This document shows, in pieces, positions 1 through 44,008 of a DNA stretch of 44,008 nucleotides (position 1 is its first letter; the number at the start of each line of letters is the position of its first letter). Source of the stretch: Jiangella anatolica (lineage in GTDB: Bacteria; Actinomycetota; Actinomycetes; Jiangellales; Jiangellaceae); contig NZ_POTW01000055.1 in the NCBI RefSeq assembly GCF_003236295.1, positions 1-44,008 on the forward strand. The letters are read 5' to 3'. The notes under the pieces are model-generated. The model had not been told where the DNA came from. It did not search any database and saw only the letters and a program-made list of their open reading frames with translations. The translations under genes were made by a program, and so were the position numbers.

Positions 1-19
1 AGATGTGTATAAGATACAG
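1..19. other. residual Nextera mosaic-end adapter, one mismatch
   Basis: The first 19 bases match the transposase mosaic end AGATGTGTATAAGAGACAG at 18 of 19 positions (position 15 is T instead of G). Together with the exact reverse-complement copy at the other end, this is untrimmed library sequence, not genome. The reading frame of the gene entering here is therefore not trustworthy below about position 20. Confidence 0.93.
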
Positions 20-3000
20 GTGACGGTGTACTCGTGCGACTCCAGCGCGCCGATCGGCTCGTCCTCGACGATCAGCAGGTCGCCGACGCCGTCGTACTCC
101 GGCCGTGTGGTGATGCCGCCCGGGACGGTGTTCGTCGCGACGACCGAGCCGTCGACGATCTCGATGCCCGTGCCGAAGCGCAGCGCGTCCTCGAGGTCGT
201 AGTCGGTCGGCACCTCGGACTCGTTGGTGACGGTGAGGCCGTAGGTGATCTCCCAGACGCCGGGCTGGTTCTCCTTGTCCACCACGTACGGCTCGGTGAC
301 GACGGTCTTGTCCAGCGTGACGATCGGGAGATCGCCGCACTCGTCGTCGGTGAGGTCCTCGTGGTTGGTCGGGTCCAGCGTGGCGTGGTTGAACAGCCCC
401 GTGGTCGCGTCGCCGGCCTGCTGGCCGTCGGTGCAGGCCAGGTTCTCCGGCAGCGCCGTCACCTCGCCGGTGTCCGGGTCGGTGGTGAGGCTGACGGTGA
501 CCTCGAGCGTGTAGACGTGCTCGGTGCCGTTCTCGACGGTCGACTGCGGCGCGATCGGCACCTCGCCGGTCACGACGTTGAGGTCGGTCGTGCCGTCCCA
601 GTTCGGATTCAGCAGCCCGTCGGCCTCCGGCGGACCGGACACCACCTCCGTGTCGACCACCTCGACGCCGTCGCCGTAGCCGGTCAGATCGTCGGTGAGC
701 AGGTACGCCCCCGGGATCATGCCGGTGTTCTCGGCGACCAGCTCGTAGACGACCGTCCACGTGCCGTCGTCGTCCGGGTTCTCCGTCGGACCGGAGACCG
801 TCCGCTTGTCGAACTCATAGTCGATGTTCGAGTAGCCGAAGTCGATCGTGTGGTCGTTCTCGCCCGGCCCGCCGGTCGTGATGGCCGCGTACGGGAAGTC
901 GCCGTCGTCGGTGGTCTCCACCAGGCCGTCGGAGTCGTTCCGGTTCGCGTCGACGGAGTTCGGGTCACCGGTGTCGGGGACGGTCGGGTACCAGTTCTCC
1001 AGCACTCCGCCCGCCTCGTAGTCGGCCGGGTTGTCCACGCCCACGACGTAGTCGGTGTGCGTCTTCAGCTGGTAGTTCTGGTCGTTGGACGAGAAGTAGT
1101 ACTCGCCGTTCGCGTCCGTCGTCGTGGTGCTGACGAGCGTGCGGTTGCCGTCCGCGTCGACCTCGTACAGGTTGACGGTGGCGCCCTCGACCACGGCCTC
1201 GTCCGGGTCCTGGATGCCGTCGTTGTCGATGTCGAACCAGACGTAGTTGCCGATCTCGATCGGCGCCGCCGACGCCATCGCCGTCAGCTCGCCGAGACCG
1301 TTGCCCTTGACCGTCGCCGACGGCGGGATGTTGGTGTTGGTGATGACGGCCGCGCCGCGCGGCTCGACCAGCCCGCCGGTGTCCTGGAAGTAGCGCCGGG
1401 TGCCGACCTGGAAGCCGCCCTCGGCGGTGTGCAAGCCGGTCTCCAGGATTCCGTCCGCGCGGCTCGGGACGACCAACGTCGCACCCAGGTGCTCGGCGCT
1501 GTTCACCCAGGTGTCCATGAAGAACTTGCCGGGCTGGCCGTTCGGGCCGTTCAGCGTGACCTGGGTCGTCGCGCCCTGCTGGCCGTTGACCACGCCGTTC
1601 TGCTCGATGCTCCAGGTGCCGTCGCCGTTCGAGCCCGCCTTCAGCAGCTCGCCGCCGAGGGAACGCGGGACGACGAGGAAGGGGTTGTCGGGTGCGAGGG
1701 GCGTGAGGTTGCCGAACAGGTCGCCGCCGAGGTCGCGGATGCCGACGATGAGGTCGCCGTGCAGGTAGCGGGCGTCGGCGACGATCGGCACGGCGGAGTA
1801 CATGACCTGGCCCTGCAGGAAGTGCGTCCAGTCCGCGGAGTCGGTGCTCCACGGGTAGTAGTTCGCGCTGTAGAGGCCGGCGAACAGGCCGCGTTCGTAC
1901 CCGAGCGAGAAGTCGAGCACCTCGGTCAGGTTCGTCGGGTCGGCCGGGTCGAACGAGTAGACGTAGGCGTGCAGGTCGGCCCGACTCCCGGTCGACTCGG
2001 CCGTGTCCGTGACCGTCAGGTACATCTCGTTGGTCTCGGGGTTGGCCGAGATGCCGTGCGGCCGCAGGTCGCTGCCGTCCGGGAAGTAGCCGTCCAGCTC
2101 GTGCTCGGTCACGTCGAGCACCTGCGTGCCGTCGCGGCTGATGCCGATCTCGATCAGCGAACGGTTGTGCAGGTTGACCGCGAACAGCGACTGCTGGTCG
2201 TTGGAGATCTCCATCGCGCCCAGGCCCTCACGACCGACACGGTCCCAGGCCTGAGCGTCGGTCGCCCAGTCGTACGCCGCGTTGTCGAGGCCGAAGACCG
2301 GCCGGAGGCCGTTCGGATCGCCGGGCACCGCGCCCGGGTCGGAGTCGCTGCCGACGTCGATCCCGTAGTCGGTCACGTCCACGAGGAGGTCGCCGCTCGC
2401 GGTCGGTGAGGCCGGCGTTCCGCCGTCCGGCGTGATCCGGTAGATCGCGCCGATGCCGCCCGGGCCGAGACCGGAGTGCCGCCGGACGTAGGCCGATGCG
2501 AACACCGTCCCCGTGCCGCCGGGCTCCTCGGCCCGCTGCCAGGCGGTGCCGTAGGTGGTGCCGATCTGACCGAACGGCACGTGCATCGTGGTCGGCACCG
2601 CGGTCGTGGTGTTCGGGCTCATCGCGTCGTACTCGTGCGCCGCACCCGCGAACTCCGCCGACTGAACGCCGTCGTGACCGCCGTACCGGAACGCGGGCAG
2701 GAACACGAACGGGTTGTTCTCGACGAACGTGCCCGGCGTCTGGAAGGAGAAGTCGATCCCGGTGGCGGGCACGGCGTCGATGAACTGCACCGTCGTGCCG
2801 TTGCTCTGCCCGGCGGCTCGGCCGACGACGGAGTCGCGCCACTCCTCCCACTCCGGGGTGGCCGGCACGTTCGCCTCGACCCGCCACGGGCCGGCGTCGC
2901 TCGTGACCGCCAGGGAGTAGTTGCCGCTCGCGTCGGTGAGCGCCGGGCCGGCGACGTTGCCGTCGGCGTCGTAGGCGTAGACCTCGATGCCCTCCAGCAG

Positions 3001-3246
3001 GCCGGAGGCCTCGAACGTGTCGTACATGCCGTCGGAGTCGTAGTCCTGCCAGATGGTGCCGGTGATCGGGTCGCCGACGGCGGCCTGCGCCGGCAGCGTC
3101 GCGAGGCCCGCGGCGCCGAGGGTGGAGGCGACGACGCCGAGCGCCGTGACCGCCCCGGCGGCCGCACGGGCCCGCCTCGATCCGGCCCGTCTCGGGCGAT
3201 GGTCGGGACCTGGCCGGCCGTAGCCACGTTCCAGAAGCGATCTCAC
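1..3246 (-). CDS. secreted SdrD/Cna-B-like multidomain surface protein, C-terminus missing
   Basis: An open frame runs from a GTG at 3246, preceded by GGAGGA, off the contig end without a stop (about 1,080 codons; real sequence ends near 20). Residues 1-55 are an Arg-rich n-region, a hydrophobic core and an AQA-type cleavage site, so the protein is exported. Two SdrD_B-type domains are visible: residues about 61-130 (TGTIWQDYDSDGM) and about 660-760 (GNYVWFDIDNDGIQDPDE, with Ca-binding-like Asp residues). Between them lies a long beta-rich region of unknown fold. After residue 800 there are two beta-sandwich repeats, each opening with an aspartate/lysine strand (FDKRTV, LDKTVV) as in isopeptide-forming or DUF11-like domains. 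A sorting signal would lie in the missing part. Likely a cell-surface stalk or adhesin; ligand unknown. Confidence 0.85.
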   Translation of the reverse strand, partial: MRSLLERGYGRPGPDHRPRRAGSRRARAAAGAVTALGVVASTLGAAGLATLPAQAAVGDPITGTIWQDYDSDGMYDTFEASGLLEGIEVYAYDADGNVAGPALTDASGNYSLAVTSDAGPWRVEANVPATPEWEEWRDSVVGRAAGQSNGTTVQFIDAVPATGIDFSFQTPGTFVENNPFVFLPAFRYGGHDGVQSAEFAGAAHEYDAMSPNTTTAVPTTMHVPFGQIGTTYGTAWQRAEEPGGTGTVFASAYVRRHSGLGPGGIGAIYRITPDGGTPASPTASGDLLVDVTDYGIDVGSDSDPGAVPGDPNGLRPVFGLDNAAYDWATDAQAWDRVGREGLGAMEISNDQQSLFAVNLHNRSLIEIGISRDGTQVLDVTEHELDGYFPDGSDLRPHGISANPETNEMYLTVTDTAESTGSRADLHAYVYSFDPADPTNLTEVLDFSLGYERGLFAGLYSANYYPWSTDSADWTHFLQGQVMYSAVPIVADARYLHGDLIVGIRDLGGDLFGNLTPLAPDNPFLVVPRSLGGELLKAGSNGDGTWSIEQNGVVNGQQGATTQVTLNGPNGQPGKFFMDTWVNSAEHLGATLVVPSRADGILETGLHTAEGGFQVGTRRYFQDTGGLVEPRGAAVITNTNIPPSATVKGNGLGELTAMASAAPIEIGNYVWFDIDNDGIQDPDEAVVEGATVNLYEVDADGNRTLVSTTTTDANGEYYFSSNDQNYQLKTHTDYVVGVDNPADYEAGGVLENWYPTVPDTGDPNSVDANRNDSDGLVETTDDGDFPYAAITTGGPGENDHTIDFGYSNIDYEFDKRTVSGPTENPDDDGTWTVVYELVAENTGMIPGAYLLTDDLTGYGDGVEVVDTEVVSGPPEADGLLNPNWDGTTDLNVVTGEVPIAPQSTVENGTEHVYTLEVTVSLTTDPDTGEVTALPENLACTDGQQAGDATTGLFNHATLDPTNHEDLTDDECGDLPIVTLDKTVVTEPYVVDKENQPGVWEITYGLTVTNESEVPTDYDLEDALRFGTGIEIVDGSVVATNTVPGGITTRPEYDGVGDLLIVEDEPIGALESHEYTVTCILYTS

Positions 3247-3353
3247 GGGGTCCTCCGTCACTGTCGTACAACTGCGGTCGCACGCCCTCGTAGGTCGGGG
3301 TAGAGAACGGCGCTGACCATGAAGAGTCGCGGCACATGGCGATCAGCACGCGA

Positions 3354-3369
3354 TGTGACGCAGATCACG
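3354..3369. promoter_or_regulatory. Crp/GlxR-like site, TGTGA-N6-TCACG
   Basis: TGTGACGCAGATCACG differs by one base from the Crp/GlxR consensus TGTGA-N6-TCACA. It lies in the 200-bp gap between the divergent surface-protein gene (start 3246) and the lipoprotein gene (start 3447), so it could control either. Assignment rests on motif match only. Confidence 0.5.
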
Positions 3370-3446
3370 TTTCGGGCTGGAACTTTGGCCGGGGTGTGTC
3401 CGAAATGCCAGGTGAGCGACGCGCGGGCATGCTTACACTCGGGCGC

Positions 3447-4244
3447 ATGACCACATCCCGGCGGCGGCTCGGCCGCCTCGCGGCGATCGCCGTGGCCGCG
3501 CTGATCGCGCTGTCCGGGTGCTCCGGCGACGACGACTCGCCGGCCGGATCGAGTCCCTCCGAGACCGGATCCGGGCCGCGGCCGCTCACCGGCGACGAGG
3601 CGCAGCGGCTGTCGATGATGCGCTACACGAACTACACCGACGGCGTCCGCGCGATCCGGTTCGAGGTGGTCGACGGCGGCCGCACCCGCACCGTCGACGG
3701 CTGGGCCGACTTCGCCCGGCACGTCGGCTACGCGAACGTCAGCACGGACGGCGCCGACCCCGAGCTGGTCGCCTGGACGCTGTCCGGGATCACGACGCAC
3801 GCGCCGGTCGGTCCCGCATCCGCGGACGGACCGCCGCTGCCGCCGCCCGACGACGCGGAGTGGGCGTCGTCGGCGCTGGCGCCGGAGCAGTCGCGGCTGC
3901 ACGCGGTGCTGGCGCTGGTCTTCCAGTCCGCCAGCGACCGGCCGGACAACCCGCTGCTGCTGCAGCAGACCGACGCCCGCTGGCTGCGGTCGGACGACGT
4001 CGACGGCGTACCGGTCGACGTCGTCGCCGGGCCGACCGCGGATCGCGCCTACGATCCGGAGACGGCCACCACGGCGCCGGACGGCAGCGACGCGACGGTG
4101 CGGTACTGGCTGGACGAGGAGAGCCGGCTGCTGCGGCTGGAGACCCGGCTCGGCGGCGCGGGCGACTGGACCACCGTCGAGTTCGCCGACGCGCCCGGCG
4201 TCGACTTCGCCGGCGAGTTCCTCGCGACGACGGCGAGCGGCTGA
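3447..4244 (+). CDS. putative lipoprotein (265 aa)
   Basis: The start ATG at 3447 gives a textbook lipoprotein signal: MTTSRRRLGRLAA, a hydrophobic core, then the lipobox LSGC with Cys near residue 27, followed by an acidic and Ser/Gly-rich linker. An in-frame ATG at 3429 is possible but would lengthen the n-region. The mature part is mixed alpha/beta and ends in a strand-rich half (WLDEESRLLRLETRL), loosely like the LppX/LprG-type lipoprotein fold; this likeness is only an impression. The stop TGA shares its last base with the ATG of the DyP peroxidase gene, so the two are translationally coupled. A role in delivering or holding a substrate, haem or metal for the peroxidase is inferred from context alone. 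Confidence 0.75.
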   Translation: MTTSRRRLGRLAAIAVAALIALSGCSGDDDSPAGSSPSETGSGPRPLTGDEAQRLSMMRYTNYTDGVRAIRFEVVDGGRTRTVDGWADFARHVGYANVSTDGADPELVAWTLSGITTHAPVGPASADGPPLPPPDDAEWASSALAPEQSRLHAVLALVFQSASDRPDNPLLLQQTDARWLRSDDVDGVPVDVVAGPTADRAYDPETATTAPDGSDATVRYWLDEESRLLRLETRLGGAGDWTTVEFADAPGVDFAGEFLATTASG

Positions 4245-5482
4245 TGAGCGAACCCACGACACCCGCTCCCGACACCGGGGAGCCGCGCGGCACCCGGCGC
4301 CGGGACCTGCTGCGCGGGCTCGCCGCGGCCGGCGTCACCGCGGGCTTCGCCGGCGCCGCCGGACTGGCCGCCGGCCGGGCGACCGCCGACGACAACGACC
4401 GGCGCGCCGCCGGCAGCGGCGGCGACCGCCCGGCCACCCCGGCCGCGTCCACCGGCGGCCGGCCGGACCACGTCGACGCCGCCGGCACGCACCAGGCCGG
4501 CATCGCCCGTCCGGGCACGCCGCAGCCGCACGGCCTGCTGCTGGTCCTCGACCTCGTCGCGGCGCCGGAGCCGGACGCCGTCCGGGCCCTGTGCGCCCGG
4601 CTGGGCACCGCCATCCTCGACCTCACCGGCGAGCGGGCCGCCGAGGCCGGGCTGCTGGACGGTCCCGGCGACCTCACCGCGACGGTCGGGCTCGGCCCAC
4701 GTGTCGTCGCCGTGTTCGGCGCCGATCTGCCCGGCGCCGAGCCGCTCCCGGCGTTCGCGAAGGACGCCTCCGTCCCACCCGAGCGGACCGGCGGCGACCT
4801 GCTGATCGCCGTCTACGCGAGCGACCCGAACGACGTGCACCGGGCCGCGACCTGGCTGACGGAGCAGGCCGCGCCGGACGCCGTCCTCAGGTGGTCGCAG
4901 CGCGGCTTCCGGGCGCCCGGCACCGGCACGATCGCGCGCAACCCGCTCGGCTTCCACGACGGCGTGATCGTCCCGAAGGACGCCGCGGAACAGGACGAGC
5001 ACGTGTGGATCGCCGACGGCCCGTTCGCCGGCGGCAGCATCTGCGTCGTGCGCCGGCTCCTCCTCGACGTCGCCGCGTTCACCGCCGAGCCGGTCGACCG
5101 TCAGGAACAGGTCATCGGCCGGCGCCGCAACGACGGCTCGCCGCTGTCCGGCGGCGGCCCGACCGGCGAGGCGGACCTACTGGCCAAGACGCCGGACGGG
5201 CAGTACGTCACGCCAGCCCGGTCGCACGTGCGCGCAGCGCACCCGTCGGTCACCGGCAGCGCGCTGATGCTGCGCCGCGGCTACGCCTTCGACGACGGCG
5301 GCGGCGACGCCGGCCTGCTGTTCATCTGCTTCCAGCGCGACCTGCGCACGTTCGTGCAGACCCAGTTCCGCCTCGACGAGGTCGACGACCTGGGCGAATA
5401 CGTGACGCCGACCGGCAGCGCGACGTTCCTCATCCTGCCCGGCTTCGACGCGAGCCGCCCGCTCGGCACAACGCTCCCATGA
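4244..5482 (+). CDS. TAT-exported DyP-type haem peroxidase
   Basis: A 412-aa protein with a twin-arginine signal (GTRRRDLLRGLAAAG) followed by a hydrophobic Ala/Gly stretch. The family hallmark GxxDG appears as GFHDG at about residues 236-240; its Asp is the distal catalytic residue. A proximal haem-ligand region appears as SHVRAAHP near residue 328, followed by LRRGYAFDDG. Length and layout fit class A DyP (EfeB/TyrA-like) peroxidases that fold with haem before TAT export and oxidise dyes, phenols or haem-related substrates with H2O2. The neighbour is a lipoprotein rather than EfeU or EfeO, so this is not a complete EfeUOB iron system. The gene's stop lies inside the strong inverted repeat shared with the convergent gene. 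Confidence 0.9.
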   Translation: MSEPTTPAPDTGEPRGTRRRDLLRGLAAAGVTAGFAGAAGLAAGRATADDNDRRAAGSGGDRPATPAASTGGRPDHVDAAGTHQAGIARPGTPQPHGLLLVLDLVAAPEPDAVRALCARLGTAILDLTGERAAEAGLLDGPGDLTATVGLGPRVVAVFGADLPGAEPLPAFAKDASVPPERTGGDLLIAVYASDPNDVHRAATWLTEQAAPDAVLRWSQRGFRAPGTGTIARNPLGFHDGVIVPKDAAEQDEHVWIADGPFAGGSICVVRRLLLDVAAFTAEPVDRQEQVIGRRRNDGSPLSGGGPTGEADLLAKTPDGQYVTPARSHVRAAHPSVTGSALMLRRGYAFDDGGGDAGLLFICFQRDLRTFVQTQFRLDEVDDLGEYVTPTGSATFLILPGFDASRPLGTTLP

Positions 5483-5533
5483 TCATCAATGATCCAACCA
5501 CCCATAGGGGGTTGGATCATTGATGATCATGGG
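5476..5533. terminator. bidirectional terminator: 24-bp perfect inverted repeat
   Basis: Arms 5476-5499 and 5510-5533 are perfect reverse complements (24 bp each) around a 10-nt loop. The repeat sits exactly between two convergent genes, and each stop codon (5480-5482 on plus, 5527-5529 on minus) is formed within an arm. There is no U-tract, as is common for actinobacterial terminators. Unlike most of the window the arms are AT-rich, with GATCAT and CAATGATC repeats. Confidence 0.85.
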
Positions 5534-6132
5534 GTTGGGGAGGGCGCGGGCTCCTCGATCGGGCGTCCGTAGTCGACGGCGTCGAGGACGGGCTGCGGGA
5601 CGATGTCCAGCAACTGGGCGTCCGGCCGGGCGCCGAGTGCGTCGTTCACCGTCGAGAACGCCACCCGCAGCGCGCAGAACACCGTGATGCCGAAGATCTC
5701 CCGGTCCGTCCAGCCGGCGTCGCGCAGCTCCTGCACGTCGCGCTGGGCAGTGCCGTTCGGGTCGGCGACCACCCGGCGGGCCCACGCCGCCATGGCCCGC
5801 TCCTTCGCCGTCAGCCCGTCGTCGCGGCCGGTGAGGACGGCGGCAGCGGTCTCCGGGTCCGCCTCGGCCGCCAGCCGCGACCCCCAGACCAACGAGCAGA
5901 CCGAGTCCCCGAGCGACGACGCGGTCGCGCCGACCAGGATGCCGCGCTGCCGGAACGTCATCCCGTGGCCCTCCCACACGTGCGTGATCAGGTCGAACAG
6001 CCGCTCGTGCGCCTCGGGGCCGTGCGCCCACAGCCGGGACACGTTCATCACGTAGCCGTCCTCGGCGAGGTCCTCCTCGTAGAGGCGCTGCGCTCCCGGG
6101 CTGTCCGGCGCGTCGCTCAGGAAGTGCGTCAT
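5527..6132 (-). CDS. carboxymuconolactone decarboxylase / AhpD-like family protein
   Basis: A 201-aa protein starting at ATG 6132, within an ATGA overlap with the stop of the upstream BTAD regulator. The fold is all-helical; MTFRQRGILVGATASSLGDSVCSLVWG followed by LTAKERAMAAWARRVV resembles the alkylhydroperoxidase/CMD core of peroxidase-related proteins. The usual CxxC redox pair of AhpD is not seen; only single Cys residues occur (DSVCSL, VFCAL), so thiol peroxidase activity is doubtful. Coupling to the regulator suggests that it is its cognate partner or output gene. Substrate unknown. Confidence 0.72.
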   Translation of the reverse strand: MTHFLSDAPDSPGAQRLYEEDLAEDGYVMNVSRLWAHGPEAHERLFDLITHVWEGHGMTFRQRGILVGATASSLGDSVCSLVWGSRLAAEADPETAAAVLTGRDDGLTAKERAMAAWARRVVADPNGTAQRDVQELRDAGWTDREIFGITVFCALRVAFSTVNDALGARPDAQLLDIVPQPVLDAVDYGRPIEEPAPSPTP

Positions 6133-7949
6133 CGTGCCACCTTCGGTCGGTCGGGATCGTCGAGCAGAGCGGTCAGGGCGGGGTTGTCGACGTCGGCTGC
6201 GAGCACCCGCGCGGTCGCCAGCGCGCCGCCGTCGCCGAGCCGGTGCCGGTGCAGCTGCGCGCGGACCACCAGCTCGCGCATGCCGCCGCGGGCGGCCACC
6301 GCGCTCAGCGTCGCGAGCAGCGGCCGGGCCCGGTCGGCGTCGCCGCGGTCCAGCGCCGCGCCGATGGAGGTGTCGAGGACGTGGGCCTGCATCCAGTGGT
6401 AGCGGTCGGTGGTGCGGTTGCAGCGCACGGCCGCCTCGGCCAGCCACTGCTCTGCCGAGCCGGAATCGCCGCGGCCGGCGCTGACGAGGCTGAGCCCGCG
6501 GGCGGCGAACGCCTCCCAGCACGGGTCGCCGATCTGACAGCCCAGCACCCAGGACTGCTCGAACGCGTCCCCGGCCGCGGCGAGGTCGCCGTTGCGCAAC
6601 TGCACCTCCGCGTGCAGCGCCTGCGGCCATGGCAGGAACGCCAGCCAGCGCTGCTCCTGAACGAGCCGCACCGACCGTTGCGCCGCCGCGGCCGCCTGGT
6701 GCCGCTCGTCGCGCAGCAGGTGCGCGCGGGCCAGGATCGACTGCGACCACGCCTCCTGCCGGGCGTCGGCCGCGGCCAGCGACCGGTCGATCGACTCGGT
6801 CAGGAACGTGAACGCGGCCGGGTAGTCACCCTCGTCGGAGGCGTTCTGCCCGCGCACGCCCAGGATCGCGGCCAGCTCCTCGTCGGTCTCGGCCAGTTCC
6901 TGGGCCCGGGCCAGCCAGGTCCGCGCGGCCGGGCGGCGGCCGGCCTGCACCTCGACGTAGCCCATCTCGCGGTTCACGGTGACGGCGATCGCGCGGTCAC
7001 CGGCGGTCTCGGCGAACCGCAGCGCCTCCTGCAGGACCAGCGCGCCCTCCTCGTCGTGGCCGCGGACCTCATGCACGAGCGCGCCGCCGAGCGCCGTCAG
7101 CGTCCGCGCCCGCAACCGCGGATCCCGGACGCGGGCCGCCTCGGCGACCGCCCGGCGCAGGCACTGGATGCCCGCGTCGACGGCGCCCGCGTCGATCGCC
7201 GCGCGACCCGCGTCGAGCTGGCTCAGCGCCGCGGCCCGGCCGCTCAGCGCCGGCGTCCTGGGCGAGTCCGACGCGACCGAGGCGGCCTCCGTCAGCGCCG
7301 GTGACGCCTCGACGCCCAGCTCGCGCATCAGCACGTCGCTGGCGGCCGCGATCTGGCGCTGCGCCGCCGTCCGGTCCCCCGCCATCGCCAGGCTGCGCAC
7401 CAGCAGTTCGTGGTTGCCCTCGGTGAGCGGGTTCAGCTCGACCGCCCGGGCCGCGTACGGGACGGCGTCGGCGGCCTGGCCGGCGGCCAGCAGCGCGACC
7501 GCCGCCTGCCGCAACCGGGTCTCGATCAGCGCCGACACCCGGTGCCGCTCGACCGCCAGCCACGACTCGACCTCCGGACACGATGCGACGTGCACGCCCT
7601 CCAGCAGCTCATGGCCGGTCGCCAGCAGCGGCGCCGGATCGGCCAGATCGTCGCTCAGCAACCGCGCGTCGACGGCGTCGTCCACCAGGCCTCCGACGAC
7701 GACCGGGTCGCCGGTGAGCACGTCGGACCGGCCGAGCGTGCGGCGCAGCTCCGCCAGCGTCCAGCGCAGCGCGCCGAGCGGATCGTCGGCGTCGGCGAAG
7801 AACAGCTCGGCCAGCCGTTGCCGGCTCGGTGGCCGCTCGGCCAGCAGCACGTAGGCGAGCAGCACCCACGCCTTGCGGCCGCGGGGCGCGCGGACCGGCC
7901 GGCCGTCGTCCTCGATGACCGGCGGGCCGAGCAGCCGGATCGTCCCCAT
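6129..7949 (-). CDS. BTAD/SARP-type transcriptional regulator with TPR-like C-terminus
   Basis: A 606-aa protein from ATG 7949, with a GGGGGG tract just upstream serving as ribosome binding site. Residues 1-95 form an OmpR-like winged helix (MGTIRLLGPPVI, RGRKAWVLLAYVLLAE, LRWTLAELRRTLG). Residues about 95-245 form the bacterial transcriptional activation domain (VESWLAVERHRV, AARAVELNPLTEGNHELLVRSL). The rest is a long array of TPR-like helical repeats with no NB-ARC P-loop between the modules. This layout is that of AfsR/DnrI-family activators, which bind repeats near the -35 of target promoters. It is coupled by ATGA to the AhpD-like gene downstream, its most likely target partner. Confidence 0.85.
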   Translation of the reverse strand: MGTIRLLGPPVIEDDGRPVRAPRGRKAWVLLAYVLLAERPPSRQRLAELFFADADDPLGALRWTLAELRRTLGRSDVLTGDPVVVGGLVDDAVDARLLSDDLADPAPLLATGHELLEGVHVASCPEVESWLAVERHRVSALIETRLRQAAVALLAAGQAADAVPYAARAVELNPLTEGNHELLVRSLAMAGDRTAAQRQIAAASDVLMRELGVEASPALTEAASVASDSPRTPALSGRAAALSQLDAGRAAIDAGAVDAGIQCLRRAVAEAARVRDPRLRARTLTALGGALVHEVRGHDEEGALVLQEALRFAETAGDRAIAVTVNREMGYVEVQAGRRPAARTWLARAQELAETDEELAAILGVRGQNASDEGDYPAAFTFLTESIDRSLAAADARQEAWSQSILARAHLLRDERHQAAAAAQRSVRLVQEQRWLAFLPWPQALHAEVQLRNGDLAAAGDAFEQSWVLGCQIGDPCWEAFAARGLSLVSAGRGDSGSAEQWLAEAAVRCNRTTDRYHWMQAHVLDTSIGAALDRGDADRARPLLATLSAVAARGGMRELVVRAQLHRHRLGDGGALATARVLAADVDNPALTALLDDPDRPKVAR

Positions 7950-8034
7950 GCGACACCCCCCCGCTGGGTCGATTGTGACCGCGAATGGCGGGCCGCGGAA
8001 TGGTTCGCGGCCCGCCATCTTTCGCGGCCCCCCG

Positions 8035-8415
8035 TCAGGCGACCGGCCGGCCTTCGGCCGTCCACGCCTTCAGACCGCCGTCCAGATGCGCGACGTCGGT
8101 GTAGCCGAGCTCCTGCAGCGCCGCCGTGGCCAGCGCGGACCGGCCGCCGGACGCGCAGTACAGGATGGTCCGGCGGTCCGGGTCGAACTCGGCCCGGTGG
8201 TACGGGCTGGCCGGGTCGGCGTAGAACTCGAGCATCCCGCGCGGCGCCTGCACGGCGCCGGCGATCGAGCCGTCACGGCCGACCTCGTCCGGCTCGCGGA
8301 TGTCGATCAGCGTGACGCCGCCGGCGGCCAGCCGGTCGGCGACCTCGTCGGCGCTCAGGTTGCGGATCCGGCTCTTGGCCTCGGTGACCAGGAGCTGTAC
8401 GGACTGCGTGCTCAC
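8035..8415 (-). CDS. single-domain rhodanese-like sulfurtransferase
   Basis: A 126-aa protein from GTG 8415 (GGGGGGAACCACC precedes it). The rhodanese fold is recognisable by DIREPDEV near residue 40, the catalytic loop CASGGRS near residue 89, and the C-terminal HLDGGLKAW. Cys in the CASGGRS loop is the persulfide-carrying residue. Proteins of this size shuttle sulfane sulfur or act in thiosulfate or cyanide detoxification; the actual partner is unknown. It is divergent from the idi gene. Confidence 0.88.
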   Translation of the reverse strand: MSTQSVQLLVTEAKSRIRNLSADEVADRLAAGGVTLIDIREPDEVGRDGSIAGAVQAPRGMLEFYADPASPYHRAEFDPDRRTILYCASGGRSALATAALQELGYTDVAHLDGGLKAWTAEGRPVA

Positions 8416-8519
8416 GGTGGTTCCCCCCGTTGTCGATCGGTCGATGTGGCGACGATCCGCTGCCGGCGTGTGAAGTCGCGTGTGACGGGCGATTGCCCTG
8501 GGTCAGCTGGGTAAGGCAT

Positions 8520-8544
8520 CCTTTCGACGGCGCTCTGCGAAAGG
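8520..8544 (+). promoter_or_regulatory. hairpin covering the idi ribosome binding site
   Basis: CCTTTCG (8520-8526) and CGAAAGG (8538-8544) are perfect complements around an 11-nt loop. The right arm contains the GAAAGGGG ribosome binding site of the gene starting at 8552, so the fold could limit its translation. The effect is inferred from position only. Confidence 0.35.
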
Positions 8545-8551
8545 GGAACCG

Positions 8552-9151
8552 ATGACGGAGATCCTGGTCGGCGAGCGGGTCGTGCTGCTGGACCCGGCCG
8601 GCGCCGCTGTCGGGACGGCGTTGAAGAGCGAGGTGCACACCGCCCGGACGCCCCTCCATCTGGCGTTCTCCTGCTACGTGTTCGACGCGGCCGGCTCGCT
8701 GCTGGTCACCAAGCGCGCCGCGACGAAGCCGACCTGGCCGGACGTGTGGACGAACTCGTTCTGCGGGCACCCCGGCCCGGGCGAGGACATCGCCGCCGCC
8801 ATCGCCCGGCGCGGCGTCGACGAGCTCGCCGTCCGCGTCGCCGCCCTGCGCCCCGTCCTTCCCCGGTTCCGCTACCGCGCGGTCATGCCCAACGGCGTCG
8901 TCGAGAACGAGGTCTGCCCCGTCTTCGCCGCGACGACCGCGGACCCGCCGGAACCGCACGACTCCGAGGTCGGCGGCTTCGAGTGGATCCCCTGGACCAT
9001 GTTCCGCGACGACGTCCTCACCGCCCGCCGCGAGGTCTCCCCCTGGTGCGCCTGGCAGGTCGCCGAGCTGGCCTCCTTCCCCGACGACCCGCTCGCCTGG
9101 CCCGCCGGCGACTGGGCGGCGCTCCCGCCCGCCGTCCTCACCGTCGGCTGA
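8552..9151 (+). CDS. idi: type I isopentenyl-diphosphate delta-isomerase
   Basis: A 199-aa Nudix-fold enzyme that interconverts isopentenyl and dimethylallyl diphosphate, feeding isoprenoid synthesis. Visible signatures are LHLAFSCYVFDAAGSLLVTKRA, the catalytic Cys in NSFCGHP (about residue 68), a Nudix-like helix GEDIAAAIARRGVDEL, and the catalytic Glu region YRAVMPNGVVENEVCPVF. Length is normal for bacterial type I IDI. It stands alone, with no mevalonate or carotenoid genes beside it, and it has its own promoter region divergent from the rhodanese. The Nudix helix reads ARRGVDEL rather than the more usual RREL-EEL, a mild departure. Confidence 0.92.
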   Translation: MTEILVGERVVLLDPAGAAVGTALKSEVHTARTPLHLAFSCYVFDAAGSLLVTKRAATKPTWPDVWTNSFCGHPGPGEDIAAAIARRGVDELAVRVAALRPVLPRFRYRAVMPNGVVENEVCPVFAATTADPPEPHDSEVGGFEWIPWTMFRDDVLTARREVSPWCAWQVAELASFPDDPLAWPAGDWAALPPAVLTVG

Positions 9152-9155
9152 GCCT

Positions 9156-9468
9156 GTGGAGGGGTGGCCGCCGACCCCGATCCGGACCGAACGGCTCGTA
9201 CTCCGCGAGCCCGAGGCGCGCGACCGTGCGGCGATCGTCGAGCTGTTCACCTCGTCCGAGGTGAGCACCTACATCGGCGGCCCTCGGCCGCGCGACGAGT
9301 TCGAGAGCGCACTGCCTGCGCAGCCAGAGCGACGCCCCGGACTCTTCCGTCATCGACTTCGACGGCGCCATGATCGGTGTCGTCACGATCGAACGGCGCG
9401 TCACCGAGGGCCAGCCACGTCAGATCGCCCGGAGGGTCGAGCTCGGCGCGTGGTCCCTGGCCGGCTGA
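9156..9468 (+). pseudogene. broken GNAT acetyltransferase (frameshift, truncated)
   Basis: From GTG 9156 the frame reads TPIRTERLVLREPEARDRAA, a RimJ/RimL-type GNAT N-terminus, up to DEFESAL near 9310. The matching continuation (SSVIDFDGAMIGVVTIERR, then VELGAWSLAG) is in another frame and stops at 9466-9468, just after the strand that normally leads into the acetyl-CoA loop. The pyrophosphate-binding Q/RxxGxG/A motif and the C-terminal half are absent. A frameshift plus loss of the cofactor loop indicates a non-functional remnant. Confidence 0.75.
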
Positions 9469-9663
9469 GCGTCCGGGGCCTTCCGCGGGGCGGCGCCGCC
9501 CGCTAGGATGATCGAGTACGGCACGCCTTCCGGCTCGGCATCACCGACCCGGGAGGCTTTCGTCGTTTCCGGGCCCGTTTCGTCGTGTGCCCATCTCCTG
9601 AGCACGTACGCCAAGGGCGCATTCTGCCCACGTGCACTCGGGCGAAATACCGCCTGCCTACTA
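9469..9663. other. intergenic stretch, no supported gene
   Basis: About 195 bases between the GNAT remnant and the toxin operator. It holds a 14-bp GC palindrome (9488-9501) and a TAGGAT -10-like box (9504-9509). No reading frame here resembles a known protein. It is probably residue of the lost acetyltransferase end plus the upstream region of the toxin-antitoxin unit. Confidence 0.4.
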
Positions 9664-9682
9664 GAACATATCAGGTATATTC
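9664..9682. promoter_or_regulatory. AT-rich imperfect dyad, putative toxin-antitoxin operator
   Basis: GAACATATCAGGTATATTC matches its own reverse complement at 14 of 19 positions and touches the toxin ATG at 9683. It is a sharp AT island in GC-rich DNA. Such dyads are typical operators for the XRE antitoxin of HigBA-like modules. No Shine-Dalgarno fits between it and the ATG, so the transcript may be leaderless. Confidence 0.55.
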
Positions 9683-10033
9683 ATGGGTGCCTGGGTGATT
9701 CACGAACACCCTGAGGTCGCCAAGTGGTTGGAGGGCCTGACGGGAACGACCGCGGCGACGGTCGCCGCAGTTCTTGACCGCCTCGCTGAGGCTGGACCGG
9801 CGCTGGGCCGGCCGACGGTGGACAGCATCAAGGGCAGTCGGCACCACAACATGAAGGAGCTGCGTGCGCGGACGGTACGGATCTTGTTCGTGTTCGATCC
9901 ACGGCGCGCTGCGATCCTCCTGGTGGCCGGCGACGAGCGAGGCGAGTGGGAACGCTGGTACAAGGCGGCTGTCCCGCTTGCGGACGACCGGCACGACGAG
10001 TGGCTGACCATGCTGGATGAGGACAAGGCGTAG
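9683..10033 (+). CDS. HigB/Gp49-like (DUF891) toxin
   Basis: A 116-aa protein with the RelE-fold signature of phage-derived Gp49-like toxins: HPEVAKWLEGL, a central KELRARTVRILFVFDPRRAAILLVAGDERG, then WERWYKAAVPLADDRHDEWL. The KELR-x-RILFVFDP strand pair is characteristic of DUF891/HigB-type ribosome-dependent mRNA interferases. The antitoxin gene follows after 8 bp. The toxin-first order is as in higBA. Target cleavage is known for the family and has not been shown here. Confidence 0.85.
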   Translation: MGAWVIHEHPEVAKWLEGLTGTTAATVAAVLDRLAEAGPALGRPTVDSIKGSRHHNMKELRARTVRILFVFDPRRAAILLVAGDERGEWERWYKAAVPLADDRHDEWLTMLDEDKA

Positions 10034-10041
10034 GGGACGAG

Positions 10042-10383
10042 ATGACTCAGGAGACCGAACCCACGACCGACACCGCGCGCTGGCCGACGTGGGCCGAGAC
10101 TCGCGCCAAGCTGACCCTCGACGAGGCCGCGGTTGCCGAGGCTCGTGCCGAGCTGGCGGCGGAGGAAGCCGCGTACCGGCTGGCGGAGATCCGGCGCGAG
10201 CAGCACCGCACCCAGACCGACGTCGCACGCGACATGGGCGTCAGCCAGAAACGCGTCAGCGAGATCGAACGCGGCGACCTCACCCGCACCGAGGTCGACA
10301 CCATCAGCCGCTACGTCGCCGCCCTCGGCGGCCGCATCCGCATCGTCGCCGACTTCCCCGGCCACAGCATCACCGTGCGATGA
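10042..10383 (+). CDS. XRE-family HTH antitoxin (HigA-like)
   Basis: A 113-aa protein downstream of the toxin gene. The N-terminal 50 residues are acidic and helical (LDEAAVAEARAELAAEEAAYRLAEI), probably the toxin-embracing segment. A Cro/C1 helix-turn-helix follows: RTQTDVARDMGVSQKRVSEIERGDLTRTEVDTISRYVAALGG. The C-terminus (RIRIVADFPGHSITV) is the short strand tail common in these antitoxins. It should neutralise the toxin and autoregulate through the dyad at 9664-9682. Confidence 0.87.
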   Translation: MTQETEPTTDTARWPTWAETRAKLTLDEAAVAEARAELAAEEAAYRLAEIRREQHRTQTDVARDMGVSQKRVSEIERGDLTRTEVDTISRYVAALGGRIRIVADFPGHSITVR

Positions 10384-10415
10384 CCACCGCGGCGGGCTGA
10401 CGGCACAATGCCCCC

Positions 10416-11054
10416 ATGGGGACGAACCCGCCGACAACACTGACCAGGATGGCCGACAAGGCCGTCACCGACCTCGCCGCGCTGCACGCCCTGCTCGACG
10501 ACGTGCTGCTGGGGCATGTGTCCGTCGTGGTCGACGGGTATCCGGTCGCGTTCCCGACGGCGGTCGCCCGCGACGGCGACCGGCTGCTGGTGCACGGGTC
10601 GACCGGCTCGTCCTGGCTGCGTGCCCTCGGCGCCGGCGCGAAGGCATCCGTCACCGTCACCGCGATGGACGCCGTCGTCGTGGCGCGGGCGTCGTTCGAG
10701 TCGTCCTTCCACTACCGCAGCGCGGTCGTCTTCGGCCGGTTCACGCCGCTCCGCGACGACGACAAGGAGCGGGCACTGGACGTGCTGGTCGACCGGATCC
10801 TGCCGGGCCGCTCCACCGAGCTGCGCCGCCCGACGAAGAGAGAACTGGCCGCCACCCAGATCCTCGCGATGACGATCGCCGACTGGTCGCTCAAGGTGAG
10901 CGAACGCTGGCCCGACGACCTGCCCGAGGACGTCGCCGGCCAGGCGTGGGCCGGCATCGTCCCGCTGTGCAGCGGCTACGGCGATCCCGTCCCCGCCCCC
11001 GACCTCCGCGACGACATCCCCGTCCCGCCGTCGGTCCGCGCCCTGTCCGACTGA
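10416..11054 (+). CDS. pyridoxamine 5'-phosphate oxidase-fold (FMN-binding) family protein
   Basis: A 212-aa protein with the split-barrel flavin-binding look of the NimA/PNPOx-like family: LLGHVSVVVDGYPVAFPTAVARDGDRLLVHGSTGSS, then VTVTAMDAVVVARASFESSFHYRSAVVFGRF, with the strand order and the SSFHYRSVV-type motif of that group. These proteins bind FMN, F420 or haem, and the substrate cannot be assigned. It sits 32 bp after the antitoxin gene with no obvious functional link, followed after 28 bp by an EEP-family hydrolase. Confidence 0.82.
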   Translation: MGTNPPTTLTRMADKAVTDLAALHALLDDVLLGHVSVVVDGYPVAFPTAVARDGDRLLVHGSTGSSWLRALGAGAKASVTVTAMDAVVVARASFESSFHYRSAVVFGRFTPLRDDDKERALDVLVDRILPGRSTELRRPTKRELAATQILAMTIADWSLKVSERWPDDLPEDVAGQAWAGIVPLCSGYGDPVPAPDLRDDIPVPPSVRALSD

Positions 11055-11082
11055 CGTTCCGGCAGGCGGGTACGTCACCGTC

Positions 11083-11868
11083 ATGCGCGCGATGACGTGG
11101 AACGTCTGGTGGCGGTTCGGCGACGAGTGGATGGAGCGGCAGATCGGCATCGCCGCCACCCTGGCCACCCACCGGCCGGACATCGTCGGCCTGCAGGAGA
11201 CGTGGGCCACCCGGGAGTCGTCGCAGGCAGCGGTGCTGGCGGCGCCACTGGGCATGCACTCGGTGTTCGGCGGCCCCTCGCTCCCGCACCCGATCGAGGA
11301 GCCCGGCCACGACGGGGTCGGCCTCGGCCTGGCGATCCTCAGCCGCTGGCCGATCCGGCACGCCTGGACGCACCGGCTGCCGTCCAGCCGCGACCAGGTC
11401 CCCGTCGCTCTGATCGCCGCCGTCGACCACCCCACCGGCCGGCTGCACGTCGTCTGCGTCTGCGCCGAGCACCACGCCCACCTCGCCGAGGACCACCTCG
11501 CGCAGACGCGGGAGCTGGCCGCGCTGGCCACCGACCTCAGCGCACTCGGCGACCCGGTGCTGCTCCTCGGCGACCTCAACGCCGGCCCGGACACACCCGA
11601 GATCGCAGCGCTCACCGGCGACGGCACGGTCACCGACGCGTGGACGGCGAGCGGGGCGGACGGCGACGGGGTCACGCTGAGCGCCGCGCTGCCGATGGCG
11701 CCGCTGGGCGCGACGAAGCAGCTCAACCGCCGGATCGACTACATCCTGTTCCGGGCGCCGGACGGAACCAAGCCGCCGAAGGTCCACACGGCCACCGTCC
11801 TCGACCAGCCGGTCGGCGGGCTGTACCCGTCCGACCACTTCGCCGTCGTCGCGGACCTGGAGCTATGA
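11083..11868 (+). CDS. endonuclease/exonuclease/phosphatase (EEP) family hydrolase
   Basis: A 261-aa protein with the metal-dependent EEP fold: TWNVWWRFG (N-terminal Asn motif), DIVGLQETWA (metal-binding Glu), LLLGDLNAGPDTPE (catalytic Asp/Asn), RRIDYILFRAP and the terminal SDHFAVVADLEL (Asp-His pair). All hallmark residues are present, so it should be an active Mg-dependent phosphodiesterase, nuclease or phosphatase. No signal peptide is visible, so it is cytosolic. Substrate unknown. The gene after it is a homing endonuclease. Confidence 0.87.
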   Translation: MRAMTWNVWWRFGDEWMERQIGIAATLATHRPDIVGLQETWATRESSQAAVLAAPLGMHSVFGGPSLPHPIEEPGHDGVGLGLAILSRWPIRHAWTHRLPSSRDQVPVALIAAVDHPTGRLHVVCVCAEHHAHLAEDHLAQTRELAALATDLSALGDPVLLLGDLNAGPDTPEIAALTGDGTVTDAWTASGADGDGVTLSAALPMAPLGATKQLNRRIDYILFRAPDGTKPPKVHTATVLDQPVGGLYPSDHFAVVADLEL

Positions 11869-11989
11869 CTCGCGCAACTGGGGCACCGGCCGGAGGGCGC
11901 CGCGCGGTGCGGTCGCGCTGCTCCTCCGGCCGTCACGCTACCGCACCGAGGTCGAGGCCGTCGCCGTCCTCTGACGGCTACCCTGGGAG

Positions 11990-12796
11990 GTGTCGCATCT
12001 CGACCTGACCCGCGACGAACACGCCTACTTCTTCGGTTTCTTCCAGACCGACGGTCACCTGTCCGCTGGTCCCGGAGGCAAAGGCCGTGCGGCGATCGAG
12101 GTGTCCGCACGTGACATCGACACTCTGTACGCGTTCAGCGAGCTGTTCCCCGACGTGCCGAGTTCGGTCACCGAGCGGAGCCGCGCGACCAACTTCTCGC
12201 GCTTACACCGCTCCGCCACCTGGAGCGCACAGGTGCGAAGCTTCCGCGAGGAACTGATCGCCTGCGGCGTCCCCGTCGGACGAAAGTCAGACGCACTCCG
12301 TCCTCCGACAGTGCCCTTCGATCCACGCGGCTACCTCCGTGGATTGATCGACGGCGACGGCAGCGTCGGGTTCACGGGCGCAGGTCGACCGTTCATTTCA
12401 TTGACGACCGCGAGTGAGGCAATCGCGGCGTACTTCTGCGGGCAGGTGCTGAGCGTGACCGGTGCCCGTCGCACTCCGGGCCGGAACCGCCGCGACCAGG
12501 TCTTCGGCCCGATGGTCGCGAGCGACCCGGCCGCGACACTGGCCGCGTGGCTGTACCCCGCCGGTTGCCTCGCGCTCGCCCGGAAGGCAGCAGCCGCTGA
12601 GGCTGTCGCCGCCTGGCGGAGACCTGCGGCCATGCGAGCCCGGGCGCTGTCACGGCGAGCATGGACACCCGAGGAAGACGAGGTCGTGCGGTCGCGGACG
12701 ATCAAGGAAGCAGCGGAACAGCTCGGGCGTACTGAGCAATCGGTGAACCTGCGCCGCTGGCGGCTCCGGCAACGCGCACAAGCCGAGCTGGTCTGA
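11990..12796 (+). CDS. free-standing LAGLIDADG endonuclease with C-terminal Myb/SANT-like HTH
   Basis: A 268-aa protein carrying two LAGLIDADG-type motifs: YFFGFFQTDGHLS near residue 13 and YLRGLIDGDGSVGF near residue 115. Each has an acidic metal-binding residue, so one chain can form the pseudo-dimer core. Residues about 225-263 (WTPEEDEVVRSRTIKEAAEQLGRTEQSVNLRRWRL) form a Myb/SANT-like helix-turn-helix that probably adds DNA affinity. The GTG start at 11990 lies 6 nt after a TACCCT -10-like box, and the GGGAGG there is too close for normal initiation, which suggests a leaderless transcript. A TTA codon occurs in FSRLH, unusual for the region. No intron or intein host is visible around it. 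Confidence 0.8.
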   Translation: MSHLDLTRDEHAYFFGFFQTDGHLSAGPGGKGRAAIEVSARDIDTLYAFSELFPDVPSSVTERSRATNFSRLHRSATWSAQVRSFREELIACGVPVGRKSDALRPPTVPFDPRGYLRGLIDGDGSVGFTGAGRPFISLTTASEAIAAYFCGQVLSVTGARRTPGRNRRDQVFGPMVASDPAATLAAWLYPAGCLALARKAAAAEAVAAWRRPAAMRARALSRRAWTPEEDEVVRSRTIKEAAEQLGRTEQSVNLRRWRLRQRAQAELV

Positions 12797-12869
12797 TCTG
12801 CGGCCAGCGGCCCTCGTGTGACCTGCGGGAGCTGTTGCCAGCCGGGCGCACGGAGAGTACGACTGGACG

Positions 12870-13970
12870 ATGAGCACGGTCGAGGAGTGGGTGAGCGCAC
12901 CGGCGCGCATCGCCGGGCCCGACGAGGGGGTCTCGATCGACGAGCTGCGGCTCGCGGCCCGCAATCACGGCCTGCCGCTGGAGGCGTTGCGCTACGACGT
13001 GACCCCGGCCGGTCTGCACTACCTGCTGACGCACTACGACATCCCGGCGATCGACCCGGCCGGCTGGCGGCTGACGGTGTCCGGCGCGGTCACGCGGCCG
13101 CTGTCGCTCGGCCTGGACGAGCTGCGCGCCCGGCCACGGGTGACGCACCGGGTCACGCTGGAGTGCGCCGGCAACGGACGGGCCCGGCTGAGCCCGCGGC
13201 CGGTCAGCCAGCCGTGGCTGGACGAGGCGGTCGGCACCGCCGAGTGGACCGGCACGCCGCTGGCCGGCCTGCTCGCCGAGGCGGGCGTGACCGCCGGCGC
13301 CGTCGACGTCGCGTTCACCGGCGCCGACCGCGGCTTCGAGCGCGGCGTCGAGCAGACCTACCAGCGCGGCCTGCCCCTGGCCGAGGCGCTGCGCGACGAC
13401 GTCCTGCTGGCCGACGAGATGAACGGGCTGCCGCTGCCACCCCAGCACGGCGCGCCGGTCCGGCTGATCGTCCCCGGCTGGTACGGGATGGCGCAGGTGA
13501 AGTGGCTGGTCGGCGTCGAGGTGCTGGAGTCGGAGTTCGACGGCTTCCAGAACGTGACGGCCTACCGGCTCAAGCAGAGCGCCGACGAGCCCGGCGAGCC
13601 GGTGACCCGGATGCTCCCGAAGGCGCTGCTCCAGCCGCCCGGCGTCCCGGACTTCCAGAGCCGCGTCCGCGTCGTGGACCGCGGCGTCGTCGAGCTGACC
13701 GGGCGGGCCTGGTCGGGTTGGGCGCCGGTCGAGTCCGTCGAGGTCAGCACGGACGACGGCGGCAGCTGGCGGCCCGCCGAGCTGGGCCCGCAGCCGGCGC
13801 CGTACGCCTGGCGCCCGTGGCGCTGCGAGTGGACCGCCATCCCCGGACGGTACGAGCTGCGGGTCCGCGCCCGCGACGGCGCCGGCCACGAGCAGCCCGT
13901 CGATCAGGCCTGGAATCGTCAGGGCATGGCCAACAACCACGCGCAAGGAGTCACCGTCGTCGTCCGATGA
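12870..13970 (+). CDS. sulfite-oxidase-family molybdopterin oxidoreductase, cytosolic
   Basis: A 366-aa protein. The N-terminal domain is the sulfite oxidase Moco-binding fold, with the Mo-ligating Cys in VTLECAGNGRARL (about residue 99), a LLADEMNGLPLPPQHGAPVRLIVPGWYGMAQVKWL block, and a C-terminal Ig-like Mo-co dimerisation domain (VVELTGRAWSGWAPVESVEVSTDDGGSW). No haem domain and no TAT signal are present, unlike YedY or eukaryotic sulfite oxidase, so it resembles soluble actinobacterial SorA-like or plant-type enzymes. The electron acceptor and substrate are unknown. Confidence 0.9.
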   Translation: MSTVEEWVSAPARIAGPDEGVSIDELRLAARNHGLPLEALRYDVTPAGLHYLLTHYDIPAIDPAGWRLTVSGAVTRPLSLGLDELRARPRVTHRVTLECAGNGRARLSPRPVSQPWLDEAVGTAEWTGTPLAGLLAEAGVTAGAVDVAFTGADRGFERGVEQTYQRGLPLAEALRDDVLLADEMNGLPLPPQHGAPVRLIVPGWYGMAQVKWLVGVEVLESEFDGFQNVTAYRLKQSADEPGEPVTRMLPKALLQPPGVPDFQSRVRVVDRGVVELTGRAWSGWAPVESVEVSTDDGGSWRPAELGPQPAPYAWRPWRCEWTAIPGRYELRVRARDGAGHEQPVDQAWNRQGMANNHAQGVTVVVR

Positions 13971-13974
13971 CGTA

Positions 13975-14009
13975 TTGACAACATGTTCCCAATATGACAA
14001 CATGTTGTC
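13975..14009 (+). promoter_or_regulatory. promoter with tandem MarR-type operators
   Basis: A TTGACA -35 at 13975-13980 is followed 17 bp later by CAACAT (13998-14003) as a -10-like box, placing the start of transcription near the ATG at 14011. The 11-mer GACAACATGTT occurs twice, at 13977-13987 and 13996-14006, 19 bp apart (about two helical turns). The second copy extends to the perfect 14-bp palindrome GACAACATGTTGTC (13996-14009). The copies cover the -35 and -10 and are likely operators for the MarR regulator encoded by the second gene. Confidence 0.75.
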
Positions 14010-14010
14010 T

Positions 14011-14619
14011 ATGACGAAGACCGCGCATGTAGCCCTGTACGACACGCTCGCCGACTGGGAGATCGGGCACCTGATCGTCGAACTGCGCACCGGCCGGTTC
14101 ACCGGCCAGGCGTGGGACGTCGTGACGGTCGCGGAGTCGGCCGAGCCGATCACGACGATGGGCGGGCTGCGCGTCCTCCCGGACCGGATGCTCGACGGCC
14201 TGGACCCGGCGGCGAGCGACCTGCTGATCCTGGCCGGTGCGGAGCACTGGGACGCCGGCGGCGGCGCCGTGTGGACCGACGCGGCCCGGCGCTTCCTCGA
14301 CGCGGGCGTGCCGGTCGCGGCGATCTGCGGCGCGACGGCCGGCCTGGCCCGCGCCGGGCTGCTGGATGACCGCGACCACACCAGCGCGGCCGTCGAGTAC
14401 CTGGCGATGCAGCCCGGCTACGGCGGCCACGACCGCTACGTCGACGCGCGCGCCGTCATCGGCGACGGCCTGATCACGGCCGGTCCGGACTCGCCGGTGC
14501 AGTTCGCCCGCGCGACGCTGAGCCTGCTCGGCCTGGCGCCGGAGCAGCGGCTGCAGGCGTACGAGGACGTGTTCCACGCCGCCGACGCGCGCTCCTACCC
14601 CGCGCTCGTGCAGGCATGA
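14011..14619 (+). CDS. DJ-1/PfpI-family (type 1 glutamine amidotransferase-like) protein
   Basis: A 202-aa protein. ATG 14011 was chosen because an upstream in-frame ATG at 13975 would sit on the -35 box. The fold is DJ-1/PfpI: HVALYDTLADWEIGHL at the N-terminus, DLLILAGAEHWD, and the nucleophile-elbow Cys in VAAICGATAGLARAGLLDDRDHTS (about residue 110), followed by a plausible His. Relatives include stress-protective glyoxalase or protease-like proteins and AraC-type N-domains. The stop overlaps the start of the marR gene by ATGA, so the regulator and this enzyme form one operon behind the tandem operators. Confidence 0.85.
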   Translation: MTKTAHVALYDTLADWEIGHLIVELRTGRFTGQAWDVVTVAESAEPITTMGGLRVLPDRMLDGLDPAASDLLILAGAEHWDAGGGAVWTDAARRFLDAGVPVAAICGATAGLARAGLLDDRDHTSAAVEYLAMQPGYGGHDRYVDARAVIGDGLITAGPDSPVQFARATLSLLGLAPEQRLQAYEDVFHAADARSYPALVQA

Positions 14620-15119
14620 CCGCACCCGGCGCCGTCGTCCCGCCGCGGGCCGACTGGCCGGAGCCGTCGCCGGCGACTCCGGCCGGCCAGACCCTCACCG
14701 ACCTCGCGCTGACGACGTTCCGGCTCAACGCCCGGCTGATGGACGCGGCGCAGGACATGGCCGCGGCCGGCGGGATCACGGCGGCATGGTGGCAGGTGCT
14801 CGGCGGCGTGCTGGACCAGCCGCGCACCCTGGCCGACGTCGGCCGGCTGATGGGGATGTCCCGGCAGGGCGTCCGCCGCGTCGCCGACCTGCTGGTCGAG
14901 CAGGGCCTCGCGGAGTACCGCGACAACCCGGCGCACCGCCGGGCCAAGCTGCTGGCCTGCACCGAGGCCGGCTACTGGTCGATCCGGCGGATCTCACTGG
15001 TGCAGCACCCGTGGGCCGAGCACATCGGTTCCCAGCTCGACCTCGACGACCTGCGGCACGCCCTGGCGACGATGCGCGCCCTGGTCGCCGTCCTCGAGGC
15101 GGACCGCCCGGCCGACTGA
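14616..15119 (+). CDS. MarR-family transcriptional regulator
   Basis: A 167-aa protein with winged-helix layout: WWQVLGGVLDQPRTLADVGRLMGMSRQGVRRVADLLVEQGLAEYRDNPAHRRAKLLACTEAGYWSI, flanked by dimerisation helices. The DNA-recognition helix is MSRQGVRRVADLL, and the wing has the family's Asp-x-Arg-Arg-like pattern (DNPAHRRAK). ATGA overlap with the DJ-1 gene indicates translational coupling. It most likely binds the palindromes at 13977-14009 and represses its own operon until an unknown ligand or oxidant appears. Confidence 0.88.
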   Translation: MTAPGAVVPPRADWPEPSPATPAGQTLTDLALTTFRLNARLMDAAQDMAAAGGITAAWWQVLGGVLDQPRTLADVGRLMGMSRQGVRRVADLLVEQGLAEYRDNPAHRRAKLLACTEAGYWSIRRISLVQHPWAEHIGSQLDLDDLRHALATMRALVAVLEADRPAD

Positions 15120-15123
15120 CGCC

Positions 15124-16122
15124 TTAAGTGTGATGTCCAGTCAGGTTGTCCAACCGGGTGATGGGTGGAAGGCCACCGAGGGCTGAGTGGGGCCTGTGGT
15201 GGTTGTACTGGTGTAGCCATCCTGCCAGGGCTGCGCGGCGGGTTGTTTCGGAGGTGTAGAGCTTCTTGTAGGCCCAGCCGTCGGCCAGGGTGCGGTGGAA
15301 GCGTTCTATCTTGCCGTTGGTCTGAGGGCGTCGGGGTCGGGTCCGCTTGTGCTTGATCTGGAGGTCGGTGCAGCTGTCGCGCCACAGGTGGGAGACGTAG
15401 GCCGGGCCGTTGTCGGACAGGACACGCTCGACCGTGGCGCCTCGTTCGGCGAACCAGGCCACCGCCCGGTAGAGCACACCGGCCGCGGTGACGGCCTTCT
15501 CGTCATCGTGGATCTCGGCGTAGGCGATGCGGGAGTAGTCGTCGATGACGGTGTGCACGAAGCAGGTGCCGACCTTGGGGTAGTAGCCGCGGCTCCTGAT
15601 CCCTGTTCGGTCGCGGGTGGCGTTGCGGTTGCGGCCGCCTTGCTCCACACCGACGAAGCGCCAGCCACCGCCGTCGGGGATGTTGCCGAACTTGGTGACA
15701 TCGACATGGATCAGCTCACCCGGCCGGGTGCGTTCGTAGCGGCGGGCGGGTTCGCCGCTGACCCGGTCGATGTGGGACAGCCGGTTGAGCCCGCAGCGGA
15801 CCAAGACCGCGTGCACGGTCGAGGCCGGCATCGTGAGCTTCGCTGCGATCGGGACCGGCCCGAGTCGCTGTTTGCACCGCAGATGCACGATCTTGCGCTT
15901 GAGCGGCTCGCTGGTCTTGGCAGGCTGGGTATGACGGGCCGAGGACCGGTCGACCATCCCCGCCACGCCTTCGCCACGGTAGCGGCGGGCCCACTTGTCG
16001 GCCGTGCGCCAGGACACGTGGAAGAACTCCGCCGCCCGCGACGGCGGCCAACCATCATCGACGATCAGCCGCGCCAGCCGGAGTCGATGCTTCGGGGTCA
16101 GCGCCGCGTTAGCGTGAGCCAT
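15124..16122 (-). CDS. IS481-family DDE transposase
   Basis: A 332-aa protein starting at ATG 16122 with GGGAGG nine bases upstream. The N-terminal helix-turn-helix (LTPKHRLRLARLIVDDGWPPSRAAEFFHVSWRTADKWARRY) is followed by a second HTH and an rve integrase core. The DDE triad is visible as Asp in ELIHVDVTKF, Asp in RVLSDNGPAYVS and Glu in TNGKIERFHRTLADGW, with the C-terminal YNHHRPHSALGG motif. It is full length and uninterrupted, hence probably active. Its TAA stop is formed by the CTTAAG sequence outside the left terminal repeat. Confidence 0.93.
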   Translation of the reverse strand: MAHANAALTPKHRLRLARLIVDDGWPPSRAAEFFHVSWRTADKWARRYRGEGVAGMVDRSSARHTQPAKTSEPLKRKIVHLRCKQRLGPVPIAAKLTMPASTVHAVLVRCGLNRLSHIDRVSGEPARRYERTRPGELIHVDVTKFGNIPDGGGWRFVGVEQGGRNRNATRDRTGIRSRGYYPKVGTCFVHTVIDDYSRIAYAEIHDDEKAVTAAGVLYRAVAWFAERGATVERVLSDNGPAYVSHLWRDSCTDLQIKHKRTRPRRPQTNGKIERFHRTLADGWAYKKLYTSETTRRAALAGWLHQYNHHRPHSALGGLPPITRLDNLTGHHT

Positions 16123-16232
16123 GAAGGCCTCCCTCGTGGAAGTGGGTCCTAGACAGCTCCACTCCACATCGGGAGGCCTTCACCTATCTACGGCTCGCCG
16201 TACCCGATCGCACAACCTGCCTGGACATCACA
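15129..16232. mobile_element. IS481-family insertion sequence, flanked by CTTAAG
   Basis: The element is 1,104 bp. Its ends are TGTGATGTCCAG on the left and CTGGACATCACA on the right, with the match continuing inward (CAGGTTGT after one mismatch). Each end abuts CTTAAG (15123-15128 and 16233-16238). CTTAAG is palindromic, so it could be a 6-bp target duplication or part of conserved outer ends. It sits between two convergent genes and breaks neither. The single intact transposase and near-perfect ends suggest recent arrival. Confidence 0.87.
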
Positions 16233-16233
16233 C

Positions 16234-16428
16234 TTAAGGGCCGACCCGCAGGCCGGCGACCAGCGCCGCGCCCAGGAACGCCAGCACCAGCGCCACCGAC
16301 ACCGTCCACTGGACGTGCAGCAACGTCCCCCGCAGCTCCCGGGCGAACGTCGGCCTCAGCACATCGGCGAACCGGCGCCGACGCCGGCGCCGACGCGAGC
16401 GGAACCGTCCCCGCCGCGGCATCTCCAT
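16234..16428 (-). CDS. small Arg-rich single-pass membrane protein
   Basis: A 64-aa frame from ATG 16428 with a good GGAGG seven bases upstream. It begins MEMPRRGRFRSRRRRRR, continues with a basic amphipathic stretch and ends in one hydrophobic segment (WTVSVALVLAFLGAALVAGL) followed by RVGP. A longer frame from 16563 exists but lacks a ribosome site. The stop TAA lies in the CTTAAG copy next to the insertion sequence, which before insertion would have provided the same stop. Topology would be N-in. Function unknown; the poly-Arg tract could bind lipid or nucleic acid. Confidence 0.5.
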   Translation of the reverse strand: MEMPRRGRFRSRRRRRRRRFADVLRPTFARELRGTLLHVQWTVSVALVLAFLGAALVAGLRVGP

Positions 16429-16565
16429 GTCGCGACCTCCGTTCCCCGCGAGCAGCACCTCCTCCGGGGTGTTCGCCGGCGTCCCACCACGCCGCGGCCC
16501 CGGAGGAGGCTGGCCTTTCTTGCGCTCTAGGAGACCGGCGGGACCACGATCAGCACGCGACACGC

Positions 16566-16585
16566 GCTGTGATGTGCGTCACAGC
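16566..16585. promoter_or_regulatory. perfect Crp/GlxR-type site, TGTGA-N6-TCACA
   Basis: TGTGATGTGCGTCACA at 16568-16583 is an exact match to the Crp/GlxR consensus, and the dyad extends to 7-bp arms (GCTGTGA/TCACAGC). It overlaps the last codons of the GNAT gene and lies about 140 bp upstream of the small membrane protein start on the same strand, making the latter the probable target. Confidence 0.55.
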
Positions 16586-17037
16586 ATACGGGTCATGAAC
16601 ACGCTGAGCGGGTCGGGCACGTAATCCGCGAACGGCTCGCAGTAGCCGAACCCGAACTTCTCGTACAGGCGCCGGGCCGGCCGGAAGAACTCCTCCGAGC
16701 CGGTCTCCAGGCTCAGCCGGCCGTACCCCATCGCACGCGCCTCGTCGATGATGTGGCCGAGCAGCAGCGACGCGATCCCGGCGCGCTTGCGGGCGGCCGC
16801 CGTCCGCATCGACTTCAGCTCGGCGTGCCGCTCGTCCAGGCGCTTGATCGCACCGCATCCGATGACACCGCCGTCGTCGGAGCGGACCGTCCAGAACGTG
16901 ACCTCCGGCCGGCGCAGCCCGTCGAGGTCGAGGGCGTGCTTGCTCTCCGGCGGCGAGATCGACCGCATCTCCTGGACGTGCTCGTCCAGGAACGCGGCGA
17001 TGTCCGCGCCGGTCAGGTCGTCGACGGCGATCCGCAT
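16579..17037 (-). CDS. GNAT-family N-acetyltransferase
   Basis: A 152-aa protein. It has the GNAT core: VIGCGAIKRLDERHAELKSMRTAAARKRAGIASLLLGHIIDEARAMGYGRLSLETG, where the KRAGIASLL segment is the acetyl-CoA pyrophosphate loop (R/Q-x-x-G-x-A). Then FFRPARRLYEKFGFGYCEPF closes the fold. It resembles YafP/ElaA-type small acetyltransferases; the substrate is unknown. Intact, unlike the other GNAT gene at 9156-9468. Confidence 0.9.
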   Translation of the reverse strand: MRIAVDDLTGADIAAFLDEHVQEMRSISPPESKHALDLDGLRRPEVTFWTVRSDDGGVIGCGAIKRLDERHAELKSMRTAAARKRAGIASLLLGHIIDEARAMGYGRLSLETGSEEFFRPARRLYEKFGFGYCEPFADYVPDPLSVFMTRML

Positions 17038-17061
17038 GGTTCCGACGGTAGGTCGCTCAGG

Positions 17062-17760
17062 TCACAGCGATGTTTCCGGAACGACGGCGGCGACGGCGGC
17101 GGCCCACAGCTGGTAGCCGGTCGCGGACGGGTGAAAGCGGTCGGCCGAGAACAGCTCCGGCGACGACGGCATGGCCGCGTCGACGGTCGCCCACGTCACC
17201 CGCGGCCGCCCGGCGCACACCTGCCGCGCGACGTCGTCGAGGGCGGCGGCCCGTTCGCCGAGGTAGCGGCGCAGCGTCCGCGGCAGCGCCGGGAATCGCT
17301 CGAACGGCGGGATCCCGGCGACGACGACCTGCCCGGCCCGCTCGGCAAGGCCGTCGACGATCGCGGCGAGGTCGTCGCGCCAGTCCGCCGCCGGACGGCG
17401 GGTGAGCACGTCGTTCGCGCCGGCCAGCAGCACGGCGACGTCGTAGTCGCCGGTCAGCGTGGGCAGCAGCCGGTGCCGGATGCGCCGCGACGTCGCGCCG
17501 TTCTGCGCAGACACCTGCCAGGCGACGGGGCGGCCGGTGCGCTCGGTGAGCGATCGGGCCAGCGCGCCGGCGAACCCGTCGTCGTGCGAGCCGACGCCGG
17601 CGCCGGCCGCCGTCGACTCGCCGAGCACCGCGACCCGCAGCGGCGTGTCACCGGCGCCCGCGGTCCCGGCCAGCGGTCCGGCGGCCGCCTCGGCCAGCGT
17701 GAACGTCGAGCGCACCCACATCGCCTGCAGCGCGACGACGGGGAGCAGCAGCCGGTTCAC
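17062..17760 (-). CDS. SGNH/GDSL-type hydrolase with N-terminal hydrophobic segment
   Basis: A 232-aa protein from GTG 17760, which overlaps the stop of the TetR gene by GTGA. The first 20 residues (VNRLLLPVVALQAMWVR) are hydrophobic and may anchor or export it. SGNH blocks are clear: block I VLGESTAAGAGVG with the nucleophile Ser, an intermediate Gly/Asn block LLAGANDV, and block V SADRFHPSATGY with the Asp-x-x-His pair. Members are esterases, lipases or acyl-hydrolases acting on small lipids or polysaccharide acyl groups. Coupling to TetR indicates local control. Confidence 0.87.
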   Translation of the reverse strand: MNRLLLPVVALQAMWVRSTFTLAEAAAGPLAGTAGAGDTPLRVAVLGESTAAGAGVGSHDDGFAGALARSLTERTGRPVAWQVSAQNGATSRRIRHRLLPTLTGDYDVAVLLAGANDVLTRRPAADWRDDLAAIVDGLAERAGQVVVAGIPPFERFPALPRTLRRYLGERAAALDDVARQVCAGRPRVTWATVDAAMPSSPELFSADRFHPSATGYQLWAAAVAAVVPETSL

Positions 17761-18317
17761 GGTGTCACCGTCCCGGGCAGCAGGGTGCCGACGGCGGTCC
17801 GGGTGCCGCCGCTGAGGTCCACGCCGATCGCCTGCAGCAGCACCACCAGCGAGCCGTCGGCCAGGAAGCGTGCGAGGTCGTCGGGGCCGGCGCCGGTCAG
17901 CCGGGCCGCCTCGTCGAGCAGGATGGCGATGACGTCGCGGCAGCGCGCCGCCACCACCTCGTCGTGCCGGGCGACGGCCGACGCCTGCAGCCACAGCCCG
18001 CCGGTGACGCCGCCGGCGAGCAGTTCGCGGAAGCCCGCGCCCATCGCCGTCAGCGGATCACCGGGCTGCGCCGCCGCGGCCGCGCGGAACGTCGTCCGCA
18101 CCCGCGCCCCGACCTCGTCGACGCAGGCCAGCAGCAGTCCCTGCTTACTGCCAAAGAGCCGGAAGACGTACGGCTGCGACACCCCGATCTCGTCCGCGAC
18201 GCGCTGCATCGCCGCCGTGGTCAGGCCGTGGTCGGCGATCACCCGCATCGCCGCGGCGACGGCGTCGGCGCGGCGTTGCGGCGCGGTACTGCGCACTTCT
18301 GCCATGCGACGCAGCAT
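17757..18317 (-). CDS. TetR-family transcriptional regulator
   Basis: A 186-aa protein; starts at ATG 18317 and ATG 18305 are both possible (MLRRMAEV or MAEV). The N-terminal HTH reads RADAVAAAMRVIADHGLTTAAMQRVADEIGVSQPYVFRLFGSKQGLLLACVDEV, the standard TetR pattern with YVFRLFGSK as recognition helix and following turn. The C-terminal ligand domain is helical and Ala-rich. It is co-transcribed with the SGNH hydrolase and faces a perfect palindrome just upstream of its start. Confidence 0.92.
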   Translation of the reverse strand: MLRRMAEVRSTAPQRRADAVAAAMRVIADHGLTTAAMQRVADEIGVSQPYVFRLFGSKQGLLLACVDEVGARVRTTFRAAAAAQPGDPLTAMGAGFRELLAGGVTGGLWLQASAVARHDEVVAARCRDVIAILLDEAARLTGAGPDDLARFLADGSLVVLLQAIGVDLSGGTRTAVGTLLPGTVTP

Positions 18318-18322
18318 GGCAG

Positions 18323-18338
18323 AAGTAAGTACTTACTT
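18323..18338. promoter_or_regulatory. TetR operator: 16-bp perfect palindrome
   Basis: AAGTAAGTACTTACTT is a perfect palindrome, AT-rich against its surroundings, placed 6 bp upstream of the first TetR start codon and just past the stop of the peptidoglycan-binding gene. Position and symmetry fit the autoregulatory operator of the TetR-SGNH operon. Confidence 0.82.
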
Positions 18339-18346
18339 ACAAGACC

Positions 18347-18619
18347 TCAGCCGAGGCCGAGCCGCTCCCAGGTCTGCTTGCCGGGGATCCCGTCGGCGTC
18401 GGCGCCCTTCCACCCCTGGTCCTCCTGGAACGCCTTGACGGCGGCCTGGTCGGTCGACGACCAGCTGCGGCTGGGGCCCTCCTTGTACAGGTCGCGGTAC
18501 TTCTTGCCGCGCAGCACCAGCGCGGATCCGATCAGGAGCACGTAGTCGTTGACCTTGCCGGCCCCGAACACGTCGGGCCCCGGATACGGGACGACCTCGA
18601 CCACCACGGCTTCGGGCAT
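18347..18619 (-). CDS. small peptidoglycan-binding-domain protein
   Basis: A 90-aa protein. Residues about 45-90 (SSTDQAAVKAFQEDQGWKGADADGIPGKQTWERLGL) match the PG_binding_1 fold with its Phe-Gln-x-x-x-Gly and Asp-Gly-x-x-Gly-x-x-Thr-Trp pattern. The N-terminal half (VVEVVPYPGPDVFGAGKVNDYVLLIGSALVLRGKKYRDLY) resembles the linker seen ahead of such domains in actinobacterial and phage lytic enzymes. No signal peptide and no catalytic domain are present, so it could be a detached wall-binding module or an endolysin remnant. Confidence 0.75.
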   Translation of the reverse strand: MPEAVVVEVVPYPGPDVFGAGKVNDYVLLIGSALVLRGKKYRDLYKEGPSRSWSSTDQAAVKAFQEDQGWKGADADGIPGKQTWERLGLG

Positions 18620-18688
18620 GTTCCCCTCCCACGATCGGCGACGATCCTGGGCTCAGCGTAGAGACAGCCGGCCAGCGCCGCACGGGTC

Positions 18689-18735
18689 TTGGCATGGAAC
18701 GGTGTCGCCGTTATCGTGGCACGACGTTCCATGCC
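18689..18735 (+). promoter_or_regulatory. promoter bracketed by an 11-bp inverted repeat
   Basis: TTGGCA (18689-18694) and TATCGT (18712-18717) form a -35/-10 pair with 17-bp spacing, upstream of the sialidase-like gene (ATG 18765). The perfect inverted repeat GGCATGGAACG (18691-18701) and CGTTCCATGCC (18725-18735) overlaps the -35 and the initial transcribed region, with arm centres 34 bp apart, about three helical turns. This is a plausible repressor arrangement; the regulator is not in the window. Confidence 0.65.
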
Positions 18736-18764
18736 GCCGCCAAGCCGGACAGGGAGTGGACCCC

Positions 18765-20720
18765 ATGCCACGAGCCGCCGTCGCCGTCATCGCCGCCCTG
18801 CTGCTGACCACCACCCTGCCAGCCGCGTCGGCCGGGCCGTCCCCCGTCCGCGGCTTCGACGACGAGCCCCTCGGCGCGCCACCGGCCGGCTACACCGTGC
18901 AGGGCGAGGTGACCGTCGCCGCCGCCCCGTTCGGGCCGCCCGGCAACCGCGCGGTGCACCTGACCGACACCTCGACGACGGTCCAGTCGCGGCTGCAGAT
19001 CCCCGCTCCCGCGGCCGCAGCCAGGCATTTCGCGTTCGACTTCGCCACCCACTCGACCCGGCAGCCGACGTTCGTCGTCGTGCACGCCGAGGGCGACAAC
19101 CCGTCGCTGGGCCTCTACCGGTTCATGATCAACCCGGTCTACCCGTACGGCGGCAGCACGACCGCGCAGGTGTCGGTCTACGACGGCCGCCAGTACGTGC
19201 GCCTCGCGACGGTCCCGATGCTCACCGCCCGCGACGTGCCGAGCCGCGTCAGTATCGACGCGAGCCTCGAGGCGGCCGTCCTCACGGTGAACGGAATGTC
19301 GTTCCGTACGACCGTCCGGGCGTCCGGCGGCAGCGCGATCACCGGCCTCGAGCTGGCCTCCAGCGGCGCGTCGGCCATCAACTCCGACGCCTACCTCGAC
19401 GACGTCGCGCTGCGCGAGATCGACCCGGCCGGCCCGGCGCTGGCCGAGGGGCTGCCGGTCACCGACGTACTCACGTCCTACGTCGCCGAGAAGCACCCCG
19501 CGTCCACCGTCGTCGCGACGATCGACGACCCGGAGGTGCGCGCGGCGCAGGTGCGGGCCCGGGTCGTCGTCGACGGCGTCGACGAGCCGTTCGTCGGCCG
19601 GGTGAGCGGCGAGCCGGGCCGGCTGGTCGTCAGCGCGCCGATCGACGGCGTGGACATCGGCCTGCACCCGGTCACCGTCACCGTCACCGACCTGCGCACC
19701 GGCGTCACCCGGTCCACGCAGCAGCGGATCCAGGCGTACTCGCCGATCCCCGCGCGGGTCGTCGCGCAGGAGCCGGAGGGTGCCGCAGAGCCGCGCTTCC
19801 CCGACGCCGTCCGCCTCGCCGACGGCACGATCGTGGTCGCGTACCACTACGCCGACGGGCACACGAAGGCCGACGGCGTCGTCCGGATGATCCGCTCGAC
19901 CGACGACGGCGCCACCTGGTCCGACCCGGTCACCGTCGCCGCCACACCCGGCGGGGACAACCGCGACCCGAAGCTCAGCGTGCTGCGGGACGGGACCGTG
20001 CTGCTGACGGTGTTCCGCACCGACTGGTCGACCGTGCCCGAGCGCAACGTCGGCACGTTCGTCTACCGCTCGACCGACGGCGGGCTCACGTTCCCCGAGG
20101 TCACGCAGGTGGAGGGCACGCAGCCCGTCACCGCGCAGCACGCACCTGCCGTCGAGCTGCCCAACGGCGACGTCCTGCAGCCGCTGTACGGCTACGGCGC
20201 ACGGCTGGCCCGCAGCACCGACGGCGGCCGCACCTTCCCCGCGTCGGCCGAGATCACCGTCGTCGCCGACGACGAGCGCTACTCCAACGCCGAGCCGAAC
20301 GTCGTCCGGCTGCCCAGCGGCGAGCTGGTCATGCAGATCCGCCGCCGTGACAACGTGTTCGCCGCCGAGAGCGAGTCGATGCTGGTCCGCTCGTTCGACG
20401 ACGGCCGCACGTGGACCACGCCAGAGCCCACCGGCCTGCCGGCGTCGTCGGCGCACCTGCTGCTCACGACCGACGGCTCGGTGCTGATGACGTACGGCAA
20501 CTCCGCGCAGCCGGGCCGGCCGACGTACGGCGCGCTGATCGAGGACCCGTCGGGCCCGTGGACGGACCACGAGACGCTGCCGCTGTACAACTCCGGCTGG
20601 GAGGACCAGGCCAACCCGACCAGCGTAGAGCTCACCGACGGCTCCTTCCTCAGCTTCGGCTTCGACGTCGCCGTCCGCACCGTCGTGGCCTTCCGGACGA
20701 CGGCCGCGGACTACGGCTGA
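18765..20720 (+). CDS. secreted sialidase/BNR-repeat (exo-alpha-sialidase-like) protein
   Basis: A 651-aa protein from ATG 18765 with AGGGAG ribosome site and a Sec signal (RAAVAVIAALLLTTTLPAASA, cleavage near 24). Residues about 25-215 look like a lectin-type beta-sandwich, followed by an Ig-like linker. The C-terminal half is a six-bladed-propeller type with four Asp boxes (S-x-D-x-G-x-T-W/F) at about residues 377, 435, 483 and 542. EPRFPDAVRLADGTIVVAYHYADG at the propeller start and LPSGELVMQIRRRD are typical of the sialidase superfamily. Whether the Arg triad is complete was not verified, so sugar specificity is open. It should act outside the cell on glycoconjugates. Confidence 0.85.
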   Translation: MPRAAVAVIAALLLTTTLPAASAGPSPVRGFDDEPLGAPPAGYTVQGEVTVAAAPFGPPGNRAVHLTDTSTTVQSRLQIPAPAAAARHFAFDFATHSTRQPTFVVVHAEGDNPSLGLYRFMINPVYPYGGSTTAQVSVYDGRQYVRLATVPMLTARDVPSRVSIDASLEAAVLTVNGMSFRTTVRASGGSAITGLELASSGASAINSDAYLDDVALREIDPAGPALAEGLPVTDVLTSYVAEKHPASTVVATIDDPEVRAAQVRARVVVDGVDEPFVGRVSGEPGRLVVSAPIDGVDIGLHPVTVTVTDLRTGVTRSTQQRIQAYSPIPARVVAQEPEGAAEPRFPDAVRLADGTIVVAYHYADGHTKADGVVRMIRSTDDGATWSDPVTVAATPGGDNRDPKLSVLRDGTVLLTVFRTDWSTVPERNVGTFVYRSTDGGLTFPEVTQVEGTQPVTAQHAPAVELPNGDVLQPLYGYGARLARSTDGGRTFPASAEITVVADDERYSNAEPNVVRLPSGELVMQIRRRDNVFAAESESMLVRSFDDGRTWTTPEPTGLPASSAHLLLTTDGSVLMTYGNSAQPGRPTYGALIEDPSGPWTDHETLPLYNSGWEDQANPTSVELTDGSFLSFGFDVAVRTVVAFRTTAADYG

Positions 20721-20771
20721 GCCGCCGAGGCGCCAGGATTAGCGCGATCGTCACACCGGGGCAACACGCGC

Positions 20772-20795
20772 CCGCGACCGTTTCGGTGGTCGCGG
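20772..20795 (+). promoter_or_regulatory. 8-bp inverted repeat upstream of amidase gene
   Basis: CCGCGACC and GGTCGCGG flank an 8-nt loop in the 127-bp gap between the sialidase stop and the amidase start. It could terminate the sialidase transcript or act in the leader of the next gene. Confidence 0.4.
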
Positions 20796-20847
20796 ATACA
20801 AGATTCACTCGCCGCCGCGACCCCCTCCGCATCGAAGGGAGTCGTCC

Positions 20848-22101
20848 ATGTCCACGAACCACTGGAGTACGGCCAGCCGGCGCAGCGTCCTGGCCGCAGG
20901 GCTCGCCGTCCCACTCGCAGCCGCCGTCGGCGGCACCGGCACGACGCAAGCGCACGCCGCACCAGGCAGTGGGCACAGTGGGCGCATGAGGTACGACCAC
21001 CACCTCAGGTCGACGCCGGATCACCTGCACTGGGGCGGCTTCCCGATCGGCTGGGAGCCCGCGGTCACGATGCGCTCCGGACAGGTCGTCCGCGTCGACA
21101 CCCTCTCGCACCAGGGCTTCACCAACCCCAACGTGCACCCGCACGACTACTTCAGCGCGTTCGGCGTCAAGCCGCGGGAGATCCTCGACGACGGCATCGC
21201 GTTCTGGGAGACCCTCCCGGAGCGGCAGGCCACCAACCGGCAGTACGGCGGCCACGTGCTGACCGGCCCCATCTACGTCCGCGGCGCCGAGCCTGGCGAC
21301 ACTGTGGCGATCGACATCCTCGAGATCGACACCCGTGTGCCCTACGGCTTCAACAACACCGCCCCGACCGGCGGCGTCATGGCCGAGTTCTACCCGGGCT
21401 GGCGCGCGGGCGATGCCGGCCTGGACATCCCCGCGCAGATCCCGCCGGACCTGCCGGCCGGGGTCTGGCCCGACGTGCGGACCCACCTGTACCGGACCGG
21501 CCTCCATCGCGGCAAGGAGGTCGTCTTCTTCGCCGACGGCATCGTCGTCCCGACGCACAAGTTCCCGGGGATCATCGCGGTGGCCTCTCCGACCGGAGAG
21601 TTCATCGGCAACACCGAGGACGCGCCGCCGCCGGCCACCGGAGTGCAGAACTCGACCCCGCCCGGAAAGTTCGGCGGCAACATGGACGTCCGCGACCTCA
21701 CCGTCGGAACCACCCTCTACCTGCCGGTCTTCCAGCCCGGGGCACAGATCTTCATCGGCGACCCGCACAGCTGCCAGGGCGACGGTGAGGTCAGCGGCAC
21801 CGCGGTCGAGCACTCGCTGGCCGGCACGTTCCGCGTCACCCTGATCAAGAACGTCGCCACTGAGCTGCCGTGGGCCGAGACCGACGACCACTGGATCATG
21901 ATGGGCATCCACTGGGACCTCGACCGCGCCATGCGCTTCGCCGTCCAGAAGACCGTCGATTTCCTCGTCACGACCCAGGGGATGACGGTCCCGAAGGCCT
22001 ACTCGTTCGCCTCGATCGCCGTGAACTACCACAACGCCGAGGTCGTCGACCGGACTCAGGTCGTCACCGGCTTCATACCGAAGAGCGTGTTCCGCCACTG
22101 A
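20848..22101 (+). CDS. TAT-exported acetamidase/formamidase family protein
   Basis: A 417-aa protein with a twin-Arg signal (TASRRSVLAAGLAVPLAAAV, cleavage near AHA). The mature part is the FmdA/AmdA beta-rich fold: HLHWGGFPIGWEPAVTMRSGQVVRVDTLSHQG, GGHVLTGPIYVRGAEPGDTVAIDILEI, GGNMDVRDLTVGTTLYLPVFQPGAQIFIGDPHSCQGDGEVSG. The GDPH-x-x-QGDGEV motif is diagnostic of the family. Most members are cytosolic formamidases; export here is unusual and suggests hydrolysis of extracellular amides. The gene follows the secreted sialidase-like gene, so a shared scavenging role (for example de-amidation or de-acetylation products) is conceivable and unproven. Confidence 0.87.
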   Translation: MSTNHWSTASRRSVLAAGLAVPLAAAVGGTGTTQAHAAPGSGHSGRMRYDHHLRSTPDHLHWGGFPIGWEPAVTMRSGQVVRVDTLSHQGFTNPNVHPHDYFSAFGVKPREILDDGIAFWETLPERQATNRQYGGHVLTGPIYVRGAEPGDTVAIDILEIDTRVPYGFNNTAPTGGVMAEFYPGWRAGDAGLDIPAQIPPDLPAGVWPDVRTHLYRTGLHRGKEVVFFADGIVVPTHKFPGIIAVASPTGEFIGNTEDAPPPATGVQNSTPPGKFGGNMDVRDLTVGTTLYLPVFQPGAQIFIGDPHSCQGDGEVSGTAVEHSLAGTFRVTLIKNVATELPWAETDDHWIMMGIHWDLDRAMRFAVQKTVDFLVTTQGMTVPKAYSFASIAVNYHNAEVVDRTQVVTGFIPKSVFRH

Positions 22102-22110
22102 CCAGCGGCG

Positions 22111-22330
22111 TCAGCCGGTCGTGAGCAGTGACCGGATGATGGTCGCGTCGAGCAGGATGCCGAAGCCCAGGCCGGTCGCCATCACCTTCAGATCGGCGGC
22201 CGGGCTGGCGGCCGGCGCGGCGAACGCGAGAAAGAGGGTCAGCGCCGCGCTGGTCACGAGCCGGCCGGTGCGGCCGATGCCCTGGACGACGGCCAGGTCG
22301 GTGGACCCGGTCGCGTCGCACTCCCCCTGA
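22111..22330 (-). pseudogene. C-terminal fragment of an MMPL-family transporter
   Basis: On the minus strand the frame reads CDATGSTDLAVVQGIGRTGRLVTSAALTLFLAFAAPAA, then LKVMATGLGFGILLDATIIRSLL, ending at a stop at 22111. This is the last two membrane helices of an MMPL/RND-type lipid transporter, including the conserved GLGFGILLDATIIR stretch. Nothing of the remaining 600 or more residues is present; upstream it runs directly into another remnant on the opposite strand. A clear fragment with no own start. Confidence 0.8.
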
Positions 22331-22398
22331 TCCGGGATGAGCGTGACCACGGACTCACCGTCGCGGCTGCCCGCGTCGTCCGACGCCAGCACCGCCCG

Positions 22399-22840
22399 CT
22401 CGATGACTCCTTCGCCGACGGCGCCACGTCCCGGCCGGACGCGAACTCCCGCTGGCCGGATCTCCTCGCCGTCCGCCTACACGCCGCGTTCGGCGACGCG
22501 TTCGGTGTGCTGAACCACGGGCTGATCGGCAACCGGCTGCTGGCCGACGCCCCCCGACCAGCCGTTCCACGACGCGTCCGCTGCCGCCCCGCTCTCCCGC
22601 GACGTCCTCGCCACTGCCGATGGCGTGACGCACCTGATCGTGTCGCTCGGGCTCAACGCCATCGGCTTCCCCGGGCGCCGTCACTCCGGCGTCCGCGGTC
22701 GTGACCTCGGCAGACCTGATCGCCGGCCTCCGTCGCCTCGTCGCCCTCGCTCGGTCTCGTGGCCTCCGCGACCCGGCCCGTCCGGCACGGCTGCGCGCCG
22801 GGCGCCGGGCGCCGGCCGAGGCGATCTACCTCGGGGAGAT
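22399..22840 (+). pseudogene. degenerate SGNH/GDSL hydrolase with at least two frameshifts
   Basis: Three frames in succession rebuild a GDSL-type hydrolase. First LDDSFADGATSRPDANSRWPDLLAVRL with VLNHGLIGNRLLADAP, where DDS replaces the GDS of block I. Then, after a shift near 22550, LSRDVLATADGVTHLIVSLGLNAIGFPG, where the usual GINDIG has lost its Asp. Then, after a second shift near 22680, TSADLIAGLRRLVALARSRGL. No start codon precedes block I, and the C-terminal Asp-x-x-His block is missing. The gene is dead. Confidence 0.8.
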
Positions 22841-22891
22841 GGGTGTGGTGGAGGATGTCAGCGGATTCCACGGGTGAAGGGAAGCAAGGGA

Positions 22892-23269
22892 ATGCGAGAG
22901 GCATATCGGATCACGACGTTTGTGCCCCCGGAGAGTCTGGATGCGTTACTCGAGGGAATCGAAGCCGAGGTCGAGTTGAGGTTCGGCCCCTACGACCGAT
23001 CCGCCTGGTGGTCCGCACCGGGTGTCGAGCAGTTTCGCCCCCTGCCGGGCGCCTCGCCGTCCGTCGGGGAGGTCGGGCGAACCGAACGCGTGCCGACCAT
23101 CCGGCTGGAATTCGTGATCCCCCGCGACCCCGGCCTGCTGGAGCGTGTCGTCGATCGAGGACTGATCGCCAACCATCCATGGCAGGAGCCGGCCGTCATC
23201 GTCGACGAATCGATCGTGTCGGCGACCCAACTGGCAGAGCCAGTGGGCCCCCAGGGGATCGAACCCTGA
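22892..23269 (+). CDS. stand-alone YqfO/NIF3-insert (CutA-like) domain protein
   Basis: A 125-aa protein. The pattern TTFVPPESLDALLEGIE, YDRSAWWSAPGVEQFRPLPGASPSVGEVGRTERVPTIRLEFVIPRD, then NHPWQEPAVIV matches the CutA/GlnB-like domain inserted in NIF3/YqfO proteins (GTFRPxxGANPxIGExGxxExVxExRLE, HPYEEPAYD). It is found here without the dinuclear-metal NIF3 domains. In such domains these motifs may sense metal or ligand. The last codons (PQGIEP-stop) are read from the tRNA-derived attachment repeat at 23243, so the gene overlaps the integration site; the repeat duplication preserves its C-terminus. Confidence 0.68.
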   Translation: MREAYRITTFVPPESLDALLEGIEAEVELRFGPYDRSAWWSAPGVEQFRPLPGASPSVGEVGRTERVPTIRLEFVIPRDPGLLERVVDRGLIANHPWQEPAVIVDESIVSATQLAEPVGPQGIEP

Positions 23270-23281
23270 ACCCGCGGATTA
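23243..23281. repeat. left attachment site (tRNA-Lys 3' copy)
   Basis: 39 bp identical to 37008-37046. It corresponds to the discriminator base, acceptor 3' strand, T arm, variable region and 3' anticodon stem of tRNA-Lys read on the minus strand, and it diverges right at the anticodon loop (gcgg here, aaag in the tRNA). It is the displaced end of the original chromosomal tRNA gene. Confidence 0.93.
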
Positions 23282-23471
23282 GCGGTCTAGCCTTCTCGTC
23301 GCCTCTCGCGTACTTGCTCGCGCCGCTCTGGCCAGCAGCGACGCCGTCTTGGGCCTGTCGAACATTCTCATCAGTTCGAGCCGTCATCGCTGCAATTCCA
23401 TGGGCCAAACCATGGGCGCTGGGGTCGGCACGGGGGCCGCCGTGAGCGTGCTCCGCCTCATCCCCAGTCGC

Positions 23472-23502
23472 CCCCGGCCGGTGCGTGAACACCGGGCCGG
23501 GG
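23472..23502 (+). promoter_or_regulatory. GC-rich hairpin ahead of first cargo gene
   Basis: CCCCGGCCGGTG (23472-23483) and CACCGGGCCGGGG (23490-23502) pair with one bulged G around a 6-nt loop, ending 35 bp before the ATG at 23538. It could end transcription entering from the chromosome or structure the leader of the cargo gene. The rest of 23282-23537 shows no coding sequence I can support. Confidence 0.4.
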
Positions 23503-23537
23503 ACTTGATCCCACCTGACTAGACCAGGAGAGACCCA

Positions 23538-24086
23538 ATGGTTACCGTATCGAAGCCGAAGGAGCGGGAGATCACCCGCGTTCCGTTCTTGCATCAAAGC
23601 CTCGGGGAGATCGTCGTCTTTCATGACGAGGAAGGCCCGACGATCGATGTGACGATCCGTCCGGAGGGCACCGAGCAGTTCGCGCAGTTCGGCTTGGTGC
23701 CGATCGAAGCGCACCAGCTGGCCGACGAGCTGCACCGCATCGCCGATCTCGCGCAGCGGGCCGGCTGGACCCCGGCCGTCCTCACCGACGCGCGAGCGTA
23801 TCTGCCGGGCATGACCGACGAGCAGATCATCGAGCGGCTGGACCGGCTCTACCGCCGATGGGACGGGTTCGTGCTCGGCCGCCGCGGAATGCTCGATCGC
23901 CGCGCCGGCCGTGCGCTGGCCGCCGAGCTTCACATGGAGACGCTGGAACGCTCGGCCGCGCTGGTTGAGCAGCACGCGAAGACGTTGTCCGGGATCCCGG
24001 AGATGGCCGACCGGTTGAGCGAGCTGCGCTCGTCGCTGCAGGACGTGCGGCAGCTCTTCGCCGCGGAGCTGGAGCGGTACACGTGA
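23538..24086 (+). CDS. unknown AICE cargo protein (182 aa)
   Basis: A 182-aa protein with AGGAGA ahead of ATG 23538. The N-terminal third is beta-rich (ITRVPFLHQSLGEIVVFHDEEGPTIDVTIRPEG), the middle carries IEAHQLADELHRIADLAQRAGW, and the rest is mostly helical with heptad-like spacing (AELHMETLERSAALVEQHAKTLSGIPEMADRLSELRSSLQDVRQLFAAELERY), suggesting a coiled coil. No catalytic motif and no membrane segment. It is coupled by GTGA overlap to the next small gene. I do not recognise the family. Confidence 0.7.
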   Translation: MVTVSKPKEREITRVPFLHQSLGEIVVFHDEEGPTIDVTIRPEGTEQFAQFGLVPIEAHQLADELHRIADLAQRAGWTPAVLTDARAYLPGMTDEQIIERLDRLYRRWDGFVLGRRGMLDRRAGRALAAELHMETLERSAALVEQHAKTLSGIPEMADRLSELRSSLQDVRQLFAAELERYT

Positions 24087-24376
24087 CCGGCATCGTCGAC
24101 CGCAACACGGTCTGCTCGGTGAAGTGGTGCGACGAGAAGGGCCGTCACACGGTGCACCGCCGATACCTGGCCTCGGTGCCCGGCGGGATGAGCGGTGCCG
24201 GCCTGGTCGGGGTGAACCTCGCGCAACGCGTACAGCCGCGGGCTTCGGTGTGTGTGGAGCTGACGGTGACCACCCCGTGGGCGGCGACGGCCGGCTTCCT
24301 GCTCGCCGTCACGGCCGCGCCGGAGATCGCGGCGGCACTGACCGAAGCCGCCGAGCGAGCGACACACCTGGGCTGA
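24083..24376 (+). CDS. unknown small AICE cargo protein (97 aa)
   Basis: A 97-aa protein from GTG 24083, overlapping the previous stop by 4 nt. It has two Cys near the start (NTVCSVKWCDEKGRHTVHRRYL), then a beta-rich centre (VGVNLAQRVQPRASVCVELTVTTPW) and an Ala-rich helical end. The CxxxxC with nearby His residues could bind metal, but the pattern is weak. It follows the 182-aa gene as a two-gene operon; function unknown. Confidence 0.6.
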   Translation: MTGIVDRNTVCSVKWCDEKGRHTVHRRYLASVPGGMSGAGLVGVNLAQRVQPRASVCVELTVTTPWAATAGFLLAVTAAPEIAAALTEAAERATHLG

Positions 24377-24396
24377 GGACGGCGGCAGAACGACTG

Positions 24397-24425
24397 ATGA
24401 CGACTGTAACTACTCGTAGTAGGGT
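24397..24425 (+). promoter_or_regulatory. toxin-antitoxin promoter with ACTAC-GTAGT dyad
   Basis: ATGACG (24397-24402) and TAGGGT (24420-24425) are 17 bp apart; the ATG of the toxin lies 8 nt after the -10, implying a leaderless transcript. The dyad ACTAC-TC-GTAGT (24409-24420) lies in the spacer, with another GTAGTAG just downstream, a layout fitting a ribbon-helix-helix operator. Confidence 0.6.
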
Positions 24426-24433
24426 TGTAGTAG

Positions 24434-24721
24434 ATGAACGTGGATTGGACGCACGGTGCCGCACACATGTGGGAGCAGCACCGGGTGACCGAGCAGGAGG
24501 CGAACGAAGCACTGGCCGACCCGCAGGCCGCGGTGCTCGATCCGGACACCAAGAGCAAGTCCGGGAAGAGCATCCGGGTCATCGGGTTGTGCCGGTCGAG
24601 GGAGGAGTTGTTGACGGTGATCCTGGTCCGCGACCCGCGGGTGTCGTGGTTGTGGGGCGCGAACGGGTGGCCGTCGAACAGCACCGACCGGCGCGAGTAC
24701 ATGAAGAGGAGCAGGAGATGA
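24434..24721 (+). CDS. BrnT-like toxin
   Basis: A 95-aa protein of RelE-like fold resembling BrnT: VDWTHGAAHMWEQHRVTEQEANEALADP, D-x-x-SKSGKSIRVIGLCRSREELLTVILVRD, then STDRREYMK at the end, which aligns with the HGVxFEEA, GERxLGLSxxGRxLxVVY and E-x-x-x-Y blocks of the family. It ends in an ATGA overlap with the RHH protein gene. BrnT toxins cut mRNA and are held by BrnA; toxin-first order is as expected. Assignment is by pattern and genomic context. Confidence 0.7.
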   Translation: MNVDWTHGAAHMWEQHRVTEQEANEALADPQAAVLDPDTKSKSGKSIRVIGLCRSREELLTVILVRDPRVSWLWGANGWPSNSTDRREYMKRSRR

Positions 24722-25041
24722 GCCGGATCGAGGACAAGATCAAGGAGATCCAGGCCGAGTCCGAGGCGACCAGGGACGAGCCGTATCCGGAGGGCACGAA
24801 ATTCACCCAGCCGAACCTGGCCGGGTCGGTGGTGCAGTCGGTGCGGTTGCCGGCGGCGGAGTTCGCGAAGATCGAGCAGATCGCTCGTGAGGCCGAGCTC
24901 CCGGTGTCGGCGCTGATCCGCGGCTGGGTGCTCAACACGCTGGCGGCTCGGGAGAACGCCACGTTGAAGGACGCGGTGAACCGGCTCATCTCCGACGCCG
25001 ACGAGCTGCGCCGCTTCATCGACAGCGACCCCGCCGCATAG
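24718..25041 (+). CDS. ribbon-helix-helix antitoxin
   Basis: A 107-aa protein from ATG 24718 (AGGAGCAGGAG upstream). An acidic N-terminus (RIEDKIKEIQAESEATRDEPYPEG) precedes the RHH core VVQSVRLPAAEFAKIEQIAREAELPVSALIRGWVLNTLA, a strand followed by two helices. It should bind DNA as a dimer at the ACTAC/GTAGT dyad and neutralise the BrnT-like toxin encoded directly upstream. This module would stabilise the integrated element. Confidence 0.83.
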   Translation: MSRIEDKIKEIQAESEATRDEPYPEGTKFTQPNLAGSVVQSVRLPAAEFAKIEQIAREAELPVSALIRGWVLNTLAARENATLKDAVNRLISDADELRRFIDSDPAA

Positions 25042-25486
25042 TCGGCGCGAGGCGTTGCCACTCTCCGGCGTCGTCCTCGTAACTGCCGCCTCTAGGCCGA
25101 AGCGGAGCGTGTCCAGGGTCGACGTAGTCGATCGCGTAGCGACACGGAGCGCAGCGCAGTGCCCTTGACTCGCGCAGTGCAGGCCGGACCATGGCGGCAT
25201 GAGGGCGACGCCCCCTGACAGGCAAGGCCCGGTGCACGGTTGGCCGGCGATGGTGGAACCACTCCACCGTCGCCGGCCTTCTGCATGCCCGGCGGCCGCC
25301 GGCCGGGCCGCGGGAGGGACCGGCCGCCAGGCCGCATGCCCGACCCGGCCCGCAGCCGAGCGGGCCGCGCGGCGAGCGCAGCGAGCCGCCTTGACGGAGT
25401 ACAGAAAATTCTCACATTTCACGCGGCGAATCAGAAGCACTGCCTCTAGAATCCCGCTACTCTGTGATGCCTGAAGGGGGCAACGG
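25042..25486. other. 445-bp non-coding gap at the left edge of the nuclease island
   Basis: No credible reading frame. The middle holds a strong hairpin (25242-25278) and GC-rich, repetitive tracts of CCGGCC and GCCGC (25288-25385). The last 100 bp turn abruptly AT-rich (AGAAAATTCTCACATTTC) and include a TAGAAT -10-like box near 25447, about 35 bp before the ATG of the large nuclease-like gene. The change in composition marks the boundary of a separately acquired block. Confidence 0.6.
25242..25278 (+). terminator. stem-loop terminator, 16-bp stem
   Basis: Arms 25242-25257 and 25263-25278 pair with a single mismatch around the loop ACCAC and are followed by TTCT. It closes the toxin-antitoxin transcript, insulating the nuclease gene that starts at 25487. 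Confidence 0.75.
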
Positions 25487-27751
25487 ATGGCGATCGCCGC
25501 AGAGAGGTTTGAGGTCGCGCTAACGGGCCTGGAAGGTACTCAGTGGCGGCTGTTCGAACGCGTGGCGACCGTCTTTCTCGCGGACGAGCTCCCCTCGCTG
25601 CGACCGACAGCCAGCGAGAGCGGCGACCTCGGAGCTGACGGCCTCCTATTCCAGGTCGAGGACGACCCGTCGGTTCTGGTTCAGATGTCCGTCCGGAAGG
25701 ACTGGCAGGCGAAGATTAATGAGACATGCACGCGCATTAAGGTGACTTTCCCCGAGGTGCGCGTTCTCATCTTCATCACGAATCAACTGACGGGCGGTGA
25801 GCACGCTAAAGCACGGAAGAACGTGCGCGAGAAGCACAAAATCCACCTTGACCCCCGTGATCGCGAATGGTTTGTAACTCACAGGAATGATTCCAGCGCG
25901 ACAATAGCCGAGGCCGAGGAATTGGCGCGCCAGATCGTAGATCCAATGCTGGCTGCTCCCGTCGCCGCGATCGAACGTCAGGCGCAAGCGCTCGACGACT
26001 TAGAAGCGAAGGCAGCCTTTCTTTATCTGGGCCTTCAATGGGCTGACGATAATAAGGAGAAAGGGCTCACCAAACTATGCTTCGAGGCGATCGTCCGATC
26101 CATCCTTCGCGATACGACGAGTGACGATGGCCAACGTATGGTCCGCGAAACGATCCATGAACACACGCGGAAGCTGCTCCCGGCGCACAACGTCGACGTT
26201 CTCAGGACTCAGGTAAACGGCGCCCTAAGCAGACTGTCTGACCGTAATCGACGGTATATTCGGCACTGGAAGAAGATCGACGAATTTTGCCTTACATGGG
26301 ACGAGCGACTGAGACTAGCTGAGAGACTGACGCAACTCCAGGCATTGGATGAATCACTGCGGCGGGAGCTCAGGCGGGCGGTCGCGACATCTGCCGCGGA
26401 GAATAGTGCGGAAATCCTGACAGAGAAGGACCTCGACGATCTCGTCGACTTTTCGCGCGCAGTGATCGAGCGCGTATTGCTCGACCGCGGCGAAGCCTTC
26501 GCGTCAGCGGTGACACACGAATTGGGCGAGGAAGTAAAGTACACCGACATTGAGGCGATCGTCGACAAGGTCATCGTTCAGCGCTCCATCGCCCCAAAGA
26601 TTCCGGCCCACGTCCTCGCTGCGACGATACAGTCGCTGCTCATCGAACCGCCCGAAGCTGTGAGGCGCTATCTTAGGAATCTGGCAGACACATATACCCT
26701 TTTCGCCTTCATGCGCGAGACGCCGGACGTTCAGTCGGCCGTTGTGAAGATGTTCTCAGATGCCGATCTTTGGCTCGACACCAACGTAGTCCTACCCCTC
26801 TTGGCCGAAGAATTACTGGACCTCGGCTCGCGCTCGCATACCCAACTCCTGAGCGCTTCACGAGAAGCAGGGTTGCAGCTGTACATTACGGAGGGCGTAC
26901 TTGAAGAGCTGGTGACACATATCCATCGATCGAATGTGTACGCGAGCGCGTTACGTGGAGGCGGAGGCGCAGAAGGCCGCCCTCCATTCTTGTATACAGC
27001 GTATAAACTCGCCGGCCGGGACACCTCGACTTTTGGGCAGTGGCTGGAGAACTTCTGCGGCCGGGAGCGCGAAGCGGATCTTCTCGACTATTTAGAGGAA
27101 GAGCACGGCATTAGCCTGAGCCCCCTCACAGACTTTGCAAACAAGGCTTCTACTGAATTGCGCGGCGCCGTTGCTGAAATTTGGCACGAGGCGCGTGACG
27201 CTCGCGACGAGCGAAACGCCGCTATAGGGCTCCCCGCAATGGACTCGATCACCCGCGACAAGCTAGTAGCCCATGACGTGGAAAACTATGTCGGCATAGC
27301 AATGAGACGTCAGGAACGCGGAGAGCGGAGATCTGCCTTCGGATACAGATCTTGGTGGCTAACACTCGCCGGCACCGCGTTCAGAGTTGCCGCACAACTC
27401 CCATCACGAATAGTGGAGAAGCCGCCGGCGTCGCCCGCGATGAGTCCAGACTTTATGCTGAACTACCTTTCAATCGGACCTGTACGTTCTAGGCTTTCGC
27501 GGAGTTCCGAGGAGTCGCTTCCTCTCATGCTCAACATGTCCGTAATGGACGCCGTTCCCCCGGATCTCATCGAGCTCGCGGATGAGTTGCGCTCGCAGCT
27601 CCAGGGTCTCGCTCCGCGGATTGTGCGCCGTAAGATCCGCGAAACCTTGGAGGATGCTAAGAGGCTGATGGGTCCGACAGCTGCCGCTGGGGAGATCGGC
27701 CTAACGGAGGACGTCAAAAGGCGCCTTATTGAGCATGCCCTAGAAAGGTAG
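25487..27751 (+). CDS. putative dual nuclease: REase-like N-terminus plus PIN-like C-terminus
   Basis: A 754-aa protein with GAAGGGGG ahead of ATG 25487. Residues 20-130 resemble an Mrr/PD-(D/E)xK domain: helix FERVATVFLADE, then SESGDLGADGLLF (candidate catalytic Asp) and VLVQMSVRKDW, though the usual Q-x-K is not clean and the site may be degenerate. Residues 160-410 are helical. Residues 425-630 look like a PIN nuclease: DLWLDTNVVLPLL (Asp431), ITEGVLEEL (Glu469/473), AHDVENYVGIA (Asp597), then GYRSWWLTL. No ATPase or membrane segment. The gene is AT-richer than its neighbours and has four TTA codons (Leu172, 443, 489, 536). Family not recognised; a two-nuclease defence effector is my inference. 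Confidence 0.72.
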   Translation: MAIAAERFEVALTGLEGTQWRLFERVATVFLADELPSLRPTASESGDLGADGLLFQVEDDPSVLVQMSVRKDWQAKINETCTRIKVTFPEVRVLIFITNQLTGGEHAKARKNVREKHKIHLDPRDREWFVTHRNDSSATIAEAEELARQIVDPMLAAPVAAIERQAQALDDLEAKAAFLYLGLQWADDNKEKGLTKLCFEAIVRSILRDTTSDDGQRMVRETIHEHTRKLLPAHNVDVLRTQVNGALSRLSDRNRRYIRHWKKIDEFCLTWDERLRLAERLTQLQALDESLRRELRRAVATSAAENSAEILTEKDLDDLVDFSRAVIERVLLDRGEAFASAVTHELGEEVKYTDIEAIVDKVIVQRSIAPKIPAHVLAATIQSLLIEPPEAVRRYLRNLADTYTLFAFMRETPDVQSAVVKMFSDADLWLDTNVVLPLLAEELLDLGSRSHTQLLSASREAGLQLYITEGVLEELVTHIHRSNVYASALRGGGGAEGRPPFLYTAYKLAGRDTSTFGQWLENFCGREREADLLDYLEEEHGISLSPLTDFANKASTELRGAVAEIWHEARDARDERNAAIGLPAMDSITRDKLVAHDVENYVGIAMRRQERGERRSAFGYRSWWLTLAGTAFRVAAQLPSRIVEKPPASPAMSPDFMLNYLSIGPVRSRLSRSSEESLPLMLNMSVMDAVPPDLIELADELRSQLQGLAPRIVRRKIRETLEDAKRLMGPTAAAGEIGLTEDVKRRLIEHALER

Positions 27752-27808
27752 AGCATCGGTCTTGGAGGCTCCGTCAAGCTCTGTACGGATACAGAGCGGC
27801 GCCGCCTG

Positions 27809-28207
27809 TCAGCCGTACAAGGCCAAGTACCAGTAGCAGAACACCGCCGCCAAGAGGACTCTAATCGCCTGCCCGCGAGTGATCGGCTGGTGCCGATGTG
27901 CGACGGCATTTCTTAGGCTGACGAGGTCTCCAAGTGCCTCATGCAACTCCTGCGTGACCGCCGGCGCACCGCGCTCAGCCATGACTGAAGGTAGGAGGAT
28001 CTTCAACTGGTGACTGAACGTTGCCCCACGCTGCAACATATCGTCTACCCGATCGGCCACGGCAAATTGCGAGTAATGTGATTTGAGGAACCCATACAAC
28101 CTTCTCTCGACGGCGACAGCCGCTGGAACGATCACCCTCCTATACTCTCCCGCCGCCAATTCATCGGATGCATCGAAAAGTGCCCCTATGCCTGGATCGT
28201 CGCTCAT
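27809..28207 (-). CDS. HEPN-like protein (or C-terminal part of a frameshifted gene)
   Basis: A 132-aa frame from ATG 28207, all helical: ELAAGEYRRVIVPAAVAVERRLYGFLKS, then LGDLVSLRNAVAHRHQPITRGQAIRVLLAAVFCYWYLA. The RNAVAH segment (Arg99 to His104) is the R-x4-6-H motif of HEPN RNases and antitoxins. The open frame extends upstream to 28261 without a ribosome site, and the first 47 nt overlap the zinc-ribbon frame in the +1 frame. Either the two are overlapping coupled genes or one gene broken or joined by a +1 shift near 28210-28240. It is convergent with the REase/PIN gene, ending 58 bp away. Confidence 0.62.
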   Translation of the reverse strand: MSDDPGIGALFDASDELAAGEYRRVIVPAAVAVERRLYGFLKSHYSQFAVADRVDDMLQRGATFSHQLKILLPSVMAERGAPAVTQELHEALGDLVSLRNAVAHRHQPITRGQAIRVLLAAVFCYWYLALYG

Positions 28208-28712
28208 AGATTGAAACGCGCAAAGAACTTGCCACGGTCGTCGTTTCCGGCGGATCCCCAAGCGGCCTGGGAAAGATGGCGAGTTGGTGCGGGATGGTTC
28301 GGCCGTAGTGTTGACTCATGATCGCCGGCATAAGCACCCCTTCCTCAGTCCCATCCTGCGGAGTGAAGTTTACAGCGTGAATTTTTGCGTCGGCCGGAAT
28401 GCCGATACTTGCAAAGTCGAACACCAGTCCTTCGCCGCGCCGAAGCACAATCGTGCCAAGTTGCCACGAGCCAAGCCCAGCAGTTATTGCGCCTGGGAGC
28501 ATAGGATTCTCATTCCCAATGCTGTCACGCAGGAGATCCCAGAGGCTGGCTTGCCCTCCACATTCGCACCTGATCTGCAGTCGCCGGAAGTAGTAGCCGA
28601 ACATCACTGCGTCGGGGACGGCTAAGTGCTGATTGCATGATAGGCACGAAGGTCCAGGGCTCAGGGTCGCGGCGGGGATCCGCGGCTGGTCCGGCTCAAG
28701 GTTGGCGTCCAC
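28161..28712 (-). CDS. zinc-ribbon, beta-rich unknown protein (N-terminal partner of HEPN frame)
   Basis: A 183-aa frame from GTG 28712 (start uncertain; weak AGG upstream). Near the start PSCLSCNQHLAVPDAV and later LQIRCECGGQASLWDLL supply Cys pairs of a zinc ribbon. A beta-rich region follows (GLVFDFASIGIPADAKIHAVNFTPQDG, PHQLAIFPRPLGDPP). The last about 16 residues (ERRSRHRGTFRCIR) look like out-of-frame sequence, while the HEPN frame begins there, so the natural product may be a single Zn-ribbon/HEPN protein of about 315 aa. AT-rich codon use matches the nuclease gene across from it. Function unknown. Confidence 0.58.
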   Translation of the reverse strand: MDANLEPDQPRIPAATLSPGPSCLSCNQHLAVPDAVMFGYYFRRLQIRCECGGQASLWDLLRDSIGNENPMLPGAITAGLGSWQLGTIVLRRGEGLVFDFASIGIPADAKIHAVNFTPQDGTEEGVLMPAIMSQHYGRTIPHQLAIFPRPLGDPPETTTVASSLRVSIYERRSRHRGTFRCIR

Positions 28713-28889
28713 CTGCGCATTCCATCACAAGATGCCGATCGCGAGCCCGACGCTCGTGCTGCTGGAACGCGTGTTTGGGCAGTACATTCGAGGTCGGCGT
28801 TCGGAGTGGCTCCGACAAGACTTCGCTGCCGGGCGCAGACGCGCGAGGTGCGGCGTTCACCAGGTAAACCGTAACGCTCGGATGGGGGT

Positions 28890-29447
28890 CTACAGGCGCT
28901 CAGTCGTTTCGACAATGGCGTGGCGGATCTTCGTCCAAGGGAGTCCACGCCTAGGCGACATGCGTGGGGCGTACAGGGGCCAGACGTCGTCCCCCATCAC
29001 AAGGTGAACGCCTGCGCTTTGGAGGGTATCGACGTGCCCGCTCCACGCGGGGTGCGCTGCGTGTGCTGCGTTGATGCGAGGGAAGATGACGATCGGCGGC
29101 GTTCCGTTGCCGATGGCCTCGCCCACGCTGGTGAGCGCGTAATTGTCGGCTATGCCGAGGGCGAGCTTCGCGACGGTGTTCGCAGTTGCGGGAATGACCG
29201 CATAGCAGTCGACTTGCGGATGGGGACTCGTCTCGCTGGGCAGGCGGGCTTGGTCGCGCACAGGCAGGCCCGTTGCCTCCTGGATCTTGTCGAACTCCCC
29301 CGAGGCGCGTAGCCAGGTTGCGGCCGTCGGTGTGACGGTGACGGCGACGGTCCAGCCGTCGCGCTGCATGGGCTCGATCAACTCGGTTCGGAGGTCTTCG
29401 ATGCCGCCGGCTGCGCAGGCGATGAGTCCGAGAATGGGGCCGGTCAT
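28890..29447 (-). CDS. flavoprotein of the HFCD/Dfp family
   Basis: A 185-aa protein: ILGLIACAAGGIEDLRTELIEPMQRDGWTVAVTVTPTAATWL opens like the flavin-binding CoaC/Ubi-X fold, followed by DCYAVIPATANTVAKLALGIADNYALTSVGEAIGNGTPPIVIFPRIN, which contains the PATANT-x-x-K-x-x-x-G-I-A-D-x-L motif of FMN binding. The proteins decarboxylate cysteinyl peptides or act in prenyl-FMN chemistry; a stand-alone copy here has no clear substrate. The start overlaps the XRE regulator stop by ATGA. XRE-flavoprotein pairs of this kind recur in actinomycete mobile elements. Confidence 0.85.
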   Translation of the reverse strand: MTGPILGLIACAAGGIEDLRTELIEPMQRDGWTVAVTVTPTAATWLRASGEFDKIQEATGLPVRDQARLPSETSPHPQVDCYAVIPATANTVAKLALGIADNYALTSVGEAIGNGTPPIVIFPRINAAHAAHPAWSGHVDTLQSAGVHLVMGDDVWPLYAPRMSPRRGLPWTKIRHAIVETTERL

Positions 29448-30658
29448 ACGGCTCGGCAGCGTTCCGCGAGCTGCATGACGATGGACTGACGACCGCCCAT
29501 GGTGACGGGTGAGCGGCGGTAGATCGCCCGGACGGTCTCGCGGACGGCTGGGTTGTGGCGGACCAGCTGTGGTGCCTGCTGCTCGGCCGTGAGGAGCGCG
29601 TCGACGGCCTCGTCGTCCTGGGCGAGATGGCTGTAGGCACGGGCGACATCGATGCGGTGGCAGACCTGCCGCTCAACGGGCAGCGGGCTCGGGTCAATGC
29701 GCGGGCCATGCTCGGCCACGTAGGCGACGTCCCCGAGATCCAACGCCGTGGTGACGCGATGCACGTGGACGTTGGTCGGACCGAAGGCGGTCTGCCAGTG
29801 GTTCGCGTCGTGGCCCAACTGGTCCGCTGCATCGGCGGCTCGATCAAGCAGTTGCGTCGTGGTGGCGCGGTCTTGTCGGCGGGCAGCGGCCACGGCCATG
29901 CGTAAGTCGAGCATGCCGAGCAGGCTGAGCGCTTCGGGCTCGCCGGCGTGGACTGTGCCTGCCAACCAGCTGCGGGCCGCGTCCCCGACTTGTAGGGCGT
30001 CGTCGTAGCGGCCGACGGACAGGAGCGCGTGAGTGCCGGCGCGGGCGGCTGAGGCGAGCGCAAGGGGGTCTTCGGACTGGCCGGCGGCGCTCATGGCTCG
30101 CTCGGCCGCGATCCATGCGAGGTCGACCTCGCCGATCTTGCTGAGCGTCGTGGCGGCGAGGTGATGCACCCTGGCGGACACTCGCCAGCCGGCCCGGGTT
30201 CCCTCGGCTTCGAGTGCTTGAGCAGATTCGAGCAGCTGAGGCAGGACGGCAATCGTTCGGCCGAGTCCGCCGTTCTGGTAGTCATCCCACGCAGCGGCGG
30301 TCATCCGCTCGGCGTGCGTGACGTCGATCTGCACGACAGCGGTCTGATTGAACAGCAACTGGGAGAGCCGACGAGGACTCATGAGCGCATCGCGGATGGC
30401 CGGCACGTCATCGTTGGCGCGGTCGTCCTCGACGAGGACCGGTTGCCCGATGAGGTCGGCCAGCGTGACGCGCAGAGCGCGCGCCAGCTCGGTGATGACG
30501 TCAAGTCGCCGGATGTCGCGCTCACCGCGCTCGATCTTGCTGAGCCAGTCCTCGGATCGGCCCACGAGGTTGGCGAGCACGGATTGGGTCAGGCCGCGCC
30601 GCACTCGGTAGAACGCGATGCGCTCTCCGATGCTGAGGGTGTCCCCTGCTCCATGCAT
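29444..30658 (-). CDS. XRE-family regulator with long TPR-like C-terminal domain
   Basis: A 404-aa protein. Residues 8-70 are a Cro/C1 HTH (SIGERIAFYRVRRGLTQSVLANLVGRSEDWLSKIERGERDIRRLDVITELARAL). The remaining 330 residues are helical repeats of TPR type (LPQLLESAQALEAEGT, AARAGTHALLSVGRYDDALQVGDAARSWL, LDLGDVAYVAEHG), as in actinobacterial XRE regulators that may sense peptides or metabolites. It is coupled to the flavoprotein gene and faces a palindromic operator 35 bp upstream. It probably regulates itself and the flavoprotein. Confidence 0.87.
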   Translation of the reverse strand: MHGAGDTLSIGERIAFYRVRRGLTQSVLANLVGRSEDWLSKIERGERDIRRLDVITELARALRVTLADLIGQPVLVEDDRANDDVPAIRDALMSPRRLSQLLFNQTAVVQIDVTHAERMTAAAWDDYQNGGLGRTIAVLPQLLESAQALEAEGTRAGWRVSARVHHLAATTLSKIGEVDLAWIAAERAMSAAGQSEDPLALASAARAGTHALLSVGRYDDALQVGDAARSWLAGTVHAGEPEALSLLGMLDLRMAVAAARRQDRATTTQLLDRAADAADQLGHDANHWQTAFGPTNVHVHRVTTALDLGDVAYVAEHGPRIDPSPLPVERQVCHRIDVARAYSHLAQDDEAVDALLTAEQQAPQLVRHNPAVRETVRAIYRRSPVTMGGRQSIVMQLAERCRAV

Positions 30659-30692
30659 GGTGTCAACGATAGGTCAGCAGGTCAGTCACGTA

Positions 30693-30711
30693 CCCGGACA
30701 GTTTGTCCGGG
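30693..30711. promoter_or_regulatory. palindrome CCCGGACA-GTT-TGTCCGGG
   Basis: Perfect 8-bp arms with a 3-bp centre, 35 bp upstream of the XRE regulator start. A TATCGT -10-like box lies between it and the ATG on the minus strand. It is the likely operator of the XRE regulator, or less likely a short terminator for the GntR-side transcript. Confidence 0.68.
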
Positions 30712-30784
30712 CGACCCCTTGCGGGCAGGGTTCTGCTGGTGGTGTGACGGCCCGCAGCATCGAACGAAGCACGCCTGCCCCTCG

Positions 30785-31114
30785 TCATGGGCGGCCGGCG
30801 GCTAGGTCGTCGACGCGCTCTGTCAGCGTGCGCACGGCCTCTTCGAGGCGATCAAGCCGTGCCTGGGTGTCGTCAGGGCGACGAGCCGCAGCGCTCACGT
30901 CGTCGGCGACGAATACGCCCTTGCCCTGGCGGCCGACGATCAGCCCGTCGCGGCGCAGCTCGTTGAGCGCGTCCCGCACGACGGTGCTGGACACGTTGTG
31001 CTGCTCGCGCAGCTTGGTCATGGACGGCAGCTGGCTTCCCGGCGGCAGCTCCCCCGCCGCGATCCGCCCGCGCAAATCGTCCGCGAGCTGGCGAAACGCG
31101 GGCGCGCTCGACAT
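30785..31114 (-). CDS. GntR-family regulator, KorSA-like
   Basis: A 109-aa protein from ATG 31114 with GGAGG six bases before. The winged helix is FRQLADDLRGRIAAGELPPGSQLPSMTKLREQHNVSSTVVRDALNELRRDGLIVGRQGKGVFVADD, the classical GntR N-domain with no sizeable effector domain; only a short helical tail follows (LDRLEEAVRTLTERVDDLAA, coiled-coil-like). Position, divergent to the transfer operon, matches korSA of pSAM2, which represses transfer and replication activation. Operators at 31150-31225 fit this role. Confidence 0.88.
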   Translation of the reverse strand: MSSAPAFRQLADDLRGRIAAGELPPGSQLPSMTKLREQHNVSSTVVRDALNELRRDGLIVGRQGKGVFVADDVSAAARRPDDTQARLDRLEEAVRTLTERVDDLAAGRP

Positions 31115-31149
31115 CCATCGCCTCCGTCCAGGGCGCGGCACTTGTTGCC

Positions 31150-31225
31150 GCACTATGTGCAGCTTTTGTAAACCATGCGGCCATGGTATACAAACTTGAC
31201 GCACTATGTCGACATAGTGCAGTCT
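31150..31225. promoter_or_regulatory. multi-operator divergent promoter region of the AICE
   Basis: Three nested signals occur. (1) GCACTATGTCGACATAGTGC at 31201-31220 is a perfect 20-bp palindrome; its half GCACTATGT recurs at 31150-31158. (2) TTTGTAAACCATG (31165-31177) and CATGGTATACAAA (31182-31194) form a 13-bp inverted repeat with one mismatch, containing the GTATAC type of core known for GntR operators. (3) TTGACG at 31196-31201 is a -35 for the rightward transfer operon, with a weak CAGTCT (31220-31225) as -10; the 20-bp palindrome lies between them. Probable binding sites of the GntR regulator and perhaps a second factor. Confidence 0.8.
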
Positions 31226-31289
31226 GAAGACGTCTCGCACGCCTCCGGGTGCGAGATCGGGGAGAGACCCCGTTACGAGAGGAGAGGTC

Positions 31290-31688
31290 ATGGCGACCTA
31301 TGCAGTGGACAGCAAGCGGCAGTCGATGCTGGCGACCGGTGTGGTCAACCCGGTGCATGAGTGGGAGGACACGCCGGACGGGTCGCGTCGGCAGTCTGAG
31401 CGTCAGGCGATCGATGAGGAGACGCATCTGCCGTTGTGGGGTGTGGAGGTCATCTACCGGACGGTGTCGTTCGACCGGGAGTTGACGGCGCGGGCGCTGG
31501 TGACGGTTCCGGTGCCGTTGCGGCCGGAGATCGCGGACTACTCGCCGATCGAGTTCGGTGACCTGGTGGCGTCGGCGCGGGCGACGAAGACGGGTCAGCT
31601 GGTCGAGTCGTGGCGGGCCGGTGGGATCGCGTCGCACACGCCGCGCAAGGACGCCGGCAAGGCCACGTCGGGTGAGAAGGCGGCCTGA
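31290..31688 (+). CDS. conserved AICE protein of unknown function (132 aa)
   Basis: First gene of the rightward transfer operon, with GAGAGGAGAGG before ATG 31290. The centre is strand-rich (THLPLWGVEVIYRTVSFDRELTARALVTVPVPLRPEIADYSPIEFGDLVASAR) and the ends are charged and probably disordered. No catalytic or membrane motif. Proteins of this kind open the transfer/replication operon in many AICEs. A DNA-binding or accessory transfer role is guessed only from position. Stop to next ATG is 2 nt. Confidence 0.68.
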   Translation: MATYAVDSKRQSMLATGVVNPVHEWEDTPDGSRRQSERQAIDEETHLPLWGVEVIYRTVSFDRELTARALVTVPVPLRPEIADYSPIEFGDLVASARATKTGQLVESWRAGGIASHTPRKDAGKATSGEKAA

Positions 31689-31690
31689 CG

Positions 31691-32218
31691 ATGACCGTCA
31701 TCGAGGTCCCGACCGACGCCTACGCGGCCGCTGACTGGCTCGCTGGCCGGCATCCGTGGGTGCGGCAGCTGGTCGAGCGGATCGCCGGGCGCATCGACGA
31801 CCACCCCGACTGGCTGGATGTCATCACACAGGCCGTGAACGAGAGCGAGGGCGATGGTGCCGCGTGGGTGGAGTACGAGCGCCGGCACCCGGCACCGGAC
31901 GACGACGCGGCGTTTTGGGAGTGGCACGCGCAAGGCCCAAAGGCCTCGCCGCACGTGCGGGCGTTCGGGGTCATGTCCAGCGGGGAGAAGAACCTCGTGC
32001 GCCTGGTGGCCACGCTGGGCGGCCGGGTCGCCTGGTCCCCGCGCGATGTGTCGTTCGACCAGCGTGGCGCGGCCGTGCTCGCGGACTGGCTGGCGATCGT
32101 GCACGCCCAGCTTCCGGCCTGGCTGTACCCGGCGGCGTCGGATGACGCGCTGGTGGTGCGGCTGGCCGCGGTGAGCGACGCGACCAACGGCCAAGGAGTG
32201 CCCGCGGTCTCGCGATGA
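31691..32218 (+). CDS. conserved AICE protein of unknown function (175 aa)
   Basis: Second gene of the operon. It has several Trp-rich helical patches (AAADWLAGRHPWVRQLVERIAG, AAFWEWHAQGPKA) and a core SSGEKNLVRLVATLGGRVAWSPRDVSFDQRGAAVLADWLAIVHAQLPAWL. No signal peptide, no P-loop. Probably cytosolic. Function unknown; its fixed place between the regulator and the translocase gene suggests a transfer or copy-control accessory role. A strong stem-loop follows 5 bp after its stop. Confidence 0.7.
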   Translation: MTVIEVPTDAYAAADWLAGRHPWVRQLVERIAGRIDDHPDWLDVITQAVNESEGDGAAWVEYERRHPAPDDDAAFWEWHAQGPKASPHVRAFGVMSSGEKNLVRLVATLGGRVAWSPRDVSFDQRGAAVLADWLAIVHAQLPAWLYPAASDDALVVRLAAVSDATNGQGVPAVSR

Positions 32219-32222
32219 GTCC

Positions 32223-32271
32223 CCACCGGGGACGGGTGACAGGCCTAGGAAACCAACCCCGTCCCCGGTGG
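32223..32271 (+). promoter_or_regulatory. strong 14-bp inverted repeat inside the transfer operon
   Basis: Perfect arms CCACCGGGGACGGG (32223-32236) and CCCGTCCCCGGTGG (32258-32271) with a 21-nt loop containing the palindrome AGGCCT. It separates the first two operon genes from the membrane/translocase genes. It could be an attenuating terminator, an RNA stabiliser, or a cis-acting transfer site for the TraB-type translocase; the sequence alone does not decide. Confidence 0.65.
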
Positions 32272-32304
32272 CCCAATCAACACCCCCGAATGGAGGGGAT
32301 TGGT

Positions 32305-32469
32305 GTGTCCAAGCCTACGACCTGGCGACTCCCGCTCGCCGCACTCGGCATCGTCCTCGCCCAGCTGCTGACCGTCGCCGTTCTCATGATCGGTGCCGAC
32401 GAGGTGCAAGCCGAGCGGTCCGACGCCGCCCGCCACGCGGCAGTGACGCGTTGTGGTGATCGCCCATGA
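32305..32469 (+). CDS. small membrane protein, Spd-like
   Basis: A 54-aa protein. GTG 32305 is preferred because GGAGGGG lies six bases before it; ATG 32290 would place that site inside the gene. One hydrophobic segment (LPLAALGIVLAQLLTVAVLMIGA) is followed by a charged tail with a single Cys. The stop overlaps the next ATG by ATGA. Small membrane proteins next to traB-type genes are often spread (spd) proteins assisting intramycelial transfer; this role is inferred from position. Confidence 0.62.
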   Translation: MSKPTTWRLPLAALGIVLAQLLTVAVLMIGADEVQAERSDAARHAAVTRCGDRP

Positions 32470-32627
32470 CGTCCGCGATGGTGGCGTGTTCCGTCTGCGG
32501 CCGGCTGGTGGAGGCCGTCAAGGCGTGGTTCCACCCCGGCACCGGCGACACCGTCTGCGACTCCTGCCACGCCACCGCGCATGCGCGGCACGCGGAGCTG
32601 ACGGCTCTTGAAGGGCTGCTTCGATGA
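32466..32627 (+). CDS. small zinc-finger-like protein (53 aa)
   Basis: A frame from ATG 32466 to 32627, linked by ATGA overlaps on both sides. It reads MTSAMVACSVCGRLVEA, then TVCDSCHATAHARHAELTA, so two CxxC pairs (CSVC and CDSC) about 22 residues apart plus several His residues make a compact zinc ribbon. Tight coupling with the membrane protein and translocase genes supports it being real. It may bind DNA or a transfer protein. Confidence 0.68.
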   Translation: MTSAMVACSVCGRLVEAVKAWFHPGTGDTVCDSCHATAHARHAELTALEGLLR

Positions 32628-34093
32628 GCCCTCGACCCGAACTGACCTCGAAGACCATCAAGATCTTCGCGGCGTTCGTGCAGAACCTGCGTGATCGCGA
32701 CTCGCTGGTCCGGCGGTTGCTGCGCGGCCTGGGCTGGGTGACCGCCACGCCGCTGATGCTGCTGCACCGGCTCCCGGCCGTGTTCGCCGCCGGCTGCCTG
32801 CTGCTGCTCGCCTACAGCGTGGTCGGCGCGGGCGGCCTGGTCCTGCTGCTCGTGCTGCCGACGGTGGGTTGGGTGGTGTGGCGGCTCGCGCACCCGGAGT
32901 CCGCGGAACGCGTCGCCGCGCAGGTGCGGGGCCGGTGGCGGTACCGGCGGATCTACCGCAAGCACTGGCCGGCCGTCGCCGCCGGCTGCGGCCTCACCGT
33001 TGCCGGCTCGTTCGGCCGGCAGGTCGCGCCCGAGCTGATCGGCGTCACGGCGCATCCGGCCGCCGACGCCGTGCGCGTGCGGCTGCTGGCGGGTCAGTCG
33101 CCGGCCGACTATGCCGACCGTGCCGACGCGCTGGCGCACGCGTTCGGCGTGACCCAGGTCCGCGTCCGCAGCGATGAGCCGGGCACGGTGACGCTGTCGT
33201 TCAGCACCGGCGACCCGCTCACCGACCCGATCCCGCAGATGCGGCTGGATGCGCGGGCTGTGGACTTCGAGGCGCTGCCGGTCGGGTTCACCGAGGACGG
33301 CGACCTTTACCGGCTGCGGCTGCTGTACCGGCACGTTCTGACGGCTGGGATGACCGACTCCGGCAAGGGGTCGGCGCTGTGGTCGACCGTGCGGGCGCTC
33401 GCGCCGGCGATCCCGTCGGGTGTGGTCCAGCTGTGGGGCGTGGACCCGAAGGGCGGCATGGAGCTGGCGATCGGTCACGCGCTGTTCTCCCGGTTGGCCG
33501 CCGACGACGAGCCCGGCGACATGGTCCGGCTCGTCGCCGACGCCGCCGACCTCGTGCGCGAGCGATCGAAGCGACTGCGCGGCCACACCCGCAAGCACAC
33601 CCCCACGACTGACGAGCCGTTCGTCGTGCTGGTCATCGACGAGCTGGCCTACCTGACCGACTACCAGGACGACACCAAGCTCAAGCACCAGGTCAACAAG
33701 GCCCTCAAGATCGTCCTGTCCCAGGGGCGCGCCGCCGCCGTCTCGGTGCTCGCGTTTGTCCAGGACCCCCGCAAGTCCGTCGTCGACGCCCGCGGCCTGT
33801 TCCCCACCAAGATCGCGCTCCGGCTGGACACCGCATCCGAGGTCGAGATGGTGCTCGGCAAGGACGCCTGGGAACGCGGCGCACACGCCGAAGCCATCCC
33901 GGACTCGCAGCCCGGCACCGGCTACGTGCTCGTCAAGGGCGACCCCACCCCGGTCCGGCTCCGCTTCACCTGGGTCACCGACGACGACATCCGCGCCATG
34001 GCCCAGCAGTTCCCGGCCGCGCAGCCGGCACCGCGACGCCACGGCTTCACCGTCGTCACCGACAAGGACGGCGAGAGCGGAGCGGTCGCATGA
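32624..34093 (+). CDS. TraB/FtsK-SpoIIIE-type DNA translocase
   Basis: A 489-aa protein. Two hydrophobic segments at about residues 40-90 (PAVFAAGCLLLLAYSVVGAGGLVLLLVLPTVGWVVW) anchor it. The motor domain has Walker A GMTDSGKGS near 242-250 and Walker B FVVLVIDELAYL near 335, then LSQGRAAAVSVLAFVQDPRK and the RFTWVTDDDI tail. It is short compared with FtsK and matches TraSA/TraB of AICEs, which alone move double-stranded DNA between mycelial cells by recognising short repeats. No relaxase is needed or present, in line with that mechanism. Confidence 0.92.
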   Translation: MSPRPELTSKTIKIFAAFVQNLRDRDSLVRRLLRGLGWVTATPLMLLHRLPAVFAAGCLLLLAYSVVGAGGLVLLLVLPTVGWVVWRLAHPESAERVAAQVRGRWRYRRIYRKHWPAVAAGCGLTVAGSFGRQVAPELIGVTAHPAADAVRVRLLAGQSPADYADRADALAHAFGVTQVRVRSDEPGTVTLSFSTGDPLTDPIPQMRLDARAVDFEALPVGFTEDGDLYRLRLLYRHVLTAGMTDSGKGSALWSTVRALAPAIPSGVVQLWGVDPKGGMELAIGHALFSRLAADDEPGDMVRLVADAADLVRERSKRLRGHTRKHTPTTDEPFVVLVIDELAYLTDYQDDTKLKHQVNKALKIVLSQGRAAAVSVLAFVQDPRKSVVDARGLFPTKIALRLDTASEVEMVLGKDAWERGAHAEAIPDSQPGTGYVLVKGDPTPVRLRFTWVTDDDIRAMAQQFPAAQPAPRRHGFTVVTDKDGESGAVA

Positions 34094-35583
34094 GCGCGCC
34101 GGAGCTGACACACGCGGAGCTGGTGTTCCAGCTGGCGTCGCTGTCGCGCAGCAGGGCCGGCGAGCAGGCCCGCGGCTGCGTCAATCCGATCCGGCTGACC
34201 GGCTCGTCGACCACGATCAACGCGAGCACGGGTGAGGTCGTGCGCGCGTACTCGTCCGACGACGAGCCCGACGGGCACACGTACGTCCGTTGCGGCAACC
34301 GCCGCGCCGCCGTCTGCCCGTCCTGCAGCCGTGAGTACAAGGGCGACGCGTGGCACCTGCTGTCCTGCGGCCTGGCCGGCGGGAAGAGCGTCCCGGAGAC
34401 GGTGGCGCAGCATCCGGCGACGTTCGCGACCTTCACCGCGCCATCGTTCGGGGCCGTTCACCGCCACACCCGACCCGCCAACGGCCGCACGTCGCCGTGC
34501 CGGGCCAGGCGCGATCGCCCGCGCTGCCCGCACGGACGGCCGCTGTCGTGCGTGCGGCGGCACGACGCCGACGACCCGCAGGTCGGTCAGCCGTTGTGCC
34601 ACGAGTGCTACGACTACACCGCCCACGCCGCGTGGCAGTGGTGGGCGCCGCAGCTGTGGCGGTACTTCACTATGGCGTTGCGCCGCCGCCTCGCCCGCGC
34701 CGCCGGCCTGTCGATGAAGGCGTTCACGAGCGCGGCCAAGGTGTCCTACACCCGCGTCGTGGAGTTCCAGGCCCGCGGCGTCGTGCACTTCCACGTCGTC
34801 ATCCGCCTCGACGGTCCCGACGGCCCCACCACCCCGCCGCAGCTGCCGCTGACGGTGACCGACCTCGAGGACGCGGTACGCCACGCCGCCGCGCACGTGC
34901 ACAAGGACGTGCCCATCCCCGGCGGGCAGACGCTGCGGCTGCGGTGGGGCCGGCAGCTCGACCTGCGCACCATCACGCCCGGTACCGGCCGCGACAACCA
35001 GGCCGGTCCGGCGCACCCGCACCAGGTCGCCGCGTACCTCGCCAAGTACCTGACCAAGTCGACCGAGGACTTCGGGCTCCCCGTCGCCGGGAAGCTCTAC
35101 AGCGCCGGCCACGCCGCCAAGCACGGCGCGACCCCGCACGCCGTCCGCCTCATCAAGGCCGCACAGCAGCTCGTGCCCATCCACGACGACTACCAGCGCT
35201 TGAAGGACCGCTACGCCACGCTCGGCTACCGCGGCCACCCCATCACCAAGAGCCGCGCCTACAGCGTGACCTTCGGCGCGCTCCGCACCGCCCGCCGGCA
35301 ATGGCGGCAACGCCGCGCCCAGCTCCCCACCGACGCCGACGTACGAGACGTTCTCGACGTCGACCAGGCCGACACCGAAGACACCGCCACGACGGTCGTC
35401 GTCGGCAGCTGGCGCTACGCCGGACGCGGCTACCTCGACACCGCGGCCGCCGCCAACGCCACCCGCTCGGCCAACCTCGCCCGCATCCGACGCGCCGAGG
35501 CACAGACCTTCGCCGCCGGCGTGGCCGATGGGCCCGCCGCACAAGAATCCGTTGGTGATAGCAGGGAGAAATCTTATGGCTGA
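34090..35583 (+). CDS. RepSA-type rolling-circle replication initiator
   Basis: A 497-aa protein overlapping the translocase stop by ATGA. N-terminal CPSCSREYKGDAWHLL and later LCHECYDYT give Cys pairs of a zinc-binding region common in RepSA/Rep of Streptomyces elements. Motif II of HUH initiators is ARGVVHFHVVIRLDG near 230, and the Tyr region is VAAYLAKYLTKST near 314-325. The C-terminus is Arg-rich. It should nick a double-strand origin and replicate the excised element; the origin was not located. Confidence 0.9.
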   Translation: MSAPELTHAELVFQLASLSRSRAGEQARGCVNPIRLTGSSTTINASTGEVVRAYSSDDEPDGHTYVRCGNRRAAVCPSCSREYKGDAWHLLSCGLAGGKSVPETVAQHPATFATFTAPSFGAVHRHTRPANGRTSPCRARRDRPRCPHGRPLSCVRRHDADDPQVGQPLCHECYDYTAHAAWQWWAPQLWRYFTMALRRRLARAAGLSMKAFTSAAKVSYTRVVEFQARGVVHFHVVIRLDGPDGPTTPPQLPLTVTDLEDAVRHAAAHVHKDVPIPGGQTLRLRWGRQLDLRTITPGTGRDNQAGPAHPHQVAAYLAKYLTKSTEDFGLPVAGKLYSAGHAAKHGATPHAVRLIKAAQQLVPIHDDYQRLKDRYATLGYRGHPITKSRAYSVTFGALRTARRQWRQRRAQLPTDADVRDVLDVDQADTEDTATTVVVGSWRYAGRGYLDTAAAANATRSANLARIRRAEAQTFAAGVADGPAAQESVGDSREKSYG

Positions 35584-35764
35584 GACAGTCGAACCGACCT
35601 GGACGGTCGACGACGTCGCCGCCTACCTGCGCGTGCCCAAGGCGACGCTCTACCAGTGGCGGTGGAAGAACTACGGTCCGCCGGCCGCTCGGGTAGGCCG
35701 TGGTCTGCGGTACGTGCGCGCCGATGTCGAGGCGTGGTTTGCGGCACAGTTCGAGGTTGCGTAA
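35576..35764 (+). CDS. xis: excisionase (Xis), MerR-like winged helix
   Basis: A 62-aa protein from ATG 35576, with AGGGAG upstream and overlapping the end of rep by 8 nt. WTVDDVAAYLRVPKATLYQWRWKNYGPPAARVGRGLRYVRADVEAWFAAQ is the MerR-type excisionase/HTH_17 fold. The TAA stop shares one base with the integrase ATG. Xis directs the integrase to excise the element. rep-xis-int in this order is the pSAM2 arrangement. Confidence 0.9.
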   Translation: MAETVEPTWTVDDVAAYLRVPKATLYQWRWKNYGPPAARVGRGLRYVRADVEAWFAAQFEVA

Positions 35765-36954
35765 TGGGTCGCGCGCCGCTGCCGATCGGCACGTGGGGCA
35801 AGATCCGCACCTACGTCGACAAGACCGACGCCAAGGGCAAGCCGATTCGGCATCGCGCGATCGCCCAGTTCCGCGAATTCGACGGTCGCACAAGGCCAGT
35901 CGAGGCCCACGGTAAGACGCCCACCGCCGCTGCCAACGCACTACGCGAGAAGCTGACGGTGCGGGCGAAGGCTGGCCGTACGGGTGATCTCACGGCGTTG
36001 CACCGCTGCTCCGACGCCATTGACCTCTACCTGGCGAAGTTCAAAGAGCGTGTCGAGGCTGGCAAGCGGTCCGCGGGCACGTTGGAGCTCTACGAACGCC
36101 ACATCAAGAACCACGTGCGGCCTGCACTCGGTGAGGTCCGTCTCGGGGAGATCTCGACACCGCTCCTGGACAAGATCATCGCGAAGATCAAGAAACAGTC
36201 CGGCGCGGCGACCGCGAAGACCTGCCGGAGCATCATCTCCGGCGTCATGAAGCTGGTGGTGCGATACGGCGTCATGGCGGTCAACCCCGTGCGCGAGGTC
36301 GACAGCATCGAAGCCGAGCCGAAGAACCCGCCGCGGGCGCTCACCGAAGCCGAGCTGACCATGTGGCTCGACACGCTCCGCAGCGAGCCCATCGCCATGC
36401 GGTGGGACCTGCCCGACCTGACCACGTTCATGCTCGCTACCGGCTGCCGCATCGGCGAAGCGCTGGCCGTGATGTGGGAGCAGATCGACCTTGAAGCCGG
36501 AACCGTCGAACTGACGCACACCGTGATCCGGCTGACCGGCATCGGTCTGATCCGGAAGAAGACCAAGACCAGTGCTGGTGAACGTCTGCTACAGCTTCCG
36601 CTGTTCGGCATCGTCATGCTGCGTCGCCGGTTCGCTGAGGGCATCCGACTTGATCAGCCGGTTTTCGCGAGCACGGTCGGTGGGCTGCGTGATCCGTCGA
36701 ATGTGCGGAAGGTGCTCCGTCAGGTGCGTGGCGACGGGGCCTTGGCGTGGATCACGTCGCACGCGTTCCGCAAGACGACGGCGACGGTTCTCGACGATGC
36801 GGGCCAGTCCGCGCGTCAGGTGGCGGACCAGCTTGGGCACTCACGACCGTCGATGACGCAGGATGTGTACATGGCGCGGCGTGTGTTGAACCCGACAGCC
36901 GCAGGCCTGCTCGATGACGCTCTACTGGCGAAGGTGGCGGAAAACCATGGGTAA
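35764..36954 (+). CDS. int: tyrosine site-specific integrase
   Basis: A 396-aa phage-type integrase: an N-terminal arm-binding region (GTWGKIRTYVDKTDAKGKPI), a SAM-like core-binding domain (LYERHIKNHVRPALGEVRLGEI) and the catalytic domain with Arg in ATGCRIGEALAV (about 227), His-x-x-Arg in SHAFRKTTATVL (about 332), His in LGHSRPSMTQ (about 357) and the nucleophile Tyr in DVYMARR (about 369). All catalytic residues are present. It lies 54 bp from the tRNA-Lys attachment site, which it presumably recognises. Confidence 0.95.
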   Translation: MGRAPLPIGTWGKIRTYVDKTDAKGKPIRHRAIAQFREFDGRTRPVEAHGKTPTAAANALREKLTVRAKAGRTGDLTALHRCSDAIDLYLAKFKERVEAGKRSAGTLELYERHIKNHVRPALGEVRLGEISTPLLDKIIAKIKKQSGAATAKTCRSIISGVMKLVVRYGVMAVNPVREVDSIEAEPKNPPRALTEAELTMWLDTLRSEPIAMRWDLPDLTTFMLATGCRIGEALAVMWEQIDLEAGTVELTHTVIRLTGIGLIRKKTKTSAGERLLQLPLFGIVMLRRRFAEGIRLDQPVFASTVGGLRDPSNVRKVLRQVRGDGALAWITSHAFRKTTATVLDDAGQSARQVADQLGHSRPSMTQDVYMARRVLNPTAAGLLDDALLAKVAENHG

Positions 36955-37007
36955 AGCATGGCCTCCGCTGCTGGTCGCGCTGGGTCGAGCCGCTGACCTG
37001 CTGTGGG

Positions 37008-37046
37008 GTGGGCCCCCAGGGGATCGAACCCTGAACCCGCGGATTA
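37008..37046. repeat. right attachment site, overlapping intact tRNA-Lys 3' part
   Basis: 39 bp identical to 23243-23281. It extends from the base after the tRNA discriminator to the 3' anticodon stem; crossover is expected within it. Recombination between the two copies would release a 13,765-bp circle and restore a single intact tRNA. Confidence 0.93.
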
Positions 37047-37081
37047 AAAGTCCGCTGCTCTGCCAATTGAGCTAGAGGCCC
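37009..37081 (-). tRNA. tRNA-Lys, anticodon UUU
   Basis: A 73-nt cloverleaf read on the minus strand. Acceptor GGGCCTC pairs with GGGGCCC (one G-U), D stem GCTC/GAGC, anticodon stem GCGGA/TCCGC with loop CTTTTAA, variable GGGTT, T stem CAGGG/CCCTG with TTCGATC, discriminator A. The anticodon TTT reads AAA/AAG lysine codons. CCA is not encoded. Its 3' half is the attachment site of the integrated element. Confidence 0.96.
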
Positions 37082-37228
37082 CGCGGACAGGCTACCCAGT
37101 CCCGCCCCCGCGCGACGCACGCGGCAGCTGCGGGCCCCGAACGGCCATACCTGGCGGATAGGCCTTGACGGCCAGGTCACGGAGCGTTCATATCGACGCT
37201 ACAGACAGGTCATCTCGGGACAGGCAGA

Positions 37229-39460
37229 ATGCAGAACATACTGGACAGCGTTGATCCCTTCATCGGCACCATGGCCACCGACCTGCCGCCGGCGCAGGGG
37301 CTGGCCGCGACATGGTGGTGGCCGAAGGCGCAGGTGGGGAACACGCACCCGGGCGCGAGCCACCCGCTGGGCATGGTGTCCGCGTGCGCCTACTCCGGCG
37401 CGTACCCGACCGGCTACGGGGTCTACCGCATCAGCACCGAGGGCCTGCCGACGCAGCTGTACGACCGGCAGCAGGCGTCCGGGTTCACGCACTTCCAGCA
37501 GTCCGGCACCGGCGCGATCCGCAAGTACTACAACTACTTCCGCGTCACCCCGATGATCGAGCCGCTGGACGCGCTGGGCACGCTGTGGAAGCTGCACGAC
37601 GAGGTGGCGGAGCCGGGATACTACGCGGCGACGCTGGACACCGGGGTCCGCTGCGAGGTGACGGTGGGCGCGAAGACGGCCGTGCACCGGTACACGTTCC
37701 CCGAGAGCCGCAGCGGCCGCGTCGTCGTCGACTTCTCGTACGGCGGGCTGGCGATCGAGCACGGCCGGACGGTGCCGCTGCGCGCGCACCTGCAGAGCCT
37801 GGGGCGCGGGCAGGCCGAGGGCACGCTGGTGATGGAGGGCGTGCCGCTGTCGGTCTTCATCGAGGCCGACACGCCTGACTGGCGCCAGTTGCTCTGGTAC
37901 GACCGCCGGCTGGTCGATGGCGGGACGCGGCTGGACTTCGACTACATCCGGCGCACGACGCTGCGGCCGTTCGGGCTGATCTTCATGGGACCGGCCGTCG
38001 CCGGGCAGACGGTGGAGCTGAAGATGGGCTTCTCGCTGCGCGGGACGGAGCAGGCCCGGGCAAATCTGGACGACGAGCTGGGGCTGGGCCGCACGCGGTT
38101 CGACAAGTGCCGGTCGCGCACCCGCAAGAAGTGGTCGTCGTACTTCGATCAGGTGAAGGTCGACGGCGGCACGGACGCGCGGCGGACGGTGTTCGCGACC
38201 AGCCTGTACCACTCGCTCATCAAGCCGTGCTTCGCCGACGACGAGAGCCCGTTCTGGCCCACGTCGGGGCCGTTCGTCTTCGACATCTGCACGATGTGGG
38301 ACATCTACAAGACGCAGATCCCGCTGATCACGGCCCTCGCCCCGAAGAAGGGCGCCGCCCTGCTGGAGTCGCTGATCCGGGTCTGCGAGGAGGAGGGCAA
38401 CTTCCCCATCGGCTACCGCATGGCCAAGGGCGCGGACCGGTTCTTCCGCCAGGGCAGCGCGCTCGCGCACACGGCGCTGGCCGACGGGTACCTGCTCGGC
38501 CTGAACGGCATCGACTGGGACTGGGCGCTGGTGCACATGCAGGACGACCTGCGCCGGGTGTACGGCGAGGACTTCGTCGAGAAGGACATCGTGCACCCGA
38601 TCACCCACACGCTCGACCTCGCCTACGGCTACCACTGCACCGCCGTCATCGCGCGCGGCCTGGGCGACCGCCGGCTCGCCGACGAGCTGGAGCAGCGGGC
38701 CCGGTACTGGGTCAACGCGTTCGAGCCGGACACCGGGCTGCTGAAGAAGTCGACGTACTACGAGGGCGGTCGGTGGAACTACTCGTTCCGGCTGCTCCAC
38801 GACATGGCCGCGAGGATCCGGCAGGCCGGCGGCGACGACCGCTTCGTCGGCATGCTGGACGAGTTCTTCGGCTACGGCCAGCCGCCGGTCCGCCAGCTCG
38901 GCACCCCGCCGTTCGGCGACGAGTACGCCGCCGGCGCGGCCCTGCACCGGTTCGAGGGCCTCAACAACGAGCCGGACATGGAGGCGCCGTGGGCCTACCA
39001 CTACGCGGGCCGGCCGGACCGGACGGCGGAGATCGTCCACCACGCGCTGACGTACCAGTTCGCGCCGACCCGCGGCGGGCTGCCCGGCAACGACGACTCC
39101 GGCGCGCTGAGCTCGTGGTACGTGTGGGCGTCGCTGGGCCTGTTCCCCGTCGCCGGGCAGAACGTGTTCCTGGTCAACGCGCCGGCGTTCGCGACGGCCA
39201 GCCTGGAGATCGGCGGCAACGAGTTCCTCATCGAGACGATCGGGCATCGGGAGACCCCGATCAGCGTTGAGACGGGAACCACACCGGCACCCCAGTTCGT
39301 CCAATCGGCGACATTCAACGGCAAGCCACTCGACGCGGGGTACATCACGGGGAACGAGCTGCACGGCGGAGGCCGGCTGCAGATCGAACTGGGACCGGAA
39401 CCGTCGGCCTGGGCGACGAAGGTGCGTCCGCCGTCGGTCTCGGACCGCACACACGGTTAG
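37229..39460 (+). CDS. GH92-family alpha-mannosidase-like glycosidase, cytosolic
   Basis: A 743-aa protein. The start reads SVDPFIGT, the usual GH92 opening, followed by a beta-sandwich and an (alpha/alpha)6 domain. Family motifs are GLNNEPDMEAPWAYHYAG near 577 (the GNEPD block, usually with a His after the Asp, here Met-Glu) and GLPGNDDSGALSSWYVWASLG near 620. GH92 enzymes are Ca-dependent exo-alpha-mannosidases. No signal peptide is visible, so it acts inside the cell, unlike most family members. The His change might alter specificity. A GT4 gene follows 21 bp later, suggesting joint glycan turnover. Confidence 0.86.
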   Translation: MQNILDSVDPFIGTMATDLPPAQGLAATWWWPKAQVGNTHPGASHPLGMVSACAYSGAYPTGYGVYRISTEGLPTQLYDRQQASGFTHFQQSGTGAIRKYYNYFRVTPMIEPLDALGTLWKLHDEVAEPGYYAATLDTGVRCEVTVGAKTAVHRYTFPESRSGRVVVDFSYGGLAIEHGRTVPLRAHLQSLGRGQAEGTLVMEGVPLSVFIEADTPDWRQLLWYDRRLVDGGTRLDFDYIRRTTLRPFGLIFMGPAVAGQTVELKMGFSLRGTEQARANLDDELGLGRTRFDKCRSRTRKKWSSYFDQVKVDGGTDARRTVFATSLYHSLIKPCFADDESPFWPTSGPFVFDICTMWDIYKTQIPLITALAPKKGAALLESLIRVCEEEGNFPIGYRMAKGADRFFRQGSALAHTALADGYLLGLNGIDWDWALVHMQDDLRRVYGEDFVEKDIVHPITHTLDLAYGYHCTAVIARGLGDRRLADELEQRARYWVNAFEPDTGLLKKSTYYEGGRWNYSFRLLHDMAARIRQAGGDDRFVGMLDEFFGYGQPPVRQLGTPPFGDEYAAGAALHRFEGLNNEPDMEAPWAYHYAGRPDRTAEIVHHALTYQFAPTRGGLPGNDDSGALSSWYVWASLGLFPVAGQNVFLVNAPAFATASLEIGGNEFLIETIGHRETPISVETGTTPAPQFVQSATFNGKPLDAGYITGNELHGGGRLQIELGPEPSAWATKVRPPSVSDRTHG

Positions 39461-39481
39461 CGAAGACTCGGAGGTGTTGCC

Positions 39482-40750
39482 ATGAGCCGACCCACCCGCC
39501 GCCTGGTGATCGTCGTCCGCGCCGATCCGGTGATCTGCGGCCATTCGGGCGAGGCTCGCAACCTCGCCGAGGTAGCGCTCACCCGGGGGTTCGACGACGT
39601 CCGCATCGTCACCTGGCCGCTGCCGGCGCTGCAGGCGGCCGGCCTGCCGCTCAAGCCGCTGGACTCGATCCTGCCGTACAGCCCGGGCATCACCGTCGAG
39701 CGGCCGGAGCCGATCGGCGACTACCGCGTCCCGGACGGGCGGTACACGCTCGGCCTGACCAGCCGGCTCTACGAGCTGTTCAGCGACGGCGTCCCGACGG
39801 TCTGCCTCTCGATGTACCTGACGCCGCACACGAACGCCGTACTCGAGGCGCTGCACGGCGCCCGAGCGACCGGCGCCGGGTTCAACGTCCGGACGGTCGC
39901 CAAGGCGGTGGGCTCGGACATCACGAACATCGTGCGCACCGGCATCGCCGAGGGACGGGCCGGCGCCGCGGCCTTCCTGTTGACGACGTTCCTGGCCAAC
40001 GACGCGTGCGTCGCGGTGTCGGAGTACACCCGCGACCTCATCATCGAGTCGGCGCTGCAGGTCGACGCGGTCTGCGGCACCCGGTTCGCCGAGGAGTGCG
40101 CCGCGCGCGTCACCGTCAGCTACCCGCCCATCGACACCTCCGCGTATGTGGGCCTCGAGCCGGCCGTCGTCGACGCCGCGCTGGCCCGCCGTGGCCTGCG
40201 CCGCGACGGGTACGCGCTGTTCCTGTCCCGGGTCACGCTGGCCAAGGGCGTCGACGACCTGATCGCGGCGTACCAGGCATCGGCCGCCCGCGACCACGTC
40301 GGCCTGGTCATCGCCGGCACCGGCCCGGAGCTGCCGCAGCTGCGGGCGCAGGCCGCCGGCGACGAGCGCATCGTCTTCCTCACCGACGTCGGCGACGAGG
40401 AGAAGCCGCTGCTCATGGCCGGCAGCGCCGCGTTCGCGCTGCCCAGCAAGCCGCGGCCGGAGTTCGTCGAGACGTTCGGCATCGCGCTGGTCGAGGCGAT
40501 GCTGTCCGGCGGCGGCCCGGTCATCACGACGACCACCGGCGGCATCCCGGAGTCCGTCGGCGACACCGCCATCGAGATCGCCGCCGGCGACCCGGCCGGG
40601 CTGGCCGCGGCGCTCGACCGCGCCGTGCTGGAGCTGTCCGCCGACGACCGCCGGGCCGTCGCGGCCCGGGCACGCGACTACGCCATGCGGTTCGACCGGG
40701 TCGCGGTCTTCGACGGGCTGATCGACGGGCTGGCCGTTCCGGCCGGCTGA
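39482..40750 (+). CDS. GT4-family glycosyltransferase
   Basis: A 422-aa protein with CGGAGGTG before ATG 39482. The GT-B fold is seen in RRLVIVVRADPVICGHSGEARNLAEVAL (N-domain), YALFLSRVTLAKGVDDLIAAYQA, VGLVIAGTGPELPQLRAQAAGDERIVFLTDV and the E-x7-E region PEFVETFGIALVEAMLSGGGPVITTTTGGIPE near 325-355 for nucleotide-sugar binding. Retaining transferases of this kind build mannose or glucose polymers or glycolipids. It is co-oriented and closely spaced with the GH92 gene, so synthesis and trimming of one glycan is a reasonable guess. Confidence 0.88.
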   Translation: MSRPTRRLVIVVRADPVICGHSGEARNLAEVALTRGFDDVRIVTWPLPALQAAGLPLKPLDSILPYSPGITVERPEPIGDYRVPDGRYTLGLTSRLYELFSDGVPTVCLSMYLTPHTNAVLEALHGARATGAGFNVRTVAKAVGSDITNIVRTGIAEGRAGAAAFLLTTFLANDACVAVSEYTRDLIIESALQVDAVCGTRFAEECAARVTVSYPPIDTSAYVGLEPAVVDAALARRGLRRDGYALFLSRVTLAKGVDDLIAAYQASAARDHVGLVIAGTGPELPQLRAQAAGDERIVFLTDVGDEEKPLLMAGSAAFALPSKPRPEFVETFGIALVEAMLSGGGPVITTTTGGIPESVGDTAIEIAAGDPAGLAAALDRAVLELSADDRRAVAARARDYAMRFDRVAVFDGLIDGLAVPAG

Positions 40751-40763
40751 CTACCCGCGGGCG

Positions 40764-40813
40764 CTGACAGAATGCTGACAGCACCCGGCGGAAAATCGTG
40801 CGAATTCTGTCAG
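40764..40813. promoter_or_regulatory. CTGACAGAAT inverted repeat with third half-site
   Basis: CTGACAGAAT (40764-40773) and ATTCTGTCAG (40804-40813) are perfect 10-bp inverted copies; a further CTGACAG lies at 40775-40781. They lie between the GT4 stop and the FAD oxidoreductase start, upstream of another hairpin. Multiple half-sites of this kind suggest binding of a regulator; it is not encoded nearby unless it is the MerR protein, which has a different dyad. Confidence 0.55.
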
Positions 40814-40829
40814 TGGTTGCCGCTTGAAT

Positions 40830-40871
40830 GGTCACCACGCCGGACGGGCACTCGGCTCCGGCGTGGTGACC
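40830..40871 (+). promoter_or_regulatory. 15-bp perfect hairpin in the leader of the FAD oxidoreductase gene
   Basis: Arms GGTCACCACGCCGGA (40830-40844) and TCCGGCGTGGTGACC (40857-40871) with a 12-nt loop. The ribosome binding site GAAGGAG follows directly. It could terminate the GT4 transcript or govern translation of the next gene. Confidence 0.6.
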
Positions 40872-40887
40872 GAAGGAGAACTGCCAG

Positions 40888-42264
40888 ATGACCACGCTCG
40901 ACGTCTCCGCATTACGCACCCGTTTCCGCGGCCAGGTGGTCGCACCCGGCGACGCCGGCTACGACGCCGCCCGCAGGCTCTTCTACGGCGGCCTCGACCC
41001 CAGGCCGGCCGTCGTCATCCGCCCGGCCGACGCCGCCGAGGTCGCCGGCGTCGTCACGCTGGCCCGCGAGACCGGCCTGGAGCTCTCCGTCCGCTGCGGC
41101 GGGCACAGCCTCGTCGGCCACAGCGTCGTCGACAGCGGCATCGTCATCGACCTCGCCGGGCTGCGCGCCATCGCCGTCGACGTCGAGGAGCGGACGGTGT
41201 GGGCGCAGGCCGGCCTGACCGCGGGCGACGTCACCAACACCGTCTCCGAGCACGGGCTGGCGATCGGCTTCGGCGACACCGGCACCGTCGGCATCGGCGG
41301 CATCACCACCGGTGGCGGCGTCGGCTTCCTGTCCCGCAAGTACGGCATGACCATCGACAACGTGCTCGCCGCCGAGGTCGTCACGGCCGACGGCCAGATC
41401 CTGCAGGTCGACGCCGAGAACCACCCCGACCTGTTCTGGGCCATCCGCGGCGGCGGCGGCAACTTCGGCGTCGTCACCCGGTTCAAGTACCGGCTGCACC
41501 AGGTCCCGGGCGTCGTCGGCGGCATGCTCATGCTCCCGGCCACCCCCGACGTCGTGCACGGGTTCCTCCGCGAGGCGGCCGCCGCGCCCGACGAGCTGTC
41601 GGTCATCGTCAACGTGATGACGGCGCCGCCGATGCCGTTCATCCCCGCCGACCTGCACGGCCAGCTGGTCGCGCTGGGGCTGGTCTGCTATGCGGGCCCC
41701 GCCGACGAGGGCGAGAAGGTGCTGGCGCCCATCCGTGCGCTGGCCGAGCCGCTGGCCGACTTCGTCCGTCCCATCACCTACGCCGAGATGTTCCCGGCCG
41801 AGGAGGGCGGCGGCGGGGGCGAGTTCCACCCCACCGCCACGGCGCGCACCCTCTTCGCCGACGAGCTGAGTCTCGACACGGTCACCCGCGTCCTGAACCA
41901 GCTCGAGACCGCTCCGGCGCCGATGCGGGTGACGCAGTTCCGCCCGCTCGGCGGCGCCATCGCCCGGATCGCCGACGACGCGACCGCCTACGCCCACCGC
42001 GGCCGCCCCTTCATGGTCAACGTCGCAGCGTTCCTGGACGGCCCGGACACCCGGCCCGAGCGGGAGCAGTGGGTGCTCGAGACCGCCGCGATCGCCGAGA
42101 ACGGCGACCCCGGCGCCTACGTCAACTTCCTCGGCGAGGACGGCGCACGGCGGGCGCGCGAGGCCTACCCGGGCGCGACCTGGGAGCGGCTCACGCAGGT
42201 CAAGCGGCAGTACGACCCGGAGAACCTGTTCCGGCACAACGTGAACATCCCACCCGCGGCCTGA
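40888..42264 (+). CDS. berberine-bridge-type FAD-dependent oxidoreductase
   Basis: A 458-aa protein with GAAGGAGAA ahead of ATG 40888. The PCMH FAD domain includes LSVRCGGHSLVGHSVVDSGIVIDLAGLRAI, where the His of GGHS is the usual 8-alpha covalent FAD ligand (about residue 71), and GFGDTGTVGIGGITTGGGVGFLSRKYGM. The second Cys for bicovalent linkage (C-x-x-V/G) is not visible in the GGGVGFLSRKYG loop, so linkage may be single. The C-terminal BBE domain ends YDPENLFRHNVNIPP. Such enzymes oxidise sugars, alkaloids or polyketide alcohols; substrate unknown. No export signal. Confidence 0.9.
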   Translation: MTTLDVSALRTRFRGQVVAPGDAGYDAARRLFYGGLDPRPAVVIRPADAAEVAGVVTLARETGLELSVRCGGHSLVGHSVVDSGIVIDLAGLRAIAVDVEERTVWAQAGLTAGDVTNTVSEHGLAIGFGDTGTVGIGGITTGGGVGFLSRKYGMTIDNVLAAEVVTADGQILQVDAENHPDLFWAIRGGGGNFGVVTRFKYRLHQVPGVVGGMLMLPATPDVVHGFLREAAAAPDELSVIVNVMTAPPMPFIPADLHGQLVALGLVCYAGPADEGEKVLAPIRALAEPLADFVRPITYAEMFPAEEGGGGGEFHPTATARTLFADELSLDTVTRVLNQLETAPAPMRVTQFRPLGGAIARIADDATAYAHRGRPFMVNVAAFLDGPDTRPEREQWVLETAAIAENGDPGAYVNFLGEDGARRAREAYPGATWERLTQVKRQYDPENLFRHNVNIPPAA

Positions 42265-42283
42265 GGCGCACGGAACGGGGCGG

Positions 42284-42307
42284 CCGGACGCGGGTGCACG
42301 CGTCCGG
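42284..42307. terminator. 9-bp perfect stem-loop between convergent genes
   Basis: CCGGACGCG (42284-42292) and CGCGTCCGG (42299-42307) around a 6-nt loop, placed between the FAD oxidoreductase stop (42264) and the convergent small membrane gene stop (42333). Likely shared terminator. It is followed by a short tandem repeat GTCAGCGCCGG. Confidence 0.7.
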
Positions 42308-42332
42308 TCACCCCGGCCGAGTCAGCGCCGGG

Positions 42333-42536
42333 TCAGCGCCGGGTCCGCCACCGGTCGACGACGCGATCGAGGACGCCGTAGCCGGCCAGCCCGAAGGCGC
42401 CGAGGGCCGCCAGGAACACGATCACGGCCGCCCCGAGGGCCACCGGCCGCAGCAGCAGCCCCGCGACCGTCAGGACGCCGCCCGCCACCGCGAACCGGGT
42501 GATGGCCCGGCGGCTCATCGGCTCGTACACGGGCAT
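42333..42536 (-). CDS. small two-helix membrane protein coupled to merR
   Basis: A 67-aa protein from ATG 42536, sharing one base with the merR stop (TGATG). It has two hydrophobic helices: FAVAGGVLTVAGLLLRPV and LGAAVIVFLAALGAFGLAGYGVL, with a basic end (RVVDRWRTRR). Coupling implies co-regulation with MerR. YgaP-type C-terminal and DUF2892-like membrane modules have similar size and look, and DUF2892 is a possible match. Function unknown. Confidence 0.68.
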   Translation of the reverse strand: MPVYEPMSRRAITRFAVAGGVLTVAGLLLRPVALGAAVIVFLAALGAFGLAGYGVLDRVVDRWRTRR

Positions 42537-42934
42537 CAGGCGGCGTCCCGCGCCGCGATCCAGGCGTCGTACTCGGAGTCGTCCGCCGGGGTGCGGTCGA
42601 TGAGCCCGGTCAGCAGCGCGCGGGCGTCGGTCAGCGCGTCGATGGCCGCCGTGATCCGGTCGCGCTCGGACTCCAGCGGCGCCAGCATCGACCGGCAGCC
42701 GGGCATCAGGCCGTCGCCGGTGTCGACCATGCAGGGCAGCAGCTCGGCGATCAGGTGCGTCGGCAGCCCGGCCGCCAGCAGGGATCGCACGTGCCGGACC
42801 GTCTCGACGTCGGACGGGGCGTAGTCGCGGTAGCCGCTCGGCAGCCGGGCCGGCCGCAGCAGATCCTGCTCCTCGTAGTAGCGCAGGGCCCGCTCCGTCG
42901 TCCCCGTCAGCCGGGCCAGCTCGCCGATCCGCAT
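42536..42934 (-). CDS. MerR-family transcriptional regulator
   Basis: A 132-aa protein from ATG 42934 with GGAGG six bases before. MRIGELARLTGTTERALRYYEEQDLLRPARLPSGYRDYAPSDVETVRHVRSLLAAGLPTHLIAELLPCM is the MerR winged helix, followed by a dimerisation coil. Cys residues at CMVDTGDGLMPGC are reminiscent of small metal or redox regulators, but may be incidental. It is divergent from the imine-reductase-like gene, whose promoter has a 20-bp spacer with a dyad, the standard target of MerR activators. Confidence 0.9.
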   Translation of the reverse strand: MRIGELARLTGTTERALRYYEEQDLLRPARLPSGYRDYAPSDVETVRHVRSLLAAGLPTHLIAELLPCMVDTGDGLMPGCRSMLAPLESERDRITAAIDALTDARALLTGLIDRTPADDSEYDAWIAARDAA

Positions 42935-42947
42935 GCTTGTCCTCCGC

Positions 42948-42979
42948 TTGACCTTCACGTTGACGTGAACCTTTAGCGT
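42948..42979 (+). promoter_or_regulatory. MerR-type promoter with long spacer and dyad
   Basis: TTGACC (42948-42953) and TAGCGT (42974-42979) are separated by 20 bp, longer than the usual 17, as in MerR-activated promoters where the protein untwists DNA. The dyad TTCACGT-TG-ACGTGAA (42954-42969) fills the spacer. The ATG of the reductase at 42986 lies 7 nt after the -10, implying a leaderless transcript. Confidence 0.83.
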
Positions 42980-42985
42980 ACCGGC

Positions 42986-43882
42986 ATGACGACATCGCCC
43001 CAGGTCACCGTCCTCGGACTCGGCAAGATGGGCCAGGCGCTGGCCCGCGCCTTCCTCGCCCACGGCCACGCCACCGCCGTCTGGAACCGCTCGCCGCAGA
43101 AGGGCGACGAACTGGTCGCGGCCGGCGCCACCCGGGCCGCGACGGTGGCCGAAGCGGTCGCGGACGCCGGCCTGGTCGTGGTCTGCGTGTCCGACTACGC
43201 CGTCGCCCGCGCGATCCTCGAGCCGGCCGCCGCCGCGCTGCGCGGCCGCGCCGTCGTCAACCTGACCGCCGACTCCCCGGACGCGGCCCGCGAGCTGGCG
43301 GCCTGGGCCGCCGATCACGGCATCGACTACCTCGACGGGTCGATCATGACGCCGACGGTGACGATCGACACGCCGGACGCGGTGCTGATCTACAGCGGCC
43401 CGGCCGACCTCTACCAGCGGCACGCGGCGACACTGGCGGCGCTGGGCGGCCGGCAGCACCACCTCGGCGCCGACCCCGGCCGGGCCGCCGCGTTCGACGT
43501 CGCGCTGCTGGACATCTTCTGGACCGCGGTCGCCGGGATGGCGCACGGGTTCGCGCTGGCCAAGGCCGAGGGGATCGACGCCGCCGACCTCGCCCCGTTC
43601 GCGCGGCCGATCGCCGAGCTGTTCGCGGGGTCGGTCGACGAGCAGGCCGAGCGGCTCGACGCCGGCCGGTACGAGGCGGACATCGCGCGGCTGGAGACCG
43701 TCGCCGCCGGCCTGGAGCACGTGATCCACGCCGCCGACCGGCGCGGACTCGACACGAGCGTCCAGCGCGCCGCGTACGACCAGATGCGCCGGGCCATCGC
43801 CGCCGGCCACGGCGACGACGACGTGGCGGTGCTCGCCGCGGCGCTCCTCGCCGAGCGAGAGGACGCCCGCAGCCGGGCCTGA
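42986..43882 (+). CDS. imine-reductase-like NAD(P)-dependent oxidoreductase
   Basis: A 298-aa protein. The Rossmann N-domain reads VTVLGLGKMGQALARAFLAHGHATAVWNRSPQKGDELVAAGA (GxGxMG; the NRS motif prefers NADPH). NLTADSPDAARELAAWAADHGIDYLDGSIMTPTVTI and the helix AAFDVALLDIFWTAVAGMAHGFALAKAEG fit imine reductases of the beta-hydroxyacid dehydrogenase superfamily. The Asp/Tyr proton donor position appears as Asp or Phe in AFDVALL. Such enzymes reduce cyclic imines. MerR activation suggests that a substrate or drug induces it. Confidence 0.87.
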   Translation: MTTSPQVTVLGLGKMGQALARAFLAHGHATAVWNRSPQKGDELVAAGATRAATVAEAVADAGLVVVCVSDYAVARAILEPAAAALRGRAVVNLTADSPDAARELAAWAADHGIDYLDGSIMTPTVTIDTPDAVLIYSGPADLYQRHAATLAALGGRQHHLGADPGRAAAFDVALLDIFWTAVAGMAHGFALAKAEGIDAADLAPFARPIAELFAGSVDEQAERLDAGRYEADIARLETVAAGLEHVIHAADRRGLDTSVQRAAYDQMRRAIAAGHGDDDVAVLAAALLAEREDARSRA

Positions 43883-43957
43883 CCTGCGGCATCTTTGCGC
43901 CAATGGCGTCTACCGGCCACGCATAGTCCTTCCGGCCGGGTCGCGGCGGTGCCAACC

Positions 43958-43972
43958 TGTCCGGACCGGACA
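43958..43972. promoter_or_regulatory. TGTCCGG-A-CCGGACA dyad
   Basis: A 15-bp perfect dyad with 7-bp arms in the last 100 bp of genomic sequence, downstream of the reductase stop. The next gene is cut off by the contig end, so it may belong to that gene's promoter. Confidence 0.45.
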
Positions 43973-43989
43973 TTTCGGCACTGCTGGTA

Positions 43990-44008
43990 CTGTCTCTTAT
44001 ACACATCT
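43990..44008. other. residual Nextera mosaic-end adapter, exact
   Basis: CTGTCTCTTATACACATCT is the exact reverse complement of the transposase mosaic end. It is library sequence left on the contig end. Minus-strand frames beginning here give the peptides MCIRDS and MYKRQ, known artefact signatures of untrimmed reads. Confidence 0.97.

Follow-up and report, generated by a model that had tools for sequence, protein, structure and literature searches.

Two overlapping reading frames on the reverse strand of the window (the whole stretch of Jiangella anatolica DNA analysed, 44,008 nt) are very probably two halves that once formed a single gene for a ZnR-HEPN protein of about 300 aa, split by an ordinary frameshift that was either a mutation or an error of the draft assembly. 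The upstream frame, A (28712–28161), starts at a GTG and encodes 183 aa, with cysteines at positions 23, 26, 49 and 51 and a C-terminal end that reads RRSRHRGTFRCIR before the stop codon. Frame B (28261–27809), whose open stretch reaches from 28315 to 27809, comprises 132 aa from an ATG at 28207; it represents the HEPN-like half, carries the Rx4H motif, and finishes with LRNAVAHRH...LALYG and a stop. Frame B lies +1 relative to frame A, with 47 nt of overlap between the end of A and the ATG of B. The first-pass annotation had described overlapping +1 frames, one of 183 aa with Cys pairs and the other bearing RNAVAH, and the coordinates and frame relation bear this out; its further proposal that they look like one +1-shifted gene agrees with all of the full-length relatives and with a joined reading that crosses the junction (E 6e-9).

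Each of the six full-length relatives, which come from five actinobacterial genomes of one family and one Burkholderia plasmid, is one uninterrupted ORF of 294–313 aa. They are G578 (locus L041; 313 aa), G425 (294 aa), G469 (302 aa), G437 (300 aa), G411 (298 aa) and Burkholderia pyrrocinia WP_258285330.1 (NZ_CP091309.1 plasmid; 313 aa). In all six, an N-terminal part with four cysteines is joined to a HEPN-like part at the C-terminus that carries Rx4H. They are distant from the joined window protein (16–27% identity), and the four cysteines, the R and H of Rx4H and an upstream Glu are invariant in the seven aligned sequences (six relatives and the window). The Burkholderia protein resembles that of the window in sequence (27% identity), in its four cysteines and in the motif RDAVAH, and differs in being one intact ORF; its gene precedes uvrA on a plasmid of 880 kb.

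Among 396 genomes of the phylum, the joined query turned up G578 and G425 as its two true relatives, and a profile search of the G425 family matched six of 11 genomes, with full-length, uninterrupted copies in five (G578, G425, G437, G469 and G411). In the sixth, G519, the profile found a C-terminal fragment only and no full-length copy; this HEPN-end remnant lies at 1322–1456 of L103. G437 has a second, cut-down copy about 4 kb from its intact gene, consisting of the C-terminal (HEPN) half with one stop (L102 1402–1647, contig 21). The fragment and the second copy were left out of the full-length count. The intact gene adjoins a GAF-SpoIIE phosphatase gene in three of the five actinobacterial relatives (L070, L071 and L081), and a GAF gene lies near it in L082; these neighbors may tie the ZnR-HEPN gene to a signalling pathway.

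The joined reading of A and B behaves as one protein. When it was used to search a plasmid collection with tblastn, it matched Burkholderia residues 41–299 in one piece (E 6e-9), and neither A alone nor B alone gave anything in the same collection at E 0.01. Compared pairwise, with composition correction and the low-complexity filter off and a one-sequence database, frame A matched Burkholderia residues 13–122 (E 2e-7) and frame B matched residues 193–302 (E 7e-11). Scores against the Burkholderia protein were 141–172 for joined A and B, 82 for A alone and 107 for B alone, and 500 shuffles averaged 33 (sd 4.9, maximum 56). Past the shift, the third frame contains six stops and adds no score, while B contains none. 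Two unrelated neighboring genes, or a chance open frame, might be suspected from the weak family matches of both frames; both halves align, in the right order, with a single protein from another phylum and the joined score far exceeds the shuffles, so the chance of this is negligible.

The two halves are not equally well placed in the family. When a profile was built from the five actinobacterial relatives, B was its sole match (E 0.014) among 4611 open stretches from the window together with 300 kb of its genome, and frame A gave no match to this five-sequence profile (−3.8 bits). Similarly, hhalign against the actinobacterial relatives returned B (probability 38, E 3e-4) and nothing for A. 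The putative membership of frame A rests on the Burkholderia protein and the cysteines.

Wider searches for relatives of the single frames yielded little. Frame B found its own genome only among 12 genus and 393 class genomes. Besides its own genome, frame A had matches in two of 22 family genomes and eight of 393 class genomes, all at E 0.003–0.009, and no usable relative. Viral contigs also contained no usable relative, nor did phages queried with frame A and the Burkholderia protein. The 42 weak-match loci and further joined-query hits (own contig C196 and G091 included) were other proteins or noise, except for G578 and G425. When the six relatives, with the window left out, were searched against the 42 loci (tblastn, 1e-3), they retrieved L041 and the HEPN-only loci L087, L088 and L089. 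Candidates in G006, G310, G336 and G320 were rejected as HEPN-only proteins of other architecture, and a single weak HEPN-side match of P0004 among plasmids, in Corynebacterium maris (E 8e-3), was dropped.

The frame change most likely occurs at 28253–28163 on the reverse strand, where both frames are open and the joined score is 155–172 at every junction; junctions 28304–28298 also score 155–161 against the Burkholderia protein. Codon statistics trained on 182 same-genome genes place the change at about 28245–28200, with frame A preferred in the window 28320–28245 and frame B from 28230–28155 onward. The method is noisy: within A, 28530–28455 and 28500–28425 prefer B and 28680–28605 slightly prefers the third frame, and in the overlap 28290–28215 prefers the third frame and 28260–28185 prefers A at 0.66. 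The actinobacterial profile mildly favors a junction at 28235 or upstream (10.1–11.3 bits vs. 7.0–9.2 bits downstream). Homology to relatives that are 16–27% identical gives no exact junction, and the searches found no close relative. Depending on the junction, the out-of-frame tail of A spans its last 13–30 codons. The frame change thus falls at the border of the N-terminal and HEPN modules.

In this sequence the one-step shift leads translation of A into those 13–30 out-of-frame codons and then to a stop, and the HEPN half lacks its own ribosome site. The first-pass annotation had noted no ribosome site there, and there is no anti-Shine-Dalgarno match of at least 3 nt upstream of the ATG at 28207; the GTG of frame A is preceded by GGA at a spacing of 8. 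The missing site is weak evidence, since the XRE gene at 30658 likewise has no anti-Shine-Dalgarno match. Promoter and terminator scans of 27600–28950 found none.

The first-pass annotation had offered three explanations for the shift, of which a plain frameshift fits best. Programmed +1 frameshifting, by which this sequence would yield the fused protein, has the right direction and about 150 nt in which both frames are open, and is nonetheless highly improbable: all six full-length relatives are unshifted, the RNA of 28130–28250 has no stimulatory structure and folds less than its shuffled versions do (z +1.77), and direct reading of the overlap showed no stop-codon slip site of the prfB type. 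A programmed shift at the stop of A alone would, moreover, replace the start of the HEPN half with out-of-frame residues.

Translational coupling over the 47 nt, the third explanation, is possible, as part of a tolerated split that has made separate genes of A and B, with B translated from the ATG at 28207 and the products perhaps cooperating. The lesion sits at a domain border with an adjacent ATG where the HEPN half begins, as a tolerated split would also have it, and neither half has a further stop or has lost its conserved residues. We nevertheless consider such a split unlikely, given that B has no Shine-Dalgarno-like match before its ATG, A finishes in out-of-frame residues and the full-length relatives are fused in six of six cases. 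Natural functional fission into a coupled zinc-ribbon subunit and a HEPN subunit that are still expressed from the surrounding element is quite unlikely. For the favored reading, an ordinary frameshift in a single gene, the absence of any further stop or shift in 300 codons indicates that the break is recent or an assembly error, and the genome is a draft in 256 contigs. The decayed copies in relatives (the second G437 copy and the G519 fragment) suggest that decay needs no special cause. The gene would then be either newly disrupted or, if the assembly is at fault, still intact.

Its motifs, read against PMC3710099, suggest that the intact protein is most likely a HEPN ribonuclease whose zinc ribbon serves in targeting or regulation. 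That text predicts Rx4-6H to be the site at which HEPN domains act as RNases, and a table there gives the zinc ribbon as one of the domains fused to DUF4145-like HEPN. The window protein has this motif as RNAVAH, with a polar residue after the R and with R and H invariant in seven of seven sequences. Its C-terminal half is thus similar to DUF4145-like HEPN (PF13643) as described in that text, being HEPN-like with Rx4H and the polar residue, and differs in that the window and Burkholderia proteins score under the Pfam cut-offs and the window gene is frame-disrupted. B itself missed the PF13643 gathering score (18.1 vs. 23.1 bits, E 0.0029). PF05168 was reached by one of the six relatives (L081, 22 of 22 bits), and the Burkholderia protein rose above no HEPN cut-off. 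A low-confidence AlphaFold2 model of the joined protein from its single sequence contains five long helices at 187–299 (pLDDT about 42–68; model mean 42.5); a PDB search with this model, at that mean pLDDT, returned no significant match, and PDB sequence searches gave nothing useful.

Frame A combines a four-cysteine region with a beta-rich one. The four cysteines form two closely spaced pairs (Cys 23 and 26, Cys 49 and 51) and so make a putative zinc ribbon, and zinc-finger Pfam models matched neither the window nor the relatives at cut-off. A Pfam scan of frame A, and PADLOC, PHROGs and NCBIfam scans of both frames, produced nothing useful; among NCBIfam and PADLOC models there is none that gives the ZnR-HEPN protein a name, and literature on HEPN or zinc-ribbon proteins and AICEs had nothing on it among the matches listed. 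The ancestral protein would have comprised a zinc-ribbon-like N-terminal part with four cysteines, a middle part and a HEPN-like C-terminal part with Rx4H, of which the last is predicted to cleave RNA and the first may recognise nucleic acid or a partner.

The gene probably came with an actinobacterial element that integrated here and carried it as cargo. Judging from its gene content and repeats, this is an element of the AICE kind, approximately 13.8 kb long, at a tRNA-Lys gene (window 23243–37046). Its ends are 39-bp att repeats, a distal copy at 23243–23281 on the forward strand and an identical copy at 37008–37046 within the tRNA-Lys(TTT) integration site (37007–37081, reverse strand). 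Between the repeats lie, on the forward strand, genes for a tyrosine integrase (35656–36954; PF00589, 57 bits), a RepSA replication initiator (34090–35583; PF20199, 483 bits) and an FtsK/SpoIIIE-type transfer protein (32624–34093; PF01580, 27.4 bits), which is the combination of integrase, RepSA-type Rep and FtsK-type Tra at a tRNA gene expected of an AICE; GntR and XRE regulator genes are present as well. The element therefore resembles AICEs as set out in the excerpted text of PMC3218068 in its att site at the tRNA-Lys end, tyrosine integrase, RepSA, FtsK-type Tra, GntR/XRE regulators and lower-GC cargo. It differs in that a Pfam scan of 11 of its ORFs showed no excisionase or pra gene, and in its ZnR-HEPN cargo, which that excerpted text does not describe. 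A/B and the gene that faces it have a GC content of 0.58–0.59 vs. 0.70 for the window, so both look foreign. Elsewhere in the element, at 24434–25041 on the forward strand, a BrnT-like gene (18.1 bits, below the cut-off of 34.5) precedes a ribbon-helix-helix-like gene that likewise scores under its cut-offs; the two are possibly a BrnT/BrnA-like pair.

The facing gene (25487–27751, forward strand) encodes 754 aa, with an REase-like N-terminus and a PIN-like middle. The N-terminus of its Phytohabitans relative matches a PADLOC REase model (E 2.4e-5), PIN matches in the middle are weak, and fold matches to EcoT38I and VapC are non-significant. A fold computed from seven sequences (mean pLDDT 71.3) had no significant match in the PDB, and none of the libraries scanned has a name for the protein as a whole. 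Relatives are about 31% identical on enterobacterial plasmids and 33–56% identical in seven genomes from Phytohabitans to Hymenobacter; full-length ones occur in Phytohabitans, Leifsonia, Tsukamurella, Rubrivivax, Magnetococcales and on the enterobacterial plasmids, where the gene stands between a 146-aa gene and a gene for a TrlF-family ATPase.

That the ZnR-HEPN gene might be a partner or antitoxin of this REase/PIN-like gene, as the first-pass annotation suggested, was not supported. The two genes converge with 57 nt between their stops and share their low GC content. On the other hand, no A/B match was found beside facing-gene relatives in 11 loci, which include the similar plasmid segments L006, L007 and L009 (best E 0.025). 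Profile A5, built from two sequences, matched none of the seven genomes with facing-gene relatives; it did match its positive control, W01, a control that does not extend to the actinobacterial relatives. Conversely, when the facing gene was sought in 27 genomes or records, it occurred in the window's genome only and in none of the seven others with a ZnR-HEPN match, of which G519 has a fragment only and W01 is one plasmid. A/B also bears a predicted RNase motif of its own, and on these sequence comparisons a partnership is improbable. Further searches with A5, run without a positive control, gave no match in the order to which the Rubrivivax genome belongs (170 genomes) or in the family of the Phytohabitans genome (111 genomes).

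The protein is of a kind already known, and the present copy is a frame-disrupted member of it. The case brings together a small, diverged set of single-ORF ZnR-HEPN proteins, from Actinobacteria and from Burkholderia, which curated models all but miss. Both the suggested frameshifting device and the suggested toxin-antitoxin pair fall away, and the biology is mostly that of ordinary gene decay, or of an assembly error, within the cargo of an element.
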